Part shown: positions 1 to 45,560 of the stretch, one piece after another
Position numbering within the stretch: position 1 is the first letter of the stretch
Layout of the letters: every line of letters starts with the position of its first letter
From: Enorma massiliensis phI
GTDB lineage: Bacteria > Actinomycetota > Coriobacteriia > Coriobacteriales > Coriobacteriaceae
NCBI RefSeq assembly: GCF_000311845.1
Contig: NZ_HE978575.1
Span: forward strand, 17,846-63,405
Reading direction: 5' to 3'
Length of the DNA: 45,560 nucleotides
Translations under genes and position numbers: made by a program
Notes under the pieces: generated by a model
Databases searched by the model: none
The model's input: only the letters and a program-made list of their open reading frames with translations
Told to the model about the DNA's origin: nothing

Positions 1-479
1 TCATCGGTGCGTTCATCATCGCGGCTATGCTGCGCGGCACCATCTACGATGGCTTCGCCGCTGGATGGCGGCTCGACCGCTTGGCCCAGATGGTCGTTTG
101 CGACCCGGGTGGCTTCATGAGGCTGGTGGGGGTTTCCGCCATTGGGTGCGCAGCGGGGCTCATGTATTCGTGGGCTTCTGCGGCGGTTATGGGTGCCATC
201 GCATCGGTGGGTATCTCGTATTTCGAGTTCTATGATGGCGCACTTTACTTCGTCTTTAATTCTGAGCATCTTCTGCGCCACCTGTTCACGCTCGGCCCGA
301 CGAATGCCTTGGGCGGGTTCCTGCTGTCTACGGCTTTCTCGTTCATCGGCTCGGCGCTTTCGGTCGCGATGCAACTTGTGGCGACGCATGCAGCGGGAAT
401 GTGGTTTCGCCGCTTCGACGTGGGGCGCTGGGGGCTCTCGACCGACCTCTTGCCCGACGGGGTTCCGCACGAGGGCTAG
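1..479 (+). CDS. Membrane protein, 5' end outside the window (partial)
   Basis: The reading frame is open from base 3 to a TAG at 477-479, so only the C-terminal part (about 158 residues) is visible and the true start lies upstream. The visible protein has about three hydrophobic segments (roughly the stretches encoded at 111-225, 255-300 and 315-400) and ends in a short charged tail, so it is very likely an integral membrane protein. I do not recognise the family. It lies about 540 bp before rpsF on the same strand, with a clear rpsF promoter between them, so it is probably not in the ribosomal protein operon. Confidence 0.6.
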   Translation, partial: IGAFIIAAMLRGTIYDGFAAGWRLDRLAQMVVCDPGGFMRLVGVSAIGCAAGLMYSWASAAVMGAIASVGISYFEFYDGALYFVFNSEHLLRHLFTLGPTNALGGFLLSTAFSFIGSALSVAMQLVATHAAGMWFRRFDVGRWGLSTDLLPDGVPHEG

Positions 480-921
480 CCACTTCAGATTGAGGCTCGG
501 GTTCAATCGAGGTCCGGTCCCCATCGAGGTCCGTGCCCGCAGCAAGGGCAAAGCTCAAATCGAGACCGCACGCCGTTCGTCATCCATGCGGGTCGCACAT
601 TACTTTTGGGAAAACAATGGACTTTGCCGTGCCGCGCGAGCGCTCGCTGCGGCGTGTGGTGCATGGATTAAGTGTGTCTAGCTGGGAAAACGGTGCGCCT
701 GTGAGTCGGGCCTCAGTGCATGTTCTGCATATTGAACGAATGCGGCCAGCGTTTGTTCAGATGCGCGTGAGAACCTTGGCTTGCATGGATGGGCGGGCAC
801 CGTTCGCCCCGCCAGCTCGGCCCCTGTGCCGCGCGGCCTCCGGCGACCTTCGCCGTCGCTTCCGGCGGCTGTGCAGCGGGCGCGGGGTGTATGTGGAGCT
901 CATGAGGGTGTAGCACGGACT
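480..921. other. Intergenic region with no supported gene
   Basis: About 440 bp between the membrane protein and the rpsF promoter. Several frames are open because of GC-rich composition, but none has a good ribosome-binding site or recognisable protein. Three short near-repeats of the form ATCGAGGTCCG occur at about 500-565. I see no tRNA or classic terminator. Confidence 0.4.
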
Positions 922-923
922 TC

Positions 924-952
924 TTGAGATTTCGGCAGGAAGCGGCTATAGT
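924..952 (+). promoter_or_regulatory. rpsF operon promoter
   Basis: A -35 TTGAGA at 924-929 and a -10 TATAGT at 947-952 are separated by exactly 17 bp. The expected start of transcription is about 959, about 60 bases before rpsF, leaving a leader that contains the hairpin at 969-997. Confidence 0.75.
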
Positions 953-968
953 AGCTGAGTCCTTTCCT

Positions 969-997
969 GCTCCGGGCGCACCTTCACGACCCGGAGC
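969..997 (+). ncRNA. Leader hairpin of rpsF mRNA, candidate S6:S18 autoregulatory element
   Basis: GCTCCGGG (969-976) pairs perfectly with CCCGGAGC (990-997) around a 13-base loop, in the leader directly before the rpsF ribosome-binding site. Many bacteria carry an S6:S18-binding leader motif at this place in the rpsF operon. The location fits, but I cannot confirm that the loop matches the family consensus, so the regulatory assignment is an inference. Confidence 0.45.
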
Positions 998-1021
998 CTT
1001 ATGTCCAGAGGAGGTGACCAC

Positions 1022-1315
1022 ATGAAGGCTTATGAACTGCTGTTCTTCGTCAACCCGTCTCTTGATGTCGAGACTCGCGCTGCTGTTATGAAGCGTATCG
1101 ACGTGACGATTGCTGCCGGTAACGGCAAGGTTGACAACGTTGACGAGTGGGGCAAGCGCAAGCTCGCCTACGAGATCAACGATCTCACCGAAGGTGACTA
1201 CACCCTCATCAACTTCCATGCAGATCCCGCGTCGATCGCCGAGCTCGATCGCGTTCTCCGCATTACCGATGCGGTGGAGCGCCACATGATCGTGCGCCGT
1301 GACGACCAGGAGTAA
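1022..1315 (+). CDS. rpsF: 30S ribosomal protein S6
   Basis: A 97-residue protein starting MKAYELLFFVNPSLD, the usual S6 length. It binds S18 and the central domain of 16S rRNA in the small subunit. Family-typical features include the KRIDVTIAAGNGKVDNVDEW segment and GKRKLAYEIND. I chose ATG 1022 because GAGGAGGTGA (1009-1018) gives a strong ribosome-binding site at the right distance; an in-frame ATG at 1001 would add seven residues and has no such site. It is the first gene of rpsF-ssb-rpsR, a conserved order in bacteria, and is probably controlled by the leader hairpin just upstream. Confidence 0.97.
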   Translation: MKAYELLFFVNPSLDVETRAAVMKRIDVTIAAGNGKVDNVDEWGKRKLAYEINDLTEGDYTLINFHADPASIAELDRVLRITDAVERHMIVRRDDQE

Positions 1316-1399
1316 ATCGCCTATGGAAGGGGCGCGATGCGCCCAGCGGGTGCGTGCCGGCTCGGCGCGCTGCCCGTACGTGAGAGGTAGTGAGCACGC

Positions 1400-1867
1400 A
1401 TGAGCATTAACCGAGTTAACATTTCCGGCAACCTCACCCGCGATCCGGAGCTTCGCATGACGAGCGGCGGCACCCAGGTGCTCTCGTTCGGTGTCGCGGT
1501 GAACGATCGCAGGCGCAATCCCCAGTCCGGCGAGTGGGAAGACTATCCCAACTTCGTGGACTGCACCATGTTCGGTGCGCGCGCGGAGGCGGTGAGCCGC
1601 TACCTCAGCAAAGGCTCCAAGGTCGCGATTGAGGGGAAGTTGCGTTACAGCTCTTGGGAGCGTGACGGCCAGCGCCGCAGCAAGCTCGAGGTCATCGTCG
1701 ATGAAATCGAGTTCATGAGCAGGGGCTCCCAGCAGGGTGACGGAGGGTATTCCAACGCACCCCAGGCCCCGCGCGGAGGCTATGCCCAGCAGCCCCAGGC
1801 GCGCCCGCAGGCGCCTGTCCAGGCTCCGCCGACGGCGGATATCTACGACGAGGATATTCCGTTCTAG
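1400..1867 (+). CDS. ssb: Single-stranded DNA-binding protein
   Basis: A 155-residue SSB. The N-terminal OB-fold (about residues 1-105) begins MSINRVNISGNLTRDPELR and includes the typical FVDCTMFGARAEAVSRYLSKG segment. A Gly/Pro/Gln-rich disordered linker follows (about 110-145), and the protein ends in the acidic tip DEDIPF, the conserved docking site for replication and repair partners. It coats single-stranded DNA during replication, recombination and repair. It sits between the two genes for the S6 and S18 partners, the usual arrangement, 84 bp after rpsF. Confidence 0.97.
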   Translation: MSINRVNISGNLTRDPELRMTSGGTQVLSFGVAVNDRRRNPQSGEWEDYPNFVDCTMFGARAEAVSRYLSKGSKVAIEGKLRYSSWERDGQRRSKLEVIVDEIEFMSRGSQQGDGGYSNAPQAPRGGYAQQPQARPQAPVQAPPTADIYDEDIPF

Positions 1868-1938
1868 AGGCGTAGACGCCTGGTTTGCACGAGTGCGCTC
1901 CGGCTATGCCGGACGCGCCAAACGAAAGGTATTTTGAC

Positions 1939-2205
1939 ATGGCTAATGATTATTCAACACGTCAGCCGCGTCGTAAGTACTGCCAGTTCTGCAAGGAGCA
2001 CACTGAGTACATCGACTACAAGGATACTCAGCTCCTTCGCAAGTACATGACCGACCGCGGCAAGATCAAGCCGCGCCGCGTCACTGGCGCTTGCACGCAG
2101 CACCAGCATGACATCGCGAACGCGATCAAGCGCGCCCGCGAGATGGCTCTTCTGCCGTACGCTGTCCCCGTGGTTTCCTCCCGCGGTGGCCGCAACCGCG
2201 ACTAG
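1939..2205 (+). CDS. rpsR: 30S ribosomal protein S18
   Basis: An 88-residue S18 with the signature region [25 protein letters not shown]. It forms a complex with S6 on the central domain of 16S rRNA. It carries CQFC near the N-terminus (about residues 15-18) plus CTQHQH later, which resembles the cysteine-containing, zinc-binding form of S18; many bacteria also have a cysteine-free paralogue, not seen here. ATG 1939 is preceded by GAAAGGT at 1924-1930. A longer in-frame start at 1885 exists but lacks a ribosome-binding site and would add residues foreign to the family. Confidence 0.96.
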
Positions 2206-2223
2206 CAGGCCGTTTGCTCGTTC

Positions 2224-3252
2224 ATGATGATGTTCGACGGGCAGCATAGCGCAGCCGGATCAGATGGGACCGAGATCGTTCCCGCCCGGCAGCGCGCTTC
2301 GCGACCAAGCGGAGGATGGCTGTGGTTCGTAGGGATCGGGCTGTCCGTGGCCGTGATGGCGCGGTACCCCATGCTCGGGGTAGCGTGCCTTGCGATGGGT
2401 CTCAGGACCCAGTCTGAGCGCTTCGGTGCGAAGGGCTTGGTTGCGGGCTTGGGCATCTCGGGTGCCGTCCTCGTTGCGTGGATGGTGCTCGATGGTGTTT
2501 CCAACGTGCTGTTCGCAGTTCCGCTCGTTGGTATCGCGGCAGCCATCTCCGCGCTCATGTGGAAGAGGCGTGCGGGCGTTACCGAGGTATCGCTTGTGGT
2601 CACCGCGGCTATCGCGTTGTGCATGGCAGTCGATGGCTTCACCGCCTTCAACGCTGGCACGAACCTTGCCGAGGTGACGTCGGCGATGCTTATGGAGGTT
2701 GCCCGCGCTTCGGTTGGTCGCGGCGTCGAGGCTGAGCTTGCGCTCGTCTCGATTGAGCCCCTGATTTCGGTCATCTGGCCGATGGTGTACGTGCTCTCTG
2801 CCGCTCTCGATGCGCTCGTCGCCGGATTCGGGTCGTTCCTTGGCTCGGTCCAGCGTCCGGCCTCGTGGGGCGAGATGCCTGCGCCGGGGCAGCGCCTTCG
2901 GGTCCCGCAGATCAGTCTCTTCGACGCGCCGCTCTGGGCGGTTGGGGTGCTGGCCCTCTCTGTCCTAGGGATGGGCGCCTCATTTGCCGCTGTGCCCGAG
3001 TCGCAGGTACTCCGGACCGTCTCCGTCACGCTCTTTTTGGCGGTAAGGATCATCTTCTTGATCCAAGGTCTTGGCGTGATCTTGGGATTGCTCGGCCGCT
3101 GGCGCATAGGGTGCTTCGGGCGGTTCGCCGTCATCATGGTTGCAACTTGGCTTGAGGTGATGTTCGTTGTGAGCATCATCGGCCTCATCGATGTGTGGGC
3201 CAACTTCCGCAAGCTTCCGCGGGATGGTTCGCACAACGAGGCACACACGTAA
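2224..3252 (+). CDS. DUF2232 (YybS-like) multi-spanning membrane protein
   Basis: A 342-residue protein with about eight hydrophobic segments: around residues 30-60, 70-105, 110-140, 170-200, 235-260, 265-300 and 305-330. Placement between rpsR and rplI is where a YybS/DUF2232 membrane protein sits in many Gram-positive genomes, and the size and topology agree. The function of this family is not established to my knowledge. Three ATG codons lie in a row (2224, 2227, 2230) and none has a strong ribosome-binding site; the first is only 18 bases after the rpsR stop, so translation may be coupled. The family call rests on context and topology rather than a firm motif. Confidence 0.7.
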   Translation: MMMFDGQHSAAGSDGTEIVPARQRASRPSGGWLWFVGIGLSVAVMARYPMLGVACLAMGLRTQSERFGAKGLVAGLGISGAVLVAWMVLDGVSNVLFAVPLVGIAAAISALMWKRRAGVTEVSLVVTAAIALCMAVDGFTAFNAGTNLAEVTSAMLMEVARASVGRGVEAELALVSIEPLISVIWPMVYVLSAALDALVAGFGSFLGSVQRPASWGEMPAPGQRLRVPQISLFDAPLWAVGVLALSVLGMGASFAAVPESQVLRTVSVTLFLAVRIIFLIQGLGVILGLLGRWRIGCFGRFAVIMVATWLEVMFVVSIIGLIDVWANFRKLPRDGSHNEAHT

Positions 3253-3292
3253 GAAATGCGTCGCGCGTGCGACGCGCAGGATAGGAGATCTC

Positions 3293-3832
3293 ATGAAAGT
3301 CATTCTTCTTGGTGAGATCAAGGGCAAGGGTGGCGAGGGCGACATCGTAGACGTCGCTCAGGGCTACGCCGAGAACTACCTTTTCCCGAAGAAGCTCGCC
3401 GTTGCGGCGACGAAGGGCGAGCTGAAGCAGCTCGAGCAGCGCCGCAACAACATCGCCAAGCGCGAGGAGAAGCGTCTTGCTGACGCCAACGCGCTCAAGG
3501 CGAACCTCGACGGCAAGCAGGTTACTGTTGACGTCAAGGTCGGCGACGAGGGCATCCTCTTCGGTTCGGTTACCGCCGCCATGGTTGCCGACGCCGTCAA
3601 GGACCAGCTCGGCGTCGAGATTGACCGCAAGCGCGTTGAGCTCGGCAAGCCCATCAAGGTTGCCGGCGCCCACACTGTGGCCATCTCGCTCTACCGCGAG
3701 ATTCGTGCCGAGGTCGTCGTGCTCGTTGGCGTGACCGCCGAGGAGCTCGCCGCGGAGTCCGAGACTGCCGAGACCGAGGCTGAGGCCGAGGCCGAGGTGG
3801 TTGAGGAGGCTACCGAGGAAGCTGCTGAGTAG
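3293..3832 (+). CDS. rplI: 50S ribosomal protein L9
   Basis: A 179-residue L9 starting MKVILLGEIKGKGGEGDIVDV, with the family GYAENYLFPKKLA motif, a long central helix and the C-terminal RNA-binding domain (GILFGSVTAAMVADAVKDQ). After the normal end near residue 149 there is an acidic tail of about 30 residues rich in Glu and Ala, longer than the roughly 150-residue norm. L9 stabilises the large-subunit L1 stalk region and helps keep the reading frame. ATG 3293 follows AGGAG (3283-3287). An earlier in-frame ATG at 3191 overlaps the preceding gene and is not needed. Confidence 0.96.
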   Translation: MKVILLGEIKGKGGEGDIVDVAQGYAENYLFPKKLAVAATKGELKQLEQRRNNIAKREEKRLADANALKANLDGKQVTVDVKVGDEGILFGSVTAAMVADAVKDQLGVEIDRKRVELGKPIKVAGAHTVAISLYREIRAEVVVLVGVTAEELAAESETAETEAEAEAEVVEEATEEAAE

Positions 3833-3860
3833 CAGACGCTACAGCAACAGCGCTCACCAC

Positions 3861-3895
3861 GCCCGCTGCCGGGGAATCTCGGCGGCGGGCGTTTT
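3861..3895 (+). terminator. Rho-independent terminator after rplI
   Basis: GCCCGCTGCC (3861-3870) pairs with GGCGGCGGGC (3881-3890), with one G-T wobble and a 10-base loop, followed by GTTTTG. It lies 28 bp after the rplI stop and probably ends the rpsF-rplI transcript. Confidence 0.75.
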
Positions 3896-4039
3896 GCGTT
3901 ATGCCACGAGGCGGTGAGCCGGGCGAATCGGAGGCGCGCATCTTGGCGGCTGCGGATTCACCGGTTCGAGCGCCCGCAAAGCCGCCGTTCGCGCGGAGCT
4001 CGGATGGTCCGGGCGGGTCCTAAAACTCACGTGCGCAAA

Positions 4040-4424
4040 CATTCAACATTCAAGAAAAGGTTGATAGTTTCTCTTGACAAATCGAGAGAGTAAGAAATCA
4101 ACAGGTCAACGGTTGAAAACTCAATATGAGCCAGATTCGATAGCAAGTTTTTCACAACCCTTTATCAAGAGCAGACGGTACCGCGTACGGTGGTTATCCT
4201 GCGCAATGTATAAAACAACACCAGTTACCTGTATGTTCACTAAATGTACAAATATCTGTGTGTAATAAAACCGCAAAAAGACAGTAAGAAGTGAATAACA
4301 GCAGGTAAAGAGTATAGCTGTTGAAAACTCGGTATGATGGGCCTGTCGAATTGTGGAAAACGTTGAAAACTGGTATTCCCGCTGAAAGCCGGGGCGGGGT
4401 TATCCACATCTGGATGTGGAAAGA
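4040..4424. other. AT-rich region with DnaA boxes, origin-like or DnaA-controlled dnaB promoter
   Basis: Composition drops sharply to AT-rich inside GC-rich surroundings. It holds one perfect DnaA box, TTATCCACA (4400-4408), and near-matches at 4148-4156 (TTTTTCACA), 4352-4360 (reverse strand TTTTCCACA) and 4415-4423 (reverse strand CTTTCCACA). Short frames are open in it, but none looks like a protein. Clusters of such boxes with AT-rich DNA are typical of chromosomal origins, although dnaA itself is not in the window; regulation of the adjacent helicase gene by DnaA is the alternative. Confidence 0.5.
4112..4376 (+). repeat. Three direct copies of GTTGAAAACT followed by TAT
   Basis: GTTGAAAACT begins at 4112, 4320 and 4362, and each copy is followed by TAT two or three bases later. 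The last two are 42 bp apart, close to four helical turns. They interleave with the DnaA-like boxes. Similar GTTGAAAAC and GTGGAAAAC words are familiar from bacterial origin regions; no binding protein can be named from sequence alone. Confidence 0.6.
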
Positions 4425-4543
4425 AAAAGGTGCAGAGAGCAGGGGAACGAGCCCTCTGCTCGGCAGCGGAATACTCTACCATGGGTGCTCGTACGTTATC
4501 TGCTGGGCGGCGTTTTGCACGCCGCCTCGTGTTCGAGAAAGGC

Positions 4544-5935
4544 ATGAGCGTGTCGCCGAATGATTACGCCCCCCTTGCCGTAGACCGTGGGGCCCATCAA
4601 GGCCTTCCCAATAACACCGAGGCCGAGGCCAACGTGCTCTCCGCCATGCTGCTTTCGCCAGACGTGGTGGACGATGCCATCTCCGAGCTCCGGATCGACG
4701 ACTTCTATCGCCCTGCGCACCGCGAGCTCTTCGTTGCGATGGTTTCCATGAACGAGCGGGCCATTCCCATCGATTCCATTTCGGTGGTGGACTTCCTCGC
4801 TTCTGAAGATAAGCTGTCTGCGGTGGGCGGCGAGGCGTACATTCTCGAGCTCGTGGGCAACACCATCTCGCTTGCCAACTGGCAGCACCATGCCGAGATC
4901 GTGCGTCGCGACTCGCTCCTCCGAGAGCTCATCAAAGCCGCCGGACAGATCAGCGAGCTTGCCTACGATGCGCCGCTCGATGCGAAAGAGGCTGTCGACC
5001 AAGCCGAGAGCCTCGTGCTCAAGATTACGGATCGCGAGGTATCGAGCGCGTATCGTTCTCTTACGGACTTCATGATCGAGGCCTACAACGAGGCGGCCGA
5101 GATTGCGGCGGCCGGCGGGCAGGCACACGGCGTTGCCACCGGTTTTCCGAGCCTCGATCGCTTGCTGCTCGGCATGCGCGAGGGCCAGCTCATCATCTTG
5201 GGCGCCCGTCCCGCCGTTGGTAAGACGTCCTTCGCCCTCAACCTTGCGCTCAATGCGGCTGCCGACGGCTGCACCGTGGGCTTCTTCTCCCTCGAGATGA
5301 GCGGAAAGGAAATCGCACAGCGCCTTATCTGCGCGCACGCAGCGCTCTCCATCTCAGATTTTCGCACGGGCCGCATCTCGCCCGAGCAATGGGCGAACAT
5401 CAACGAGGCCACGCAGGAGCTTTCGAAGCTCGATATCCTTATCGACGATACGCCGGGCACCACCATCACCGAGATTCGCGCCAAGGCGCGCCGCATGCTC
5501 CACAACAAGGAGCGGGCTGTCATCATCCTCGACTATCTGCAGCTGGTGAGCCCACCGGCGGGCCGTCGTGCCGAGAACCGCGCGGTCGAGGTCTCGGAGA
5601 TGAGCCGTGCCCTCAAGATTATGGCGAAGGACCTCGGAGTGCCCGTCATCTCGCTCTCGCAGCTCTCCCGTGCGGTCGAGAGCCGTACCGGGAAGCGCCC
5701 CCAGCTTTCTGACCTGCGCGAATCGGGCTCAATCGAGCAGGACGCCGACATCGTCATGTTCCTCGACCGCTCGGCCGACGAGCAGGAGGCGTCGCGCGAC
5801 GACCGCCCGGACGAGGGCGTGACGCGCGTCATCGTGGCGAAGAACCGTTCCGGCCCTATCGGCGATGTGGACCTGGCGTTCGTGCCCGCATCCACGAAGT
5901 TCTATGAGCTTGATGGGATACATGGCGAGGGCTAG
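4544..5935 (+). CDS. dnaB: Replicative DNA helicase DnaB
   Basis: A 463-residue DnaB helicase, the usual length. The N-terminal domain starts with GLPNNTEAEANVLSAMLL; the RecA-like ATPase domain has Walker A GARPAVGKT at about residues 220-228, then GFFSLEMSG, Walker B IILDYLQLV and the arginine-finger region SDLRESGSIEQDADIV. It unwinds DNA ahead of the replisome as a hexamer. Upstream in-frame ATG codons exist (4430, 4481), but ATG 4544 follows GAGAAAGG and gives a family-sized protein. It follows the DnaA-box region and precedes purA, a gene order also seen in Firmicutes. Confidence 0.95.
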   Translation: MSVSPNDYAPLAVDRGAHQGLPNNTEAEANVLSAMLLSPDVVDDAISELRIDDFYRPAHRELFVAMVSMNERAIPIDSISVVDFLASEDKLSAVGGEAYILELVGNTISLANWQHHAEIVRRDSLLRELIKAAGQISELAYDAPLDAKEAVDQAESLVLKITDREVSSAYRSLTDFMIEAYNEAAEIAAAGGQAHGVATGFPSLDRLLLGMREGQLIILGARPAVGKTSFALNLALNAAADGCTVGFFSLEMSGKEIAQRLICAHAALSISDFRTGRISPEQWANINEATQELSKLDILIDDTPGTTITEIRAKARRMLHNKERAVIILDYLQLVSPPAGRRAENRAVEVSEMSRALKIMAKDLGVPVISLSQLSRAVESRTGKRPQLSDLRESGSIEQDADIVMFLDRSADEQEASRDDRPDEGVTRVIVAKNRSGPIGDVDLAFVPASTKFYELDGIHGEG

Positions 5936-5957
5936 CCTGAACGCCTGTTCCGGTGGA

Positions 5958-5980
5958 TATAATAGTGCCTGTTGTATAGT
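5958..5980 (+). promoter_or_regulatory. Candidate purA promoter -10 elements
   Basis: A perfect TATAAT at 5958-5963 and a second TATAGT at 5975-5980 lie about 100 bases before purA. The bases 17 upstream of each are poor -35 matches, so which one is used is uncertain. Confidence 0.45.
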
Positions 5981-6081
5981 GCGCCAGGCTCCTGCGTTGG
6001 CCTATGGGCTGGCGAGCGGGCTGGGTGCGAGGGCGCTCGACGCGGTACGGGTTGAGTAGCCTAATCGGTGAGGAGTAATTC

Positions 6082-7368
6082 ATGAGCTCGACAGTGCTGG
6101 TTGGAACCCAGTGGGGCGATGAGGGCAAGGGCAAGATCTGCGACCTGATCGCTCGGGACTTCGACTGCGTCGTGCGGTATCAGGGCGGCAACAACGCGGG
6201 TCACACCATCGTGGTGGGTGATCGCAAGTACGGCCTGCACCAGGTTCCCTCGGGCATCATGTATCCGGAGTGCATCTCGGTGATCGGTAATGGCTGCGTG
6301 GTCAACCCCAAGGTGCTGCTCGAAGAGATCGATATGTTCGAGGCCGATGGCATCTCCACGGCCAACCTCAAGGTCTCGGGCAACGCGCACGTCATCATGC
6401 CCTACCACATGGACCTCGACGGCGCCTACGAGGAGCTCCTCGGGTCTCATAACATCGGCACCACGAAGCGCGGCATTGGCCCGTGCTATCAGGACAAGAT
6501 GGCGCGCATTGGCCTGCGCATGCAGGACATGCTCGACGAGGCTACCTTCCGCGACAAGCTCGCACGCGTCCTTGACCGCGTGAACCCGCAGCTGGAGAAG
6601 ATCTTCGGCCTGCCCACCTACACGGTAGACCAGATCTGCGATGAGTATCTTCCCATGGCCGAGCGCCTGCGCCCGTATATCTGCGAGAGCTCCCGCCTGC
6701 TCAACGATCTTATCGAGGAGGGCAAGTCGGTGCTCTTCGAGGGCGCTCAGGCGACGCTGCTCGATATCGACCACGGCACTTATCCGTACGTTACATCGTC
6801 TAACTGCACCGCTGGTGGCGCCGTGACCGGTTCTGGCGTGGGCCCCGGCAACATCGAGCGCGTGCTCGGCATCATGAAGGCCTACATCACCCGCGTGGGT
6901 TCTGGCCCCATGCCCACCGAGCTGGCATACGAAACCGATGCCGGCCACACCCTCACCGAGGAGGGGTACGAGTACGGCGTGACCACCGGCCGCCGTCGTC
7001 GCTGTGGCTGGTTCGACGGCGTGATCGCCAACTACTCGGCTCGCGTGAACGGGCTCACCCATATCGCGCTCACCAAGCTCGATGTGCTTTCCGCGTTCGA
7101 TACCATCAAAGTCTGCGTTGCCTACGACTGCGATGGCGAGCGCTACACCACGGTGCCGGAGCACGAGGCGGCGTTTGCCAACGCCGTGCCGGTTTATGAG
7201 GAGCTGCCCGGCTGGAAGTGCGACATCACGGCATGCCGCTCCTTTGACGAGCTGCCGCAGGAGGCGCGTGATTACGTTGCGCGCATCGAGGAGCTTGCCC
7301 ATGCCGAGGTTGCGTTCGTGTCGGTTGGCCCCGACCGCGAGCAGACCATCAACCGTTCCTGGAAGTAG
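6082..7368 (+). CDS. purA: Adenylosuccinate synthetase
   Basis: A 428-residue enzyme that joins IMP and aspartate using GTP, the first committed step from IMP to AMP, in the cytoplasm. It shows the GTP-binding loop WGDEGKGK (residues 11-18), with the catalytic Asp13, and NNAGHTI with the conserved His near residue 41. Further family signatures are KRGIGPCYQDK, CTAGGAVTGSGVGPGNIERV and the C-terminal VGPDREQTI. ATG 6082 follows GTGAGGAGTAA. It lies 146 bp after dnaB with its own candidate promoter and 55 bp before degV. Confidence 0.97.
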   Translation: MSSTVLVGTQWGDEGKGKICDLIARDFDCVVRYQGGNNAGHTIVVGDRKYGLHQVPSGIMYPECISVIGNGCVVNPKVLLEEIDMFEADGISTANLKVSGNAHVIMPYHMDLDGAYEELLGSHNIGTTKRGIGPCYQDKMARIGLRMQDMLDEATFRDKLARVLDRVNPQLEKIFGLPTYTVDQICDEYLPMAERLRPYICESSRLLNDLIEEGKSVLFEGAQATLLDIDHGTYPYVTSSNCTAGGAVTGSGVGPGNIERVLGIMKAYITRVGSGPMPTELAYETDAGHTLTEEGYEYGVTTGRRRRCGWFDGVIANYSARVNGLTHIALTKLDVLSAFDTIKVCVAYDCDGERYTTVPEHEAAFANAVPVYEELPGWKCDITACRSFDELPQEARDYVARIEELAHAEVAFVSVGPDREQTINRSWK

Positions 7369-7423
7369 GAGCGCCGCGTCGCGAGCGCTTGAAAACACGA
7401 ATGTGGTCGCCGGGGGAGGGACC

Positions 7424-8341
7424 GTGAACAAGTTCGCCATCGTTTTGGATAGTGCCGCCGACCTGCCTGCTGCATTGGTGGAGAAGTACGAGCTGCGCGT
7501 GGTGCCGCTGCACGTCGCTTTCGGGACGACGGAGTATGCTGACGGGGTTGATATCAAGATCGAGGAGTTCCTCGATAAACTCGAGGCGGCGGAGAACCTG
7601 CCTATCACTTCGCAGCCGGCGCCGGCAGATTTCCTCGACGCGTACAACGCCCTTGCCGACGAGGGCTATACAGAGATTCTCTCCATCCACCTCTCCGCGG
7701 CGCTTTCGGGTACCTACGAGACCGCACGTGCCGCTGCGGCCCATGTTGCGAAGCAGCGGAGCATTCGCATCGAAGCATTCGATTCCTGCTCCGCTACGGT
7801 TGGCCAAGGGGCAATGGTGCTCGAGGCCGCTTGTATCGCCCGTGCCGGCGGCACGCTCGACGAGGCGCTCGAGCGCATTGCAAACGTGCGGCGCACGCAC
7901 CGCATCTATTTCATCCCCGATTCGCTCGCAAACCTGGTGAAGGGCGGGCGCGCCAGCAAATTCCAAGGTATGGCCACCTCGCTTCTGAACCTCAAGATCG
8001 TGGTAACGCTTACCGAGACCGGCGCGATCGAGGTGCTTCACAAGGCCAAGGGCATGAAGAATGCAGTGAGCTACATCGTGGACCTCATGGCCGAGCAGTC
8101 CCGCGAGATGGGCCCGCTTGTGTACTACAAGCTTCATACCAAGGCCTATAAAGCGCTTGAATTCATGGATCGGGCGCTCGATAAGACCGACGCCTCGCTG
8201 CGTTTCCTTACCATGGGGACCATTGGCCCGACCATCGCCACGCACGTGGGGCTTCGCGCCGTGGGACTCTTTGCGTACCCGGAGGAGTTCCATAATCCCG
8301 AGCTCGACGATATCGCCGAGTACCTAACGCCGTCGTTCTAA
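7424..8341 (+). CDS. DegV family fatty-acid-binding protein
   Basis: A 305-residue DegV protein: IVLDSAADLP at the N-terminus, TSQPAPADF around residues 65-75, LSIHLSAALSGTY in the first domain and LVKGGRASKFQG in the second. DegV proteins bind a fatty acid; in several Gram-positives they serve as the FakB subunit that presents exogenous fatty acids to the FakA kinase. No FakA partner is in the window. The start is GTG 7424, supported by GGGGGAGGG at 7412-7420; longer open sequence upstream runs into purA. It ends 100 bp before purD. Confidence 0.92.
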   Translation: MNKFAIVLDSAADLPAALVEKYELRVVPLHVAFGTTEYADGVDIKIEEFLDKLEAAENLPITSQPAPADFLDAYNALADEGYTEILSIHLSAALSGTYETARAAAAHVAKQRSIRIEAFDSCSATVGQGAMVLEAACIARAGGTLDEALERIANVRRTHRIYFIPDSLANLVKGGRASKFQGMATSLLNLKIVVTLTETGAIEVLHKAKGMKNAVSYIVDLMAEQSREMGPLVYYKLHTKAYKALEFMDRALDKTDASLRFLTMGTIGPTIATHVGLRAVGLFAYPEEFHNPELDDIAEYLTPSF

Positions 8342-8357
8342 GGGCGAGGCAGGGTTC

Positions 8358-8389
8358 ATTTTGGGACGGGGTCAAAATGGACCATTTTG
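8358..8389. repeat. Single degenerate copy of the TTTTGGGACGGG intergenic repeat
   Basis: The stretch has TTTTGGGACGGGGTCAAAAT followed by a short ACCATTTTG. It resembles the unit that forms the large palindrome at 33076-33201. It lies between the degV stop and the purD ribosome-binding site and may form a weak hairpin that ends degV transcription. Confidence 0.5.
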
Positions 8390-8440
8390 CTTATTCGCCC
8401 CGCTGACATGCTCCAAGCCTCGCCGTTACAAGGAGGAACT

Positions 8441-9745
8441 ATGACCGAGACCACCAAGACCATCGACATCCTGCTTTTGGGAAGCGGCGGCCGCGAGCAT
8501 GCGCTCGCGAAGAAGCTTGCCGAGTCTCCGCGCTGCGGAACGCTCTACATCGCGCCGGGTAACGGAGGCACGCTGCAGGAGGGTGTGAACGTGGCGCTTG
8601 CCGAGGACGACCCGGAGGCGGTGGCGGCCTTTGCCCGCGAGGAGGGCATCGGGCTCGTGGTGATCGGTCCTGAGGCCCCGCTCGTTGCCGGTGTTGCCGA
8701 TGCCGTGCGCGCGGCTGGTATCGCGTGCTTTGGGCCTGGCGCCGAGGGTGCGCAGATGGAGGGCTCCAAGCGCTTTTCGAAGGAGCTCATGGAGCGTGCC
8801 GGCATTCCCACGGCAGCGTACGGCTCTTTTACCGACGAGGAGGCGGCGCTCGCCTATGTTCGCGAGCAAGGTGCCCCGCTCGTGGTGAAGGCAGATGGTC
8901 TGGCAGCTGGTAAGGGCGTGGTCGTGGCTACCGAGCAGGAGCAGGCCGAGGAGGCGGTCCGCGAGTGCTTTGCCGGAGCCTTCGGCGATGCGGGTTCCAC
9001 CGTGGTCATCGAGGAGTGCCTGACCGGCCCCGAGTGCTCGCTTCTGGCCTTCACCGACGGCAAGACCGTGCGGCCCATGGCTACCGCCCAGGACCATAAG
9101 CGCGCCCTTGAGGGTGACCGTGGTCCCAACACGGGCGGCATGGGCGTGTATAGCCCGGTGCCCATCGTGACCGACGAGGAGCTCGCCGTCATGAAGCGGG
9201 TCATGGCCGATACCGTGGCCGAGCTCGCTGCCGAGGGGATCGACTACCGCGGCTGCCTCTACGGCGGGTTCATGCTTACGCCGGAAGGGCCCAAGGTGCT
9301 CGAGTTCAACGCGCGCTTCGGCGACCCGGAGACGCAGGTGATTCTGCCGCGCCTAAAGAACGATCTGGTAGATGTCATGCTCGCCTGCGCCGAGCAGCGC
9401 TTGGACGATGTTGAGTTGTCTTGGCGCGATGAGTGGGCCGTGGCCGTGGTCCTCACGAGCGCGGGCTATCCGGGCAGCTACGAGAAAGGCAAGGTTATCA
9501 CCGGCGTTGAAGATGCCGATGCTCTGGACGGGGTGACCGTCTACCATGCGGGTACCGCGGTGACCGACACGGGCGAGCTCGTGACGAGCGGTGGCCGCGT
9601 GCTGGCCGTGACGGCGCTTGGGGATACCTTCGAGGCGGCTCGCGATTTGGCCTATGCTGCCTGCGAGAAGATTGATTTCGAGGGCAAGACGCTCCGCCAC
9701 GACATCGGCCTCAAGGCGCTCCGCGGTCGCGAGGCGTGGGACTAG
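8441..9745 (+). CDS. purD: Phosphoribosylamine-glycine ligase
   Basis: A 434-residue ATP-grasp ligase that makes glycinamide ribonucleotide from phosphoribosylamine, glycine and ATP, the second step of purine synthesis. The N-terminus has LLLGSGGREHALAKKLA, the central part GPEAPLVAGVADAVRAAG, the ATP-grasp core VVKADGLAAGKGV and NTGGMGVYSPVP, and the metal-binding EFNARFGDPETQ. ATG 8441 sits after AAGGAGGAACT; the in-frame ATG at 8387 overlaps the repeat upstream and has no ribosome-binding site. With purA 1.1 kb upstream this places two purine genes together, though they flank degV. Confidence 0.97.
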   Translation: MTETTKTIDILLLGSGGREHALAKKLAESPRCGTLYIAPGNGGTLQEGVNVALAEDDPEAVAAFAREEGIGLVVIGPEAPLVAGVADAVRAAGIACFGPGAEGAQMEGSKRFSKELMERAGIPTAAYGSFTDEEAALAYVREQGAPLVVKADGLAAGKGVVVATEQEQAEEAVRECFAGAFGDAGSTVVIEECLTGPECSLLAFTDGKTVRPMATAQDHKRALEGDRGPNTGGMGVYSPVPIVTDEELAVMKRVMADTVAELAAEGIDYRGCLYGGFMLTPEGPKVLEFNARFGDPETQVILPRLKNDLVDVMLACAEQRLDDVELSWRDEWAVAVVLTSAGYPGSYEKGKVITGVEDADALDGVTVYHAGTAVTDTGELVTSGGRVLAVTALGDTFEAARDLAYAACEKIDFEGKTLRHDIGLKALRGREAWD

Positions 9746-9810
9746 GCGAGGCGAACGCGGCGGCTGCGCTCCGCTCAGTTGCTCTGTCCGACTTAGCAAA
9801 ACCGTTCACT

Positions 9811-10078
9811 ATCTTGCCGAGTGTGGCCATTTGGCCGCACTCGGCACTTTTGTGAGCGATTGACTGGTCCGCTCGCCCGATTGCGCCGCGGGAAGCGCCG
9901 CGGTCTGCCAGCCCTGGAGCAAAAGTCCCGCCAAAGGATCGGATTTCATCGATGGGCCGGATACACCCCGCCGCGGGCTCAAGGGAGCCGCAGGTCAAAG
10001 CGTTGGCCTCTCGGTGGCTACTGCGCGTGCACCCAAAAATCCGATCCTTTGGCGGGACTTTTACGTGGCATCGCGCGC
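9811..10078. repeat. Dispersed intergenic repeat, copy 1, with long inverted repeat
   Basis: A region of about 270 bp after purD that is recognisably the same element as 22563-22853. It holds a hairpin of GCCGAGTGTGGCC (9816-9828) with GGCCGCACTCGGC (9833-9845), and a perfect 26-bp inverted repeat, 9921-9946 against 10037-10062, separated by 90 bp; its core is GTCCCGCCAAAGGATCGG. A - strand frame is open through both copies, but the structure suggests a repeat element rather than a gene. It may also act as a terminator for purD and for the converging esterase. Confidence 0.8.
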
Positions 10079-10130
10079 GCTGGGGCAGTTTTGCGATGAG
10101 CGGTCGCCGGGAGCAGGCGCTCGGCTGGGG

Positions 10131-10979
10131 CTATTGGGTGTTGAGCGCATCCATCCAGGCGATCGCGGCCTGGTATGCCTCCATGCCTGCGGGGTTGGTT
10201 ACATCTCGGTCGAAATCATGAGGGAGGTAATAGGCGCTCTTCATGTGCGCGTGTGCCGCCTGGCGCGAAAGCTGCTTGGACACGCGATAGGGGACGTCTT
10301 CATCGCCGGTGCTCGCTGCGATAAAGAGCGGCGGCAGCGCCGCGAGGTCCTCGGCGGAGAGGGACCAGGACGAGACGGAGCGTTCGGGGGTGGCCCCGTT
10401 GAGCCCCATGAGGGCGAGCCACGCCCCTTCATGCTGGCGTGCATAGACGTACAGTGCGTACCGGAGCGCCTTGGGCCCCGAGGTTGGAGCTCCACCGCGC
10501 TCTACGATGCGCTCCACCTCGCCGAGGGAGACCTCCGGTAAAGCCAAATAGGCGCTTGCTGGCTCGGAGACCCAAGGCTCGCCCAGGTTGTAGTAGCCAT
10601 AAAAGCTCATGATGCCAGCGGGTTGCGGAAGGTCTTGGCCGCGCAGCCTGATCTCGCGTGCGAGAAGCAATGCGAGGTACGCGCCTGCCGAGCGCCCAAA
10701 AAGAAGATAGTCGATGCAATCGCCGCGCTCGATGGGCTCTGCGACCTCGGTGCGCCAGGTCTCGTAGAGGGCGTCGACGATATCCGGCAGCGCGGTCTCG
10801 GGTGCAAGGGGGTAGTCGGCACACACGAGCGTGGAGCCCGCATCGGTGATTGCCCGGACATAGGGAGAGGGCAAATCGTCGCGCTCCCCATAGACCAGGC
10901 CACCGCCGTGAAGGTAAAACACGATGCGCCGCGCATCGTTTGAAGCGGTCGGGCGATATACGGTAACGGGGCAAGCCAT
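10131..10979 (-). CDS. Alpha/beta hydrolase, hormone-sensitive-lipase-like esterase
   Basis: A 282-residue protein with the marks of family IV esterases: oxyanion motif HGGG at about residues 24-27, nucleophile elbow GRSAG at about 95-99, a candidate acid in GDEDVPY and a candidate histidine in LPHDFDRD near residue 255. It has no signal peptide, so it is probably cytoplasmic and acts on short-chain esters; the substrate is unknown. ATG 10979 (minus) is preceded by AGAAAGGATAGG. It runs against purD and in the same direction as the PucR regulator next door, 213 bp away, so it could belong to the same regulon. Confidence 0.85.
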   Translation of the reverse strand: MACPVTVYRPTASNDARRIVFYLHGGGLVYGERDDLPSPYVRAITDAGSTLVCADYPLAPETALPDIVDALYETWRTEVAEPIERGDCIDYLLFGRSAGAYLALLLAREIRLRGQDLPQPAGIMSFYGYYNLGEPWVSEPASAYLALPEVSLGEVERIVERGGAPTSGPKALRYALYVYARQHEGAWLALMGLNGATPERSVSSWSLSAEDLAALPPLFIAASTGDEDVPYRVSKQLSRQAAHAHMKSAYYLPHDFDRDVTNPAGMEAYQAAIAWMDALNTQ

Positions 10980-11192
10980 AGCCTATCCTTTCTCAATCAA
11001 AGAGGCGCCGTGTCGAAGGAACGCTTGAATCTCAGGAGTGCCGTGCTGGGGGCGTCGCACCGGAGGGAAGCCGAACCGAAAGGGCGCCGTGCCAAAGGGT
11101 AGCGTGCCAAAGGAGTGACCCCTCGAAAGGACTCTGCTCCGGCGGGCGCCGCCCCGGCCACTTGCTGCGCTTGGAGCGGCAGCTCCGTGGCG

Positions 11193-12809
11193 CTAGGAAT
11201 CCTTGCGTAGCGTGTAGATCTTATCGGCCAGCACAACCTGCAGGTAGTCGTCGGGATTGCGAACGTCAACACCGTAGATCTTCCGCACGCGCTCAACGCG
11301 GTAGCGCACCGTCTTGGGGTGCAGGTACAGCTGCTCGGCGGTCTTGGGATAGCTCATGCCGTTCGCACAGAGGCTCACGACCGTCTGGAACAGGTCAGGG
11401 GCGTCTTGATGCAGCGCGCTGAGGCGGGGGTCAATATACGTGTCGAGCTGCGACGGGTCGTCCACGCCCAGTAAGAGCTTGTATAGGCCCAGATCGTCGT
11501 AGCGAACCTCAAAGTCGCCCTGCGTCTCATCGAAGAGCCGGTATGCGTTCATCACCTCGTTGTTGATGGCTGGCAGCGAGTATCGGTCGGTGGCCGAGCT
11601 GATCACCGCGAGGTGCGTGAAGAGCGGGAGAATCGAAGAGTTGTGCAGGTCGGCGAGAACGTTCCGCACGGTGTCGAGGGAAAAGCCTGAGTTTTCGTTC
11701 CGCACGTTGTGCAGAAAGACGATGCGGTCGCCGTTCACGAAGTACACGATGCCTGGATAGGATGCCCGCAGGCTCCGACGCAGGGCTTGCAGCAGCTCGT
11801 CGATGCGGTCGGCATCGATGGGGTCGACTACGCGCGTGCGTACGAGCAGCGCCTCGTACAAGGGGTACCGATCGATGCCGAGCAGCGCAAGCGCGGAGTC
11901 TATGCGCTCGTGCGAGCCGAAGCGATCGAGTAGCAGGTCGTGCACGGTGTTGTTGTTCTGGTAGAAGAGCTTTTGCTTGATGGCGTTCTGCTTCAAGATT
12001 TCCATCTGCAGCAGGCTCACGATGTTCTCGACGGTCATGGTGTCGAGCGGCGTGAGCTCGCGGTCGGCGTTATGGATGATGAGGTAGTAGTCCACCCCAT
12101 CAGAGCTGGGTATGCGCACGGCGAGTGCCTGAACGGTCTGCGGTTGGTGCGAGGCGCCGAACCCCTTGTCGTAGAAGAGTTTCGCATCGAAGTAGGCGTG
12201 CGTCTGGTAGGCCTCGGGCTCGCGCCTGTTAAACGAATAGCCGGTGAATTCGGTGAGTACCTGTTCGGTGCCGGTGCGGCGGTCGCGCACGGTATCGAAG
12301 TATGTGACCTCTGCATGCAGGGCGTTTTTGAGCGGGCTCAAGATATAGGGTATCGACGGCTGCTTGAGCGCAAGCGCCATGAGGTGCTTGTGCACGTCGA
12401 AGAAGCGATTGAGCAGGGTGAGGTTTGAGTCCAGGATATGTCCTAGCACGTCGAGCAGAATGGACTCGTATTTAACCTGCGGCGCGAGCTTGATGAGCGG
12501 CAGGTCGAAATCGTCGCAGAGCTCGATGATGCGCTCCGGGGCCTCAACCATAAGGCGCTCCGGCTTGAACACCAGAGCGCCGATGCCGATGGAGCTCATG
12601 GTGCGGAAGAACATCACCGTCTCGCTTTCGGAGAGGTGCTCCAGCGCGTAGAAGCTCGAGATGATGAGCTGGCCGCGTTTGCCCCAGTTTTCGATATCGA
12701 TTGCCTCGAGCACCATGGCGCCGGTGATCTCGTTATCCATGCCGGTCTTACCGGCGATGATGCTCGCTCCTTCAAACGATGGGAGCAGCAAGATCTCTCT
12801 CACTATCAC
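11193..12809 (-). CDS. PucR family transcriptional regulator
   Basis: A 538-residue regulator. The N-terminal PucR domain (about residues 1-125) starts VREILLLPSFEGASIIAG, a middle region of unclear fold follows, and the C-terminal helix-turn-helix of the PucR type is near residues 475-535 (TAEQLYLHPKTVRYRVERV). PucR proteins control purine and allantoin catabolism in Bacillus and related functions elsewhere. It is divergent from the AllF-AllG gene, so it is the obvious candidate activator or repressor of that island; the inducer is unknown. The start is GTG 12809 with AGAGG upstream. A TATACT on the minus strand near 12840 is a possible -10. Confidence 0.9.
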   Translation of the reverse strand: MIVREILLLPSFEGASIIAGKTGMDNEITGAMVLEAIDIENWGKRGQLIISSFYALEHLSESETVMFFRTMSSIGIGALVFKPERLMVEAPERIIELCDDFDLPLIKLAPQVKYESILLDVLGHILDSNLTLLNRFFDVHKHLMALALKQPSIPYILSPLKNALHAEVTYFDTVRDRRTGTEQVLTEFTGYSFNRREPEAYQTHAYFDAKLFYDKGFGASHQPQTVQALAVRIPSSDGVDYYLIIHNADRELTPLDTMTVENIVSLLQMEILKQNAIKQKLFYQNNNTVHDLLLDRFGSHERIDSALALLGIDRYPLYEALLVRTRVVDPIDADRIDELLQALRRSLRASYPGIVYFVNGDRIVFLHNVRNENSGFSLDTVRNVLADLHNSSILPLFTHLAVISSATDRYSLPAINNEVMNAYRLFDETQGDFEVRYDDLGLYKLLLGVDDPSQLDTYIDPRLSALHQDAPDLFQTVVSLCANGMSYPKTAEQLYLHPKTVRYRVERVRKIYGVDVRNPDDYLQVVLADKIYTLRKDS

Positions 12810-13021
12810 GGGGAGCCTCTTTCCACAGCCTCTCTTTCAGTATACGAACACGCTGCAGCAGGTCATTTCCGCTCTGGATAAAGAAACGGATGTTTTCCTA
12901 TCCTCCTCGCCAATGAAAAGAAAAAGCCCAGATGATTCAATGCGAGGGTGTAGGGGAGGGCCGTCACCCGGGAAGACGGTCGCCCCTGATCCTTCAGGAA
13001 GTTGCAGAAAAGGAGGAGACG

Positions 13022-16000
13022 ATGCTCAAGACTGTGGTCAAGCCAAATTCGTATCAGGACTCCATCAACCTGATGCTGCTGACCAACAAGATTAACACCC
13101 TCGACGGTGTCATCCAGAGCCAAATCATGATGGGCACCGACGCGAACAAGGATATCTTCTTTAACGCTGGCCTGCTTACCGATGAGGCCAAGGCTGCGAA
13201 CCCGAGCGACATGGTCATCGTCGTCGAGACCGACGACGAGGCCGTGGTGGACACCGTGCTCGCTGAGACCGAGGCCTTCCTTGCCGACCTTTCGGTCAAG
13301 AAGGAGGCCGCCGGCGGCCCCGCTGAGGCGACCAGCTGGGAGGAGGCCATCGCGCAGTTGCCCGACGCCAACATGGCGCTCTTCTCCATCCCTGGCGAGT
13401 ATGCTGCTCCCGAGCTTGAGCGCGCGCTCGACCTGGGGCTCAACGTGTTCAGCTTCACCGACAACGTTGCGCTTGAGGACGAGGTTCGCCTGAAGCAGAA
13501 GGCGCACGAGAAGGGCCTGCTCTTCATGGGTCCCGACTGCGGCACCGGCGTTATCTCGAGCGTGCCGATCGCCTTCACCAACGTCATCAACCCGGGCAAC
13601 ATCGGTATCGTGGGCGCTTCCGGCACGGGCATCCAGGAGGTTACCTGCATGATCGACCGCTTGGGCGGCGGTTGCGTGCACGCCATCGGCACCGGTGGCC
13701 GCGACCTCAACGAGAAGGTCGGCGCGGTGACGGTAAAGGACGCCATCGTGGCGCTCGAGCACCACGATCCCACCGACGTCATCTGCGTCATCTCCAAGCC
13801 GCCTGCGCCTGCCGTGCGTGATGAGGTCGTTGACCTGCTGGAGAAGTGCACCAAGCCGGTCGTCGCCATCTTCATCGGCGAGAAGCCCGAGGCGCATCAG
13901 GGCAAGGTCTACCTCGCGCACACGCTTGAGGAGTGCGCGCGCATCGCCGTCGACCTTGCGAACGGTGCCGAGGTTAAGAAGAACTATCTCGAGCCGCTCA
14001 ACCTTACCGTTGACGAGCCGCTCGGCGCCGACAAGACCGTGATCGGCCTGTACTCTGGCGGCACCCTCGCTGGCGAGGCTGCCATGATGATCACCGAGGC
14101 GCTCGACCTCGGCGAGATCATCAAGGAGGATGGCTACATGCTGCGCCATGGCGGCTACGACGTGATCGACCTTGGCGACGACGTGTACACCCAGGGCCGC
14201 CCGCATCCCATGATCGACCCGGACGTCCGCATCAAGATGATGCGCGATTACGCCGCTATGGACACCACCGGCGTCATCGTCTTCGACTGCGTGCTGGGCT
14301 ACGGCTGCCATCCGGATATGGCCTCTGCGCTCGCGCCCGTCATCGCCGAGTGCAAGGCGGCCGCCGCGGCCGAGGGTCGCACGGTGCACTTCGTGGGCAC
14401 CGTCGTGGGCACGAGCCACGACCCGCAGGACTACGAGCGCTCCATCAAGATCCTCGAGGACGCCGGCGCCATCATGGAGGAGTCCAACGCCATGGCCGTC
14501 CGCGCCGCGCTTGCCATGAAGGGCGTGGAGTTCACCGAGGAGGACCGCGAGGTCGTTCCGTATGAGGTCAAGGACGACTCGCCTCTGCCCGAGCCGAGCG
14601 AGGCCGTCATGGAGCTTCTCACCACCAAGCCGCGCGTGATCAACGTGGGCGTGGAGAGCTTCAACGACCCGCTTCGCGCCTATGGTGCCAAGAGCGTTCA
14701 GTACACCTGGAAGCCCATGGCCGGCGGCAACAAGCGGATGATTCACCTGCTCACCGAGCTCGCTAAGGTCGAGGGCATCGACGAGGCCAACGAGCGCATC
14801 TGCCAGCGCTTCAAGGAGAGCCAGCCGCAGCTCGTGGACGTCGTGGTGGCCAAGGACGTCATCCCCGAGCTCAACCGCGAGAAGAAGACGCTTCTGCATG
14901 CAGGCCCCCCGATCACCTGGGAGAACATGCAGGGCCCCATGCGCGGTTCGTGCATCGGCGCAGCGCTCTTCGAGGGTTGGGCTGAGACGGAGGAAGAGGC
15001 CGTCAAGATGCTCGAGGCCGGCGAGGTCGAGTTCATCCCCTGCCACCACTGCCATGCCGTAGGCCCCATGGGCGGCATCACCTCCGCCAACATGGCCGTG
15101 CTCAAGGTCGTGAACCTTGCGGACGACACCACCGCCTACTGCACCATGAACGAGGGCATCGGCAAGGTGCTGCGCTTCGGCGCGTACAGCCAGGAGGTCG
15201 TCGACCGCCTGCACTGGATGGCCGACGAGCTCGGCCCCGTGCTCTCCAAGGCGCTCAAACTCTCCGATGGCGGCATCAACCTCAACGTGCTCATTGCGCG
15301 CGCCATCACCCAGGGCGACGAGTTCCACCAGCGCAACATGGCCGCGACCCTGAATCTCCTCAAGGAGCTGGCGCCGCTCATCGTGAAGACGGATGCTTCC
15401 GAGGGCGCCAAGGAGCGCGTGATCCAGTTCCTGGCCGACACCGATCAATTCTTCCTGAACATCATGATGGCCATGGGCAAGGCAATCGTTGACTACGTGC
15501 GCAAGGACGAGGAGGGTTGCGTGGTCTCGACCATGACCCGCAACGGCTATGAGTTCGGCGTGCGCGTGACCGGCCTCGGCGACGAGTGGTTCTGCGCTCC
15601 GGTGAACACGCCCATGGGCCTGTACTTCACCGGATTCACGGCTGAGGATGGTTGCCCCGACAACGGCGACTCCTCCATTACCGAGACCGTGGGCGTGGGC
15701 GGCATGGCCATGGTCGCGGCGCCCGGCGTGACCCGCTTCGTTGGTGCCGGCGGGTTCGAGGACGCGCTCAACATCTCCAACGAGATGGAGCAGATCTGCG
15801 TCGAGCACAATCCCAACTGGTCCATCCCCACGTGGGACTTCAAGGGTACGTGCCTCGGCATCGATATCCGCAAGGTCGTGGCCACGGGCATCACCCCGAT
15901 CATCAACACCGGCATCGCCCACAAGAAGGCGGGCATCGGCCAGGTCGGCGCCGGTACGGTGCGCGCGCCGCTCGCGTGCTTCGAGAAGGCGCTCGAGGCG

Positions 16001-16027
16001 TACTGCGCCAAGCTCGGCATCGAGTAA
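13022..16027 (+). CDS. allFG: Fused FdrA-YlbE (AllF-AllG), oxamate carbamoyltransferase subunits
   Basis: A 1001-residue protein that joins two polypeptides separate in E. coli. Residues 1 to about 580 match FdrA: KGLLFMGPDCGTG, the succinyl-CoA-synthetase-like GASGTGIQEVTCMIDRLGGG, DLGDDVYTQGRPHPMIDP and, at its end, WKPMAGGNKRM. From about residue 590 the YlbE (DUF1116) part follows: LLHAGPPITWENMQGPMRGS, EFIPCHHCHAVGPMGGITS. As I recall, work on E. coli assigned FdrA, YlbE and YlbF (AllF, AllG, AllH) to oxamate carbamoyltransferase, which splits oxalurate with phosphate into oxamate and carbamoyl phosphate. ATG 13022 follows AAAAGGAGGAGACG; an upstream ATG at 12932 is unsupported. allH follows after 15 bp. 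Confidence 0.9.
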   Translation: MLKTVVKPNSYQDSINLMLLTNKINTLDGVIQSQIMMGTDANKDIFFNAGLLTDEAKAANPSDMVIVVETDDEAVVDTVLAETEAFLADLSVKKEAAGGPAEATSWEEAIAQLPDANMALFSIPGEYAAPELERALDLGLNVFSFTDNVALEDEVRLKQKAHEKGLLFMGPDCGTGVISSVPIAFTNVINPGNIGIVGASGTGIQEVTCMIDRLGGGCVHAIGTGGRDLNEKVGAVTVKDAIVALEHHDPTDVICVISKPPAPAVRDEVVDLLEKCTKPVVAIFIGEKPEAHQGKVYLAHTLEECARIAVDLANGAEVKKNYLEPLNLTVDEPLGADKTVIGLYSGGTLAGEAAMMITEALDLGEIIKEDGYMLRHGGYDVIDLGDDVYTQGRPHPMIDPDVRIKMMRDYAAMDTTGVIVFDCVLGYGCHPDMASALAPVIAECKAAAAAEGRTVHFVGTVVGTSHDPQDYERSIKILEDAGAIMEESNAMAVRAALAMKGVEFTEEDREVVPYEVKDDSPLPEPSEAVMELLTTKPRVINVGVESFNDPLRAYGAKSVQYTWKPMAGGNKRMIHLLTELAKVEGIDEANERICQRFKESQPQLVDVVVAKDVIPELNREKKTLLHAGPPITWENMQGPMRGSCIGAALFEGWAETEEEAVKMLEAGEVEFIPCHHCHAVGPMGGITSANMAVLKVVNLADDTTAYCTMNEGIGKVLRFGAYSQEVVDRLHWMADELGPVLSKALKLSDGGINLNVLIARAITQGDEFHQRNMAATLNLLKELAPLIVKTDASEGAKERVIQFLADTDQFFLNIMMAMGKAIVDYVRKDEEGCVVSTMTRNGYEFGVRVTGLGDEWFCAPVNTPMGLYFTGFTAEDGCPDNGDSSITETVGVGGMAMVAAPGVTRFVGAGGFEDALNISNEMEQICVEHNPNWSIPTWDFKGTCLGIDIRKVVATGITPIINTGIAHKKAGIGQVGAGTVRAPLACFEKALEAYCAKLGIE

Positions 16028-16042
16028 GAGGGCGAGGTTGCC

Positions 16043-16936
16043 ATGGGCATCACCTCTGTGAGCGACTACGCATTGGGTCACCTGTCGCAGCACGCGACGG
16101 GAACGGTGCACAGCGTATTCTCTTCGAGCTTGAATGTTGAGCTCGACGGACTGCTGCTGCATCTGGGGAGCAGCGACGCGCCGCTCTCCTGCCTGGGTGC
16201 GAACGTCGACGCGGAGGAGATGCCCGCGCTCGTGGGTTCCGCGGTGCAGGGGGACCGCGCCGTCTTTCGCGATGGGGTTCTGCGCATCTACAGCCGTGCG
16301 CGGGTGAGTGAGCTCGAGCTCTCCGCCGCGCCGGTGCGCTGCATGCGCGTCCCCGAGCTTGCCGGTGCGTTCCCGAACGATATCGATGCCGCCCTGCTGC
16401 GCGAGATCGGTGCCCTCGGCCTTGCCGACCGCACCGGGCTGCCGTGGCCGGATCGGTCTCGGAGCGCCGTGTCCGAGCTCGCTCGGTTCTCGGCCATGTG
16501 TCGTCGTGTGCTTGACAAGGGAGAACGGTCTTGCGGCGATGCGCAGGTTGAGGCTGCGGAGCGTGCTATGCACGGAGCCGTCGAATACCTGGTGGGTAGA
16601 GGCCTCGGCCTCACCCCGTCGGGCGATGACGTGCTCATGGGTTTTGGCACGGCGCTTCGTTTCCTGTATTGCGGGGACGTTTCGAGTATGGCACAAGCCT
16701 TTTTCGAGACGGTATCAAGTGTGGTTCCCGGTAAAACCACCGCGGTGAGTGAGGCATATTACCGGGCCATGGGGGAGGGGTACGCCAACGAGGACTACCT
16801 CGACCTGCTCGCTGTAGTGCGCGCGATGGACGAGCAGGCGCTCCCCGATGCGCTGGCACGAGTGCTCGAGCTCGGGCACACCTCGGGGGCCGACAGCCTC
16901 CTGGGTTTCGGCGCGGCGTTCTGTTGTTTGTTGTAA
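16043..16936 (+). CDS. allH: DUF2877 protein (YlbF/AllH), third oxamate carbamoyltransferase component
   Basis: A 297-residue protein of the DUF2877 family, with the conserved GRGLGLTPSGDDVLMGF near residues 188-204, a TTAVSEAYYRAMGEG segment and GHTSGADSLLGF near the C-terminus. The E. coli relative YlbF is about 270 residues and is needed with FdrA and YlbE for oxalurate cleavage. Here it starts 15 bases after the fused AllF-AllG gene, with GAGGGCGAGG as ribosome-binding site, and is followed 37 bases later by a transporter, so the three genes almost certainly form one operon. The role of the single component is not clear from sequence. Confidence 0.88.
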   Translation: MGITSVSDYALGHLSQHATGTVHSVFSSSLNVELDGLLLHLGSSDAPLSCLGANVDAEEMPALVGSAVQGDRAVFRDGVLRIYSRARVSELELSAAPVRCMRVPELAGAFPNDIDAALLREIGALGLADRTGLPWPDRSRSAVSELARFSAMCRRVLDKGERSCGDAQVEAAERAMHGAVEYLVGRGLGLTPSGDDVLMGFGTALRFLYCGDVSSMAQAFFETVSSVVPGKTTAVSEAYYRAMGEGYANEDYLDLLAVVRAMDEQALPDALARVLELGHTSGADSLLGFGAAFCCLL

Positions 16937-16973
16937 GCCGGGCTATCTCGGCTTTGTTGGAAAGGAAGGCATA

Positions 16974-18230
16974 ATGGCAGAAGTTAAGAAGAAAATCGAC
17001 CTGACCGTCCTCATGTTGATTTCTATGGCTCTTGCGGTCATCGCCGGTCTCGTGGTCGGCGAGCCCATGACCCAGCTCCAGTTCATCGGCGATATCTTCT
17101 TCGCCCTCATCCAGATGTCCATCCCGGTCTTCGTGCTGGCCACCGTGGTCAAGTCCGTGGGTGGCCTTACCCCGCAGACGCTTTCCGGTATTGCCGGCAA
17201 GGGCGTCATCATCTTCATCGTGTCCTCGGGTATCGCTGCTGCGCTCGGCATTGCCCTCGGCGTCATCTTCCAGCCTGGTGCCAGCGCTGGCACCGATGCC
17301 GTTATGGCAGCTGCCGGCTACGACGGCGAGGCTGTTGAGATGATGACCATCCAGGACACCCTCACCGGGTTCTTCGGTACCAACATCGTGGCTTCGCTTG
17401 CTAACGGCTCCATGATCCAGATCATCATCTTCGCCGTCGCCCTCGGCCTGGTCATCAGCTTCTGGCGCCAGACCCACGACGAGTGCAAGCTCTATGACAT
17501 CATCAGCGAGACCTCCGACCTGCTGCTCAACATCATCCGCGGCGTCATGACGATCGCTCCCATCGGCATCTTCTGCTACGTTTCCTCCATGGTCGCCTCC
17601 GTGGGCATGACCGTTCTGGTTCCGCTGGCGAAGTACTTCCTCGTGATGGCGCTCGGCATGGTCATCATGTTCGTTGCCTACTGCATCATCTGCGGTGCTT
17701 ACTGCAGGGTGAACCCGGTCAAGCTGGCCGGCAAGCTGGTCCGCACGCTCGTGACCGCCTTCACCACCATCTCTTCTGCCGTGACGCTCCCCACCGCTAT
17801 GGAGGACGCCAAGAAGAAGATCGGCATCCGCGAGGACGTCTGCGACGTGCTCCTGCCCCTTGGTGTGCCGCTGAACTCCAACGGCGTGGCCATCCACATG
17901 ACCGTGGATGCCCTCTGCATCGCCCAGCTCTATGGCATCGCCTTCGGCCCCTCTGACTTCCTGACCTGCTGGCTCATCTGCACCATGATCTCGTTCGTGA
18001 ACGCGGCAACCCCGGGCGCCTCGCTCGTGTCGCTCACCATGATGATCCCGGCGCTCGGCCTGCCCATGGAGGCCATCGGCATCTTCGGCGGTCTCGAGTA
18101 CCCCACCGGTGCCACCCGCACGCCGCTGAACGTTACCGGCGACGTGTTCGCCGCCATGCTCGTGGCTGGTCCCGACGGCATCGACCACGACATATTCGAT
18201 GGCAAAAAGGAGTATCAGGAAGCTGCCTAG
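16974..18230 (+). CDS. Dicarboxylate/amino acid:cation symporter family transporter, paralogue 1
   Basis: A 418-residue membrane transporter of the DAACS (glutamate/C4-dicarboxylate) fold with about eight hydrophobic segments and two re-entrant loops. The serine-rich loop reads TISSAVTLP, as in the family. The second key motif, NMDGT in glutamate and aspartate carriers, is here NSNGV (about residues 300-304), so the substrate is probably not glutamate. Position directly after allH suggests import of ureidoglycolate, oxalurate or a related carboxylate, or exchange for oxamate; this is inference. ATG 16974 follows AAGGAAGG. The protein shares long identical stretches with the next transporter gene. 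Confidence 0.85.
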   Translation: MAEVKKKIDLTVLMLISMALAVIAGLVVGEPMTQLQFIGDIFFALIQMSIPVFVLATVVKSVGGLTPQTLSGIAGKGVIIFIVSSGIAAALGIALGVIFQPGASAGTDAVMAAAGYDGEAVEMMTIQDTLTGFFGTNIVASLANGSMIQIIIFAVALGLVISFWRQTHDECKLYDIISETSDLLLNIIRGVMTIAPIGIFCYVSSMVASVGMTVLVPLAKYFLVMALGMVIMFVAYCIICGAYCRVNPVKLAGKLVRTLVTAFTTISSAVTLPTAMEDAKKKIGIREDVCDVLLPLGVPLNSNGVAIHMTVDALCIAQLYGIAFGPSDFLTCWLICTMISFVNAATPGASLVSLTMMIPALGLPMEAIGIFGGLEYPTGATRTPLNVTGDVFAAMLVAGPDGIDHDIFDGKKEYQEAA

Positions 18231-18297
18231 CGCGTAGCTGCTGTATCTAGCGAGGGCGCCGCGCACACGTCTCCTCTTGGCGACGCCCTCCGCTTAT

Positions 18298-18314
18298 CGC
18301 GGGCTTTGCCCGCG
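18298..18314 (+). other. GC-rich hairpin between the two transporter genes
   Basis: CGCGGGC (18298-18304) pairs with GCCCGCG (18308-18314) around TTT. There is no T-run, so it is a processing or partial termination signal at best. The 239-bp gap also contains GAGGGCG and CGCCCTC 25 bases apart (18252-18290). Both could reduce expression of the downstream transporter relative to the upstream one. Confidence 0.35.
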
Positions 18315-18469
18315 GTGCCTTGAGTGTACCAAGGTTGGTCCCCACTCGGACCTAAAAGCCTTGCGCTGCATGCCTACGGGCTGCAGCCGCCCGGGATGTC
18401 CCCCTGGCCTTCCGGGTGTGTTTCATCCGCCTACGTGGGGAAGAGTGGTTTCCCCGGGGATGTGATTCT

Positions 18470-19750
18470 ATGACAACCGAATCTGTCAACCCACCTAAGC
18501 GCTTTAAGTACAACGCAACGCTCGCCATCGTGGTCGCCATGGTCGCCGGATATATTGTCGGCGTTATTGGCGGGGAGAGCCTCTCACAGATCCAATTCAT
18601 CGGTGACGTCTTCTTCAGGCTCGTACAGATGGGAATCGTTCCCTTCGTGATGTGCACCATCATCGAGGCGGTGGGCGGCCTCACCGCGCGCGATCTCTCC
18701 GGTATCGGCGTCAAGGGCATCGCGTGGTTCGCGGGGTCATCGATCCTCGCCGCCTCTTGCGGTGTCGCCGCGGCGACGATCTTCCAGCCGGGTGCCGGCC
18801 TTGCCGACGCGGCCCTGGTCCAGGAGGCGACGTACGATGCTTCCAGTGCGACCGCTGTTACGGTTCAGGATACGATTACCAACTTCTTCAGCAGCAACAT
18901 CGTTTCATCGATGGGCGCGGGTGCCATGGTGCCTTGCATCGTGTTCTCCATCGCGCTCGGCCTGGCGATCAGCTGGTGGCGCAGCAACCATGAGGGCGAG
19001 CCTTGCCCCGTGTTCGATTTCATCGCGCAGTTTGGCGAGCTTCTGCTCGTCGTTATTCGCGGCGTCATGACCATCGCGCCCATCGGCATCTTCTGCTATG
19101 TGTCGTCGATGGTGGGGCAGCTCGGCCCCGAGGTGTTGATTCCGCTCCTCAAGTACCTCCTGGTGCTCGGAGGCACGGTGTTCGCATTCCTCGTGCTGTG
19201 GATCATCGTGGTGTGCGTGCGCTGTTCGCTCAGCCCTGCCGTGCTCATCCGCCACATCTGGCGCATGTCCTTTATGGCGATCGCGACCATATCCTCTGCA
19301 GTGACCCTGCCGGTCGAGATGGACGATGCCAAGAACAAGATTGGCGTTCGCGAGGATATCGCGGACCTCGTTCTTCCGCTTGGCATGCCGCTCAACTCAA
19401 ACGGCGCTTCTATCCACCTCGCGGTGACGGCCATTACGATCGCGCAGATCTACGGCATGACCTTCGGTGGGCTTGACTTCGTATTCCTTACCGTGATCTC
19501 GACCCTGCTCTCGCTGGCAAACGCTGTGGCGCCGGGTGCGGACATCGTGTCTCTTACGATGATCGTCCCGCAGCTGGGGCTCCCGCTTTCGAGCATCGGT
19601 ATCTTCGCGGGCCTCACGTATCCAGTCGGTGCGATCCGCACCATCCTGAATGTGGACTCCGATGTGTTCTGCGCCATGATGGTGGCAGCGGGCGAGAAGG
19701 ACGGTATTGACCGCGACGTGTTCTACGGGAAAAAGGCGCTCGAGAAGTAA
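18470..19750 (+). CDS. Dicarboxylate/amino acid:cation symporter family transporter, paralogue 2
   Basis: A 426-residue paralogue of the preceding transporter; both contain GVMTIAPIGIFCYVSSMV without change and the serine loop TISSAVTLP. Here the motif equivalent to NMDGT is NSNGA (about residues 308-312), again lacking the aspartate that contacts the amino group of amino acid substrates in characterised homologues. Two carriers in one catabolic cluster may split uptake and product export, or handle two related acids. The start is ATG 18470 with a weak GGGGA at 18455-18459; no stronger site is near. It is followed by allD 142 bp later, so it likely shares the island's transcript or regulator. 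Confidence 0.85.
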   Translation: MTTESVNPPKRFKYNATLAIVVAMVAGYIVGVIGGESLSQIQFIGDVFFRLVQMGIVPFVMCTIIEAVGGLTARDLSGIGVKGIAWFAGSSILAASCGVAAATIFQPGAGLADAALVQEATYDASSATAVTVQDTITNFFSSNIVSSMGAGAMVPCIVFSIALGLAISWWRSNHEGEPCPVFDFIAQFGELLLVVIRGVMTIAPIGIFCYVSSMVGQLGPEVLIPLLKYLLVLGGTVFAFLVLWIIVVCVRCSLSPAVLIRHIWRMSFMAIATISSAVTLPVEMDDAKNKIGVREDIADLVLPLGMPLNSNGASIHLAVTAITIAQIYGMTFGGLDFVFLTVISTLLSLANAVAPGADIVSLTMIVPQLGLPLSSIGIFAGLTYPVGAIRTILNVDSDVFCAMMVAAGEKDGIDRDVFYGKKALEK

Positions 19751-19797
19751 TCGAGTGGACTGCCTGATTGCGTATCGCGCGTTGCGTCGCCTGAGCT

Positions 19798-19825
19798 GGC
19801 GGACGTACACGACATGTCGTCCGCC
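19798..19825 (+). terminator. Hairpin after transporter 2, possible weak terminator
   Basis: GGCGGACG (19798-19805) pairs with CGTCCGCC (19818-19825) around a 12-base loop. No clear T-run follows, so it may attenuate rather than end transcription before allD. Confidence 0.4.
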
Positions 19826-19892
19826 CGCTTGTGCCAAGGTATCAAGCTCTGTGCTCGATGTGCGGGCACGGGCGTAACGTAAGGAGGCTTTC

Positions 19893-20945
19893 ATGCTTGT
19901 TACTCGTGACGAACTCAAAGAACTCATGAAGAAGAAGTTCATGGCCGCCGGCATGCATGAGAACCATGCCGACGACATGGCAGAGGTGCTCGCGTGGTCG
20001 AGCGAGCGCGGCCTGCACAGCCATGGCGAGGTGCGCGTTGAGTACTACACCGAGCGCATCTCCAAGGGCGGCATGACCATCGATCCCAAGGTTACGTGGA
20101 CGCAGACCGGACCGTGCTCGGGCATTCTCGACGCTGACAACGGCTGCGGTTACCCCTTCGCGATCGAGGGTATGCAGAAGGCCATCGACATGGCCAAGGA
20201 GAACGGCATCGGCTTCGTGGGCGTGGCGAACGTCTCGCACACCGGCGCGATCGGCTATTACACCGAGATGGCCGCCAAGCAGGGCATGATCGGTCTTTCC
20301 TGCACGCAGTCCGACCCGATGGTCATCCCGTATGGTGGCGCCGAGCCGTTCTACGGCACGAACCCCATCGCGCTCGCGGCCCCTACGGCCGATGACCGCA
20401 TCGTGAGCTTCGATATGGCCACGACCGTGCAGGCGTGGGGGAAGATCCTCGACGCCAAGAGCGCCGGCCGCTCCATTCCCGAGGGCTGGGCGGTTGACGA
20501 GGACGGCAGCCCGGTCACCGATCCGCACAAGGTGAACGCGCTGGTTGCCATTGCCGGTCCCAAGGGCTATGGCCTCATGATGATGGTCGACATTCTCTCC
20601 GGCGTGTTGTTGGGCGTGCCCGCGGGCAAGCATGTCTCCTCCATGTATCACGATCTTTCCGAGGGCCGTCGTCTCGGCCACCTCAACGTGGCGATCAACC
20701 CTGAGTACTTCTGCGGGGCGGACGAGTTCCGCGCTCACATGTCCGAGGTGCTCGACGAGCTCAACGCCGTCAAGCCGGGCGTGGGCTTCGATAAGGTGTA
20801 TTGGCCCGGCCAGCGTGCGCAGATGCGCATCCAGGCAACTAAGGACGCCGGCGGTATCGAGATCGTGGATGACATCTACGATTACCTCGTGAGCGATGAC
20901 CTGTATCGCCATAGCTGGGATCACAAGAACCGTTTCGCCGAGTAG
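19893..20945 (+). CDS. allD: Ureidoglycolate dehydrogenase
   Basis: A 350-residue member of the Ldh_2 (malate/L-lactate/ureidoglycolate dehydrogenase) family, close to the E. coli AllD length of 349. Long stretches match AllD as I know it: RVEYYAERISKGG appears as RVEYYTERISKGG, and SDPMVIPYGGAE, FDMATTVQAWGKILDA, GPKGYGLMMMVD, VSSMYHDL and GIEIVDDIYDYL are conserved. The SHTGA segment (about residues 113-117) holds the likely catalytic histidine. AllD oxidises (S)-ureidoglycolate to oxalurate with NAD, which supplies the substrate for the AllF-AllG/AllH enzyme here. ATG 19893 follows GTAAGGAGGC. The strong match makes this the anchor for the pathway assignment. Confidence 0.94.
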   Translation: MLVTRDELKELMKKKFMAAGMHENHADDMAEVLAWSSERGLHSHGEVRVEYYTERISKGGMTIDPKVTWTQTGPCSGILDADNGCGYPFAIEGMQKAIDMAKENGIGFVGVANVSHTGAIGYYTEMAAKQGMIGLSCTQSDPMVIPYGGAEPFYGTNPIALAAPTADDRIVSFDMATTVQAWGKILDAKSAGRSIPEGWAVDEDGSPVTDPHKVNALVAIAGPKGYGLMMMVDILSGVLLGVPAGKHVSSMYHDLSEGRRLGHLNVAINPEYFCGADEFRAHMSEVLDELNAVKPGVGFDKVYWPGQRAQMRIQATKDAGGIEIVDDIYDYLVSDDLYRHSWDHKNRFAE

Positions 20946-21212
20946 CAAGATCACGCGTGCGAGGCACGATATGTGCTGTTGCGATGCCGCCGACGCTTGC
21001 GCCGCAGGCGGGCACCTTGGCGTCGTGCGAGGCGCGCTGCGCATGGCATTGATTTGGTGCCGATTGGAATCGCAGCGCAGCGCGATTCGCGGATCGCGGT
21101 GCAGTGCATAGCGCGAGCTGCGATGCGGCGCGAATCGCGGGTCGCATCGCAGCTATTTGACGAAGACGGGCTGCTGCAGGCAGCCTGGGGTGGCCCGTCT
21201 CGTGCTTCCCGC
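20946..21212. other. GC-rich spacer with nested inverted repeats
   Basis: No gene is supported. GCGATTCGCG (21082-21091) pairs with CGCGAATCGC (21129-21138), and words such as GCGATGC and TCGCATCGC recur around it. It separates allD from the AT-rich control region of the first carbamate kinase gene. It could fold strongly in RNA, but there is no T-run. Confidence 0.4.
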
Positions 21213-21274
21213 AAAATTGTCGTAATGAATATACAAAATTTGACTCTATTTTGTACTTTTTCTACGACAATTTT
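21213..21274. promoter_or_regulatory. AT-rich nested palindrome upstream of carbamate kinase 1
   Basis: AAAATTGTCGTA (21213-21224) is the exact reverse complement of 21263-21274, and inside it TACAAAAT (21232-21239) pairs with ATTTTGTA (21248-21255); the two intervening arms are 7 bases each. The AT content contrasts with the GC-rich sequence just before it. The word ATATACAAAA also occurs beside the GntR-type operator at 25326-25335, so the same regulator may act at both sites. A stem in the RNA is the alternative reading. Confidence 0.6.
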
Positions 21275-21347
21275 TTAAATCCTAGCGAATGAAATCAAGC
21301 TGAGCAGCTAATGCCAGCTGACTGTAAGTTACGAAAGGAAGTTTTCC

Positions 21348-22310
21348 ATGTCCAAGCCTCTTGGCAAACCCGACCGTATCGTCGTCGCGCTCGGCGGCAA
21401 TGCGCTGGGCAACACGCCCGCTGAGCAGATTGAGCGCGTGAACAATGCTGCCCACGCACTCCTCGGCCTCATCGAGCAGGGCAACGAGATCATTATCACC
21501 CATGGCAACGGCCCGCAGGTCGGCATGATCCAGAACGCCTTCGCCGCGGCCCACGATGCTATCGGGACACCTGAGATGGACCTGCCCGAGTGCGGCGCCA
21601 TGAGCCAGGGCTATATCGGCTACCACCTGCAGCAGGGCATCGGCCGCGAGATGCACAAGCGCTACAAGCGCTGGCACGTGGCCACCGTGGTCACCCAGAT
21701 TGAGGTCGACCCGGAGGATCCGAGCTTCCAGAACCCCACCAAGCCCATCGGCCCGTTCTATACCGAGGAGCAGGCCCGCGAGATTATGGCAGCGGAGCCG
21801 GACAAGGTTTTCGTGGACGATTCTGGCCGCGGTTGGCGCCGCGTCGTGGCGAGCCCCGATCCCAAGAAGATCGTCGAGGCCCCTTCGATTCTGAACCTTC
21901 TTGATAACGAGTTCATCGTCATCGCCTGCGGTGGCGGTGGCATCCCCGTGGTCCGTGACTACGATAACAAGGGCTGCTATAAGGGTGTGGCAGCGGTAAT
22001 CGACAAGGATGCCGGCGGCGAGCTGCTGGCCGAGGATTGCGACGCCGATGTGCTCTTCCTGCTCACTGCTGTGGAACATGTGGCTGTGAACTTCGGTACG
22101 CCTGAGCAGCGCGACCTGACCGACCTGACCGCCGACGAGGCCGAGAAACTCGCCGACGAGGGCCAGTTCGGCAAGGGCTCCATGGAGCCGAAGGTCCGCG
22201 CGGCGATTAAGTTCGCCCGCAGCCGCAAGGGCCGCACCTGCATCATCGGTGCGCTCGACAAGGCCGCCGAGACTATGTCCGGTTTATCTGGCACCCGTAT
22301 TCACGGGTAA
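21348..22310 (+). CDS. arcC: Carbamate kinase, copy 1
   Basis: A 320-residue carbamate kinase, which transfers phosphate from carbamoyl phosphate to ADP and releases ammonia and CO2. Family marks are VVALGGNALG at residues 12-21, ITHGNGPQVG near 51-60, DSGRGWRRVVASPDP near 160-174 and VIACGGGGIPV near 190-200. It differs from copy 2 at about 40 positions by eye. No ornithine carbamoyltransferase or arginine deiminase gene is adjacent, and allD lies upstream, so carbamoyl phosphate from oxalurate is the likely substrate, matching the role of YbcF (AllK) in E. coli. ATG 21348 follows CGAAAGGAAG. A strong terminator lies 42 bp after the stop. Confidence 0.95.
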   Translation: MSKPLGKPDRIVVALGGNALGNTPAEQIERVNNAAHALLGLIEQGNEIIITHGNGPQVGMIQNAFAAAHDAIGTPEMDLPECGAMSQGYIGYHLQQGIGREMHKRYKRWHVATVVTQIEVDPEDPSFQNPTKPIGPFYTEEQAREIMAAEPDKVFVDDSGRGWRRVVASPDPKKIVEAPSILNLLDNEFIVIACGGGGIPVVRDYDNKGCYKGVAAVIDKDAGGELLAEDCDADVLFLLTAVEHVAVNFGTPEQRDLTDLTADEAEKLADEGQFGKGSMEPKVRAAIKFARSRKGRTCIIGALDKAAETMSGLSGTRIHG

Positions 22311-22351
22311 GCTGGCGCGTTTATTGGACGGCGGTTATCGTCTGTTGTGGC

Positions 22352-22388
22352 GGGCCGGCGGAGCGTTGCACTCCGCCGGCCCGTTTCT
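22352..22388 (+). terminator. Rho-independent terminator after carbamate kinase 1
   Basis: GGGCCGGCGGAG (22352-22363) pairs perfectly with CTCCGCCGGCCC (22371-22382) around a 7-base loop, then GTTTCT. The T-run is short but the stem is very strong. It separates the two carbamate kinase genes into different transcripts. Confidence 0.75.
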
Positions 22389-22544
22389 GCTTGCAGCCCG
22401 GGGCGCTCTGTGGGGCGCGGTGTGGGGTGTAGGCGTATGGCGCAAAAGCGCGTCGCGCGTGGGTCTGGTGCAGGGCGCATCGCGGGTGCACGTCGCGCGG
22501 AGGCACTCAAAGAAGGCAGGGGAGCTCACGGGAGGGTGCATAAT

Positions 22545-22622
22545 CTTGACGAATGCGCGCACAAACTTGCCGAATGTCGCCATTTCGGGGCACTCAGCAA
22601 GTTTGTGCGCGCATTCGTCAAG
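22545..22622. repeat. Perfect 26-bp inverted repeat with 26-base loop
   Basis: Bases 22545-22570 are the exact reverse complement of 22597-22622; the core of the arm is GAATGCGCGCACAAACTTGC. The right-hand part of the loop resembles the hairpin of repeat copy 1 (9816-9845), so this appears to be an elaborated version of the same element's left end. It overlaps repeat copy 2. Confidence 0.8.
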
Positions 22623-22853
22623 TTTGTGAACGATTGGCCGGCCCGCCCGCCTGGAAGCGCCGCGTGAAGCGCCGTGGTCGGCCAGCCCCGGAGCAAAAGT
22701 CCCGCCAAAGAATCGGATTTTCATCGATGGGCCGGATAGGCCGCGCCGTGGGCTCAGGGGAGCCGCAGGTCAGGACGCTGCCCCCATGCCGGCTACTGCG
22801 CGTGCGCCCAAAAATCCGATCCTTTGGCGGGACTTTTGCATGGCATCGCGCGC
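22563..22853. repeat. Dispersed intergenic repeat, copy 2
   Basis: About 290 bp clearly related to 9811-10078, with the same order of blocks: a CTTGCCGA hairpin region, GGAAGCGCCGC, GGAGCAAAAGTCCCGCCAAAG, ATCGATGGGCCGGATA, GGAGCCGCAGGTCA, GGCTACTGCGCGTGC and a closing GGCGGGACTTTT. The inverted repeat is 22695-22720 against 22812-22837 with one mismatch. It occupies the spacer between the two carbamate kinase genes. The same - strand reading frame stays open in both copies, which may lead to false gene calls. Confidence 0.8.
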
Positions 22854-22988
22854 CAACGCCCCTCCGAGCGGCTTTTTTCGGGCCCCGTTGGCGCTTTTCC
22901 CGCCCGGGCGGGGGATCGCGGTGCATCCGGGCTGCCGGCGGGGGCGCCGGAAGGCGGCCCAGCGTGCCGTGGGGCCAAATATAAAACA

Positions 22989-23003
22989 ATGCATGTTATG
23001 CAT
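22989..23003. promoter_or_regulatory. ATGCAT-GTT-ATGCAT palindromic site
   Basis: Two ATGCAT hexamers, each itself a palindrome, are separated by three bases in an AT-rich patch that follows GC-rich repeat DNA. The site lies 290 bp upstream of carbamate kinase 2. It looks like a protein-binding site, but no regulator can be named. Confidence 0.35.
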
Positions 23004-23214
23004 AAAACCGCGTTCAGCAATGAAGGGATGCGCGGAGGGGAGAAAAGCGCTTCGTTTGATGCGCGAGGCTCTTCTTTACCGTTGCTTTACCTCGAAAAAG
23101 TGGAGCATCACGAAACCACAACACGGCGATACGCTGAGCGGCAAATACCTACCGCTCATCCGTTATCTATCCTCTCTAAACTCTAAATATGAATAAAAAC
23201 GGGCATCTCGAGAA

Positions 23215-23245
23215 TATAATGCAAGCCTACCCGAGTGACTTGGGT
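23215..23245 (+). promoter_or_regulatory. Promoter -10 and operator-like palindrome of carbamate kinase 2
   Basis: A perfect TATAAT lies at 23215-23220 in an AT-rich stretch; no good -35 is seen at 17 bp, so an activator may be needed. Just downstream, ACCCGAGTGACTTGGGT (23229-23245) is an imperfect palindrome placed at or after the expected transcription start, a position typical of repressor sites or of a small leader hairpin. Confidence 0.5.
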
Positions 23246-23292
23246 GGAATTGCATGAACGTTTTTACAAACTTTCGGCGGAAAGGAATGACC

Positions 23293-24255
23293 ATGTCCAA
23301 GCCCATCGGCAAGCCCGATCGTATCGTCGTCGCGCTCGGCGGCAACGCCCTCGGCGACACCCCCCAGGAGCAGATCGAGAAGGTCGGCCACGCCGCCCAC
23401 GCGCTGCTCGGCCTCATCGAGCAGGGCAACGAGATCATCATCACCCACGGCAACGGCCCGCAGGTCGGCATGATCCAGAACGCCTTCGCCGCCGCGCACG
23501 ACGCCATTGGCACCCCCTCCATGGACCTGCCCGAGTGCGGCGCCATGAGCCAGGGCTACATCGGCTACCACCTGCAGCAGGGCATCGGCCGCGAGATGCA
23601 TCGCCGCTACAAGCGCTGGCACGCCGCCACGGTCGTGACCCAGATCGAGTGCGACCCGGACGACCCGGCGTTCCAGAACCCCACCAAGCCCATCGGCCCG
23701 TTCTACACCGAGGAGCAGGCCAAGGCGCTCATGGAGGAGAACCCCGAGATGACCTTCGTCGAGGACTCCGGCCGCGGCTGGCGCCGCGTCGTGGCGAGCC
23801 CCGAGCCTAAGAAGATCGTCGAGGCCGATTCCATCCTCAACCTTCTTGACAACGAGTTCATCGTCATCGCCTGCGGTGGTGGCGGCATCCCCGTGGTGCG
23901 CGATTACAACAACAAGGGCTGCTACAAGGGCGTGGCCGCCGTTATCGACAAGGACATGGGCGGCGAGCTCCTCGCCGAGGATTGCGACGCTCAGGTGCTC
24001 TTCCTGCTCACCGCCGTCGAGCACGTGGCCATTAACTTTGGCAAGCCCGACCAGCAGGACCTGACCGAGATCAGCGCCGACGAGGCCGAGAAACTCGCCG
24101 ACGAGGGCCAGTTCGGCAAGGGCTCCATGGAGCCGAAGGTCCGCGCCGCCATCAAGTTCGCCCGCAGCCGCAAGGGCCGCGTGTGCATCATCGGCGCGCT
24201 CGACAAGGCCGCCGAGACCATGGCCGGTCTCTCCGGCACCCGCATCTACGCGTAA
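23293..24255 (+). CDS. arcC: Carbamate kinase, copy 2
   Basis: A 320-residue carbamate kinase that aligns with copy 1 end to end without gaps, with roughly 280 of 320 residues the same by eye. All catalytic motifs (VVALGGNALG, THGNGPQVG, GGGGIPV) are intact, so both enzymes should be active. Third positions are even more GC-biased than in copy 1, a sign of strong codon selection and possibly higher expression. It has its own promoter region and terminator, and lies between the ureidoglycolate island and the dimethylarginase locus, so it may serve carbamoyl phosphate from either source. ATG 23293 follows GGAAAGGAATG; ATG 23287 is too close to that site. Confidence 0.95.
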   Translation: MSKPIGKPDRIVVALGGNALGDTPQEQIEKVGHAAHALLGLIEQGNEIIITHGNGPQVGMIQNAFAAAHDAIGTPSMDLPECGAMSQGYIGYHLQQGIGREMHRRYKRWHAATVVTQIECDPDDPAFQNPTKPIGPFYTEEQAKALMEENPEMTFVEDSGRGWRRVVASPEPKKIVEADSILNLLDNEFIVIACGGGGIPVVRDYNNKGCYKGVAAVIDKDMGGELLAEDCDAQVLFLLTAVEHVAINFGKPDQQDLTEISADEAEKLADEGQFGKGSMEPKVRAAIKFARSRKGRVCIIGALDKAAETMAGLSGTRIYA

Positions 24256-24288
24256 GCGCCTGCGATTACCCTACATCGTGTGTCTCTT

Positions 24289-24323
24289 GGAGGCTCCAAC
24301 CTGGTTGGGGCCTCCGTTTTGTT
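24289..24323 (+). terminator. Rho-independent terminator after carbamate kinase 2
   Basis: GGAGGCTCCAAC (24289-24300) pairs with GTTGGGGCCTCC (24304-24315), with one wobble and a three-base loop, followed by GTTTTGTTT. This is a classic strong terminator. Confidence 0.85.
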
Positions 24324-24471
24324 TAGGGACCTCTTCTCCAATGATTGGGCGCTGCACCCGTTGGGCCATAGCGGTAGGGTCCGTCTTATTCCTGCACTAG
24401 CCGATGCTCTCGCAGTCGCTATGGGGGTTGGGCATGCGCTCATCGTAGGCTTTTTATCGTGATCTTGGCGC

Positions 24472-25122
24472 CTACCACACGGTGAACTCGGCGTTATCGG
24501 TATTCCAGTGCACGTCGCGGACATAGTCTCGAACGGCAGCGGCGTCGTGAGCCTTGAGAAGGTCGAGGATGTGCCGATGCTCATCGTTGGCCTTGAGCAG
24601 CAGCTTGGTGGTCATTTCTCGGTCAACGGTGCTGTAGTCGCGCTTGATGAAGCAGCGCTCGAGCTGCGTCATGAGGTCCATGAGGCGCTGGTTTCCACAT
24701 TTCTGGACATAGCTGTAATGGAATTCGCGCTGTAAGTCGTCGTATTTGAGGATGAGGCCACTCGATATGGCGAGGTCCATAGACCCCACAAGGAACTGCA
24801 TCTGTGCGAGGTCTTGCTCGGTGAGCTGGGGGCATGCCAAGAAGGCAGCCTGCCCGTCGAGGGGCCCGATGACCTCGAACACCTCGAGTGCTCGTTGGCG
24901 ATCGAAGCCTCGCACGCGGAAGCCGCGCCTGGGTTGGTTGTCGAGGTAGCCATCGCTTGCGAGCTGGATGAGCGCTTCTCGAACCGGCGTGCGCGAAACC
25001 CCCATCGCGTCGCAGATGGCTTGTTCGCTTACACGGTCTCCGGCGGAGAGCTCTCCACTGTCGATGCGCCCGGCAATGTAGCTGTATACATTATCCTTGA
25101 GCGAGCTGCGTGGGGTGTCCAC
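24472..25122 (-). CDS. GntR family transcriptional regulator, FCD subfamily
   Basis: A 216-residue regulator. The winged helix-turn-helix is at about residues 10-70 (GDRVSEQAICDAMGVSRTPV, REALIQLASDGYL), followed by the all-helical FCD ligand-binding domain with the conserved FHYSYVQKCGNQRLMDL region. FCD regulators usually bind organic acids or amino acid derivatives. GTG 25122 is preferred because AAGGGAGGCGACC precedes it; an ATG 12 codons upstream lacks a site. It is divergent from the dimethylarginase gene, and the palindrome at 25316-25325 between them is its likely operator. The inducer could be an arginine derivative; this is inference from context. Confidence 0.9.
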   Translation of the reverse strand: MDTPRSSLKDNVYSYIAGRIDSGELSAGDRVSEQAICDAMGVSRTPVREALIQLASDGYLDNQPRRGFRVRGFDRQRALEVFEVIGPLDGQAAFLACPQLTEQDLAQMQFLVGSMDLAISSGLILKYDDLQREFHYSYVQKCGNQRLMDLMTQLERCFIKRDYSTVDREMTTKLLLKANDEHRHILDLLKAHDAAAVRDYVRDVHWNTDNAEFTVW

Positions 25123-25315
25123 GGTCGCCTCCCTTCGGTGGGTGAGCGATTGCGGCATGTTGATGCGCCTGCAACAGCATACAACAGACCGTTGCTAGAT
25201 GAATAGCATGAGCATGCCAAGCATTCTCAAATGTATATTGTCGACGTGCAGAGAATGAAAGATAAAACCAGTAAATAGAATCAACCGTTCACCGAGCAAT
25301 AGGCACCGCTCATAA

Positions 25316-25325
25316 TTGTATACAA
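25316..25325. promoter_or_regulatory. Candidate GntR operator TTGTATACAA
   Basis: A perfect 10-bp palindrome, immediately followed by ATATACAAAA, about 88 bp before the dimethylarginase start and in the intergenic region shared with the GntR gene. The spaced TTGTAT/ATACAA half-sites resemble known FCD-type operators. A TACAAT within it could serve as the -10, so binding would block RNA polymerase. Confidence 0.6.
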
Positions 25326-25412
25326 TATACAAAACAAAGAATCACCCATAGAATGAAGCCAGCGAGACGGGGTGAAGGAAGCCCCGCAAACCTTCCCAAG
25401 GAGGACCTCATC

Positions 25413-26189
25413 ATGACCAAGTTCAGCCACGTCATCATCCGTCGTCCCGGCAAGTCGCTTAGCAACGGCATCACGAGCGCGCCGGAGCTCGGCCAGCCCA
25501 TTTACGAGCGCGCCATCGAGGAGCACTACGACTACGAGCACGCTCTCGAGCAGTGCGGCGTTGACGTCACGGTGCTTCCCGCTCTCGAGCAGTACCCCGA
25601 CAGCTGCTTCGTCGAGGATCCCGCGGTCATCACCCGTTGCGGCGCCATCATCACCAATCCGGGTGCCGACTCCCGCAACGGCGAGAAGGACGAGATTGAG
25701 CCGGTCGTTCGTCGGTTCTTCGACGACGAGCATGTGAAGCACATCGTGAGCCCCGGTACCCTCGATGGCGGCGACGTCATGATGGTGGGCGACCACTTCT
25801 ACGTGGGCCGCTCCGCGCGCACCAATGAGGAGGGCATCCGCCAGTTCATCGAGATCCTCGAGGGCTGGGGTCTCGAGGGCTCCGAGGTCCCGCTGGAGGA
25901 GGTCCTGCACCTCAAGACCGGCGTGAACTACATCGAGAACAACAACATGCTGGTTTCGGGCGAGTTCATCGACAAGCCGGACTTTGCCCAGTACAACAAG
26001 ATCGTTGTGCCCGAGGAAGAGGCCTACGGTGCCAACTGCATCTGGGTGAACGACACCGTCATCGTTGCCGAGGGCTACCCGACCGTGCTCAAGGCGGTCC
26101 AGGACCTGGGCTACAAGACGCTCGTGGTCGATACCTCCGAGTACCGCAAGGTCGACGGCGGCCTTTCCTGCCTGTCGCTGCGTTTCTAA
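25413..26189 (+). CDS. Dimethylarginine dimethylaminohydrolase-family enzyme
   Basis: A 258-residue enzyme of the guanidine-modifying superfamily, close to the 254 residues of Pseudomonas dimethylarginine dimethylaminohydrolase. Features: FSHVIIRRPGKSLSNGITS at the N-terminus, PDSCFVEDPAVI, GTLDGGDVM, the histidine of LHLKTGVNY (His166) and the nucleophile Cys253 in LSCLSLRF near the C-terminus. The family hydrolyses methylated arginines to citrulline and methylamines; the motifs are unlike classical arginine deiminase, but activity on arginine itself cannot be excluded. ATG 25413 follows AAGGAGG. An ArcD-like antiporter gene follows after a terminator. No enzyme that consumes citrulline is in the window. 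Confidence 0.85.
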   Translation: MTKFSHVIIRRPGKSLSNGITSAPELGQPIYERAIEEHYDYEHALEQCGVDVTVLPALEQYPDSCFVEDPAVITRCGAIITNPGADSRNGEKDEIEPVVRRFFDDEHVKHIVSPGTLDGGDVMMVGDHFYVGRSARTNEEGIRQFIEILEGWGLEGSEVPLEEVLHLKTGVNYIENNNMLVSGEFIDKPDFAQYNKIVVPEEEAYGANCIWVNDTVIVAEGYPTVLKAVQDLGYKTLVVDTSEYRKVDGGLSCLSLRF

Positions 26190-26202
26190 GGTGTTCTTTT
26201 CG

Positions 26203-26231
26203 GGGGCCGGCCTGCGTGTCGGCCCCTTTTT
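26203..26231 (+). terminator. Rho-independent terminator after the dimethylarginase gene
   Basis: GGGGCCG (26203-26209) pairs with CGGCCCC (26220-26226), followed by TTTTT. It sits between the enzyme and antiporter genes, so it probably sets a lower level for the antiporter by partial readthrough. Confidence 0.75.
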
Positions 26232-26261
26232 ACGTCTACGCAAGTAGGGAAGGGAGCTCGT

Positions 26262-27743
26262 ATGGCACAGGACCATGAGGTCGTCGAGCGCGTTGGCGAC
26301 GACGGTATCATCGATCCTAACGGTCTCGATCTTTTCCGCCTCACGATGATGGTCATTACCGCGAGTATCTGCGGCGGCATCTTCTCGCTCGCGGGCGATA
26401 TGGCCGCTGGCGGTGCGAACTCCGGCGCCGTCATCGTCTCGTGGGCCATCTGTTTCATTGGCGTGTTCGCACTCATGATGGTGTTCAACGGCCTGTCGCA
26501 AGCGCGCCCTGATCTTACGGGCGGCATCTATGCGTATGCCGCTGCAGGATTTGGCGATTACGTAGGCTTTAATTCCGCTTGGGGCTATTGGATCAGCGCA
26601 TGCCTCTCGAACGTGAGCTTCGCATTGCTGCTCTTCAGCGCGCTGGGGTATTTCTTCCCGGTGTTCGGTGAGGGCAACAACATGATTTCAATCATCTGCG
26701 CGAGCGTGTTCCTGTGGTTCCTCACGTTTTTGGTTACGCGCGGGGTTAAAGAGGCCGCTGGCATCAACACAATCGTCACGCTGGCGAAGCTCGTTCCGCT
26801 TGGCATGTTCGTGTTGTCCATCGTGCTTCTGGGCAAATTCAACCCGGATATCTTTATGGATAACTTCTGGGGCGAGCCCGGAGGCCCGAGTTTTGGTGAA
26901 CAGGTCGTCTCGACCATGATCGCGCTCGTCTGGGTGTTCACGGGCATCGAGGGCGCCGTCGTTATCTCGGGTCGTGCAAAATACGTGAAAGACGTAGGAC
27001 GAGCGACGGCTTTCGGTTTCATCGCCGTCTTCGTGCTCTACCTCATCATCTCGCTGCTCTCCCTCGGCATCATGCCGCGTGAAGAGATGGCCCAGCTCGC
27101 AACGCCCTCCATGGCGGGCATTCTTGAGCGCGCCATCGGTCCGGTAGGGGCGGCGGTCGTAAATCTCGGCGTGGTCCTCTCGCTTGTGGGCGCCATGCTC
27201 GGGTATGTGATCATCGCTTCCGAGACACCCTTCGAGGCTGCGCGCCAGGGCTCGTTCCCCAAGTCGTTCACCAAGACCAACGATCGCGGCGCCCCGATCG
27301 TGACGGTGCTTGTAAGCTCGAGCATCACCCAGCTGTTCCTTGTGCTATCTGCGGTTGCGGCAAGTACGTATCAGTTCTTCTATTCGTGCGCAGTCAACAC
27401 CATCCTCATCCCCTATGTGTGCTCCGCAGCCTATTACATGGTGATCGGCTGGAAGAACGAGCACCTGGACGGCCCTCGTGCGCCCAAACTCGCGACTGCG
27501 CGGTTCTTCGGCACGCTCGGCTTCATCTATACGATCTTCCTCGTGTGGTCTACGGGCCTTCAGGGTGTGATGATCACGACGATCCTGTTTGCCCCGGGCA
27601 TCTTGGTGTATGCGGCAGGAGAGAAGGGGCGCGGCAAGCCGGTGCTTCCTGCTGCGCATGACAAGGTCATAGCCTTGGTGGTCGTCATCGTTGCTCTTAT
27701 CTCGCTGTACCTGCATTTTTCTGGGATTGCCCCGATTGTGTAG
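26262..27743 (+). CDS. Amino acid antiporter, ArcD/basic amino acid-polyamine (APA) type
   Basis: A 493-residue transporter with about twelve membrane segments. The first carries the GGGIFSLAGD-like loop (CGGIFSLAGDMAAGG, residues 38-52); other family features are ARPDLTGGIYAYAAAGFG, WVFTGIEGAVVISGRAK and the region TPFEAARQGSFPKSFTKTN. These fit the arginine/ornithine antiporter group (ArcD, APC superfamily). Next to the dimethylarginase it probably imports a (methyl)arginine in exchange for citrulline or another product, but substrate cannot be read from sequence. ATG 26262 follows GGGAAGGGAG. It is the last gene of this small locus. Confidence 0.88.
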   Translation: MAQDHEVVERVGDDGIIDPNGLDLFRLTMMVITASICGGIFSLAGDMAAGGANSGAVIVSWAICFIGVFALMMVFNGLSQARPDLTGGIYAYAAAGFGDYVGFNSAWGYWISACLSNVSFALLLFSALGYFFPVFGEGNNMISIICASVFLWFLTFLVTRGVKEAAGINTIVTLAKLVPLGMFVLSIVLLGKFNPDIFMDNFWGEPGGPSFGEQVVSTMIALVWVFTGIEGAVVISGRAKYVKDVGRATAFGFIAVFVLYLIISLLSLGIMPREEMAQLATPSMAGILERAIGPVGAAVVNLGVVLSLVGAMLGYVIIASETPFEAARQGSFPKSFTKTNDRGAPIVTVLVSSSITQLFLVLSAVAASTYQFFYSCAVNTILIPYVCSAAYYMVIGWKNEHLDGPRAPKLATARFFGTLGFIYTIFLVWSTGLQGVMITTILFAPGILVYAAGEKGRGKPVLPAAHDKVIALVVVIVALISLYLHFSGIAPIV

Positions 27744-27927
27744 GCGAGCGGCGTCCGGTGGGCGCCAGAAAACCTGCTGTTTGGCGATTGCCTGCTCCTA
27801 TGGGGGCGTTGGTGAGGCTACACTTTAGTCCAAGAAAGCGGCGCGCCCTGGGTGGCGCGTCGCCTTGGATTCGCGCAATGCGCCTCGGGGCTACGGGGTC
27901 TATCGAGCGCGGGAAGGGGAGGTTGAC

Positions 27928-28800
27928 ATGTACTGTCCTCACTGTGGTTCTCAATTGCCAGACGGGGCTGCATTTTGCGGGCATTGCGGCAAGCCGGTAG
28001 CGCCCCAGCCTGTTGCGGGTGCAGCCCAGCCCAACGCGAGCGCGCCCCAGCCTGCTCCGGCACCCTCGCCAGTTGCGGGGCAGCAATCTGCGCCCCCGTT
28101 CGCCGCAGCTCCCGGTTCCGTCCCGCCGGGTGTTCCGCCGGCGCCAGCGGGCCAAAGCCCCTTCGATGTCAAGCCGCCTAAAAAGCCGTTCCGCGTGACC
28201 CGTGGCATGGCCATCGGCATCTTGGCGGTCGCCGTGGTTGCCGTAGTGGCCATCGTGCTCGCGGTCTCCGGCGTATTTGGCGGCGGGGCGCACAAGAGCG
28301 CGCAGGGCATCGCCGACCAGACGGACGCTCTCTTCGACGACCTTATGCAGAGCGACTTCGATTCTGCTGCGTTCGAGAAGTTCGGCAGCGGCATCATCGA
28401 CCTTATTCCGCCCGAGTTCATCGACTCGGCGCTTGAGGAGACCGGCCGTACGCGCGAAGAGCTGATCCAGTACATGGGCAGCTCGCTTGGCGGTAGCATG
28501 GAATACTATGCGTCAACGCTTTCAAGCTATACGGACATGTTCACCATCTCGATCGATGTGGAGCTGGGCGATAGGCTCGATAGCTACGACATAGAGAGCA
28601 TCAACGATGCCCTTGCGTCAAGCGGATGCGACGGCGTTGTTACCGAGGGCTACTATCTTACCGGCGAGGTCTCCGTTACCTTCAACGAGGATTATGAAGG
28701 CTATAGCGCCGGTGAAACCGAGAGCGAGGACATGGGGAACATCGGCGTGTGCGCGATCAAGATCGGCAATTCCTGGTACCTCTGGCCCGGCGTGTACTAG
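27928..28800 (+). CDS. Zinc-ribbon membrane protein with extracytoplasmic domain
   Basis: A 290-residue protein with four parts: a zinc ribbon (Cys3, Cys6, Cys17, Cys20 in CPHCGSQLPDGAAFCGHC), a Pro/Ala-rich linker to about residue 90, one transmembrane helix (about 96-118) and a soluble C-terminal domain of about 170 residues that should lie outside the membrane and that I do not recognise. Such zinc-ribbon-plus-helix proteins are common in Gram-positive bacteria and mostly uncharacterised. ATG 27928 follows AAGGGGAGG. It appears to be a single-gene unit, ended by a hairpin shared with the converging C39 peptidase gene. Confidence 0.85.
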   Translation: MYCPHCGSQLPDGAAFCGHCGKPVAPQPVAGAAQPNASAPQPAPAPSPVAGQQSAPPFAAAPGSVPPGVPPAPAGQSPFDVKPPKKPFRVTRGMAIGILAVAVVAVVAIVLAVSGVFGGGAHKSAQGIADQTDALFDDLMQSDFDSAAFEKFGSGIIDLIPPEFIDSALEETGRTREELIQYMGSSLGGSMEYYASTLSSYTDMFTISIDVELGDRLDSYDIESINDALASSGCDGVVTEGYYLTGEVSVTFNEDYEGYSAGETESEDMGNIGVCAIKIGNSWYLWPGVY

Positions 28801-28844
28801 CGCGCCGCGCACCGGCTGCTGAGCTGGTTCTACATAACGATTAG

Positions 28845-28880
28845 GCGGGCGGCCTCGGTTCATATCGGGGCCGCCCGCTT
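28845..28880. terminator. Hairpin between converging genes, probable bidirectional terminator
   Basis: GCGGGCGGCC (28845-28854) pairs perfectly with GGCCGCCCGC (28869-28878) around a 14-base loop. T-runs are poor on both sides, but the position between two converging genes supports a terminator role. Confidence 0.5.
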
Positions 28881-28946
28881 CGCGTTGGCGAGCGCGAGCC
28901 CCGCAAAGCCCCGCAAAGCGGCCTCAGCGCATCTCGGGGCCGCTTG

Positions 28947-30440
28947 CTATGCGGTGAAGGCCCAGCATGCGGTGGTCTGGCCCAAAATGCGGTCGACGCT
29001 CCACTTTTGCGCGCTCCGCAGGCTGCTGTTGGGGTCGTGGACCGTGAGCATGCCTGCATCGTCGATGCCGGAAAGTACGATGAAGTGGCCCACCGAGGTG
29101 AAGTCGCCAGGGGCCACGGCGCAGATGACCGGCTGTCCTGCCTCGAGCGCCGTAGATATCGCGTTTGGCGTGAGTTCGAGTTCTCGGCTGGAGAACCCGA
29201 GCTTGCTCGGCATCTCGGTCATGAAGCGCCACTCCGTTGCGCCGGTTGGCGCGTAACTGCCTGCGTCGGCGCGTGCGCACATGTCGGCGGGCGTGAGGTC
29301 GGTGTTGCCTGTTAGGTAAATGTAGACCATGGTGAGGCAGGTGGGGCCGCAGCCGTTGAGCGCCACGGTGGCTCCTGCGTAGGGCTTCTGGGCCCAGAGC
29401 GGGTCGGTCTGGAAAAGGTAGGGCATGCTGCCCTGCTGCCACGATGAGCGCTGCGTGGATGCGGGAAGCTGCCCTATGCTCATGGGGGTGAGGTCGAGAA
29501 GCTTCGCCTCGGCAGTGGCATCCGCGCCAGCCGAAGGCACGAAGAAAACGGTTGAGGCGAGCGTGAGCACCAGGGCACCTATGCAGGATGGCGCGAGCAC
29601 GGCGCGCAGCCGAACGGGTTGGCGGCGCCCCCGTCTGCTCCACGAGCTGCCCCGATAGGAGCCCCGTGCGAACGTGCTGCGCCCAGAGCGCGGCGCACCG
29701 CCCGACCAGCGGCGGCGCGATGAGCGGGAGGAGAATACGGCGTGAGGGTTTCGCCGGCCAAACAGGCGGCCGAACAGCTTGCTCACGGCGCTTCCCAGCG
29801 CGCTTACGAGGGCGGCCGCGACCATGGCGATGGTGCCTAAGATGCGCGCGGCCCTGTTGGCGGTAGGCGGATAGGGCCCGGTGGGGCCTCTTCGGGGGCC
29901 TACTGCCCGCCCGGCAACCCGCCCGGCATTACGCATGGACGCGCGTCCGTTGCGCCCGGGGGCATGGCTGCTTTCGCGTACCGAGATGTGCCCGCCGCGC
30001 GATTCCGGGCTGCGAGGACTTCCGGCATTGTCGCGCTGCTCCCGGCGGCGGAGAGATCCGGCATCGCCGCGCGATTCCTGGCGCGGGCTTCCGGCATCGC
30101 CTCGCTGGATGCGGCGAGGCATGGCATCGTTGGGGGAGGGACGGCCCCTGCGTTCGTGGCGGGATGCGGCCTCGCTGCCTTGGGTGGAGTGGCCGTGCGG
30201 CATGGCGCTATGCCCGCTGCGATGGCCGGGAGCGCCTGGCTGGCGTTCGGCTTGACGCTCTCTAGGGGCGGGCGCCCCCACCGGCTCCTGTTCGTGAGGG
30301 AAGGTCGCATGTTGGTGCGGCGGGCGATAGGAGGCGAGGCGTGCCGATCGGGGCGTGGGCATCCCAACGCCCGTGTCCGAGCCGCGGGGCGTCTGGCCCT
30401 GTGGATGGTTATCCGCTTCGTCGCGTTGTCCCTGTGGCAC
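28947..30440 (-). CDS. C39-type peptidase-like protein with long disordered basic N-terminus
   Basis: A 497-residue protein. Residues 1 to about 190 are rich in Arg, Pro, Gly and Ser, with near-repeats of GDAGS (GDAGSPR, GDAGSLR, DNAGSPR). A hydrophobic stretch follows near 198-215, a very basic segment, a second hydrophobic helix near 280-305 ending VPSAGADA, then the extracytoplasmic domain with NGCGPTCLTM (Cys near 361), GHFIVLSGI (His near 453) and HDPNSS, the Cys-His-Asp pattern of the papain-like C39 fold. The role is unknown; peptidase or a cell-wall function is possible. I chose GTG 30440 because GGGAGGGAGG lies 8-9 bases upstream; longer frames lack a ribosome-binding site. Confidence 0.75.
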   Translation of the reverse strand: MPQGQRDEADNHPQGQTPRGSDTGVGMPTPRSARLASYRPPHQHATFPHEQEPVGAPAPRERQAERQPGAPGHRSGHSAMPHGHSTQGSEAASRHERRGRPSPNDAMPRRIQRGDAGSPRQESRGDAGSLRRREQRDNAGSPRSPESRGGHISVRESSHAPGRNGRASMRNAGRVAGRAVGPRRGPTGPYPPTANRAARILGTIAMVAAALVSALGSAVSKLFGRLFGRRNPHAVFSSRSSRRRWSGGAPRSGRSTFARGSYRGSSWSRRGRRQPVRLRAVLAPSCIGALVLTLASTVFFVPSAGADATAEAKLLDLTPMSIGQLPASTQRSSWQQGSMPYLFQTDPLWAQKPYAGATVALNGCGPTCLTMVYIYLTGNTDLTPADMCARADAGSYAPTGATEWRFMTEMPSKLGFSSRELELTPNAISTALEAGQPVICAVAPGDFTSVGHFIVLSGIDDAGMLTVHDPNSSLRSAQKWSVDRILGQTTACWAFTA

Positions 30441-30662
30441 GGCGACGCACCTCCCTCCCAACATCTGCATGTTTACGCACCATGGTATCGCATCGTCGCA
30501 GGGTTTCCCGGCAATTCCGGCGGGCATCGTATGAGCGGTATGTTTCCCCGGGCATTGGCGGGTATCTTGCGGTTCGCGTTGGGCATAATGGAACAGAACG
30601 ACTCGGAGGCGCATGGCAGCATGGGAACACGCCCGCTGCCGCGGTGCGCGGGAAGGGGCGAC

Positions 30663-31607
30663 ATGCCTGCGCTCATCACCCATCACCTCTTTGGCGAGGA
30701 AAGTATCGATAGGCTACCAGCGGGAATCATCGGAAGCGATGATGAACGCATGGCGTTTCTGCTGGCAAACCAAGGCCCTGATCCATTCTTCTTCCGCGTG
30801 CGCACACCGCATATCGCCGAGTGCATGGGGCTCGCCCAGGCCATGCATCGCTGCCGCATCTCCCAGCAGTTCGCGGCACTGCGCGACGGGGTGTCGCATC
30901 TACGCCAGCACGATGCCCAGATTGGCCGCGCCTTCGCTTTGGGCATGCTCTCTCATTACGTGCTCGACCGCAATGCCCATCCGTTCGTCTACGCCCAGCA
31001 ATGGGGCGTGCAGGAAGTCGATGAGACGCTCGAAGATGCGGGGAGCCAGGTGCATGCCATCATCGAAAGCGACCTGGACGTCCTTATGCTCCAGATTAAG
31101 CGCGGGGGCGCAACTACGGAGGACTGCCCGCCTGCATGCGAGCTCGTGACGACCGATCGTATCAACAAGGTTGCCGGAACGCTTATGAGCCACACGGCGC
31201 TCAGCGTATTCGGTCTTTCGGTAGGAGCTCCCGAGTACGGCGGCGCCGTGGCCGACATGAAGCTCGCCTACCAGCTCGTCGAGCCGGCGAATGCGCCAAT
31301 CTCGCAGGTTCTCGGGCTCATCGAGGGAGCCGTGCGCGGACATTCGCTGCTGGCTTCGCTCGCGCACCGGGTGACTACCGAGCCTCCGCTTCGTGCGGGC
31401 AACATGGGGCATTTGGAGTGGGAGAATCCGTTCACCAGGGCGGTCTCGTTCGAGAGCTTCCCCGAGGTGTTCGACCGGGCGCTGGACGATTACGAAGGTG
31501 CTGCACGCGCCTTCGTGGACGGGGTTCCCATGGAAGAGGTTACGAACCGCGTGAACTACTCCGGACGCCCCCTTGCCGACGACGAGGAGCTTGAGGAAGA
31601 CGATTAG
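30663..31607 (+). CDS. Zinc-dependent phospholipase C-like protein
   Basis: A 314-residue protein matching the zinc-dependent phospholipase C-like family: N-terminal ITHHLFGEE, FLLANQGPDPFFF, and the histidine-rich GMLSHYVLDRNAHPFVYAQ near residues 96-114, followed by IIESDLDVLM. There is no signal peptide, so despite the family name it is probably cytoplasmic, and a metal-dependent role in lipid or other metabolism is all that can be proposed. The acidic tail ends EELEEDD. ATG 30663 follows GGGAAGGGG. A much longer open frame runs upstream to 29964 but overlaps the coding region of the divergent C39 gene; I reject that extension. Confidence 0.82.
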   Translation: MPALITHHLFGEESIDRLPAGIIGSDDERMAFLLANQGPDPFFFRVRTPHIAECMGLAQAMHRCRISQQFAALRDGVSHLRQHDAQIGRAFALGMLSHYVLDRNAHPFVYAQQWGVQEVDETLEDAGSQVHAIIESDLDVLMLQIKRGGATTEDCPPACELVTTDRINKVAGTLMSHTALSVFGLSVGAPEYGGAVADMKLAYQLVEPANAPISQVLGLIEGAVRGHSLLASLAHRVTTEPPLRAGNMGHLEWENPFTRAVSFESFPEVFDRALDDYEGAARAFVDGVPMEEVTNRVNYSGRPLADDEELEEDD

Positions 31608-31805
31608 CCCCTGAGGCCGGCCTGTGGCCGAAAGGCCGGTACCGATGACGGCGCCCTGCCGCTGGGTGCGGCGGTGCCCCATGGCGGCATCCGGCTCAGG
31701 GCTGGCCTCTTTACTAAATCCTGACGGTGCTTTTCTGTTTGGTGCCGTACCATATAAGGCTGTTTTGCATGCGCCTCGCGCGTGCGCATGGGGAAGGAAG
31801 CAGTC

Positions 31806-33056
31806 GTGAACTACACCAAGCAGGAACGCAACTGGGTCATGTACGACGTGGGCAATTCTGCCCTCGTCCTCTTCAACACGTCGGTCGTGCCCATCTACTT
31901 CGACGCGATCAACACGGGGGCCTCCTCTGCGGAGCTCGTGACCGCATGGGCAAACGCCCAGACGGTGGCGTCGCTCGTGGTGGCGCTGCTCATGCCCGTT
32001 CTGGGGTCGCTCGCCGATTATGCGGGCAACAAGATCAAGTTCTTCCTTGGCTTCTTCCTCACGGGTCTCGTGCTCTGCTTCGCGCAGGCTATCCCCATGG
32101 GTGCCATGCCGTTTCTCGTGGTGTACGTGCTGTGCACCATCGGGCTCAACTCGTCGATGACGTTCTACGACGCCATGCTCCCCGATATCACCACCGACGA
32201 TCGCATGGACACCGTGTCTTCCTCCGGATACGCGTGGGGCTACATCGGGTCGTGCGTGCCGTTCATCGTGTGCATCCTGCTCATCCTGGTGGGACCCTCG
32301 GCTCTGGGTCTCGATATGCTCTTCTGCGTGCAGGTTTCGTTTATCATCACGGGCATTTGGTGGCTTGCGTTCACCGTGCCGCTCGTGCGCACGTATAAGC
32401 AGCGCTACGCCAAGGAGCTCGCACCTGGCGAGACGTTCGGCGGAGAGGTGGTCAAGACCATCCGCGGCCTCGGCACCACGATGCGCCGCATCGCCGAGGA
32501 CCGGGCGATTCTCATCTACATGATTGCCTTCTTCTTCTACATCGACGGCGTGCATACGGTCATCTCGATGGCGACAACCTACGGCACGTCGCTCGGCCTC
32601 GATTCGACCGCGCTCATCCTGGCCCTGCTCGTCACGCAGTTTGTGGCGTTCCCCTCCGCGATTGCGTATGGATCGCTTGCCAAGAAGTACGGAACCCTGC
32701 GCATGATTCTCATCGCGGTTGCTGCCTACGTGGGCATCGTGCTCTTCGCGGCGTTCTTCCTCAAGAGCGAGGTGGAGTTCTGGATTCTCGCTGTGGTGGT
32801 GGGTATGTTCCAGGGCGGTATCCAGGCGCTCTCGCGCAGCTATTTCGGCAAGCTCATCCCCAAGGAGCGTTCGAACGAGTACTACGGCTTCTTTGATATC
32901 TTCGGGCGCTATGCGAGCGTCATGGGAACTCTGCTAGTATCTGTCGTGACATCGCTCACGGGGGATGCTTCTTTAGGAGTGCTTTCCATCGGGATCCTGT
33001 TGGTCGTGGGCTTTGTCATGCTCATCAGGCTCTCTCGAATCAAGGGCCTGGCGTAG
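31806..33056 (+). CDS. MFS transporter, UMF1/Atg22-like
   Basis: A 416-residue transporter with about twelve membrane helices. The start region ERNWVMYDVGNSALVLFNTSVVPIYF and the loop LGSLADYAGNKIKFFLGFF are typical of the UMF1 group of major facilitator proteins related to vacuolar Atg22; GGIQALSRSYFGKLIPKERSNEYYGFFD is also characteristic. Substrates of bacterial members are largely unknown; efflux of amino acids is possible by analogy. The start is GTG 31806 behind GGGGAAGGAAG; an in-frame ATG at 31782 lacks a site. It is followed by the large palindromic repeat at 33076-33201, which probably ends its transcript. Confidence 0.88.
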   Translation: MNYTKQERNWVMYDVGNSALVLFNTSVVPIYFDAINTGASSAELVTAWANAQTVASLVVALLMPVLGSLADYAGNKIKFFLGFFLTGLVLCFAQAIPMGAMPFLVVYVLCTIGLNSSMTFYDAMLPDITTDDRMDTVSSSGYAWGYIGSCVPFIVCILLILVGPSALGLDMLFCVQVSFIITGIWWLAFTVPLVRTYKQRYAKELAPGETFGGEVVKTIRGLGTTMRRIAEDRAILIYMIAFFFYIDGVHTVISMATTYGTSLGLDSTALILALLVTQFVAFPSAIAYGSLAKKYGTLRMILIAVAAYVGIVLFAAFFLKSEVEFWILAVVVGMFQGGIQALSRSYFGKLIPKERSNEYYGFFDIFGRYASVMGTLLVSVVTSLTGDASLGVLSIGILLVVGFVMLIRLSRIKGLA

Positions 33057-33075
33057 GGCCGGGCGCGACGGTCCA

Positions 33076-33201
33076 GGTGGTCTCTTTTGGGACGGGTCCG
33101 TTTTGACCCATTTGAGTCGTTTTGGGACGGGTCCGTTTTGACCCATCGCGGCCGAAGTGGGTCAAATGGATCAAAATAGACCCGTCCCAAAAGAGACCAC
33201 C
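33076..33201. repeat. Large palindrome built of three TTTTGGGACGGGTC units
   Basis: Bases 33076-33098 are the exact reverse complement of 33179-33201 (23 bp). The symmetry continues inward with mismatches to about 33118 and 33160, and a third unit in direct orientation (TTTTGGGACGGGTCCGTTTT) lies at about 33120-33139. A related single unit is at 8358. The whole could fold into one long cruciform or RNA hairpin and sits directly after the MFS gene. It looks like a dispersed palindromic element rather than a simple terminator. Confidence 0.85.
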
Positions 33202-33215
33202 CGCCGGCACGTCTG

Positions 33216-33261
33216 ATGAGCATTCAAGTAAAGCCCTCCAACATAGAAGGTGAATGCTCAT
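33216..33261 (+). promoter_or_regulatory. Leader hairpin that sequesters the queT start codon
   Basis: ATGAGCATTC (33216-33225) is the exact reverse complement of GAATGCTCAT (33252-33261), which includes the first two bases of the ATG start codon. The ribosome-binding site GAAGGTGA lies in the 26-base loop, together with CCCTCC, which could pair with GAAGG. This is the layout expected of translational control. It does not match the preQ1-I or preQ1-II consensus that I remember, although preQ1 riboswitches do control this transporter family. Confidence 0.5.
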
Positions 33262-33847
33262 GAAATCGAATGAAGTCGCCCGTATAGGGGTCATCGCTGC
33301 CGTGTACGCGGCATGCACGCTCATCGCGCTGCTCTTCCTTGGCAGCCTGGCCTGGGGCCCCATCCAGTTCCGCGTGTCCGAGGCGCTCTGCGCGCTCGCG
33401 CTCTTCACCCCGGCTGCCATTCCGGGGCTTACGCTCGGGTGCGCTATCGCCAACGTCGCCAACATCGCGCTTTCCGGCACGGGCATGCTCGGCCTGCTCG
33501 ATGTGGTCTTCGGCTCGCTCGCCACGTTTGCGGGCGCCTGCTTTACCTGGAAGATGAGGAAGCATCCTCTCGTGGCGCTCGCCGGCCCGGTGATTGCCAA
33601 CGCCCTCATCGTCCCTGCCTATTTGCCCATTCTTTTGCAGGCAACCGGCTTCTACACGATTCCCTTCACATCCATATCCCTCGATGGTGCCTGGCCTCTC
33701 ATGTATCTCTTTGGACTGGTGACCACGGGCGCCGGCGAAGCGGTTATCATGTATGTGCTGGGATATCCGTTGAGTAAGTCGCTTGCTCGCACGCCGTACT
33801 TCAAGGCGGATTCGCCCTTTGCGGAAGCGCGGGGCGCCTCGCATTAG
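33260..33847 (+). CDS. queT: QueT family transporter, queuosine precursor uptake
   Basis: A 195-residue protein with five or six hydrophobic segments and the QueT-family sequence pattern: AAVYAACTLIALLFLGSLAW, GPIQFRVSEALCALALFTP, ANVANI and LDVVFGSLATF. QueT proteins are substrate-binding (S) components of ECF transporters thought to take up queuosine precursors such as preQ1; no ECF ATPase genes are adjacent, so a shared energising module elsewhere is expected. ATG 33260 gives a proper 7-9 base distance from the GAAGGTGA site, while ATG 33254 is too close. A hairpin covering the start codon suggests regulation at translation. Confidence 0.82.
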   Translation: MKSNEVARIGVIAAVYAACTLIALLFLGSLAWGPIQFRVSEALCALALFTPAAIPGLTLGCAIANVANIALSGTGMLGLLDVVFGSLATFAGACFTWKMRKHPLVALAGPVIANALIVPAYLPILLQATGFYTIPFTSISLDGAWPLMYLFGLVTTGAGEAVIMYVLGYPLSKSLARTPYFKADSPFAEARGASH

Positions 33848-33975
33848 CGATTGGGGGATCGCTCGGGGCGGCCAACCGCTTCTCGCGGCGATATCTCGCG
33901 CGCGTGCGGAAAGCCGGCGTGCTCGATGAGGCTCTGTGCCTGGGGCAGGTGCAGAGCCAGAGACGAGAGGTCGTG

Positions 33976-35166
33976 ATGGACGTGGGACCGGTTATCGTGA
34001 TCCCAACGTACTGGGCAGATGTGCGGGCCGAACAGCAGGCCCCCGGCGCCTATGATCATTCGACCGACCTTAACCGCGAAGACACCGAGCTCGATCGCTG
34101 CCTTGCGTCGCTCGAGAACGTGGACGATGTCGCGCCCATCGTCCTGCTCGTGGTATGCCCGCTATCCGCCTCCTCCGACGTTAGCATGCGCGTGCGGCGC
34201 ATCGCTCAGGACCACCCATCGCTCACCATTACCGTTGTGACCAACGTCGAGGCAATGCAGGTCATCGACCGCGTGGGCGAGCTCGCCCCCCGCGGGCTGG
34301 GGGAATGCGTATCGCTGCGCGGCTATGGGGCCATCCGGAACATGGGGCTCGCGGTCGCAGCGGTGCTGGGCCACGACATCGTGGTGTTCTTGGACGACGA
34401 CGAGGTCGTTGCCACCGCGGATTTCATGAAGCGCGCGGTATACGCTCTTGGGCACGAGACGCGCCAGGGCCTTCCCATCCTTGCCAAGAGCGGATATTTC
34501 TTCAACGAGGAAAACTCTCCTTTCGCCAACACCTCAAAAGCGGGCATCACGAACCGCTGGTGGACCAAGCGCGTGGAATTCAACCAGTGGATGCGTCGGG
34601 CGCTCGGCGGGACGCGCATCTCGCGTTCCAACTATGTGTGCGGCGGATGCTTTGCTGTGCATGCCCGCGCGTACATGCGCGTGGCGTTCGACCCGTTCAT
34701 CACGCGCGGCGAGGACCTCGACTACCTCTTCAATCTTCGGCTGCACGGTCTCGATGTCTGGTTCGACAACCGGTGGTCGGTGCGCCATCTTCCCCCTGCG
34801 GTCGAACAGCGCGCACCGCGCTTTATGCAGGACGTGTACCGCTGGTATTATGAACGGGCGAAGCTCGCCGATGCGAACCGTCAGAACGACCTCAACTCGG
34901 TGACGCCCGCCTCGCTCATGCCGTATCCCGGTCCGTGGATCTCGTCGGAACTCGACTCGCGCGTGCGCAAGACCGCCATCGTGCGCACGTTCTTCACGCG
35001 GGAGCATCGCGCCTACTGGGGCATCTGGCGCCATGGACGCAGCAACGCGCTGCGGTATGCACGCGAGAACACTGGAAAGTACCTGCGCTTCCAAAGCTTC
35101 TGGCCCGCCATCATGGAGGGCTTGTGGCGCGACGCGCAGCTCGCGGAACTCTTCAAGGAGGCTTGA
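33976..35166 (+). CDS. Glycosyltransferase, GT-A fold (family 2-like)
   Basis: A 396-residue soluble protein starting VIVIPTYW, the usual first strand of GT2-like enzymes, with the DXD-type metal-binding motif VVFLDDDEVV at about residues 135-144 and a later GEDLDYLFNLRLHGLDVWF that resembles the ED acceptor motif of the family. No membrane helices are seen, so it likely acts at the cytoplasmic face. Acceptor and sugar are unknown. ATG 33976 follows GAGAGG. Its stop codon TGA overlaps the ATG of the LytS kinase gene by one base, so the two are translationally coupled, an unusual pairing that hints at a cell-surface glycan link. Confidence 0.75.
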   Translation: MDVGPVIVIPTYWADVRAEQQAPGAYDHSTDLNREDTELDRCLASLENVDDVAPIVLLVVCPLSASSDVSMRVRRIAQDHPSLTITVVTNVEAMQVIDRVGELAPRGLGECVSLRGYGAIRNMGLAVAAVLGHDIVVFLDDDEVVATADFMKRAVYALGHETRQGLPILAKSGYFFNEENSPFANTSKAGITNRWWTKRVEFNQWMRRALGGTRISRSNYVCGGCFAVHARAYMRVAFDPFITRGEDLDYLFNLRLHGLDVWFDNRWSVRHLPPAVEQRAPRFMQDVYRWYYERAKLADANRQNDLNSVTPASLMPYPGPWISSELDSRVRKTAIVRTFFTREHRAYWGIWRHGRSNALRYARENTGKYLRFQSFWPAIMEGLWRDAQLAELFKEA

Positions 35167-36515
35167 TGAACCTTCGGTCCCGTGTGGCGGGAGGGCATAC
35201 CGATATCCTCTCGCTGCTCTGGATGCTTGCCGTGATCGGTGCGTCCGTGGTGGCGTTCTACCTGCTCTGGTTGGTCATTGCGGGAGCGGAGTCGGTGCCG
35301 GTGACCATCGTGTGCGTGCTGCTCGCCATCTTTCTGGTGGTATTCGCCTATCGCCTGCTCAACCCGGACCGCCTGCGTTCCCAATACACCGAGGAAACGC
35401 TCTCGCTCGCTTCGGACATGCTCGAAGACATGCGCGGCGGCCTTACTCCCGAAAGCGCGGAAGCCATTTGCAGACACCTGCTGCCCGAGACGCATGCGAG
35501 CACCATCGCTGTGACCGACGAGAGCCGCGTTCTCGCCTGCGTGGGCGACATGGCGGAGGATTTTCCTTCCGGCTCTGCCATCCATACGCCTGCAACGCAT
35601 TACGTGATTGAGCACGGCATCATCCAGTCGTTCACCCAGGCGGTGGAGGTGCGTGCCGAGAACGGGCGAGCCCGGCTGATCCCCGCGGGCATCGTGGCTC
35701 CGCTCAAGGTGAGCGATCACACCGTGGGCGCGCTCAAGTTCTATTTCCGCAGCCCGCACGCGGTCAACCGCACGCAGTACGCGCTTGTGTCGGGCTTTGC
35801 CGACCTCATTTCGACGCAGCTCGCCATCCACGAGCTCGAGCTCCAGGAGGAGCTCACCGCACGCGCCGAGGTGCGCGCCCTCCAAGCGCAGATCAACCCG
35901 CACTTTCTCTTCAACACGCTCAACACCATCGCTTCCTTCACGCGCACCGATCCGGCCCGCGCGCGCGAGTTGCTTCGCGAGTTCTCTTCGTTCTACCGCT
36001 CGACGCTCGATAATTCCGGCTCGCTCATCCCCGTATCGCGCGAGATCGCGCAGACCAAGCGGTATCTCATGTTCGAGTACGCGCGGTTTGGCGACGACCG
36101 CATCGCAGCCGAATTCATTGTGGAAGACGGCGTCGAGGAGTCGCCGGTGCCCTCCTTCGTTATTCAGCCGCTCGTAGAAAACGCAGTGCGTCATGGTATG
36201 AAGGACGAGGGCACGCTGCATATTCGCGTTGCGGTGCGTTCGTGCGGCGAGGGGGCGATTTCAATCGAGGTATCCGACGACGGCGTGGGCATGAGCGAGC
36301 AGACCGCGGCGCACCTTTTCGAGGTAACGGAGCGGCCGGTCGATGTAAACGCTCCCCAAGGCGGCGGCGCTGGCGTGGCCATGCACAACATCTTCGAGCG
36401 AATCCAGCGATTCTACGGCCCCAAATCCTCTGCGCACGTTGAATCGCACCCAGGGGAGGGGACGACGATTACCTTGCATCTGGATTTGCTGGGGAGTATC
36501 TTCGTTGATGGGTAG
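35166..36515 (+). CDS. LytS-type sensor histidine kinase
   Basis: A 449-residue kinase. Two transmembrane helices lie at about residues 14-40 and 45-65, a GAF-like sensory domain at about 85-225, then the HisKA_7TM/LytS-type phosphoacceptor region LQAQINPHFLFNTLNTI with His246, and the ATPase domain with the N-box VENAVRHGM and G-boxes DDGVGMS and GGGAGVAMHNIFERI. It should phosphorylate the LytTR regulator encoded 75 bp downstream. The start ATG 35166 overlaps the glycosyltransferase stop and has AAGGAGG just upstream. LytS/LytR-type systems often respond to envelope state, metabolites or peptides; the signal here is unknown. Confidence 0.93.
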   Translation: MNLRSRVAGGHTDILSLLWMLAVIGASVVAFYLLWLVIAGAESVPVTIVCVLLAIFLVVFAYRLLNPDRLRSQYTEETLSLASDMLEDMRGGLTPESAEAICRHLLPETHASTIAVTDESRVLACVGDMAEDFPSGSAIHTPATHYVIEHGIIQSFTQAVEVRAENGRARLIPAGIVAPLKVSDHTVGALKFYFRSPHAVNRTQYALVSGFADLISTQLAIHELELQEELTARAEVRALQAQINPHFLFNTLNTIASFTRTDPARARELLREFSSFYRSTLDNSGSLIPVSREIAQTKRYLMFEYARFGDDRIAAEFIVEDGVEESPVPSFVIQPLVENAVRHGMKDEGTLHIRVAVRSCGEGAISIEVSDDGVGMSEQTAAHLFEVTERPVDVNAPQGGGAGVAMHNIFERIQRFYGPKSSAHVESHPGEGTTITLHLDLLGSIFVDG

Positions 36516-36589
36516 AATGAGAACATCCGGTTCCGTTTGGGCGCACGGTTCATGCCTAGCGGTTTGCGCGGACGAAGGGAATACAACGT

Positions 36590-37306
36590 ATGCTACGTGC
36601 GATGATCGTCGATGACGAGGCTCCTGCCCGCTCTGAGCTTAAATTTCTGCTCGAGCAGACGGGCAAGATTAGCTCGATTACCGAGGCGTCGAGTGTTCGG
36701 TCTGCCATCGAGATGCTAATGGAGAGCCGCGTCGACGTGGTGTTTCTCGATATCTCGATGCCCGGGGCATCGGGCCTGCAGCTGGCGGAGGCGCTCCACA
36801 AGCTCAAGAACCCTCCCGCGATCGTGTTCGTGACCGCGTACAGCGACCACGCGGTGGAGGCGTTCGATGTCGACGCGGTCGACTACCTGCTGAAGCCCGT
36901 CGAAGAGGCGCGGCTCGACCAGGCCATCGAGAAGGTCCTCACGCGTGTGAAGCCGCAGACCGAGAGCAAGGTTTCCATCGAGCGCATCCCGGTCGAAAAG
37001 GGCGGGCGCAAGGTGCTCATCCCGGTGGACCAGATCCGCTATATCATGGCGAAGGACGACTATTCTTGCATCTTTACCGACGATGACCGGTTTCTTTCCA
37101 CGACGTCGCTCGCTCAGTTTGAGGCGAAGCTCTGCGACTTCGGGTTCTTCCGCGTGCATCGTCGCTATATCGTGAACCTTGCGTGCGTCGAAGACGTCGA
37201 GACGGTGCCCTCGGGTGCCATCCAGCTGGGCATTACGGGTATGGAGGAGCGCGTACCGGTTTCTCGTCGTCGTGTGGTGCCGCTTAAAAAGGCGCTGAGT
37301 CTGTAG
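36590..37306 (+). CDS. LytTR family response regulator
   Basis: A 238-residue regulator: a receiver domain (about residues 1-120) with MIVDDEAPAR, the phosphorylated Asp54 in FLDISMPG, and VTAYSDHAVEAFDVDAVDYL, LLKPV; then a LytTR DNA-binding domain (about 130-238) with FFRVHRRYIVNL near residue 185. It is the partner of the kinase encoded just upstream. LytTR proteins bind paired direct repeats; I could not identify such a pair before the glycosyltransferase gene. The likely start is ATG 36590, and the next gene overlaps its 3' end region closely. Confidence 0.95.
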   Translation: MLRAMIVDDEAPARSELKFLLEQTGKISSITEASSVRSAIEMLMESRVDVVFLDISMPGASGLQLAEALHKLKNPPAIVFVTAYSDHAVEAFDVDAVDYLLKPVEEARLDQAIEKVLTRVKPQTESKVSIERIPVEKGGRKVLIPVDQIRYIMAKDDYSCIFTDDDRFLSTTSLAQFEAKLCDFGFFRVHRRYIVNLACVEDVETVPSGAIQLGITGMEERVPVSRRRVVPLKKALSL

Positions 37307-37315
37307 GGAGTGCTT

Positions 37316-37819
37316 GTGGAAGGGGCAACGGTGACCGAGTCGGGGCGTGTTGGGGCGGAACCCGAGGCAAAGCGGATCGATATCATCTCCGATACCCACG
37401 GGCACCTGTCGCCCGCATTGCTCGAACAGCTTGAAGGTGCCGACCTCATCATTCATGCAGGGGACATCACGTCCGAAATGGATTGGGAGCACCTCCGCAC
37501 CATTGCGCCGATTCGCGGCGTGCTGGGCAACAACGATTACTACCGCGACTACGGCCCCGAGGTGCAGCGGCTGGCCCTGTTCACCTATGAGGGGCTTCGT
37601 TTTGCCGTGGCCCATTATCGCGAGGATCTTCCTGTTGACGATGTGGACATTGCCGTATGCGGCCACACGCATCGTTCGCGCGTGCTCGAGATGGGCGGTT
37701 GCTTGGTGGTGAACCCGGGGTCGGCAACGTTTCCGCGCGGGTCCCGCGGGGCAACTATGGCGCGCATGATGGTTTCGGCGGGCGAGGTCCTTTCGCTTAA
37801 GATCATCGATCTGGAGTAA
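37316..37819 (+). CDS. Metallophosphoesterase, YfcE/MJ0936-like
   Basis: A 167-residue phosphoesterase with all family metal-binding motifs: SDTHGHL, HAGDI, GVLGNNDYY, VCGHTHRS and VNPGSATFPR. Members are manganese-dependent phosphodiesterases active on model substrates; the natural substrate is usually unknown. The start is uncertain: GTG 37316 has AGGGAG five bases upstream within the end of the regulator gene, while GTG 37331 has GGAAGGGG. Either way it begins within about 25 bases of the regulator stop, so it is probably in the same operon. Confidence 0.88.
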   Translation: MEGATVTESGRVGAEPEAKRIDIISDTHGHLSPALLEQLEGADLIIHAGDITSEMDWEHLRTIAPIRGVLGNNDYYRDYGPEVQRLALFTYEGLRFAVAHYREDLPVDDVDIAVCGHTHRSRVLEMGGCLVVNPGSATFPRGSRGATMARMMVSAGEVLSLKIIDLE

Positions 37820-37990
37820 GTTAGTGGACGCAGCCGGCAGCCCGCCTCGCAGCATGCCGGCCATTCTCCATGCAGCTGCGGCCACAGCGTTCTCCTCACC
37901 GTGCGCAATAGCTGTTGCAGTTGCAGCCCCCCTCTGAGCTGCGCTTATGGAGGCTTTTTTGCATCAGCGCACTTTTCTTTAAAAATACCC

Positions 37991-38019
37991 TTGCGCGGCT
38001 CGTCTGCTCTTGGTACACT
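37991..38019 (+). promoter_or_regulatory. tRNA-Asp promoter
   Basis: TTGCGC (37991-37996) and TACACT (38014-38019) are spaced by 17 bp, and the mature tRNA begins 21 bases after the -10. The fit in position and sequence is good. Confidence 0.7.
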
Positions 38020-38040
38020 TGCTCACGCAGCATTTGCTGA

Positions 38041-38118
<78 letters not shown>

Positions 38119-38128
38119 TTGCTTAGAG

Positions 38129-38155
38129 AGCCCCGCCATGTGCGGGGCTTTTGCT
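38129..38155 (+). terminator. Terminator after tRNA-Asp
   Basis: AGCCCCGC (38129-38136) pairs with GCGGGGCT (38142-38149) around CATGT, followed by a TTTGCTTTT tail. It ends the tRNA transcript 10 bases after the CCA. Confidence 0.85.
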
Positions 38156-38277
38156 TTTAATACGCCCCGCTGCGCGATGTAGGTAACATGCTATAGTCTA
38201 TGCTCAGCTTTTTCGCCTGTGCAGTCATATAACATGGTAAGACAAGTTATCAGGCGTTCGACATCAAAGGGGCTATA

Positions 38278-38769
38278 ATGGACATCTCGAGGAAGACGGA
38301 CTACGCGCTGCGCATTCTGTCGATTCTGGCTACGAGCGAGAGCGACCTGCTTTCCGTGCGCGTGGCCGCCGAGCAAGTGGATGTTCCCTACTCCTTCGCG
38401 CGGTCTATCCAGCATGGGCTTGCTCAGGCCGGCATTGTGGAGAGCCTGCGCGGCGTCCATGGCGGCATGCGTCTTAAGGCCGATCCTGCCGCGATCACGC
38501 TTTGCGATATCGTCGAAGCCGTGCAAGGACCATTCTGCATCAACGAGTGCACCGCGCCTGACGCCGACTGCTCGCGTATGTCTACCTGCTGTTTTCATCC
38601 GCTTTGGCTGGGAGCCGAAGCCCTTATGCGCGATTATCTCAGTTCCATCACGCTGCACGACGTCGTGACGTGGAGCCGTTTCCCCGCCGTTGACGCGAAG
38701 TTCACCGATCGCAGCGCATTTGCCTCGTATGCCGACTGCGCGTCGCTTCGCCGTCATACCGGTGCGTAG
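38278..38769 (+). CDS. Rrf2 family transcriptional regulator
   Basis: A 163-residue regulator. The winged helix-turn-helix is at about residues 1-75 (DYALRILSILA, VDVPYSFARSIQHGLAQAGI, VHGGMRLKADP) as in Rrf2 proteins. A cysteine cluster follows at about residues 86-106: CINECTAPDADCSRMSTCC. In IscR, NsrR and RsrR similar cysteines hold an iron-sulfur cluster that senses iron-sulfur status, nitric oxide or redox state, so a cluster-based sensor is likely but not proven. ATG 38278 follows AAAGGGG. The MutY-like gene starts 8 bases after its stop, an operon-like arrangement. Confidence 0.9.
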   Translation: MDISRKTDYALRILSILATSESDLLSVRVAAEQVDVPYSFARSIQHGLAQAGIVESLRGVHGGMRLKADPAAITLCDIVEAVQGPFCINECTAPDADCSRMSTCCFHPLWLGAEALMRDYLSSITLHDVVTWSRFPAVDAKFTDRSAFASYADCASLRRHTGA

Positions 38770-38777
38770 GCTGGTAC

Positions 38778-39713
38778 ATGGTTTCAGAGGAATTTCGCTC
38801 GCTCATCCGCGCCGAGGGTGCGCGGCTGTACCGAGACCTTCCATGGCGCCGCACGCGCGACCCCTATCATATCTGGCTCTCGGAGGTCATGCTTCAGCAG
38901 ACCCAGGTGGCACGCGTCGAGACGCGCATGCCGGCGTGGCTCGAACGTTTTCCGAGTGTCGAGGCGCTGGCCGATGCCCCCACCTCCGATGTACTCGAGG
39001 CGTGGCAGGGTATGGGATACAACCGCCGCGCGCTGGCGCTCAAGCGGGCGGCGCAGGAAATCATGGAGCGCTGTGACGGCGCGTTTCCCCGCGAAACGAA
39101 GGAGCTCGTTGCGCTGCCGGGCATAGGTCCCGCGACGGCGCAGGGTATCAGGGCCTTCGCGTTCGACCTGCCCGGTGTGTACCTCGAGACCAACGTCCGT
39201 ACGGTGTTTCTGCATCACTTCTTCCCTGATGTTCCTGCGGTGCCCGACCGGGAGCTCACGCCGTTGGTGGAGGCGACCTGTCCCCTTGCCCCGGAGGGTA
39301 TTGCGGCGCGGACGGATGGGGCTTCTGGGACGGAGCGGTTTGCCGTTCCCCAGGATGCTGAAGACACGCCGCGGTCCTGGTATTATGCGCTGCTCGACTA
39401 CGGCGCGTATCTCAAAAAGACGCTGCCCAACCCCTCGCGCCGCTCCGCGGCGTATACGCGACAGTCCCGTTTCGAAGGGTCGCGTCGCCAGAAGCGCGCA
39501 GAGGTTGTCCGGATGCTGCTCGATGCGCGCGATGCAGAGCCAGCGGGCCTTACCTTGCAGGATGTTGTGCGCGAACTCGACCGCTTTGAGGCCAAGGCAG
39601 GGCGCGGCCCGGTTGACTCCGGGCTCGCTGCTTCGATCCTCGACGCCTTGGAGCAGGAAGGGTTCTGTTTGGCCGTCGAGCGCGATGGTGAGCGCGTTTG
39701 GATGATCGCATAG
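38778..39713 (+). CDS. mutY: MutY-like adenine DNA glycosylase lacking the iron-sulfur cluster
   Basis: A 311-residue HhH-GPD glycosylase. It has EVMLQQTQVARVETR with the catalytic glutamate region near residue 37, WQGMGYNRRALALKRAA, and the helix-hairpin-helix LPGIGPATAQGI. It lacks the four cysteines that bind the 4Fe-4S cluster in E. coli MutY; instead it has DYGAYLKKTLPNPSRRSAAY followed by RQSRFEGSRRQ. At the usual catalytic aspartate (LDGNV in E. coli) it reads LETNV. Both traits occur together in a known cluster-free group of bacterial MutY-like enzymes. The C-terminal domain is short. It should remove adenine opposite 8-oxoguanine. It is co-directional with the Rrf2 gene. Confidence 0.82.
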   Translation: MVSEEFRSLIRAEGARLYRDLPWRRTRDPYHIWLSEVMLQQTQVARVETRMPAWLERFPSVEALADAPTSDVLEAWQGMGYNRRALALKRAAQEIMERCDGAFPRETKELVALPGIGPATAQGIRAFAFDLPGVYLETNVRTVFLHHFFPDVPAVPDRELTPLVEATCPLAPEGIAARTDGASGTERFAVPQDAEDTPRSWYYALLDYGAYLKKTLPNPSRRSAAYTRQSRFEGSRRQKRAEVVRMLLDARDAEPAGLTLQDVVRELDRFEAKAGRGPVDSGLAASILDALEQEGFCLAVERDGERVWMIA

Positions 39714-39883
39714 GGGCTGCTGCCCGCTGGCTTGAAACCCTGTTTTATACCTTCGGTTGAAGCGGGAAGTATCTCGTCAGCACTCTACCAGCGCTTTTGC
39801 TGTAAGAAATCCGAAATCTACGTTTGGCTGCGGGAGCATGTTGGGTTTTATCGCACTGTAGCATTGCATGGGCACCGACCACT
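39714..39883. other. AT-richer spacer after mutY
   Basis: Together with the repeat at 39884-40014 this is the first part of a 466-bp gene-free region before rubrerythrin. Base composition is clearly more AT-rich than the neighbours. No protein or RNA gene is supported; a possible transcript end at the repeat is all I see. Confidence 0.3.
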
Positions 39884-40014
39884 TTCAACTTTTGGGCACT
39901 TCACGAGGTGCCTGCAAAGTAGACAGGTGTTCTGCGAGCGATGTACCTGCGGTTTCTCTGACAAAAAAGTTACTCATACTTCATAAGGCAGGCAAGAAGT
40001 GCCCAAAAGTTGAA
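39884..40014. repeat. 131-bp element with perfect 19-bp terminal inverted repeats
   Basis: Bases 39884-39902 (core CAACTTTTGGGCACTTC) are the exact reverse complement of 39996-40014. The symmetry continues partly inward (GTGCCTGC against GGCAGGCA). The interior is AT-richer than the surroundings and has no gene. It could be a small non-autonomous element or a long hairpin between mutY and rubrerythrin; no clear target duplication flanks it. Confidence 0.65.
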
Positions 40015-40059
40015 TAAGCTTCATCTGGCTGGCGCAATGTATGCGATTCTTTCATTTTA

Positions 40060-40092
40060 TTAGAACTAATTCCTATTAAGTATGAGTATAAT
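40060..40092 (+). promoter_or_regulatory. Rubrerythrin promoter with Fur/PerR-like AT-rich site
   Basis: A perfect TATAAT lies at 40087-40092, 87 bp before the start codon. The -35 side overlaps TTAGAACTAATTCCTATTAA (40060-40079), an AT-rich imperfect palindrome that recalls Fur-family boxes. Metal- or peroxide-responsive control would suit rubrerythrin, but the match is loose. Confidence 0.45.
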
Positions 40093-40179
40093 CTACCGCC
40101 GAGGGTATAACCTCAGCATAGGCGCGCCGTGAGTGCGCGAACAACGACTGCTGATGCCAGCAGGAGGGGAGAGAGTCCA

Positions 40180-40719
40180 ATGGATTTCGAGAACTCGCAG
40201 ACTAAGAAGAACCTCGAGACCGCGTTCGCCGGTGAGTCGCAGGCGCACACCAAGTATCGTTACTACTCTTCGCAGGCCAAGAAGGACGGCTACGTCCAGA
40301 TCTCCGACATCTTCATGGAGACCGCCAAGAACGAGTCCGAGCACGCCAAGCTGTGGTTCAAGTATCTGCACGGCGGTGCGGTGCCGGGCACGCTCGACAA
40401 CCTGAAGGACGCCGCCGCTGGCGAGAACTACGAGTGGACCACGATGTACGCCGAGTTTGCGCAGACCGCCGAGGAGGAGGGCTTCAAGGAGATCGCCGCC
40501 AAGTTCAAGGGCGTTGGCGCGGTGGAGAAGGCGCACGAGGAGCGCTATCTTAAGCTCGCCGAGCGCGTTGAGAAGGGCGAGGTCTTCGAGCGCGAGGGCG
40601 TCAAGGTTTGGAAGTGCCTGAACTGCGGCCACCTGCATGTTGGCCCCACGGCTCCGCAGCTTTGCCCCGTCTGCAACCATCCGCAGAGCTACTTCGAGGA
40701 GCAGGCGATCAACTACTAG
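40180..40719 (+). CDS. rbr: Rubrerythrin
   Basis: A 179-residue rubrerythrin. The N-terminal ferritin-like four-helix domain carries the diiron ligands in [36 protein letters not shown] and EKAHEERY; the C-terminal rubredoxin-like iron site has [10 protein letters not shown] and [11 protein letters not shown]. It reduces hydrogen peroxide in anaerobes, using electrons from reduced rubredoxin or a similar donor, in the cytoplasm. ATG 40180 follows AGGAGGGGA; in-frame ATG 40129 is unnecessary. It supports an anaerobic lifestyle with exposure to oxygen. It appears to be a single-gene unit with its own promoter and terminator. Confidence 0.96.
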
Positions 40720-40757
40720 TGTAGGCTTGGCGTTCTAACGCGTCGCCTAGGTTCTGG

Positions 40758-40794
40758 GGCCGCCCATGCCGTTTGTTGCATGGGCGGCCTTTTG
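40758..40794 (+). terminator. Rho-independent terminator after rubrerythrin
   Basis: GGCCGCCCATGC (40758-40769) pairs perfectly with GCATGGGCGGCC (40778-40789) around an 8-base loop, followed by TTTTG. The 270 bp from here to the next gene hold nothing else that I can support. Confidence 0.85.
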
Positions 40795-41063
40795 CGTGAT
40801 GGCGTTTGCGTTGTGCCCTATTTCCGCACGGCCATTTCTTGCATGGTGCGACCTGCCCATGAGGCGCATCTGCCGTGTGACGCGGCTTGGTGGGGTTGCC
40901 ACCGCGGTCGTGCTTGAATCGTGGTTGATGGAGCGAGCTTTCGCTCGGCGTCCTCGGGGCATGCCGTTTATCGATTTCGACACAGGGCACGCTTGACGTA
41001 GGCTAATCTCCGTGCCATGCTTGGCCTACCTTTCCATGCATGCCTCTCCGAGGAGGATGTTGC

Positions 41064-41624
41064 ATGGACCTTTTTATCGAGACTCCCAAACAAGTAAATG
41101 ACCGGTTGGAGCGTGAGCGTCGTTCCCAGGACGCATGGTTGCGCGCCATGCAAGAGCAGTATGCCGCGCAGCAGGCCGGGCTTGGGGCGCCTGTCGTGCA
41201 GCAGGCCGGGAGCCGGGTGCCCGTCGACCAACAGATCGGGAGCGATGCGCCCTCCGCGCAGCGATCCGGGCACGAGGAATTTTCCGAGCGGCACCGCGCG
41301 TGCGAAACGCATGCCGAGCAGCGGATTGAACATGAGGCCTCGCATACACCGTCTCAGGCGGGCGATGGCTATTCGGTCGCGCAGGATGCGTACCGCGAAG
41401 AGCTCGCCTTCCAGCGCCGCCGGGCGCGTCGTCGTCGCATCGGTGCTTGTCTGCGCGTGCTCGCGCTCATCGTGCTCATTCCCCTTGGGCTCGCGGCGGT
41501 GTTTGTCGGGTCGTATGTTCTGACCTGCATCATCAACGGGGCCACGCCGGAAGAGGTGCTCGATGTGCTTACTGCCATGCCCTCGCGTGTGGAGTCGTTT
41601 GTGCGCTCGGTGATGGCGATGTGA
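41064..41624 (+). CDS. Small single-pass membrane protein of unknown function
   Basis: A 186-residue protein I do not recognise. The first 110 residues are hydrophilic and rich in Gln, Ala, Glu and Arg, with two VQQAG/VDQQIG near-repeats around residues 44-58. A cluster of arginines (RRRARRRRIG, about residues 117-126) precedes one strong transmembrane helix (about 128-152), so the N-terminus should be in the cytoplasm, and a short tail follows. ATG 41064 has AGGAGGA at 41051-41057, which supports real translation. It ends 64 bp from the converging nth gene. Confidence 0.75.
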   Translation: MDLFIETPKQVNDRLERERRSQDAWLRAMQEQYAAQQAGLGAPVVQQAGSRVPVDQQIGSDAPSAQRSGHEEFSERHRACETHAEQRIEHEASHTPSQAGDGYSVAQDAYREELAFQRRRARRRRIGACLRVLALIVLIPLGLAAVFVGSYVLTCIINGATPEEVLDVLTAMPSRVESFVRSVMAM

Positions 41625-41633
41625 GTAGGGGCT

Positions 41634-41707
41634 AAGGGCGTGAGCTAGGGCTCGCAGCGTATCCTGGGCAAGGGCGTGAGCTAGGAGCTAGCAGCGCACG
41701 CTGGGGC
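41634..41707. repeat. Two tandem copies of a 36-38-bp unit overlapping the end of nth
   Basis: Copies begin AAGGGCGTGAGCTAGG at 41634 and 41670; the two agree at most positions and differ mainly in the middle. The second copy includes the last codons and stop of nth (41688 onward), so the unit seems to have been copied from the 3' end of that gene outward. Confidence 0.7.
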
Positions 41708-42347
41708 AGATATCCGAGAGGGGGCATTCGCCGCAGAGCGGCTTGCGTGCATCGCAGATTTCGCGCCCGAACTTGATCCATTGGTGATTCACGTTGCGCC
41801 AATACGCTTTGGGAAGAATCTTGAGAAGGTCCTGTTCCGTTTTGAGTGGTTCCTTCTCATGGGTCTTGGGCGAGAGCTTGAGCCGGTGGGCGATGCGATT
41901 GACGTGCGTGTCGACCGCGATTCCCTCAACGATGCCAAAGCTCACATTGAGCACGATGTTGGCTGTCTTTCGCCCCACACCAGGGAGCTTGACGAGCTCT
42001 TTCATATCGGCCGGAACGTGGCCGCCGTAATCGGCAACGATCATCTGAGCAGCCTCAACGCAGTGCTTGGCCTTCGTTTTATAGAAGCCGAGCGACTTGA
42101 TCACCTCGGCGATCTCTGTGGGTGTGGCACCAGCCATGGCCTCGGGAGTGGGCCAGCGGCGGAAAAGCTCCGGCGTAACTTTGTTCACCTGCGCATCGGT
42201 GGTTTGGGCAGAAAGGAGGACCGAAATGACGAGGCGGAAGGGGTTCTCGTGGTCGAGAAAGCACTCGACGGGGCCGTAGCGCCGGTCAAGCCGTTCGCAG
42301 ACCTCAATTGCGCGCTCGCGCTTGGCGGCGTTGGTTTCACGGGGCAT
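41688..42347 (-). CDS. nth: Endonuclease III
   Basis: A 219-residue base-excision repair glycosylase/AP lyase for oxidised pyrimidines. It has LLSAQTTDAQVNKVTPELF, the helix-hairpin-helix LPGVGRKTANIVL with catalytic Lys, the catalytic Asp in VDTHVNRIAHRL, and the 4Fe-4S site C-x6-C-x2-C-x5-C in CDARKPLCGECPLSDIC. All catalytic residues are intact, in contrast to the cluster-free MutY-like protein upstream. The start is ATG 42347, preceded by AGAGAGGATTCGCC; a GTG seven codons earlier lacks a site. Confidence 0.96.
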   Translation of the reverse strand: MPRETNAAKRERAIEVCERLDRRYGPVECFLDHENPFRLVISVLLSAQTTDAQVNKVTPELFRRWPTPEAMAGATPTEIAEVIKSLGFYKTKAKHCVEAAQMIVADYGGHVPADMKELVKLPGVGRKTANIVLNVSFGIVEGIAVDTHVNRIAHRLKLSPKTHEKEPLKTEQDLLKILPKAYWRNVNHQWIKFGREICDARKPLCGECPLSDICPSVRC

Positions 42348-42500
42348 GGCGAATCCTCTCTGCGTCACTGCCTAACATGCAAGGCATCGTGCTCAGCAAG
42401 GTTGTGATGGTATGGCCATCTTACCAATGTGCTTCGCCTGTTGCGAGTAGGCGAAAGGGCGTATCCATGACTTGCCCTTCCACGCGTTATTGTGCGCGAT

Positions 42501-42523
42501 TGATTATTGTCATACAATAATCA
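42501..42523. promoter_or_regulatory. Perfect palindromic operator upstream of the toxin-antitoxin pair
   Basis: TGATTATTGT (42501-42510) is the exact reverse complement of ACAATAATCA (42514-42523), with CAT between. It lies 14 bases before the GTG of the first gene in an AT-rich patch, the place for autoregulation by a ribbon-helix-helix antitoxin. Confidence 0.75.
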
Positions 42524-42537
42524 GGACAGGTGGCTCA

Positions 42538-42798
42538 GTGACACATGTATTGGATAGGATTCATGGGCGACATCCAGAGCTTGAGTCAGATGATGTTCGC
42601 AGCGCATGGGAGGGAGCGATTGCATATGCGGTGCGTAGCGATTCCCGGCCCTTTGAATATATTGCAATCGGTTTTGACGCAACGGGGCGCAGCATCGAGA
42701 TGGTAGGCCGGCGCACATCCGATGGCGACTGGATTATTTGGCATGCTTTCACGCCGCCAACACGTAAGGCGCTGCGCGAGCTGGGCTTAGGAGGTTAG
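42538..42798 (+). CDS. Probable toxin of a type II toxin-antitoxin pair
   Basis: An 86-residue protein beginning at GTG 42538 (AGGTGG at 42527-42532) and ending 3 bases before the antitoxin gene. Residues 40-75 read YIAIGFDATGRSIEMVGRRT followed by SDGDWIIWHAFTPPTRK, which resembles small toxin-like proteins with a BrnT-like RNase fold, but I cannot place it in a named family with certainty. Small size, tight linkage to a ribbon-helix-helix gene and the shared upstream palindrome support the toxin assignment. The ATG frame further upstream is not needed. Confidence 0.65.
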   Translation: MTHVLDRIHGRHPELESDDVRSAWEGAIAYAVRSDSRPFEYIAIGFDATGRSIEMVGRRTSDGDWIIWHAFTPPTRKALRELGLGG

Positions 42799-42801
42799 AC
42801 G

Positions 42802-43080
42802 ATGAGTGACAAGGAGTTGCTTGCCCAGATTGGTATGACCGAGGAAGAGGCAGAGGCTCGTGCCCAAGATTATGAGCGAGATTCATGGGACGCAGCGAAG
42901 CTGGGCAAGCCTCGTCGTGGCCGCCCGTCGATTGCCAACGAAGAGGTCAGGCCTTTTACCGTGAGGTTTCCCGTATCGCTCATGGCTTATGTGGACGATC
43001 GGGCAAGGGCGCACGGCCATACTCGGTCGGAGGAGCTGCGACGCATCGTGGTGGAGGCGAAGAGCCGCGCATCGGTATAA
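42802..43080 (+). CDS. Ribbon-helix-helix antitoxin
   Basis: A 92-residue protein. The C-terminal half, VRPFTVRFPVSLMAYVDDRA followed by RAHGHTRSEELRRIVVEAK, has the strand-helix-helix pattern of RHH (CopG/Arc-like) DNA-binding proteins. The N-terminal MSDKELLAQIGMTEEEAEAR segment is common in antitoxins that pair with toxins of the preceding kind and probably wraps the toxin. ATG 42802 follows TAGGAGGTTAG. It should repress its own operon through the palindrome at 42501-42523. Confidence 0.78.
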   Translation: MSDKELLAQIGMTEEEAEARAQDYERDSWDAAKLGKPRRGRPSIANEEVRPFTVRFPVSLMAYVDDRARAHGHTRSEELRRIVVEAKSRASV

Positions 43081-43119
43081 CCGTGTGCAGCGTGAATGGG
43101 ATTCGGCATCGATAGGGCG

Positions 43120-44598
43120 TTAGGAGGTTGCGTCGTTCCCGTGCTCGTTCCCATTGGTAGTGTCTCGCGTCTCTGTGCTTGAATGAATGGGTTCTAGGAT
43201 TGCGCTCTCATCTAGAGCCTTGGCGTAGGAATCACCGTGCTCGGTACTCGCTTCAATCCCAAGGACCTCGGCGGCATCGTCGTCGGCAAGGGCGCTGATG
43301 TCGTCGAGCTTGCGTTCGATGACATTGGTGCGCGTCGTGATGATGCTGTCGACCGTGCGGCCCGCTGTGTCAATCTGCTTGCGGGCGCGGCGAAGCGCTT
43401 CTTGGTAGTTGGGAAGCTCCGCCTTAACGGCGGCGAGCACGCGAAGCACGTCGTCGGTGCGTTTTTGCAGGCGGAACGTCTGGTAGCTCATCTGCAGGCT
43501 GTTCAAGAGTGCCGCCATGGTGGAGGGGCCCGCCACGTTGACATGGTAGTCTCGCTGCAGGACTTCGACCAGCCCGGGACGATCGACTACCTCGGCATAG
43601 AGCCCTTCGAAGGGCAAAAACATGATGGCGAAGTTGGTGGTTTCGGGCACGCTGAGATACTTGCTCGAGATATCTTTCGCCTCGCCCTTAATGCATGTCT
43701 CGAGCGCGCGCCGCGCCGCGGCAATTGACTCAGCGTCGCCGTCGTCGAGGGCGTCGCGCAGGTGCTCGTAGGTGTCGCCGGGAAATTTGGCGTCGATGGG
43801 CAGCAGGATGGGGTCGCCGCTCTCAACGGGAAGCTTCACGGCAAATTCGACGCGCTCGGAGCTTCCAGGTTTAGTCACCACGTTTTCCAGGTATTGTTCG
43901 GGGGCGAGGATGTCCGAGAGGATGGCGCCAAGCTGCACCTCGCCGAGCATGCCGCGTGTTTTCACGTTGCTCAGCACGCGCTTGAGGTCGCCCACGCCAG
44001 AGGCGATGCTCTGCATATCGCCGAGGCCCTTGTAAACAGCTTCAAGCTGATCGCTTACCTGTTTGAACGATGCCGAAAGCCGGTCGTTGAGCGTGCGAGA
44101 GAGCTTTTCATCTACCGTGGCGCGCACCTGGTCGAGCTGGCGCGCGTTGTCGGTGCGGATATCGCCCAGCTGGCGGTCCACGGTCGTTCGCATCTGGCCC
44201 AGTTGGCGGTCCACGGTTTCGCGCACTTGGTCGAGGCGGCCCTCGATGTTCTCGCGGTTTTGCCCGAGCTGCTGCGTGGTCTCGCGGCGAAGAGCGTCCA
44301 TCTGGTCCCCGGTGCGGGCGATCTGCTGTGAGACCGTATCGAAGCGCTGCTGCATGAGCGGAGTCGTGGCGGCTGCATGCTGAACGAGCGCGCCGAGGGA
44401 TTGCTGGGCGCTGTCGAGCGCGCGCTGAGTTTCCTGGGCATGGCGCGTCAGCTCCTGCATGTTCGCGCTCGCGCTGCTTCGGGCGTCTTCGGCCCGCGCC
44501 GATTCTCGGCGCGCCTCCATAAGGCAGATGATTGCCGCGCCGGCCGCCACAACGGCTGCAAGCGCAGCGATAAGCGCGCAAATGAGCGACAAGTCCAT
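43120..44598 (-). CDS. rmuC: DNA recombination protein RmuC
   Basis: A 492-residue RmuC: an N-terminal membrane anchor (about residues 5-28), a long coiled-coil region with four near-copies of LDQVRETVDRQLGQ/LGDIRTDNARQL around 100-160, then the nuclease-like RmuC domain with VKTRGMLGEVQLGAILSDIL, EQYLENV, LPIDAKFPGDTYEHL and FLPFEGLYAEV. RmuC limits certain inverted-repeat recombination events in E. coli; its biochemical activity is not settled. ATG 44598 follows GGGAGGATATACGGC. It ends 40 bp from the converging antitoxin gene. Confidence 0.9.
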   Translation of the reverse strand: MDLSLICALIAALAAVVAAGAAIICLMEARRESARAEDARSSASANMQELTRHAQETQRALDSAQQSLGALVQHAAATTPLMQQRFDTVSQQIARTGDQMDALRRETTQQLGQNRENIEGRLDQVRETVDRQLGQMRTTVDRQLGDIRTDNARQLDQVRATVDEKLSRTLNDRLSASFKQVSDQLEAVYKGLGDMQSIASGVGDLKRVLSNVKTRGMLGEVQLGAILSDILAPEQYLENVVTKPGSSERVEFAVKLPVESGDPILLPIDAKFPGDTYEHLRDALDDGDAESIAAARRALETCIKGEAKDISSKYLSVPETTNFAIMFLPFEGLYAEVVDRPGLVEVLQRDYHVNVAGPSTMAALLNSLQMSYQTFRLQKRTDDVLRVLAAVKAELPNYQEALRRARKQIDTAGRTVDSIITTRTNVIERKLDDISALADDDAAEVLGIEASTEHGDSYAKALDESAILEPIHSSTETRDTTNGNEHGNDATS

Positions 44599-44811
44599 GC
44601 CGTATATCCTCCCGTTTTGGTTTTCCGATTCATTATACGCGGCGCGTCTTGGGTTCGTATGGGCGGTTCTGGTTTGCCTGCGCCTTATAGCTCGCGCGGG
44701 GCGTTTCTGCTCGGAACGCGACATGTGGCTTGTGCGAAGCGCTTCTGGTTAGAGCGCGGTGCGGGGTAACAATCCGTTTCAAGTAGTGCCAATGCCTAAG
44801 GAGGCGAGTAC

Positions 44812-45414
44812 ATGGAGTATGGATACGCGCGCGTTTCGAGCCCCGATCAAAACGTTGATCGGCAGCTGGATGCGCTGCGGGCGTTCCCGGTTAAGGACAG
44901 CCATATATATGTTGACCGATATACGGGAATGAGCTTTGACCGGCCCCGGTATGGAACGCTGATGCGCCGGCTCAGGCCTGGAGATGTCGTGGTGGTCACA
45001 AGCATCGATCGCCTGGGCCGTAACTACGAGGAAATCTTGCACCAGTGGAGAAAGCTTACCCAAGACAGGAATGTCGATATCGTGGTGCTCGACATGCCGC
45101 TGCTCGATACACGGGGCCAAACAGGCCTTGGGGAAGATGTGACCCGGACCTTCATATCCGATCTGCTCTTGCAATTGTTGAGCTATGTGGCGCAGGTTGA
45201 GCGCGAGAACATCAAGCGTCGACAAGCTGAGGGTATAGCTGCGGCGCGGGCACGTGGAATGCGGTTCGGCAGGCCTGAGAAGCCGCTTCCGGAAGGTGCG
45301 CTCGAGATGTTCGCGGCTGTTCGAGCGGGGGAGGTGTCAAAGACCGAGGCTGCGCGGCGTCTTGGCGTATGCCGTCGAACGCTTGATAAGTGGCTGGCGC
45401 GCGAACAGGGCTAG
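44812..45414 (+). CDS. Serine recombinase, resolvase/invertase family
   Basis: A 200-residue resolvase. The catalytic domain starts YGYARVSSPDQNVDRQLDAL with the nucleophile serine near residue 9-10, followed by VVVTSIDRLGRNYEEIL with conserved arginines and ENIKRRQAEGIAAARARG at the start of the linker helix; a C-terminal helix-turn-helix reads VSKTEAARRLGVCRRTLDKW. It should cut and rejoin DNA at a short site for inversion or cointegrate resolution. No transposase or inverted segment is in the window, so it is either a remnant or belongs to an element that continues beyond 45560. ATG 44812 follows CTAAGGAGG. Confidence 0.9.
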   Translation: MEYGYARVSSPDQNVDRQLDALRAFPVKDSHIYVDRYTGMSFDRPRYGTLMRRLRPGDVVVVTSIDRLGRNYEEILHQWRKLTQDRNVDIVVLDMPLLDTRGQTGLGEDVTRTFISDLLLQLLSYVAQVERENIKRRQAEGIAAARARGMRFGRPEKPLPEGALEMFAAVRAGEVSKTEAARRLGVCRRTLDKWLAREQG

Positions 45415-45560
45415 GGGCCGGCGTTCTTCTCGATGAGGGGACAAACGGCTGATGGGAAGGATTGCAGAGGGGGCCGAGCTGCGTCGCGTTACCATGCAAT
45501 CTCTGAGGCAAAAAGTCTGATTGCCAGGGTGTAAATCTGAAATAACGTGAAAACCTTGTA

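Follow-up and report, generated by a model that had tools for sequence, protein, structure and literature searches.

The gap between rplI and the replicative helicase gene dnaB holds a dense cluster of DnaA boxes, which raises the question of whether this DNA is a replication origin, a device that controls dnaB, or a site with some other use for the initiator. The window analysed here, the whole stretch of 45.6 kb, corresponds to C2:17846-63405 of a 2.28-Mb genome in three contigs, and the closest named relatives of its dnaB belong to Collinsella. An earlier note on this DNA had offered two readings of the cluster: the chromosomal origin itself, or a second site of DnaA binding through which helicase supply is coupled to initiation.

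The rplI–dnaB gap and its DnaA boxes

The rplI gene is followed by a terminator-like hairpin, so dnaB probably has a promoter of its own; comparable hairpins are expected 1.2 times per shuffle, and the call leans mostly on the location after the rplI stop. The start of dnaB is likely ATG 4544, as judged from GAGAAAGG at 4535, and the longest open reading frame opens at GTG 4430. The features of the region are as follows.

3859-3892, plus strand: terminator-like hairpin after rplI, with a 15-pair stem and a T-rich tail
4092-4424, plus strand: conserved element of about 330 bp, positions 1-333 of the profile R1 (192.9 bits, the window sequence itself being among the 18 sequences that built R1)
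4094-4106, minus strand: site A, GAAATCAACAGGT; in reverse reading ACC plus TGTTGATTT, in most relatives TGTGGATTT
4148-4156, plus strand: box 0, TTTTTCACA, a near-perfect DnaA box
4195-4214, plus strand: site B, TATCCTGCGCAATGTATAAA, with a CCTGCG motif; the stretch of the element that melts most readily begins here
4225-4254, plus strand: site C, TTACCTGTATGTTCACTAAATGTACAAATA; similar to TACCTGCGGTTTCAC in most relatives
4291-4307, minus strand: site D, GTGAATAACAGCAGGTA, with the CCTGC motif inverted
4319-4327, minus strand: box 1, TTTTCAACA, a weaker variant overlapping the first GTTGAAAACT of a pair 42 bp apart
4352-4360, minus strand: box 2, TTTTCCACA, a near-perfect DnaA box
4361-4371, minus strand: box 3, CGTTGAAAACT, immediately after box 2
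4376-4388, minus strand: site E, TTCCCGCTGAAAG; TTTGCGCAGAA in many relatives
4400-4408, plus strand: box 4, TTATCCACA, a perfect DnaA box, one of five in the genome
4415-4423, minus strand: box 5, TGTGGAAAG, kept in part of the set
4477-4484, plus strand: TACCATGG, a weak candidate for the -10 of dnaB, conserved by eye in the 18-row alignment
4544-5935, plus strand: dnaB, replicative helicase (TIGR00665, 2.3e-139; PF03796; PF00772)

The candidate -10 is graded weak because a consensus scan found no sigma-70 promoter near dnaB. The strong boxes lie approximately 70 to 160 bp upstream of it (4477), weaker ACC-TGYGG sites are located farther upstream, and the centre of the element is AT-rich.

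The AT-rich island that the earlier note had placed between the two genes is evident from base composition (G+C of 0.41 at 4040-4424, against 0.617 for the whole window), and the boxes that it had listed are present, with the perfect copy in box 4, the near-perfect copies in boxes 0 and 2 and the weaker variant in box 1. The motif TTWTNCACA has three matches in the whole window, where 0.73 are expected, and all three fall inside 261 bp of the gap. When the 421 bp at 4020-4440 were compared with 2000 first-order Markov draws of the same local composition, they contained eight boxes with at most two mismatches (random mean 1.5, reached by none of the 2000 draws), two with at most one mismatch (mean 0.13, reached by 0.85% of draws) and three TTWTNCACA matches (mean 0.12, reached by none of the 2000). 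Moreover, this cluster is the densest 400-bp window of DnaA boxes in the 384 kb scanned of the 2.28-Mb genome, scoring 12; the runners-up score 7 and lie near dnaA (L004) and in L009. Duplex stability dips over 60 bp from 4209, the third weakest such stretch in the window. Another of the five perfect DnaA boxes of the genome, at L003:4752-4760 on C2, is found in the gap before L003:4941-7448, which encodes an acetyltransferase fused to TsaD.

Three copies of GTTGAAAACT had also been reported, and they do occur at 4112, 4320 and 4362, the latter two 42 bp apart, and nowhere else in the window (0.02 expected). As an independent repeat, GTTGAAAACT was rejected, since the 18-row alignment described below identifies the copies as DnaA-box variants. 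Box 1 reads GTGGA[AT]AA in 16 of the 18 rows, and the copy at 4320 is a shifted DnaA box because those 16 rows carry GTGGAAAA or GTGGATAA exactly there; the present genome and G020 carry GTTGAAAA. The copy at 4362 is conserved beside box 2, and that at 4112 falls in a variable spacer.

The chromosomal origin lies elsewhere

The earlier note was right that dnaA is missing from the window, but the gene is present on a different contig (C1:79084-80859), followed by dnaN and a recF-like gene and flanked on its other side by rsmG, parA and parB. Cumulative GC skew, from sampled and local data, falls overall across C1:1-72 kb and rises past 80 kb, placing the minimum at C1:72-80 kb beside dnaA. On C2, skew is +0.075 at C2:1-17.9 kb and +0.034 in the window; among 11 later samples of this contig, one is near zero and one negative. 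Equal signs on both sides of dnaB mean that there is no switch at this gene, whatever the order of the contigs. The skew suggests a junction of C1:1 with C2:1, which would leave about 100 kb between dnaB and dnaA. The relative G054, assembled as a single contig, likewise keeps the sign of its slope at dnaB and has its minimum beside rpmH and dnaA, although its skew is weak and stays level for 50 kb beyond dnaA.

The element is not the chromosomal origin: the skew check, run in this genome and in G054, rejects that reading. Among the features of an origin, the element has the box cluster; it lies away from the skew minimum, and it is missing from 21 of 58 family genomes. The relatives examined have a separate, conserved DnaA-box oriC upstream of rpmH; most of the 28 relatives listed have an AT-rich gap there with TTTTCAACA, TTATCAACA or TTATCCACA and ACCTGTGGAAAA-like boxes; in G054, the gap contains one such box only. 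Between the origin gap and dnaA of the present genome, a 477-aa open reading frame (L004:8899-10332; C1:80898-82331, minus strand) encodes a HATPase_c domain, a Gln-rich middle and a possible winged-helix end; it is possibly a replication regulator, and a similar coding sequence was seen by eye upstream of rpmH in several genomes.

Conservation of the element and linkage to dnaB

A MAFFT alignment of 18 dnaB-upstream regions from four genera holds its spacing with few indels. These rows are 18 of the 20 dnaB loci supplied, out of 30 loci; L141 and L143, which lack the anchor motif, were left out, and the R1 profile later found the element in L141 (G041) after all. The 5ʹ half consists of GAAATCCACAGGT, approximately 100 variable bases, TTTTCCTGCGGAATGTATAAA, TTACCTGCGGTTTCAC, GAATAANCGCAGGT and CTGTGGAAAAC; about 25 bases after CTGTGGAAAAC, the 3ʹ half follows with ATTGTGGAAAACGTTGAAAAC, TTTGCGCAG, GTTATCCACA and TGTGGAAAG. 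In site A, GAAAT and ACAGGT are unchanged in all 18 rows, and box 2 has TGTGGA in 16 and TGTTGA in two. At the position of box 0, a TTKTNCACA-like box is seen by eye in L125-L130 except L124 and is absent in the others. Additionally, L127 and L130, of one genus, have a TTCACGTGGAACA stretch between element and dnaB (by eye), which we take to resemble part of the parS consensus.

R1, a sequence-only profile, was searched in 58 family genomes, including the 18 aligned. A single strong match (E<1e-16) was found in 36 of them; 21 had no match, all of them C. aerofaciens-like (so called from their common genus, near-identical dnaB scores and the named loci L045 and L050), and the only match in G034 is at chance level and away from dnaB. 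The element is therefore dispensable. In L045 (C. aerofaciens) and L050 (a Collinsella MAG), the DnaA box upstream of dnaB is absent.

Conserved DnaA boxes lie directly upstream of dnaB in 35 of the 36 element-bearing genomes, with the element 6 to 327 bp from the dnaB match and in the same orientation. The exception is G029, in which a 1934-aa open reading frame separates the two and the gap is 6.5 kb. Where present in single- or few-contig relatives, the element moves and flips with dnaB, which in G031 lies on the same side of oriC as dnaA and in G054, G042, G021, G023 and G022 on the side of rpmH. The dnaA–dnaB distance is 17-77 kb in nine relatives, three of which are without the element, and the element is about 5 kb from rpmH in G052 and G053. 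The distance from oriC is thus not conserved, the present genome adding a value of about 100 kb if C1:1 joins C2:1. In several genomes, the gene upstream of the element and dnaB is one other than rplI (by eye).

Weaker matches extend to the sister families. In f2, presumably the Atopobiaceae, R1 matches lie 121-252 bp upstream of the dnaB match in all 14 chosen genomes, and in f3 they lie 117-146 bp upstream in two of three, the third (G124) matching at the dnaA–rpmH gap; these 17 genomes were picked for having a match and few contigs. The main element boxes of f2 read TTTTCAACA or TTATCAACA in place of TTTTCCACA. A class-wide search matched 158 of 296 genomes at E<=0.01, a count that takes in weak matches to mere oriC boxes, as in G124, so claims beyond the family are limited to the 17 genomes checked.

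Box letters and the DnaA recognition helix

The recognition-helix motif of DnaA reads GRDH in most Coriobacteriaceae read and GR[STK]H in the f2 genomes read; the present genome, G020, G041 and the five C. aerofaciens-like genomes read have GRNH or RNH. The Asp of GRDH is presumably the equivalent of E. coli D433, which contacts the DnaA box. Boxes in the element of each genome were counted as C-type (TTWTCCACA) or A-type (TTWTCAACA). Among genomes with Asp, 30 have a C-type element, three an A-type element and three are tied; among those with Asn, Ser, Thr or Lys, one (the present genome) is C-type and 14 are A-type. The table covers 59 genomes in all, with six that have no element region, G041 (neither box type) and G226 (residue unreadable) standing outside these counts, and its entries are related rather than independent, most non-Asp genomes being of one family; its Fisher p is accordingly not to be read at face value. 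G020, with Asn, has A-type boxes throughout (0C/3A in both element and oriC). The exceptions are G019, G021 and G208, which combine Asp with A-type element boxes; the present genome (G000), which combines Asn with 2C/1A in the element; and G031, whose oriC is 0C/6A despite Asp.

In a held-out test, the residue was predicted before DnaA was read. Asp was right in 11 of 11 genomes and non-Asp in four of six readable ones (G208 and G021 wrong, G226 unreadable); for three C. aerofaciens-like genomes, the prediction was Asn, and it was right in all three; the ties G044 and G033, both with Asp, carried no prediction. Box letters at oriC and at the element correlate with a rho of 0.46 by rank test across 38 genomes with boxes at both sites, a weak value because the oriC of Asp genomes carries TTWTCAACA too. 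The association of box letters with the DnaA residue is strong but imperfect and amounts to a partial parallel change.

Taxonomic placement, used here rather than a tree, puts the number of lineages that lost Asp at about five: f2, G000, G020, G041 and the C. aerofaciens-like genomes. Of these lineages, the last lack the element and G000 has shifted only partially. The two congeners of the present genome keep Asp, and this genome may be caught part-way through the change, which would explain the GTTGAAAACT copies seen in it. In the C. aerofaciens-like genomes, loss of the element and change of DnaA specificity may be linked. In G041, both main element boxes (L334:564-606) read TTTTGAACA, and its oriC gap (L333) keeps TTTTCAACA and TTTTCCACA; this coordinated change is not explained by DnaA alone.

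A putative DnaA-bound array and its alternatives

The element at 4092-4424 is probably a cis-regulatory array of dnaB, putatively bound by DnaA and separate from oriC. The comparative data agree with the second reading of the earlier note, in which DnaA binds here and links helicase supply to initiation; the binding and the linkage themselves are presumed. In the proposed mechanism, DnaA would occupy the strong boxes 1, 2 and 4 first. With abundant ATP-DnaA, it would then also occupy the weaker CCTGCG-type sites, and the resulting oriC-like filament, immediately before the dnaB promoter, would switch dnaB transcription by either activation or repression. The output of dnaB would then track initiator activity, tying helicase supply to initiation. 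The array could also draw some DnaA away from oriC, a titration role compatible with regulation.

A site whose sole role is to titrate DnaA or to set its ATP state, lying at dnaB by chance and leaving dnaB transcription alone, is a rather unlikely alternative. Strong and weak boxes are densely packed as it would predict, the element is origin-proximal where this could be measured (the nine genomes at 17-77 kb), and in G029 it persists 6.5 kb from dnaB; furthermore, B. subtilis lacking six DnaA-box clusters outside oriC initiates early (PMC5295017). However, a pure titration site would have no need to accompany dnaB, whereas the element does so in 35 of 36 genomes, whichever side of oriC the gene is on, and the variable distance from oriC differs from that of datA and DARS, which is conserved within E. 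coli (PMC4585315). Recognition mainly by another protein, such as a replication-gene regulator that binds ACCTGCGG, with the DnaA boxes secondary, is improbable. Motifs of this type occur in four to five copies at fixed spacing and again immediately before dnaB in the Eggerthellaceae-like L052, L056 and L063, and in G041 the two main boxes changed together without a change at oriC. Nevertheless, the motifs have the TGYGG core of DnaA boxes, many relatives have ACC plus TGTGGAAAA in their oriC gap, and box letters track DnaA in most genomes. In L052, L056 and L063, the motif overlaps the apparent -35 region of the dnaB promoter (by eye).

Less probable still is an accessory or ancestral origin, at which DnaA would open the AT-rich DNA at about 4200-4270 and load helicase under some conditions. 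The oriC-like content of box array and easily melted stretch is in its favour, as are several weak R1 matches: of six in the family, two (G052 and G003) fall in the dnaA–rpmH interval, two (G019 and G020) are no farther than 1.3 kb from dnaA and two (G034 and G031) are outside the dnaA region, and the class-search match of G124 is again between dnaA and rpmH. Against these stand the constant skew at dnaB in this genome and in G054, a melting dip that ranks just third in the window and the absence of the element from a whole clade. A structured non-coding RNA or leader, which the length and conservation of this non-coding DNA and its partly inverted motifs might suggest, is scarcely credible: as a candidate it was rejected when RNAalifold gave eight pairs at -1.63 kcal/mol with no pair changed on both sides, and Rfam had no match in the element stretch.

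A bolder extension of the regulatory reading, advanced as a distinctly doubtful conjecture, is that the element derives from oriC and acts as a "second orisome". Assembly of DnaA on it would proceed through the stages seen at the origin, with co-evolution of specificity at the two sites and possibly with local unwinding; this assembly would time dnaB once per cycle and tune free DnaA, setting helicase supply and origin firing on one clock across an order of Actinobacteria.

To our knowledge, the matching of helicase supply to initiation has been little studied beyond a few models. Simple binding and reporter assays could test the coupling at the dnaB array, and the clade without the element, together with boxes that mostly follow the DnaA motif, offers natural variants for the study of DnaA specificity.

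Comparison with known systems

The kind of element is already known; for the depth of its conservation, its oriC-like make-up and its partial co-variation with DnaA, no earlier description was found for Coriobacteriia, Coriobacteriales or Collinsella in the open-licence literature searched. Like a bacterial oriC, it combines DnaA boxes, weak sites and an AT-rich stretch; unlike one, it has neither a skew switch nor dnaA and rpmH as neighbours, and a separate oriC exists. The datA, DARS1 and DARS2 sites of E. coli are DnaA-box arrays whose internal spacing is conserved (PMC4585315, PMC5295017), a property shared by the dnaB element. However, datA and DARS are not at a replication gene, their distance from oriC is conserved, and IHF and Fis sites are a feature of theirs.

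DnaA-box clusters outside oriC in B. subtilis were reportedly described by Okumura et al. in 2012. By binding DnaA, such clusters affect the timing of initiation (PMC5295017). They resemble the element in placing DnaA boxes near yet outside the origin; in contrast, there is here a single cluster, linked to one gene and moving with dnaB.

The DnaA-regulated dnaB and dnaQ of Caulobacter crescentus are said to have been the subject of Hottes et al. in 2005. DnaA boxes are predicted upstream of this dnaB, and the gene belongs to the DnaA regulon (PMC8203912); because of this published precedent, the dnaB element is assigned to a known kind. Both systems have DnaA boxes upstream of the helicase gene and a proposed link between helicase supply and initiation. 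The regulation here is one that we infer, and unlike the Caulobacter case, the element is an array of about 330 bp in another phylum, with strong and weak sites at fixed spacing and deep conservation.

Follow-up and report, generated by a model that had tools for sequence, protein, structure and literature searches.

The oxamate-carbamoyltransferase cluster of Enorma massiliensis phI contains two adjacent carriers of the DAACS/SLC1 family, which belong to a single clade lacking the amino-group ligand of the glutamate carriers and linked to the allFGH genes in several phyla. We regard this clade as a functionally new branch within a known family of carriers. The explanation we favour, at a rough probability of 55%, is that the two carriers would form the membrane step of a cassette for the fermentation of oxalurate or ureidoglycolate.

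Organization of the cluster and integrity of the carriers

The window, i.e., the whole stretch of 45,560 nucleotides analyzed here, derives from a 2.28 Mb genome (99.87% complete) of the Collinsella/Enorma group. The cluster spans window positions 11193–24255 in the order PucR (minus strand), AllF-AllG fusion, AllH, carrier 1, carrier 2, AllD and two carbamate kinases (Table 1). In the lower allantoin pathway of E. coli, AllD converts ureidoglycolate to oxalurate, from which AllFGH forms oxamate and carbamoyl phosphate (PMC11326118). A PucR-type regulator also adjoins AllFG in many related loci that hold a carrier pair. The two carbamate kinase genes share a repeat (D1, 87% over 300 nt, 21346–21645 versus 23291–23590), which may stem from a recent duplication or mean that each of two pathways has its own kinase.

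Table 1 Features of the cluster and of the two carriers (window positions; residues in GltPh numbering).
Feature	Position	Strand	Match or remark
PucR-type regulator, divergent to cluster	11193..12809	-	PF07905 + PF13556
AllF-AllG fusion, two oxamate carbamoyltransferase subunits	13022..16027	+	NCBIfam FdrA 650.8 bits, PF06545 AllG 283.9 bits
AllH, third oxamate carbamoyltransferase subunit	16043..16936	+	PF11392 78.8 bits
Carrier 1 (type A), DAACS/SLC1, 418 aa; proposed oxamate exporter	16974..18230	+	PF00375, type A clade
NSNGV replacing NMDGT (310–314), carrier 1	17874..17888	+	
Carrier 1 TM8 segment EYPTGATRTPLNVTGD	18096..18143	+	Asp394 to Gly (18108–18110); Arg397, Asn401, Asp405 kept
Carrier 2 (type B), DAACS/SLC1, 426 aa; proposed oxalurate/ureidoglycolate importer	18470..19750	+	PF00375, type B clade
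NSNGA replacing NMDGT, carrier 2	19394..19408	+	
Carrier 2 TM8 segment TYPVGAIRTILNVDSD	19616..19663	+	Asp394 to Gly (19628–19630); Arg397, Asn401, Asp405 kept
AllD, ureidoglycolate dehydrogenase	19893..20945	+	TIGR03175 529 bits, cut-off 496
Carbamate kinase 1 (carbamoyl phosphate to ATP)	21348..22310	+	TIGR00746 362.7 bits
Carbamate kinase 2, close copy of kinase 1	23290..24255	+	TIGR00746 360.4 bits

Besides that, a mostly intergenic stretch of ~245 nt is repeated at 9836–10078 and 22610–22853 (84–87% identity, 12.8 kb apart); its copies flank the cluster, and an inverted repeat of 41 nt lies close by (22536–22631). Next after carbamate kinase 2 and a GntR regulator come a gene resembling dimethylargininase (DDAH, 369 bits) and an antiporter of the arginine/ornithine type (25413–27743), which together look like a separate energy module for arginine derivatives. 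Scans for promoters and terminators gave signals no better than shuffle level.

Both carrier genes are intact, with ATG start codons at 16974 and 18470, and are located between allH and allD. A reading made from the sequence alone (hereafter the sequence-only reading) had described them as two DAACS paralogues beside the oxalurate genes, with a conserved TISSAVTLP and with NSNGV or NSNGA for NMDGT, and both the open reading frames and PF00375 bear this out. The proteins are 50–51% identical to each other and match PF00375 over their full length (E 1.5e-85 for carrier 1 and 4.2e-87 for carrier 2; 288 and 293 bits versus a curated cut-off of 27.9), which places them in the DAACS/SDF family. Against their orthologues, a dN/dS of ~0.09–0.13 indicates purifying selection on both genes. 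The AlphaFold model of carrier 1 (pLDDT 81.8, pTM 0.81) adopts the SLC1 fold, with Z scores of ~44 to GltPh and ASCT2; the alignment to GltPh 6x15 with VIA-align covered 396 residues (Z 43.7, rmsd 2.8). Among the specific NCBIfam models, the carriers stay below the cut-offs of the GltP glutamate/aspartate equivalog (152 bits for both, cut-off 638), of DctA (130 and 141 bits, cut-off 513) and of SstT (99 and 80 bits, cut-off 308).

Residues of the substrate and ion sites

Besides TISSAVTLP, both carriers retain Ser278, Asn310, Gly313, Arg397, Thr398, Asn401 and Asp405, while Met311 is changed to Ser, Asp312 to Asn, Thr314 to Val or Ala and Asp394 to Gly. In this family, Asp394 coordinates the amino group of the substrate and Arg397 holds the side-chain carboxylate; these residues determine whether an amino acid or a dicarboxylate is accepted, and whether the amino acid is an acidic or a neutral one (PMC12668577). 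The Na3 site includes Asp312 and the Na2 site Met311 (PMC8431971). Both carriers, having Gly at 394, lack the GltP-type amino-group ligand, and the ion-site ligands of Na+-coupled SLC1 members are not preserved, with Asn312 and Ser311 standing in for Asp312 of Na3 and Met311 of Na2. Since Asp312 is mainly a Na3 ligand, its loss bears first on ion coupling, and the carriers have probably lost or changed sodium coupling of the Na3 type. The loss of Asp394 and the role of Asp312 in the Na3 site had both been absent from the sequence-only reading.

That reading had instead suggested an amino-less substrate from the loss of NMDGT and the adjacent oxalurate genes. The motif is a poor guide, because some amino-acid carriers, namely SstT (NMAGA) and TcyP (GQNGC), lack NMDGT as well, as do further DAACS proteins that retain Asp394, and we discarded NSNG as a mark of amino-less substrates. 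The substrate idea itself is supported by the change at position 394, which is the stronger sign. Asp394 is replaced by Gly or Ala in all 70 clade members examined, with Arg397 retained in 69/70 and Asn401 in 70/70. Other DAACS proteins kept Asp394 in 18 of 20 cases, the exceptions being one carrier with Asn (L020) and E. coli DctA with Ser.

Compared with known systems, GltPh/GltTk and E. coli GltP share the fold, Ser278, Arg397, Asn401 and Asp405 with the carriers at ~29% identity, but differ in having NMDG rather than NSNG (Met311/Asp312 lost), as well as Thr314 and Asp394. SstT and TcyP resemble the carriers in lacking NMDGT but retain Asp394, and the SstT scores are low (80–99 of 308 bits). 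DctA, with Ser at 394 and amino-less substrates including orotate, a ureide carboxylate, is a precedent for the carriers; however, it keeps NLDGT and has a separate clade and gene context.

Oxamate, oxalurate and ureidoglycolate have one carboxylate each, whereas Arg397 of GltPh holds a second carboxylate. This counts against such mono-carboxylate substrates: the retained Arg397 would need to bind their carbonyl/oxo group, or else the substrate is a dicarboxylate. In the single carrier of Collinsella vaginalis (L063:9977–11284, the same gene as L042:9937–11214), Arg397 is replaced by Gly and position 314 is Lys, a possible relocation of the positive charge used in binding; its locus contains allC and allE.

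The carriers form one clade linked to allFGH

When 84,980 species were scanned with patterns from outside the motif, 77 loci with 91 carriers emerged. All 91 have N/G-S/A-x-G at positions 310–313 and Gly/Ala at 394; as the search patterns came from other stretches of the protein, the motif is not a matter of chance. The carriers form one clade (SH-aLRT 100) on a long stem (1.39), and a clade profile cleanly separates its Coriobacteriia members (at least 482 bits) from other DAACS proteins (at most 327 bits). The distinct carrier subgroup that had been suggested thus exists as one clade linked to allantoin/oxalurate genes in several phyla. Its definition by NSNG holds for the window pair and is too narrow for the clade, which also includes NSCG, NSTG and GSYG motifs and some branches without allG.

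Because the scan picked relatives by similarity, the linkage was tested in samples drawn regardless of similarity. Among 296 genomes of Coriobacteriia, allG occurred in 22 and clade carriers in 12 (22 genes); all 12 also had allG (hypergeometric P 8.6e-16, kinship ignored). All 22 clade genes lie within ~7 kb of allG, as opposed to none among the other DAACS matches listed. The Lachnospiraceae sample (299 genomes, allG in 18) gave clade carriers in eight genomes, each of them with allG, in five cases in cis (P 3e-11). Clade carriers also adjoin allFGH in Budvicia, Photobacterium, Proteiniclasticum, one Leptotrichiaceae genome and Butyricicoccus. NSNG types occurring mostly with glutamate or serine pathways, which would have spoken against the subgroup, were not seen. 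The exceptions are found among 35 genomes with a carrier but no allFG in cis: allG is located elsewhere in 25 and absent in 10, mainly actinomycetes with the GSYG/GSCG variant and Enterococcus/Streptococcaceae. These allG-less branches imply that the clade includes members with other jobs. The proposed oxalurate-carrier subgroup is a single clade and, with these exceptions, is linked to allFGH beyond chance.

In about 20 Lachnospiraceae-type loci (L074, L077, L083–L085, L092, L093, L096–L099 and others), an NSCG carrier adjoins a LytS-type sensor kinase, mostly together with a LytTR regulator. Systems of this kind sense pyruvate in other bacteria. These neighbours, like the allG-less genomes, count against the explanation favoured here. 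Four loci (L100, 7653–8882; L103; L104; L090) contain class V aminotransferases, which may be PucG-like ureidoglycine-glyoxylate aminotransferases that would make oxalurate directly. A second locus type with unfused allF/allG (L144, L146–L152) occurs in Eggerthellaceae-like genomes that lack allD; a GntP-like permease is its neighbour in three cases, and its carbamoyltransferase possibly has a different substrate. The AllD of one relative (G003:C10:9333–10372) is seemingly split into two frames. A 1112-aa DAACS fusion (L044) proved to be an artefact of a start set too far upstream.

Paralogue types and partner carriers

Within the Coriobacteriia, the clade comprises type A (window carrier 1), type B (window carrier 2) and type C. 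Each pair consists of one type A and one type B or C, and single carriers are never of type A (L061, type B; L063, type C; G232, basal). According to tblastn, a gene for an MFS or LctP carrier is present in 0/15 pair loci versus 17/19 single-carrier loci adjoining allFG, a count that leaves out two further loci too short to judge. The comparison amounts to 3–4 independent contrasts, each of which agrees with the prediction (p 0.25 by sign test, significance being unreachable at that n). The Proteiniclasticum pair arose independently. In the Lachnospiraceae, LctP also adjoins allFG at allantoin-importing loci that lack a clade carrier, which suits a role on the product side.

We rejected the idea that the carrier strictly takes the place of allantoin import (AllW/NCS1 plus AllB). 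It fits the Coriobacteriia, where within one genus G237 has allW and allB but no clade carrier and G232 a clade carrier but no allW and allB in the locus; it fails in the Lachnospiraceae, where in many loci an allantoin importer and allantoinase accompany the clade carrier, which is thus no simple replacement for them. Likewise, the absence of AllH from several pair loci, as suggested by the ORF-based annotation, was refuted by tblastn, which finds AllH in all Coriobacteriia pair loci.

Import and export demanded by the pathway

In the window genome, no match reached the cut-offs of AllB, AllC or AllE. The same holds for eight of nine further relatives with a clade carrier; the exception, C. 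vaginalis, has AllC and AllE. As neither allantoin nor allantoate can thus serve as its starting point, the pathway must take up ureidoglycolate or oxalurate. AllD gave no match genome-wide in the pair genomes G057, G236 and G243 and a weak match without an equivalog in G279; AllC, AllE and AllB were searched genome-wide in G057 and within the locus in the Olsenella genomes. Where AllD is missing, oxalurate is the sole substrate of the known enzymes. Oxalurate therefore suits the whole pair set better than ureidoglycolate, the import named in the sequence-only reading.

On the product side, E. coli converted 19.5 mM allantoin to 17.7 mM oxamate, recovered in supernatants with no carrier named; as nearly all allantoin ends up as oxamate outside the cell, export of oxamate is needed. 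Although released in bulk, oxamate is listed among the dead-end metabolites of E. coli (PMC3781023). In the literature searched, no carrier is named for oxamate, oxalurate or ureidoglycolate. The E. coli allantoin cluster (allW, allB, allC, allE, allD, allFGH, allK) has the same route from ureidoglycolate to oxamate and carbamoyl phosphate, but imports allantoin via AllW and contains no DAACS carrier.

Discussion

According to our explanation, ureidoglycolate (to be oxidised by AllD) or oxalurate would be imported, and AllFGH would cleave oxalurate with phosphate to oxamate and carbamoyl phosphate. Carbamate kinase would convert the latter to ATP, ammonia and CO2, leaving oxamate as a waste product that would have to exit the cell. 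The SLC1 fold, the retained carboxylate ligands (Ser278, Arg397, Asn401) and Gly in place of Asp394 suggest that the carriers bind amino-less acids, and it seems probable, judging from residues and linkage, that the allFGH-linked members carry those of the allantoin/oxalurate pathway. The division into an importer and an exporter, as the sequence-only reading had proposed, is what we infer from the missing allB, allC and allE, the paired types and the lack of MFS/LctP genes, and we advance it tentatively. Type B/C, including window carrier 2, would most likely be the importer of ureido acids, and type A (window carrier 1) would serve the exit of oxamate, standing where related loci have MFS or LctP; which paralogue imports is a guess read off the genomic context. 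Single carriers and types B/C may import ureido acids in general (allantoate in the presence of allC; in the window, ureidoglycolate or oxalurate), with type A having taken over oxamate export. As both acids are monoanions, paired transport could be an electroneutral exchange of precursor for product.

We consider it rather unlikely that both paralogues are importers of different preference (e.g., carrier 1 for ureidoglycolate and carrier 2 for oxalurate), with oxamate leaving otherwise. The identical substrate-site residues of the two carriers would agree with such a split, as would the variable entry into the pathway, AllD being present in some pair genomes and missing in others. However, types A and B co-occur whether or not AllD is present and hence do not track the entry compound, and the pair loci lack the MFS/LctP acid carriers that accompany most singles.

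Still less probable are DctA-like carriers of C4- or C2-dicarboxylates for general metabolism, linked to the cluster by co-regulation only. Arg397 is kept and DctA also lacks Asp394; nevertheless, 130–141 bits against the DctA cut-off of 513 separate the carriers from DctA, and their presence tracks allG in two independent samples, which is unexpected for a general dicarboxylate carrier. We give hardly any credence to ordinary glutamate/aspartate or serine carriers located here by chance. The closest solved structures and NCBIfam models are indeed those of amino-acid carriers, but both proteins fall far under every amino-acid carrier cut-off and have lost Asp394, which even SstT and TcyP keep, and the linkage is conserved across phyla.

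The proposed pair of importer and exporter has its closest functional counterpart in the arginine/ornithine antiporter of the arginine deiminase pathway, which would do the same job, precursor in and product out, beside a carbamoyltransferase and an ATP-making carbamate kinase; the antiporter, however, is one protein of the unrelated APC family, whereas the window has two SLC1 paralogues. For the field of SLC1 carriers, the clade is a naturally occurring branch in which the amino-group ligand is missing and the sodium site altered, and its testable residue change makes its members candidates for import and export of the pathway acids. It is possible, though we lean slightly against it, that they include the first known oxamate exporter and oxalurate/ureidoglycolate importer. 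AllFGH, carriers and carbamate kinase would then be a self-contained cassette by which gut bacteria without allantoinase may live partly on a late purine acid that others produce, much as in the arginine deiminase pathway. With regard to gut ecology, this suggests that some relatives of Collinsella, Enorma and Olsenella may use acids of purine breakdown from other microbes or the host.
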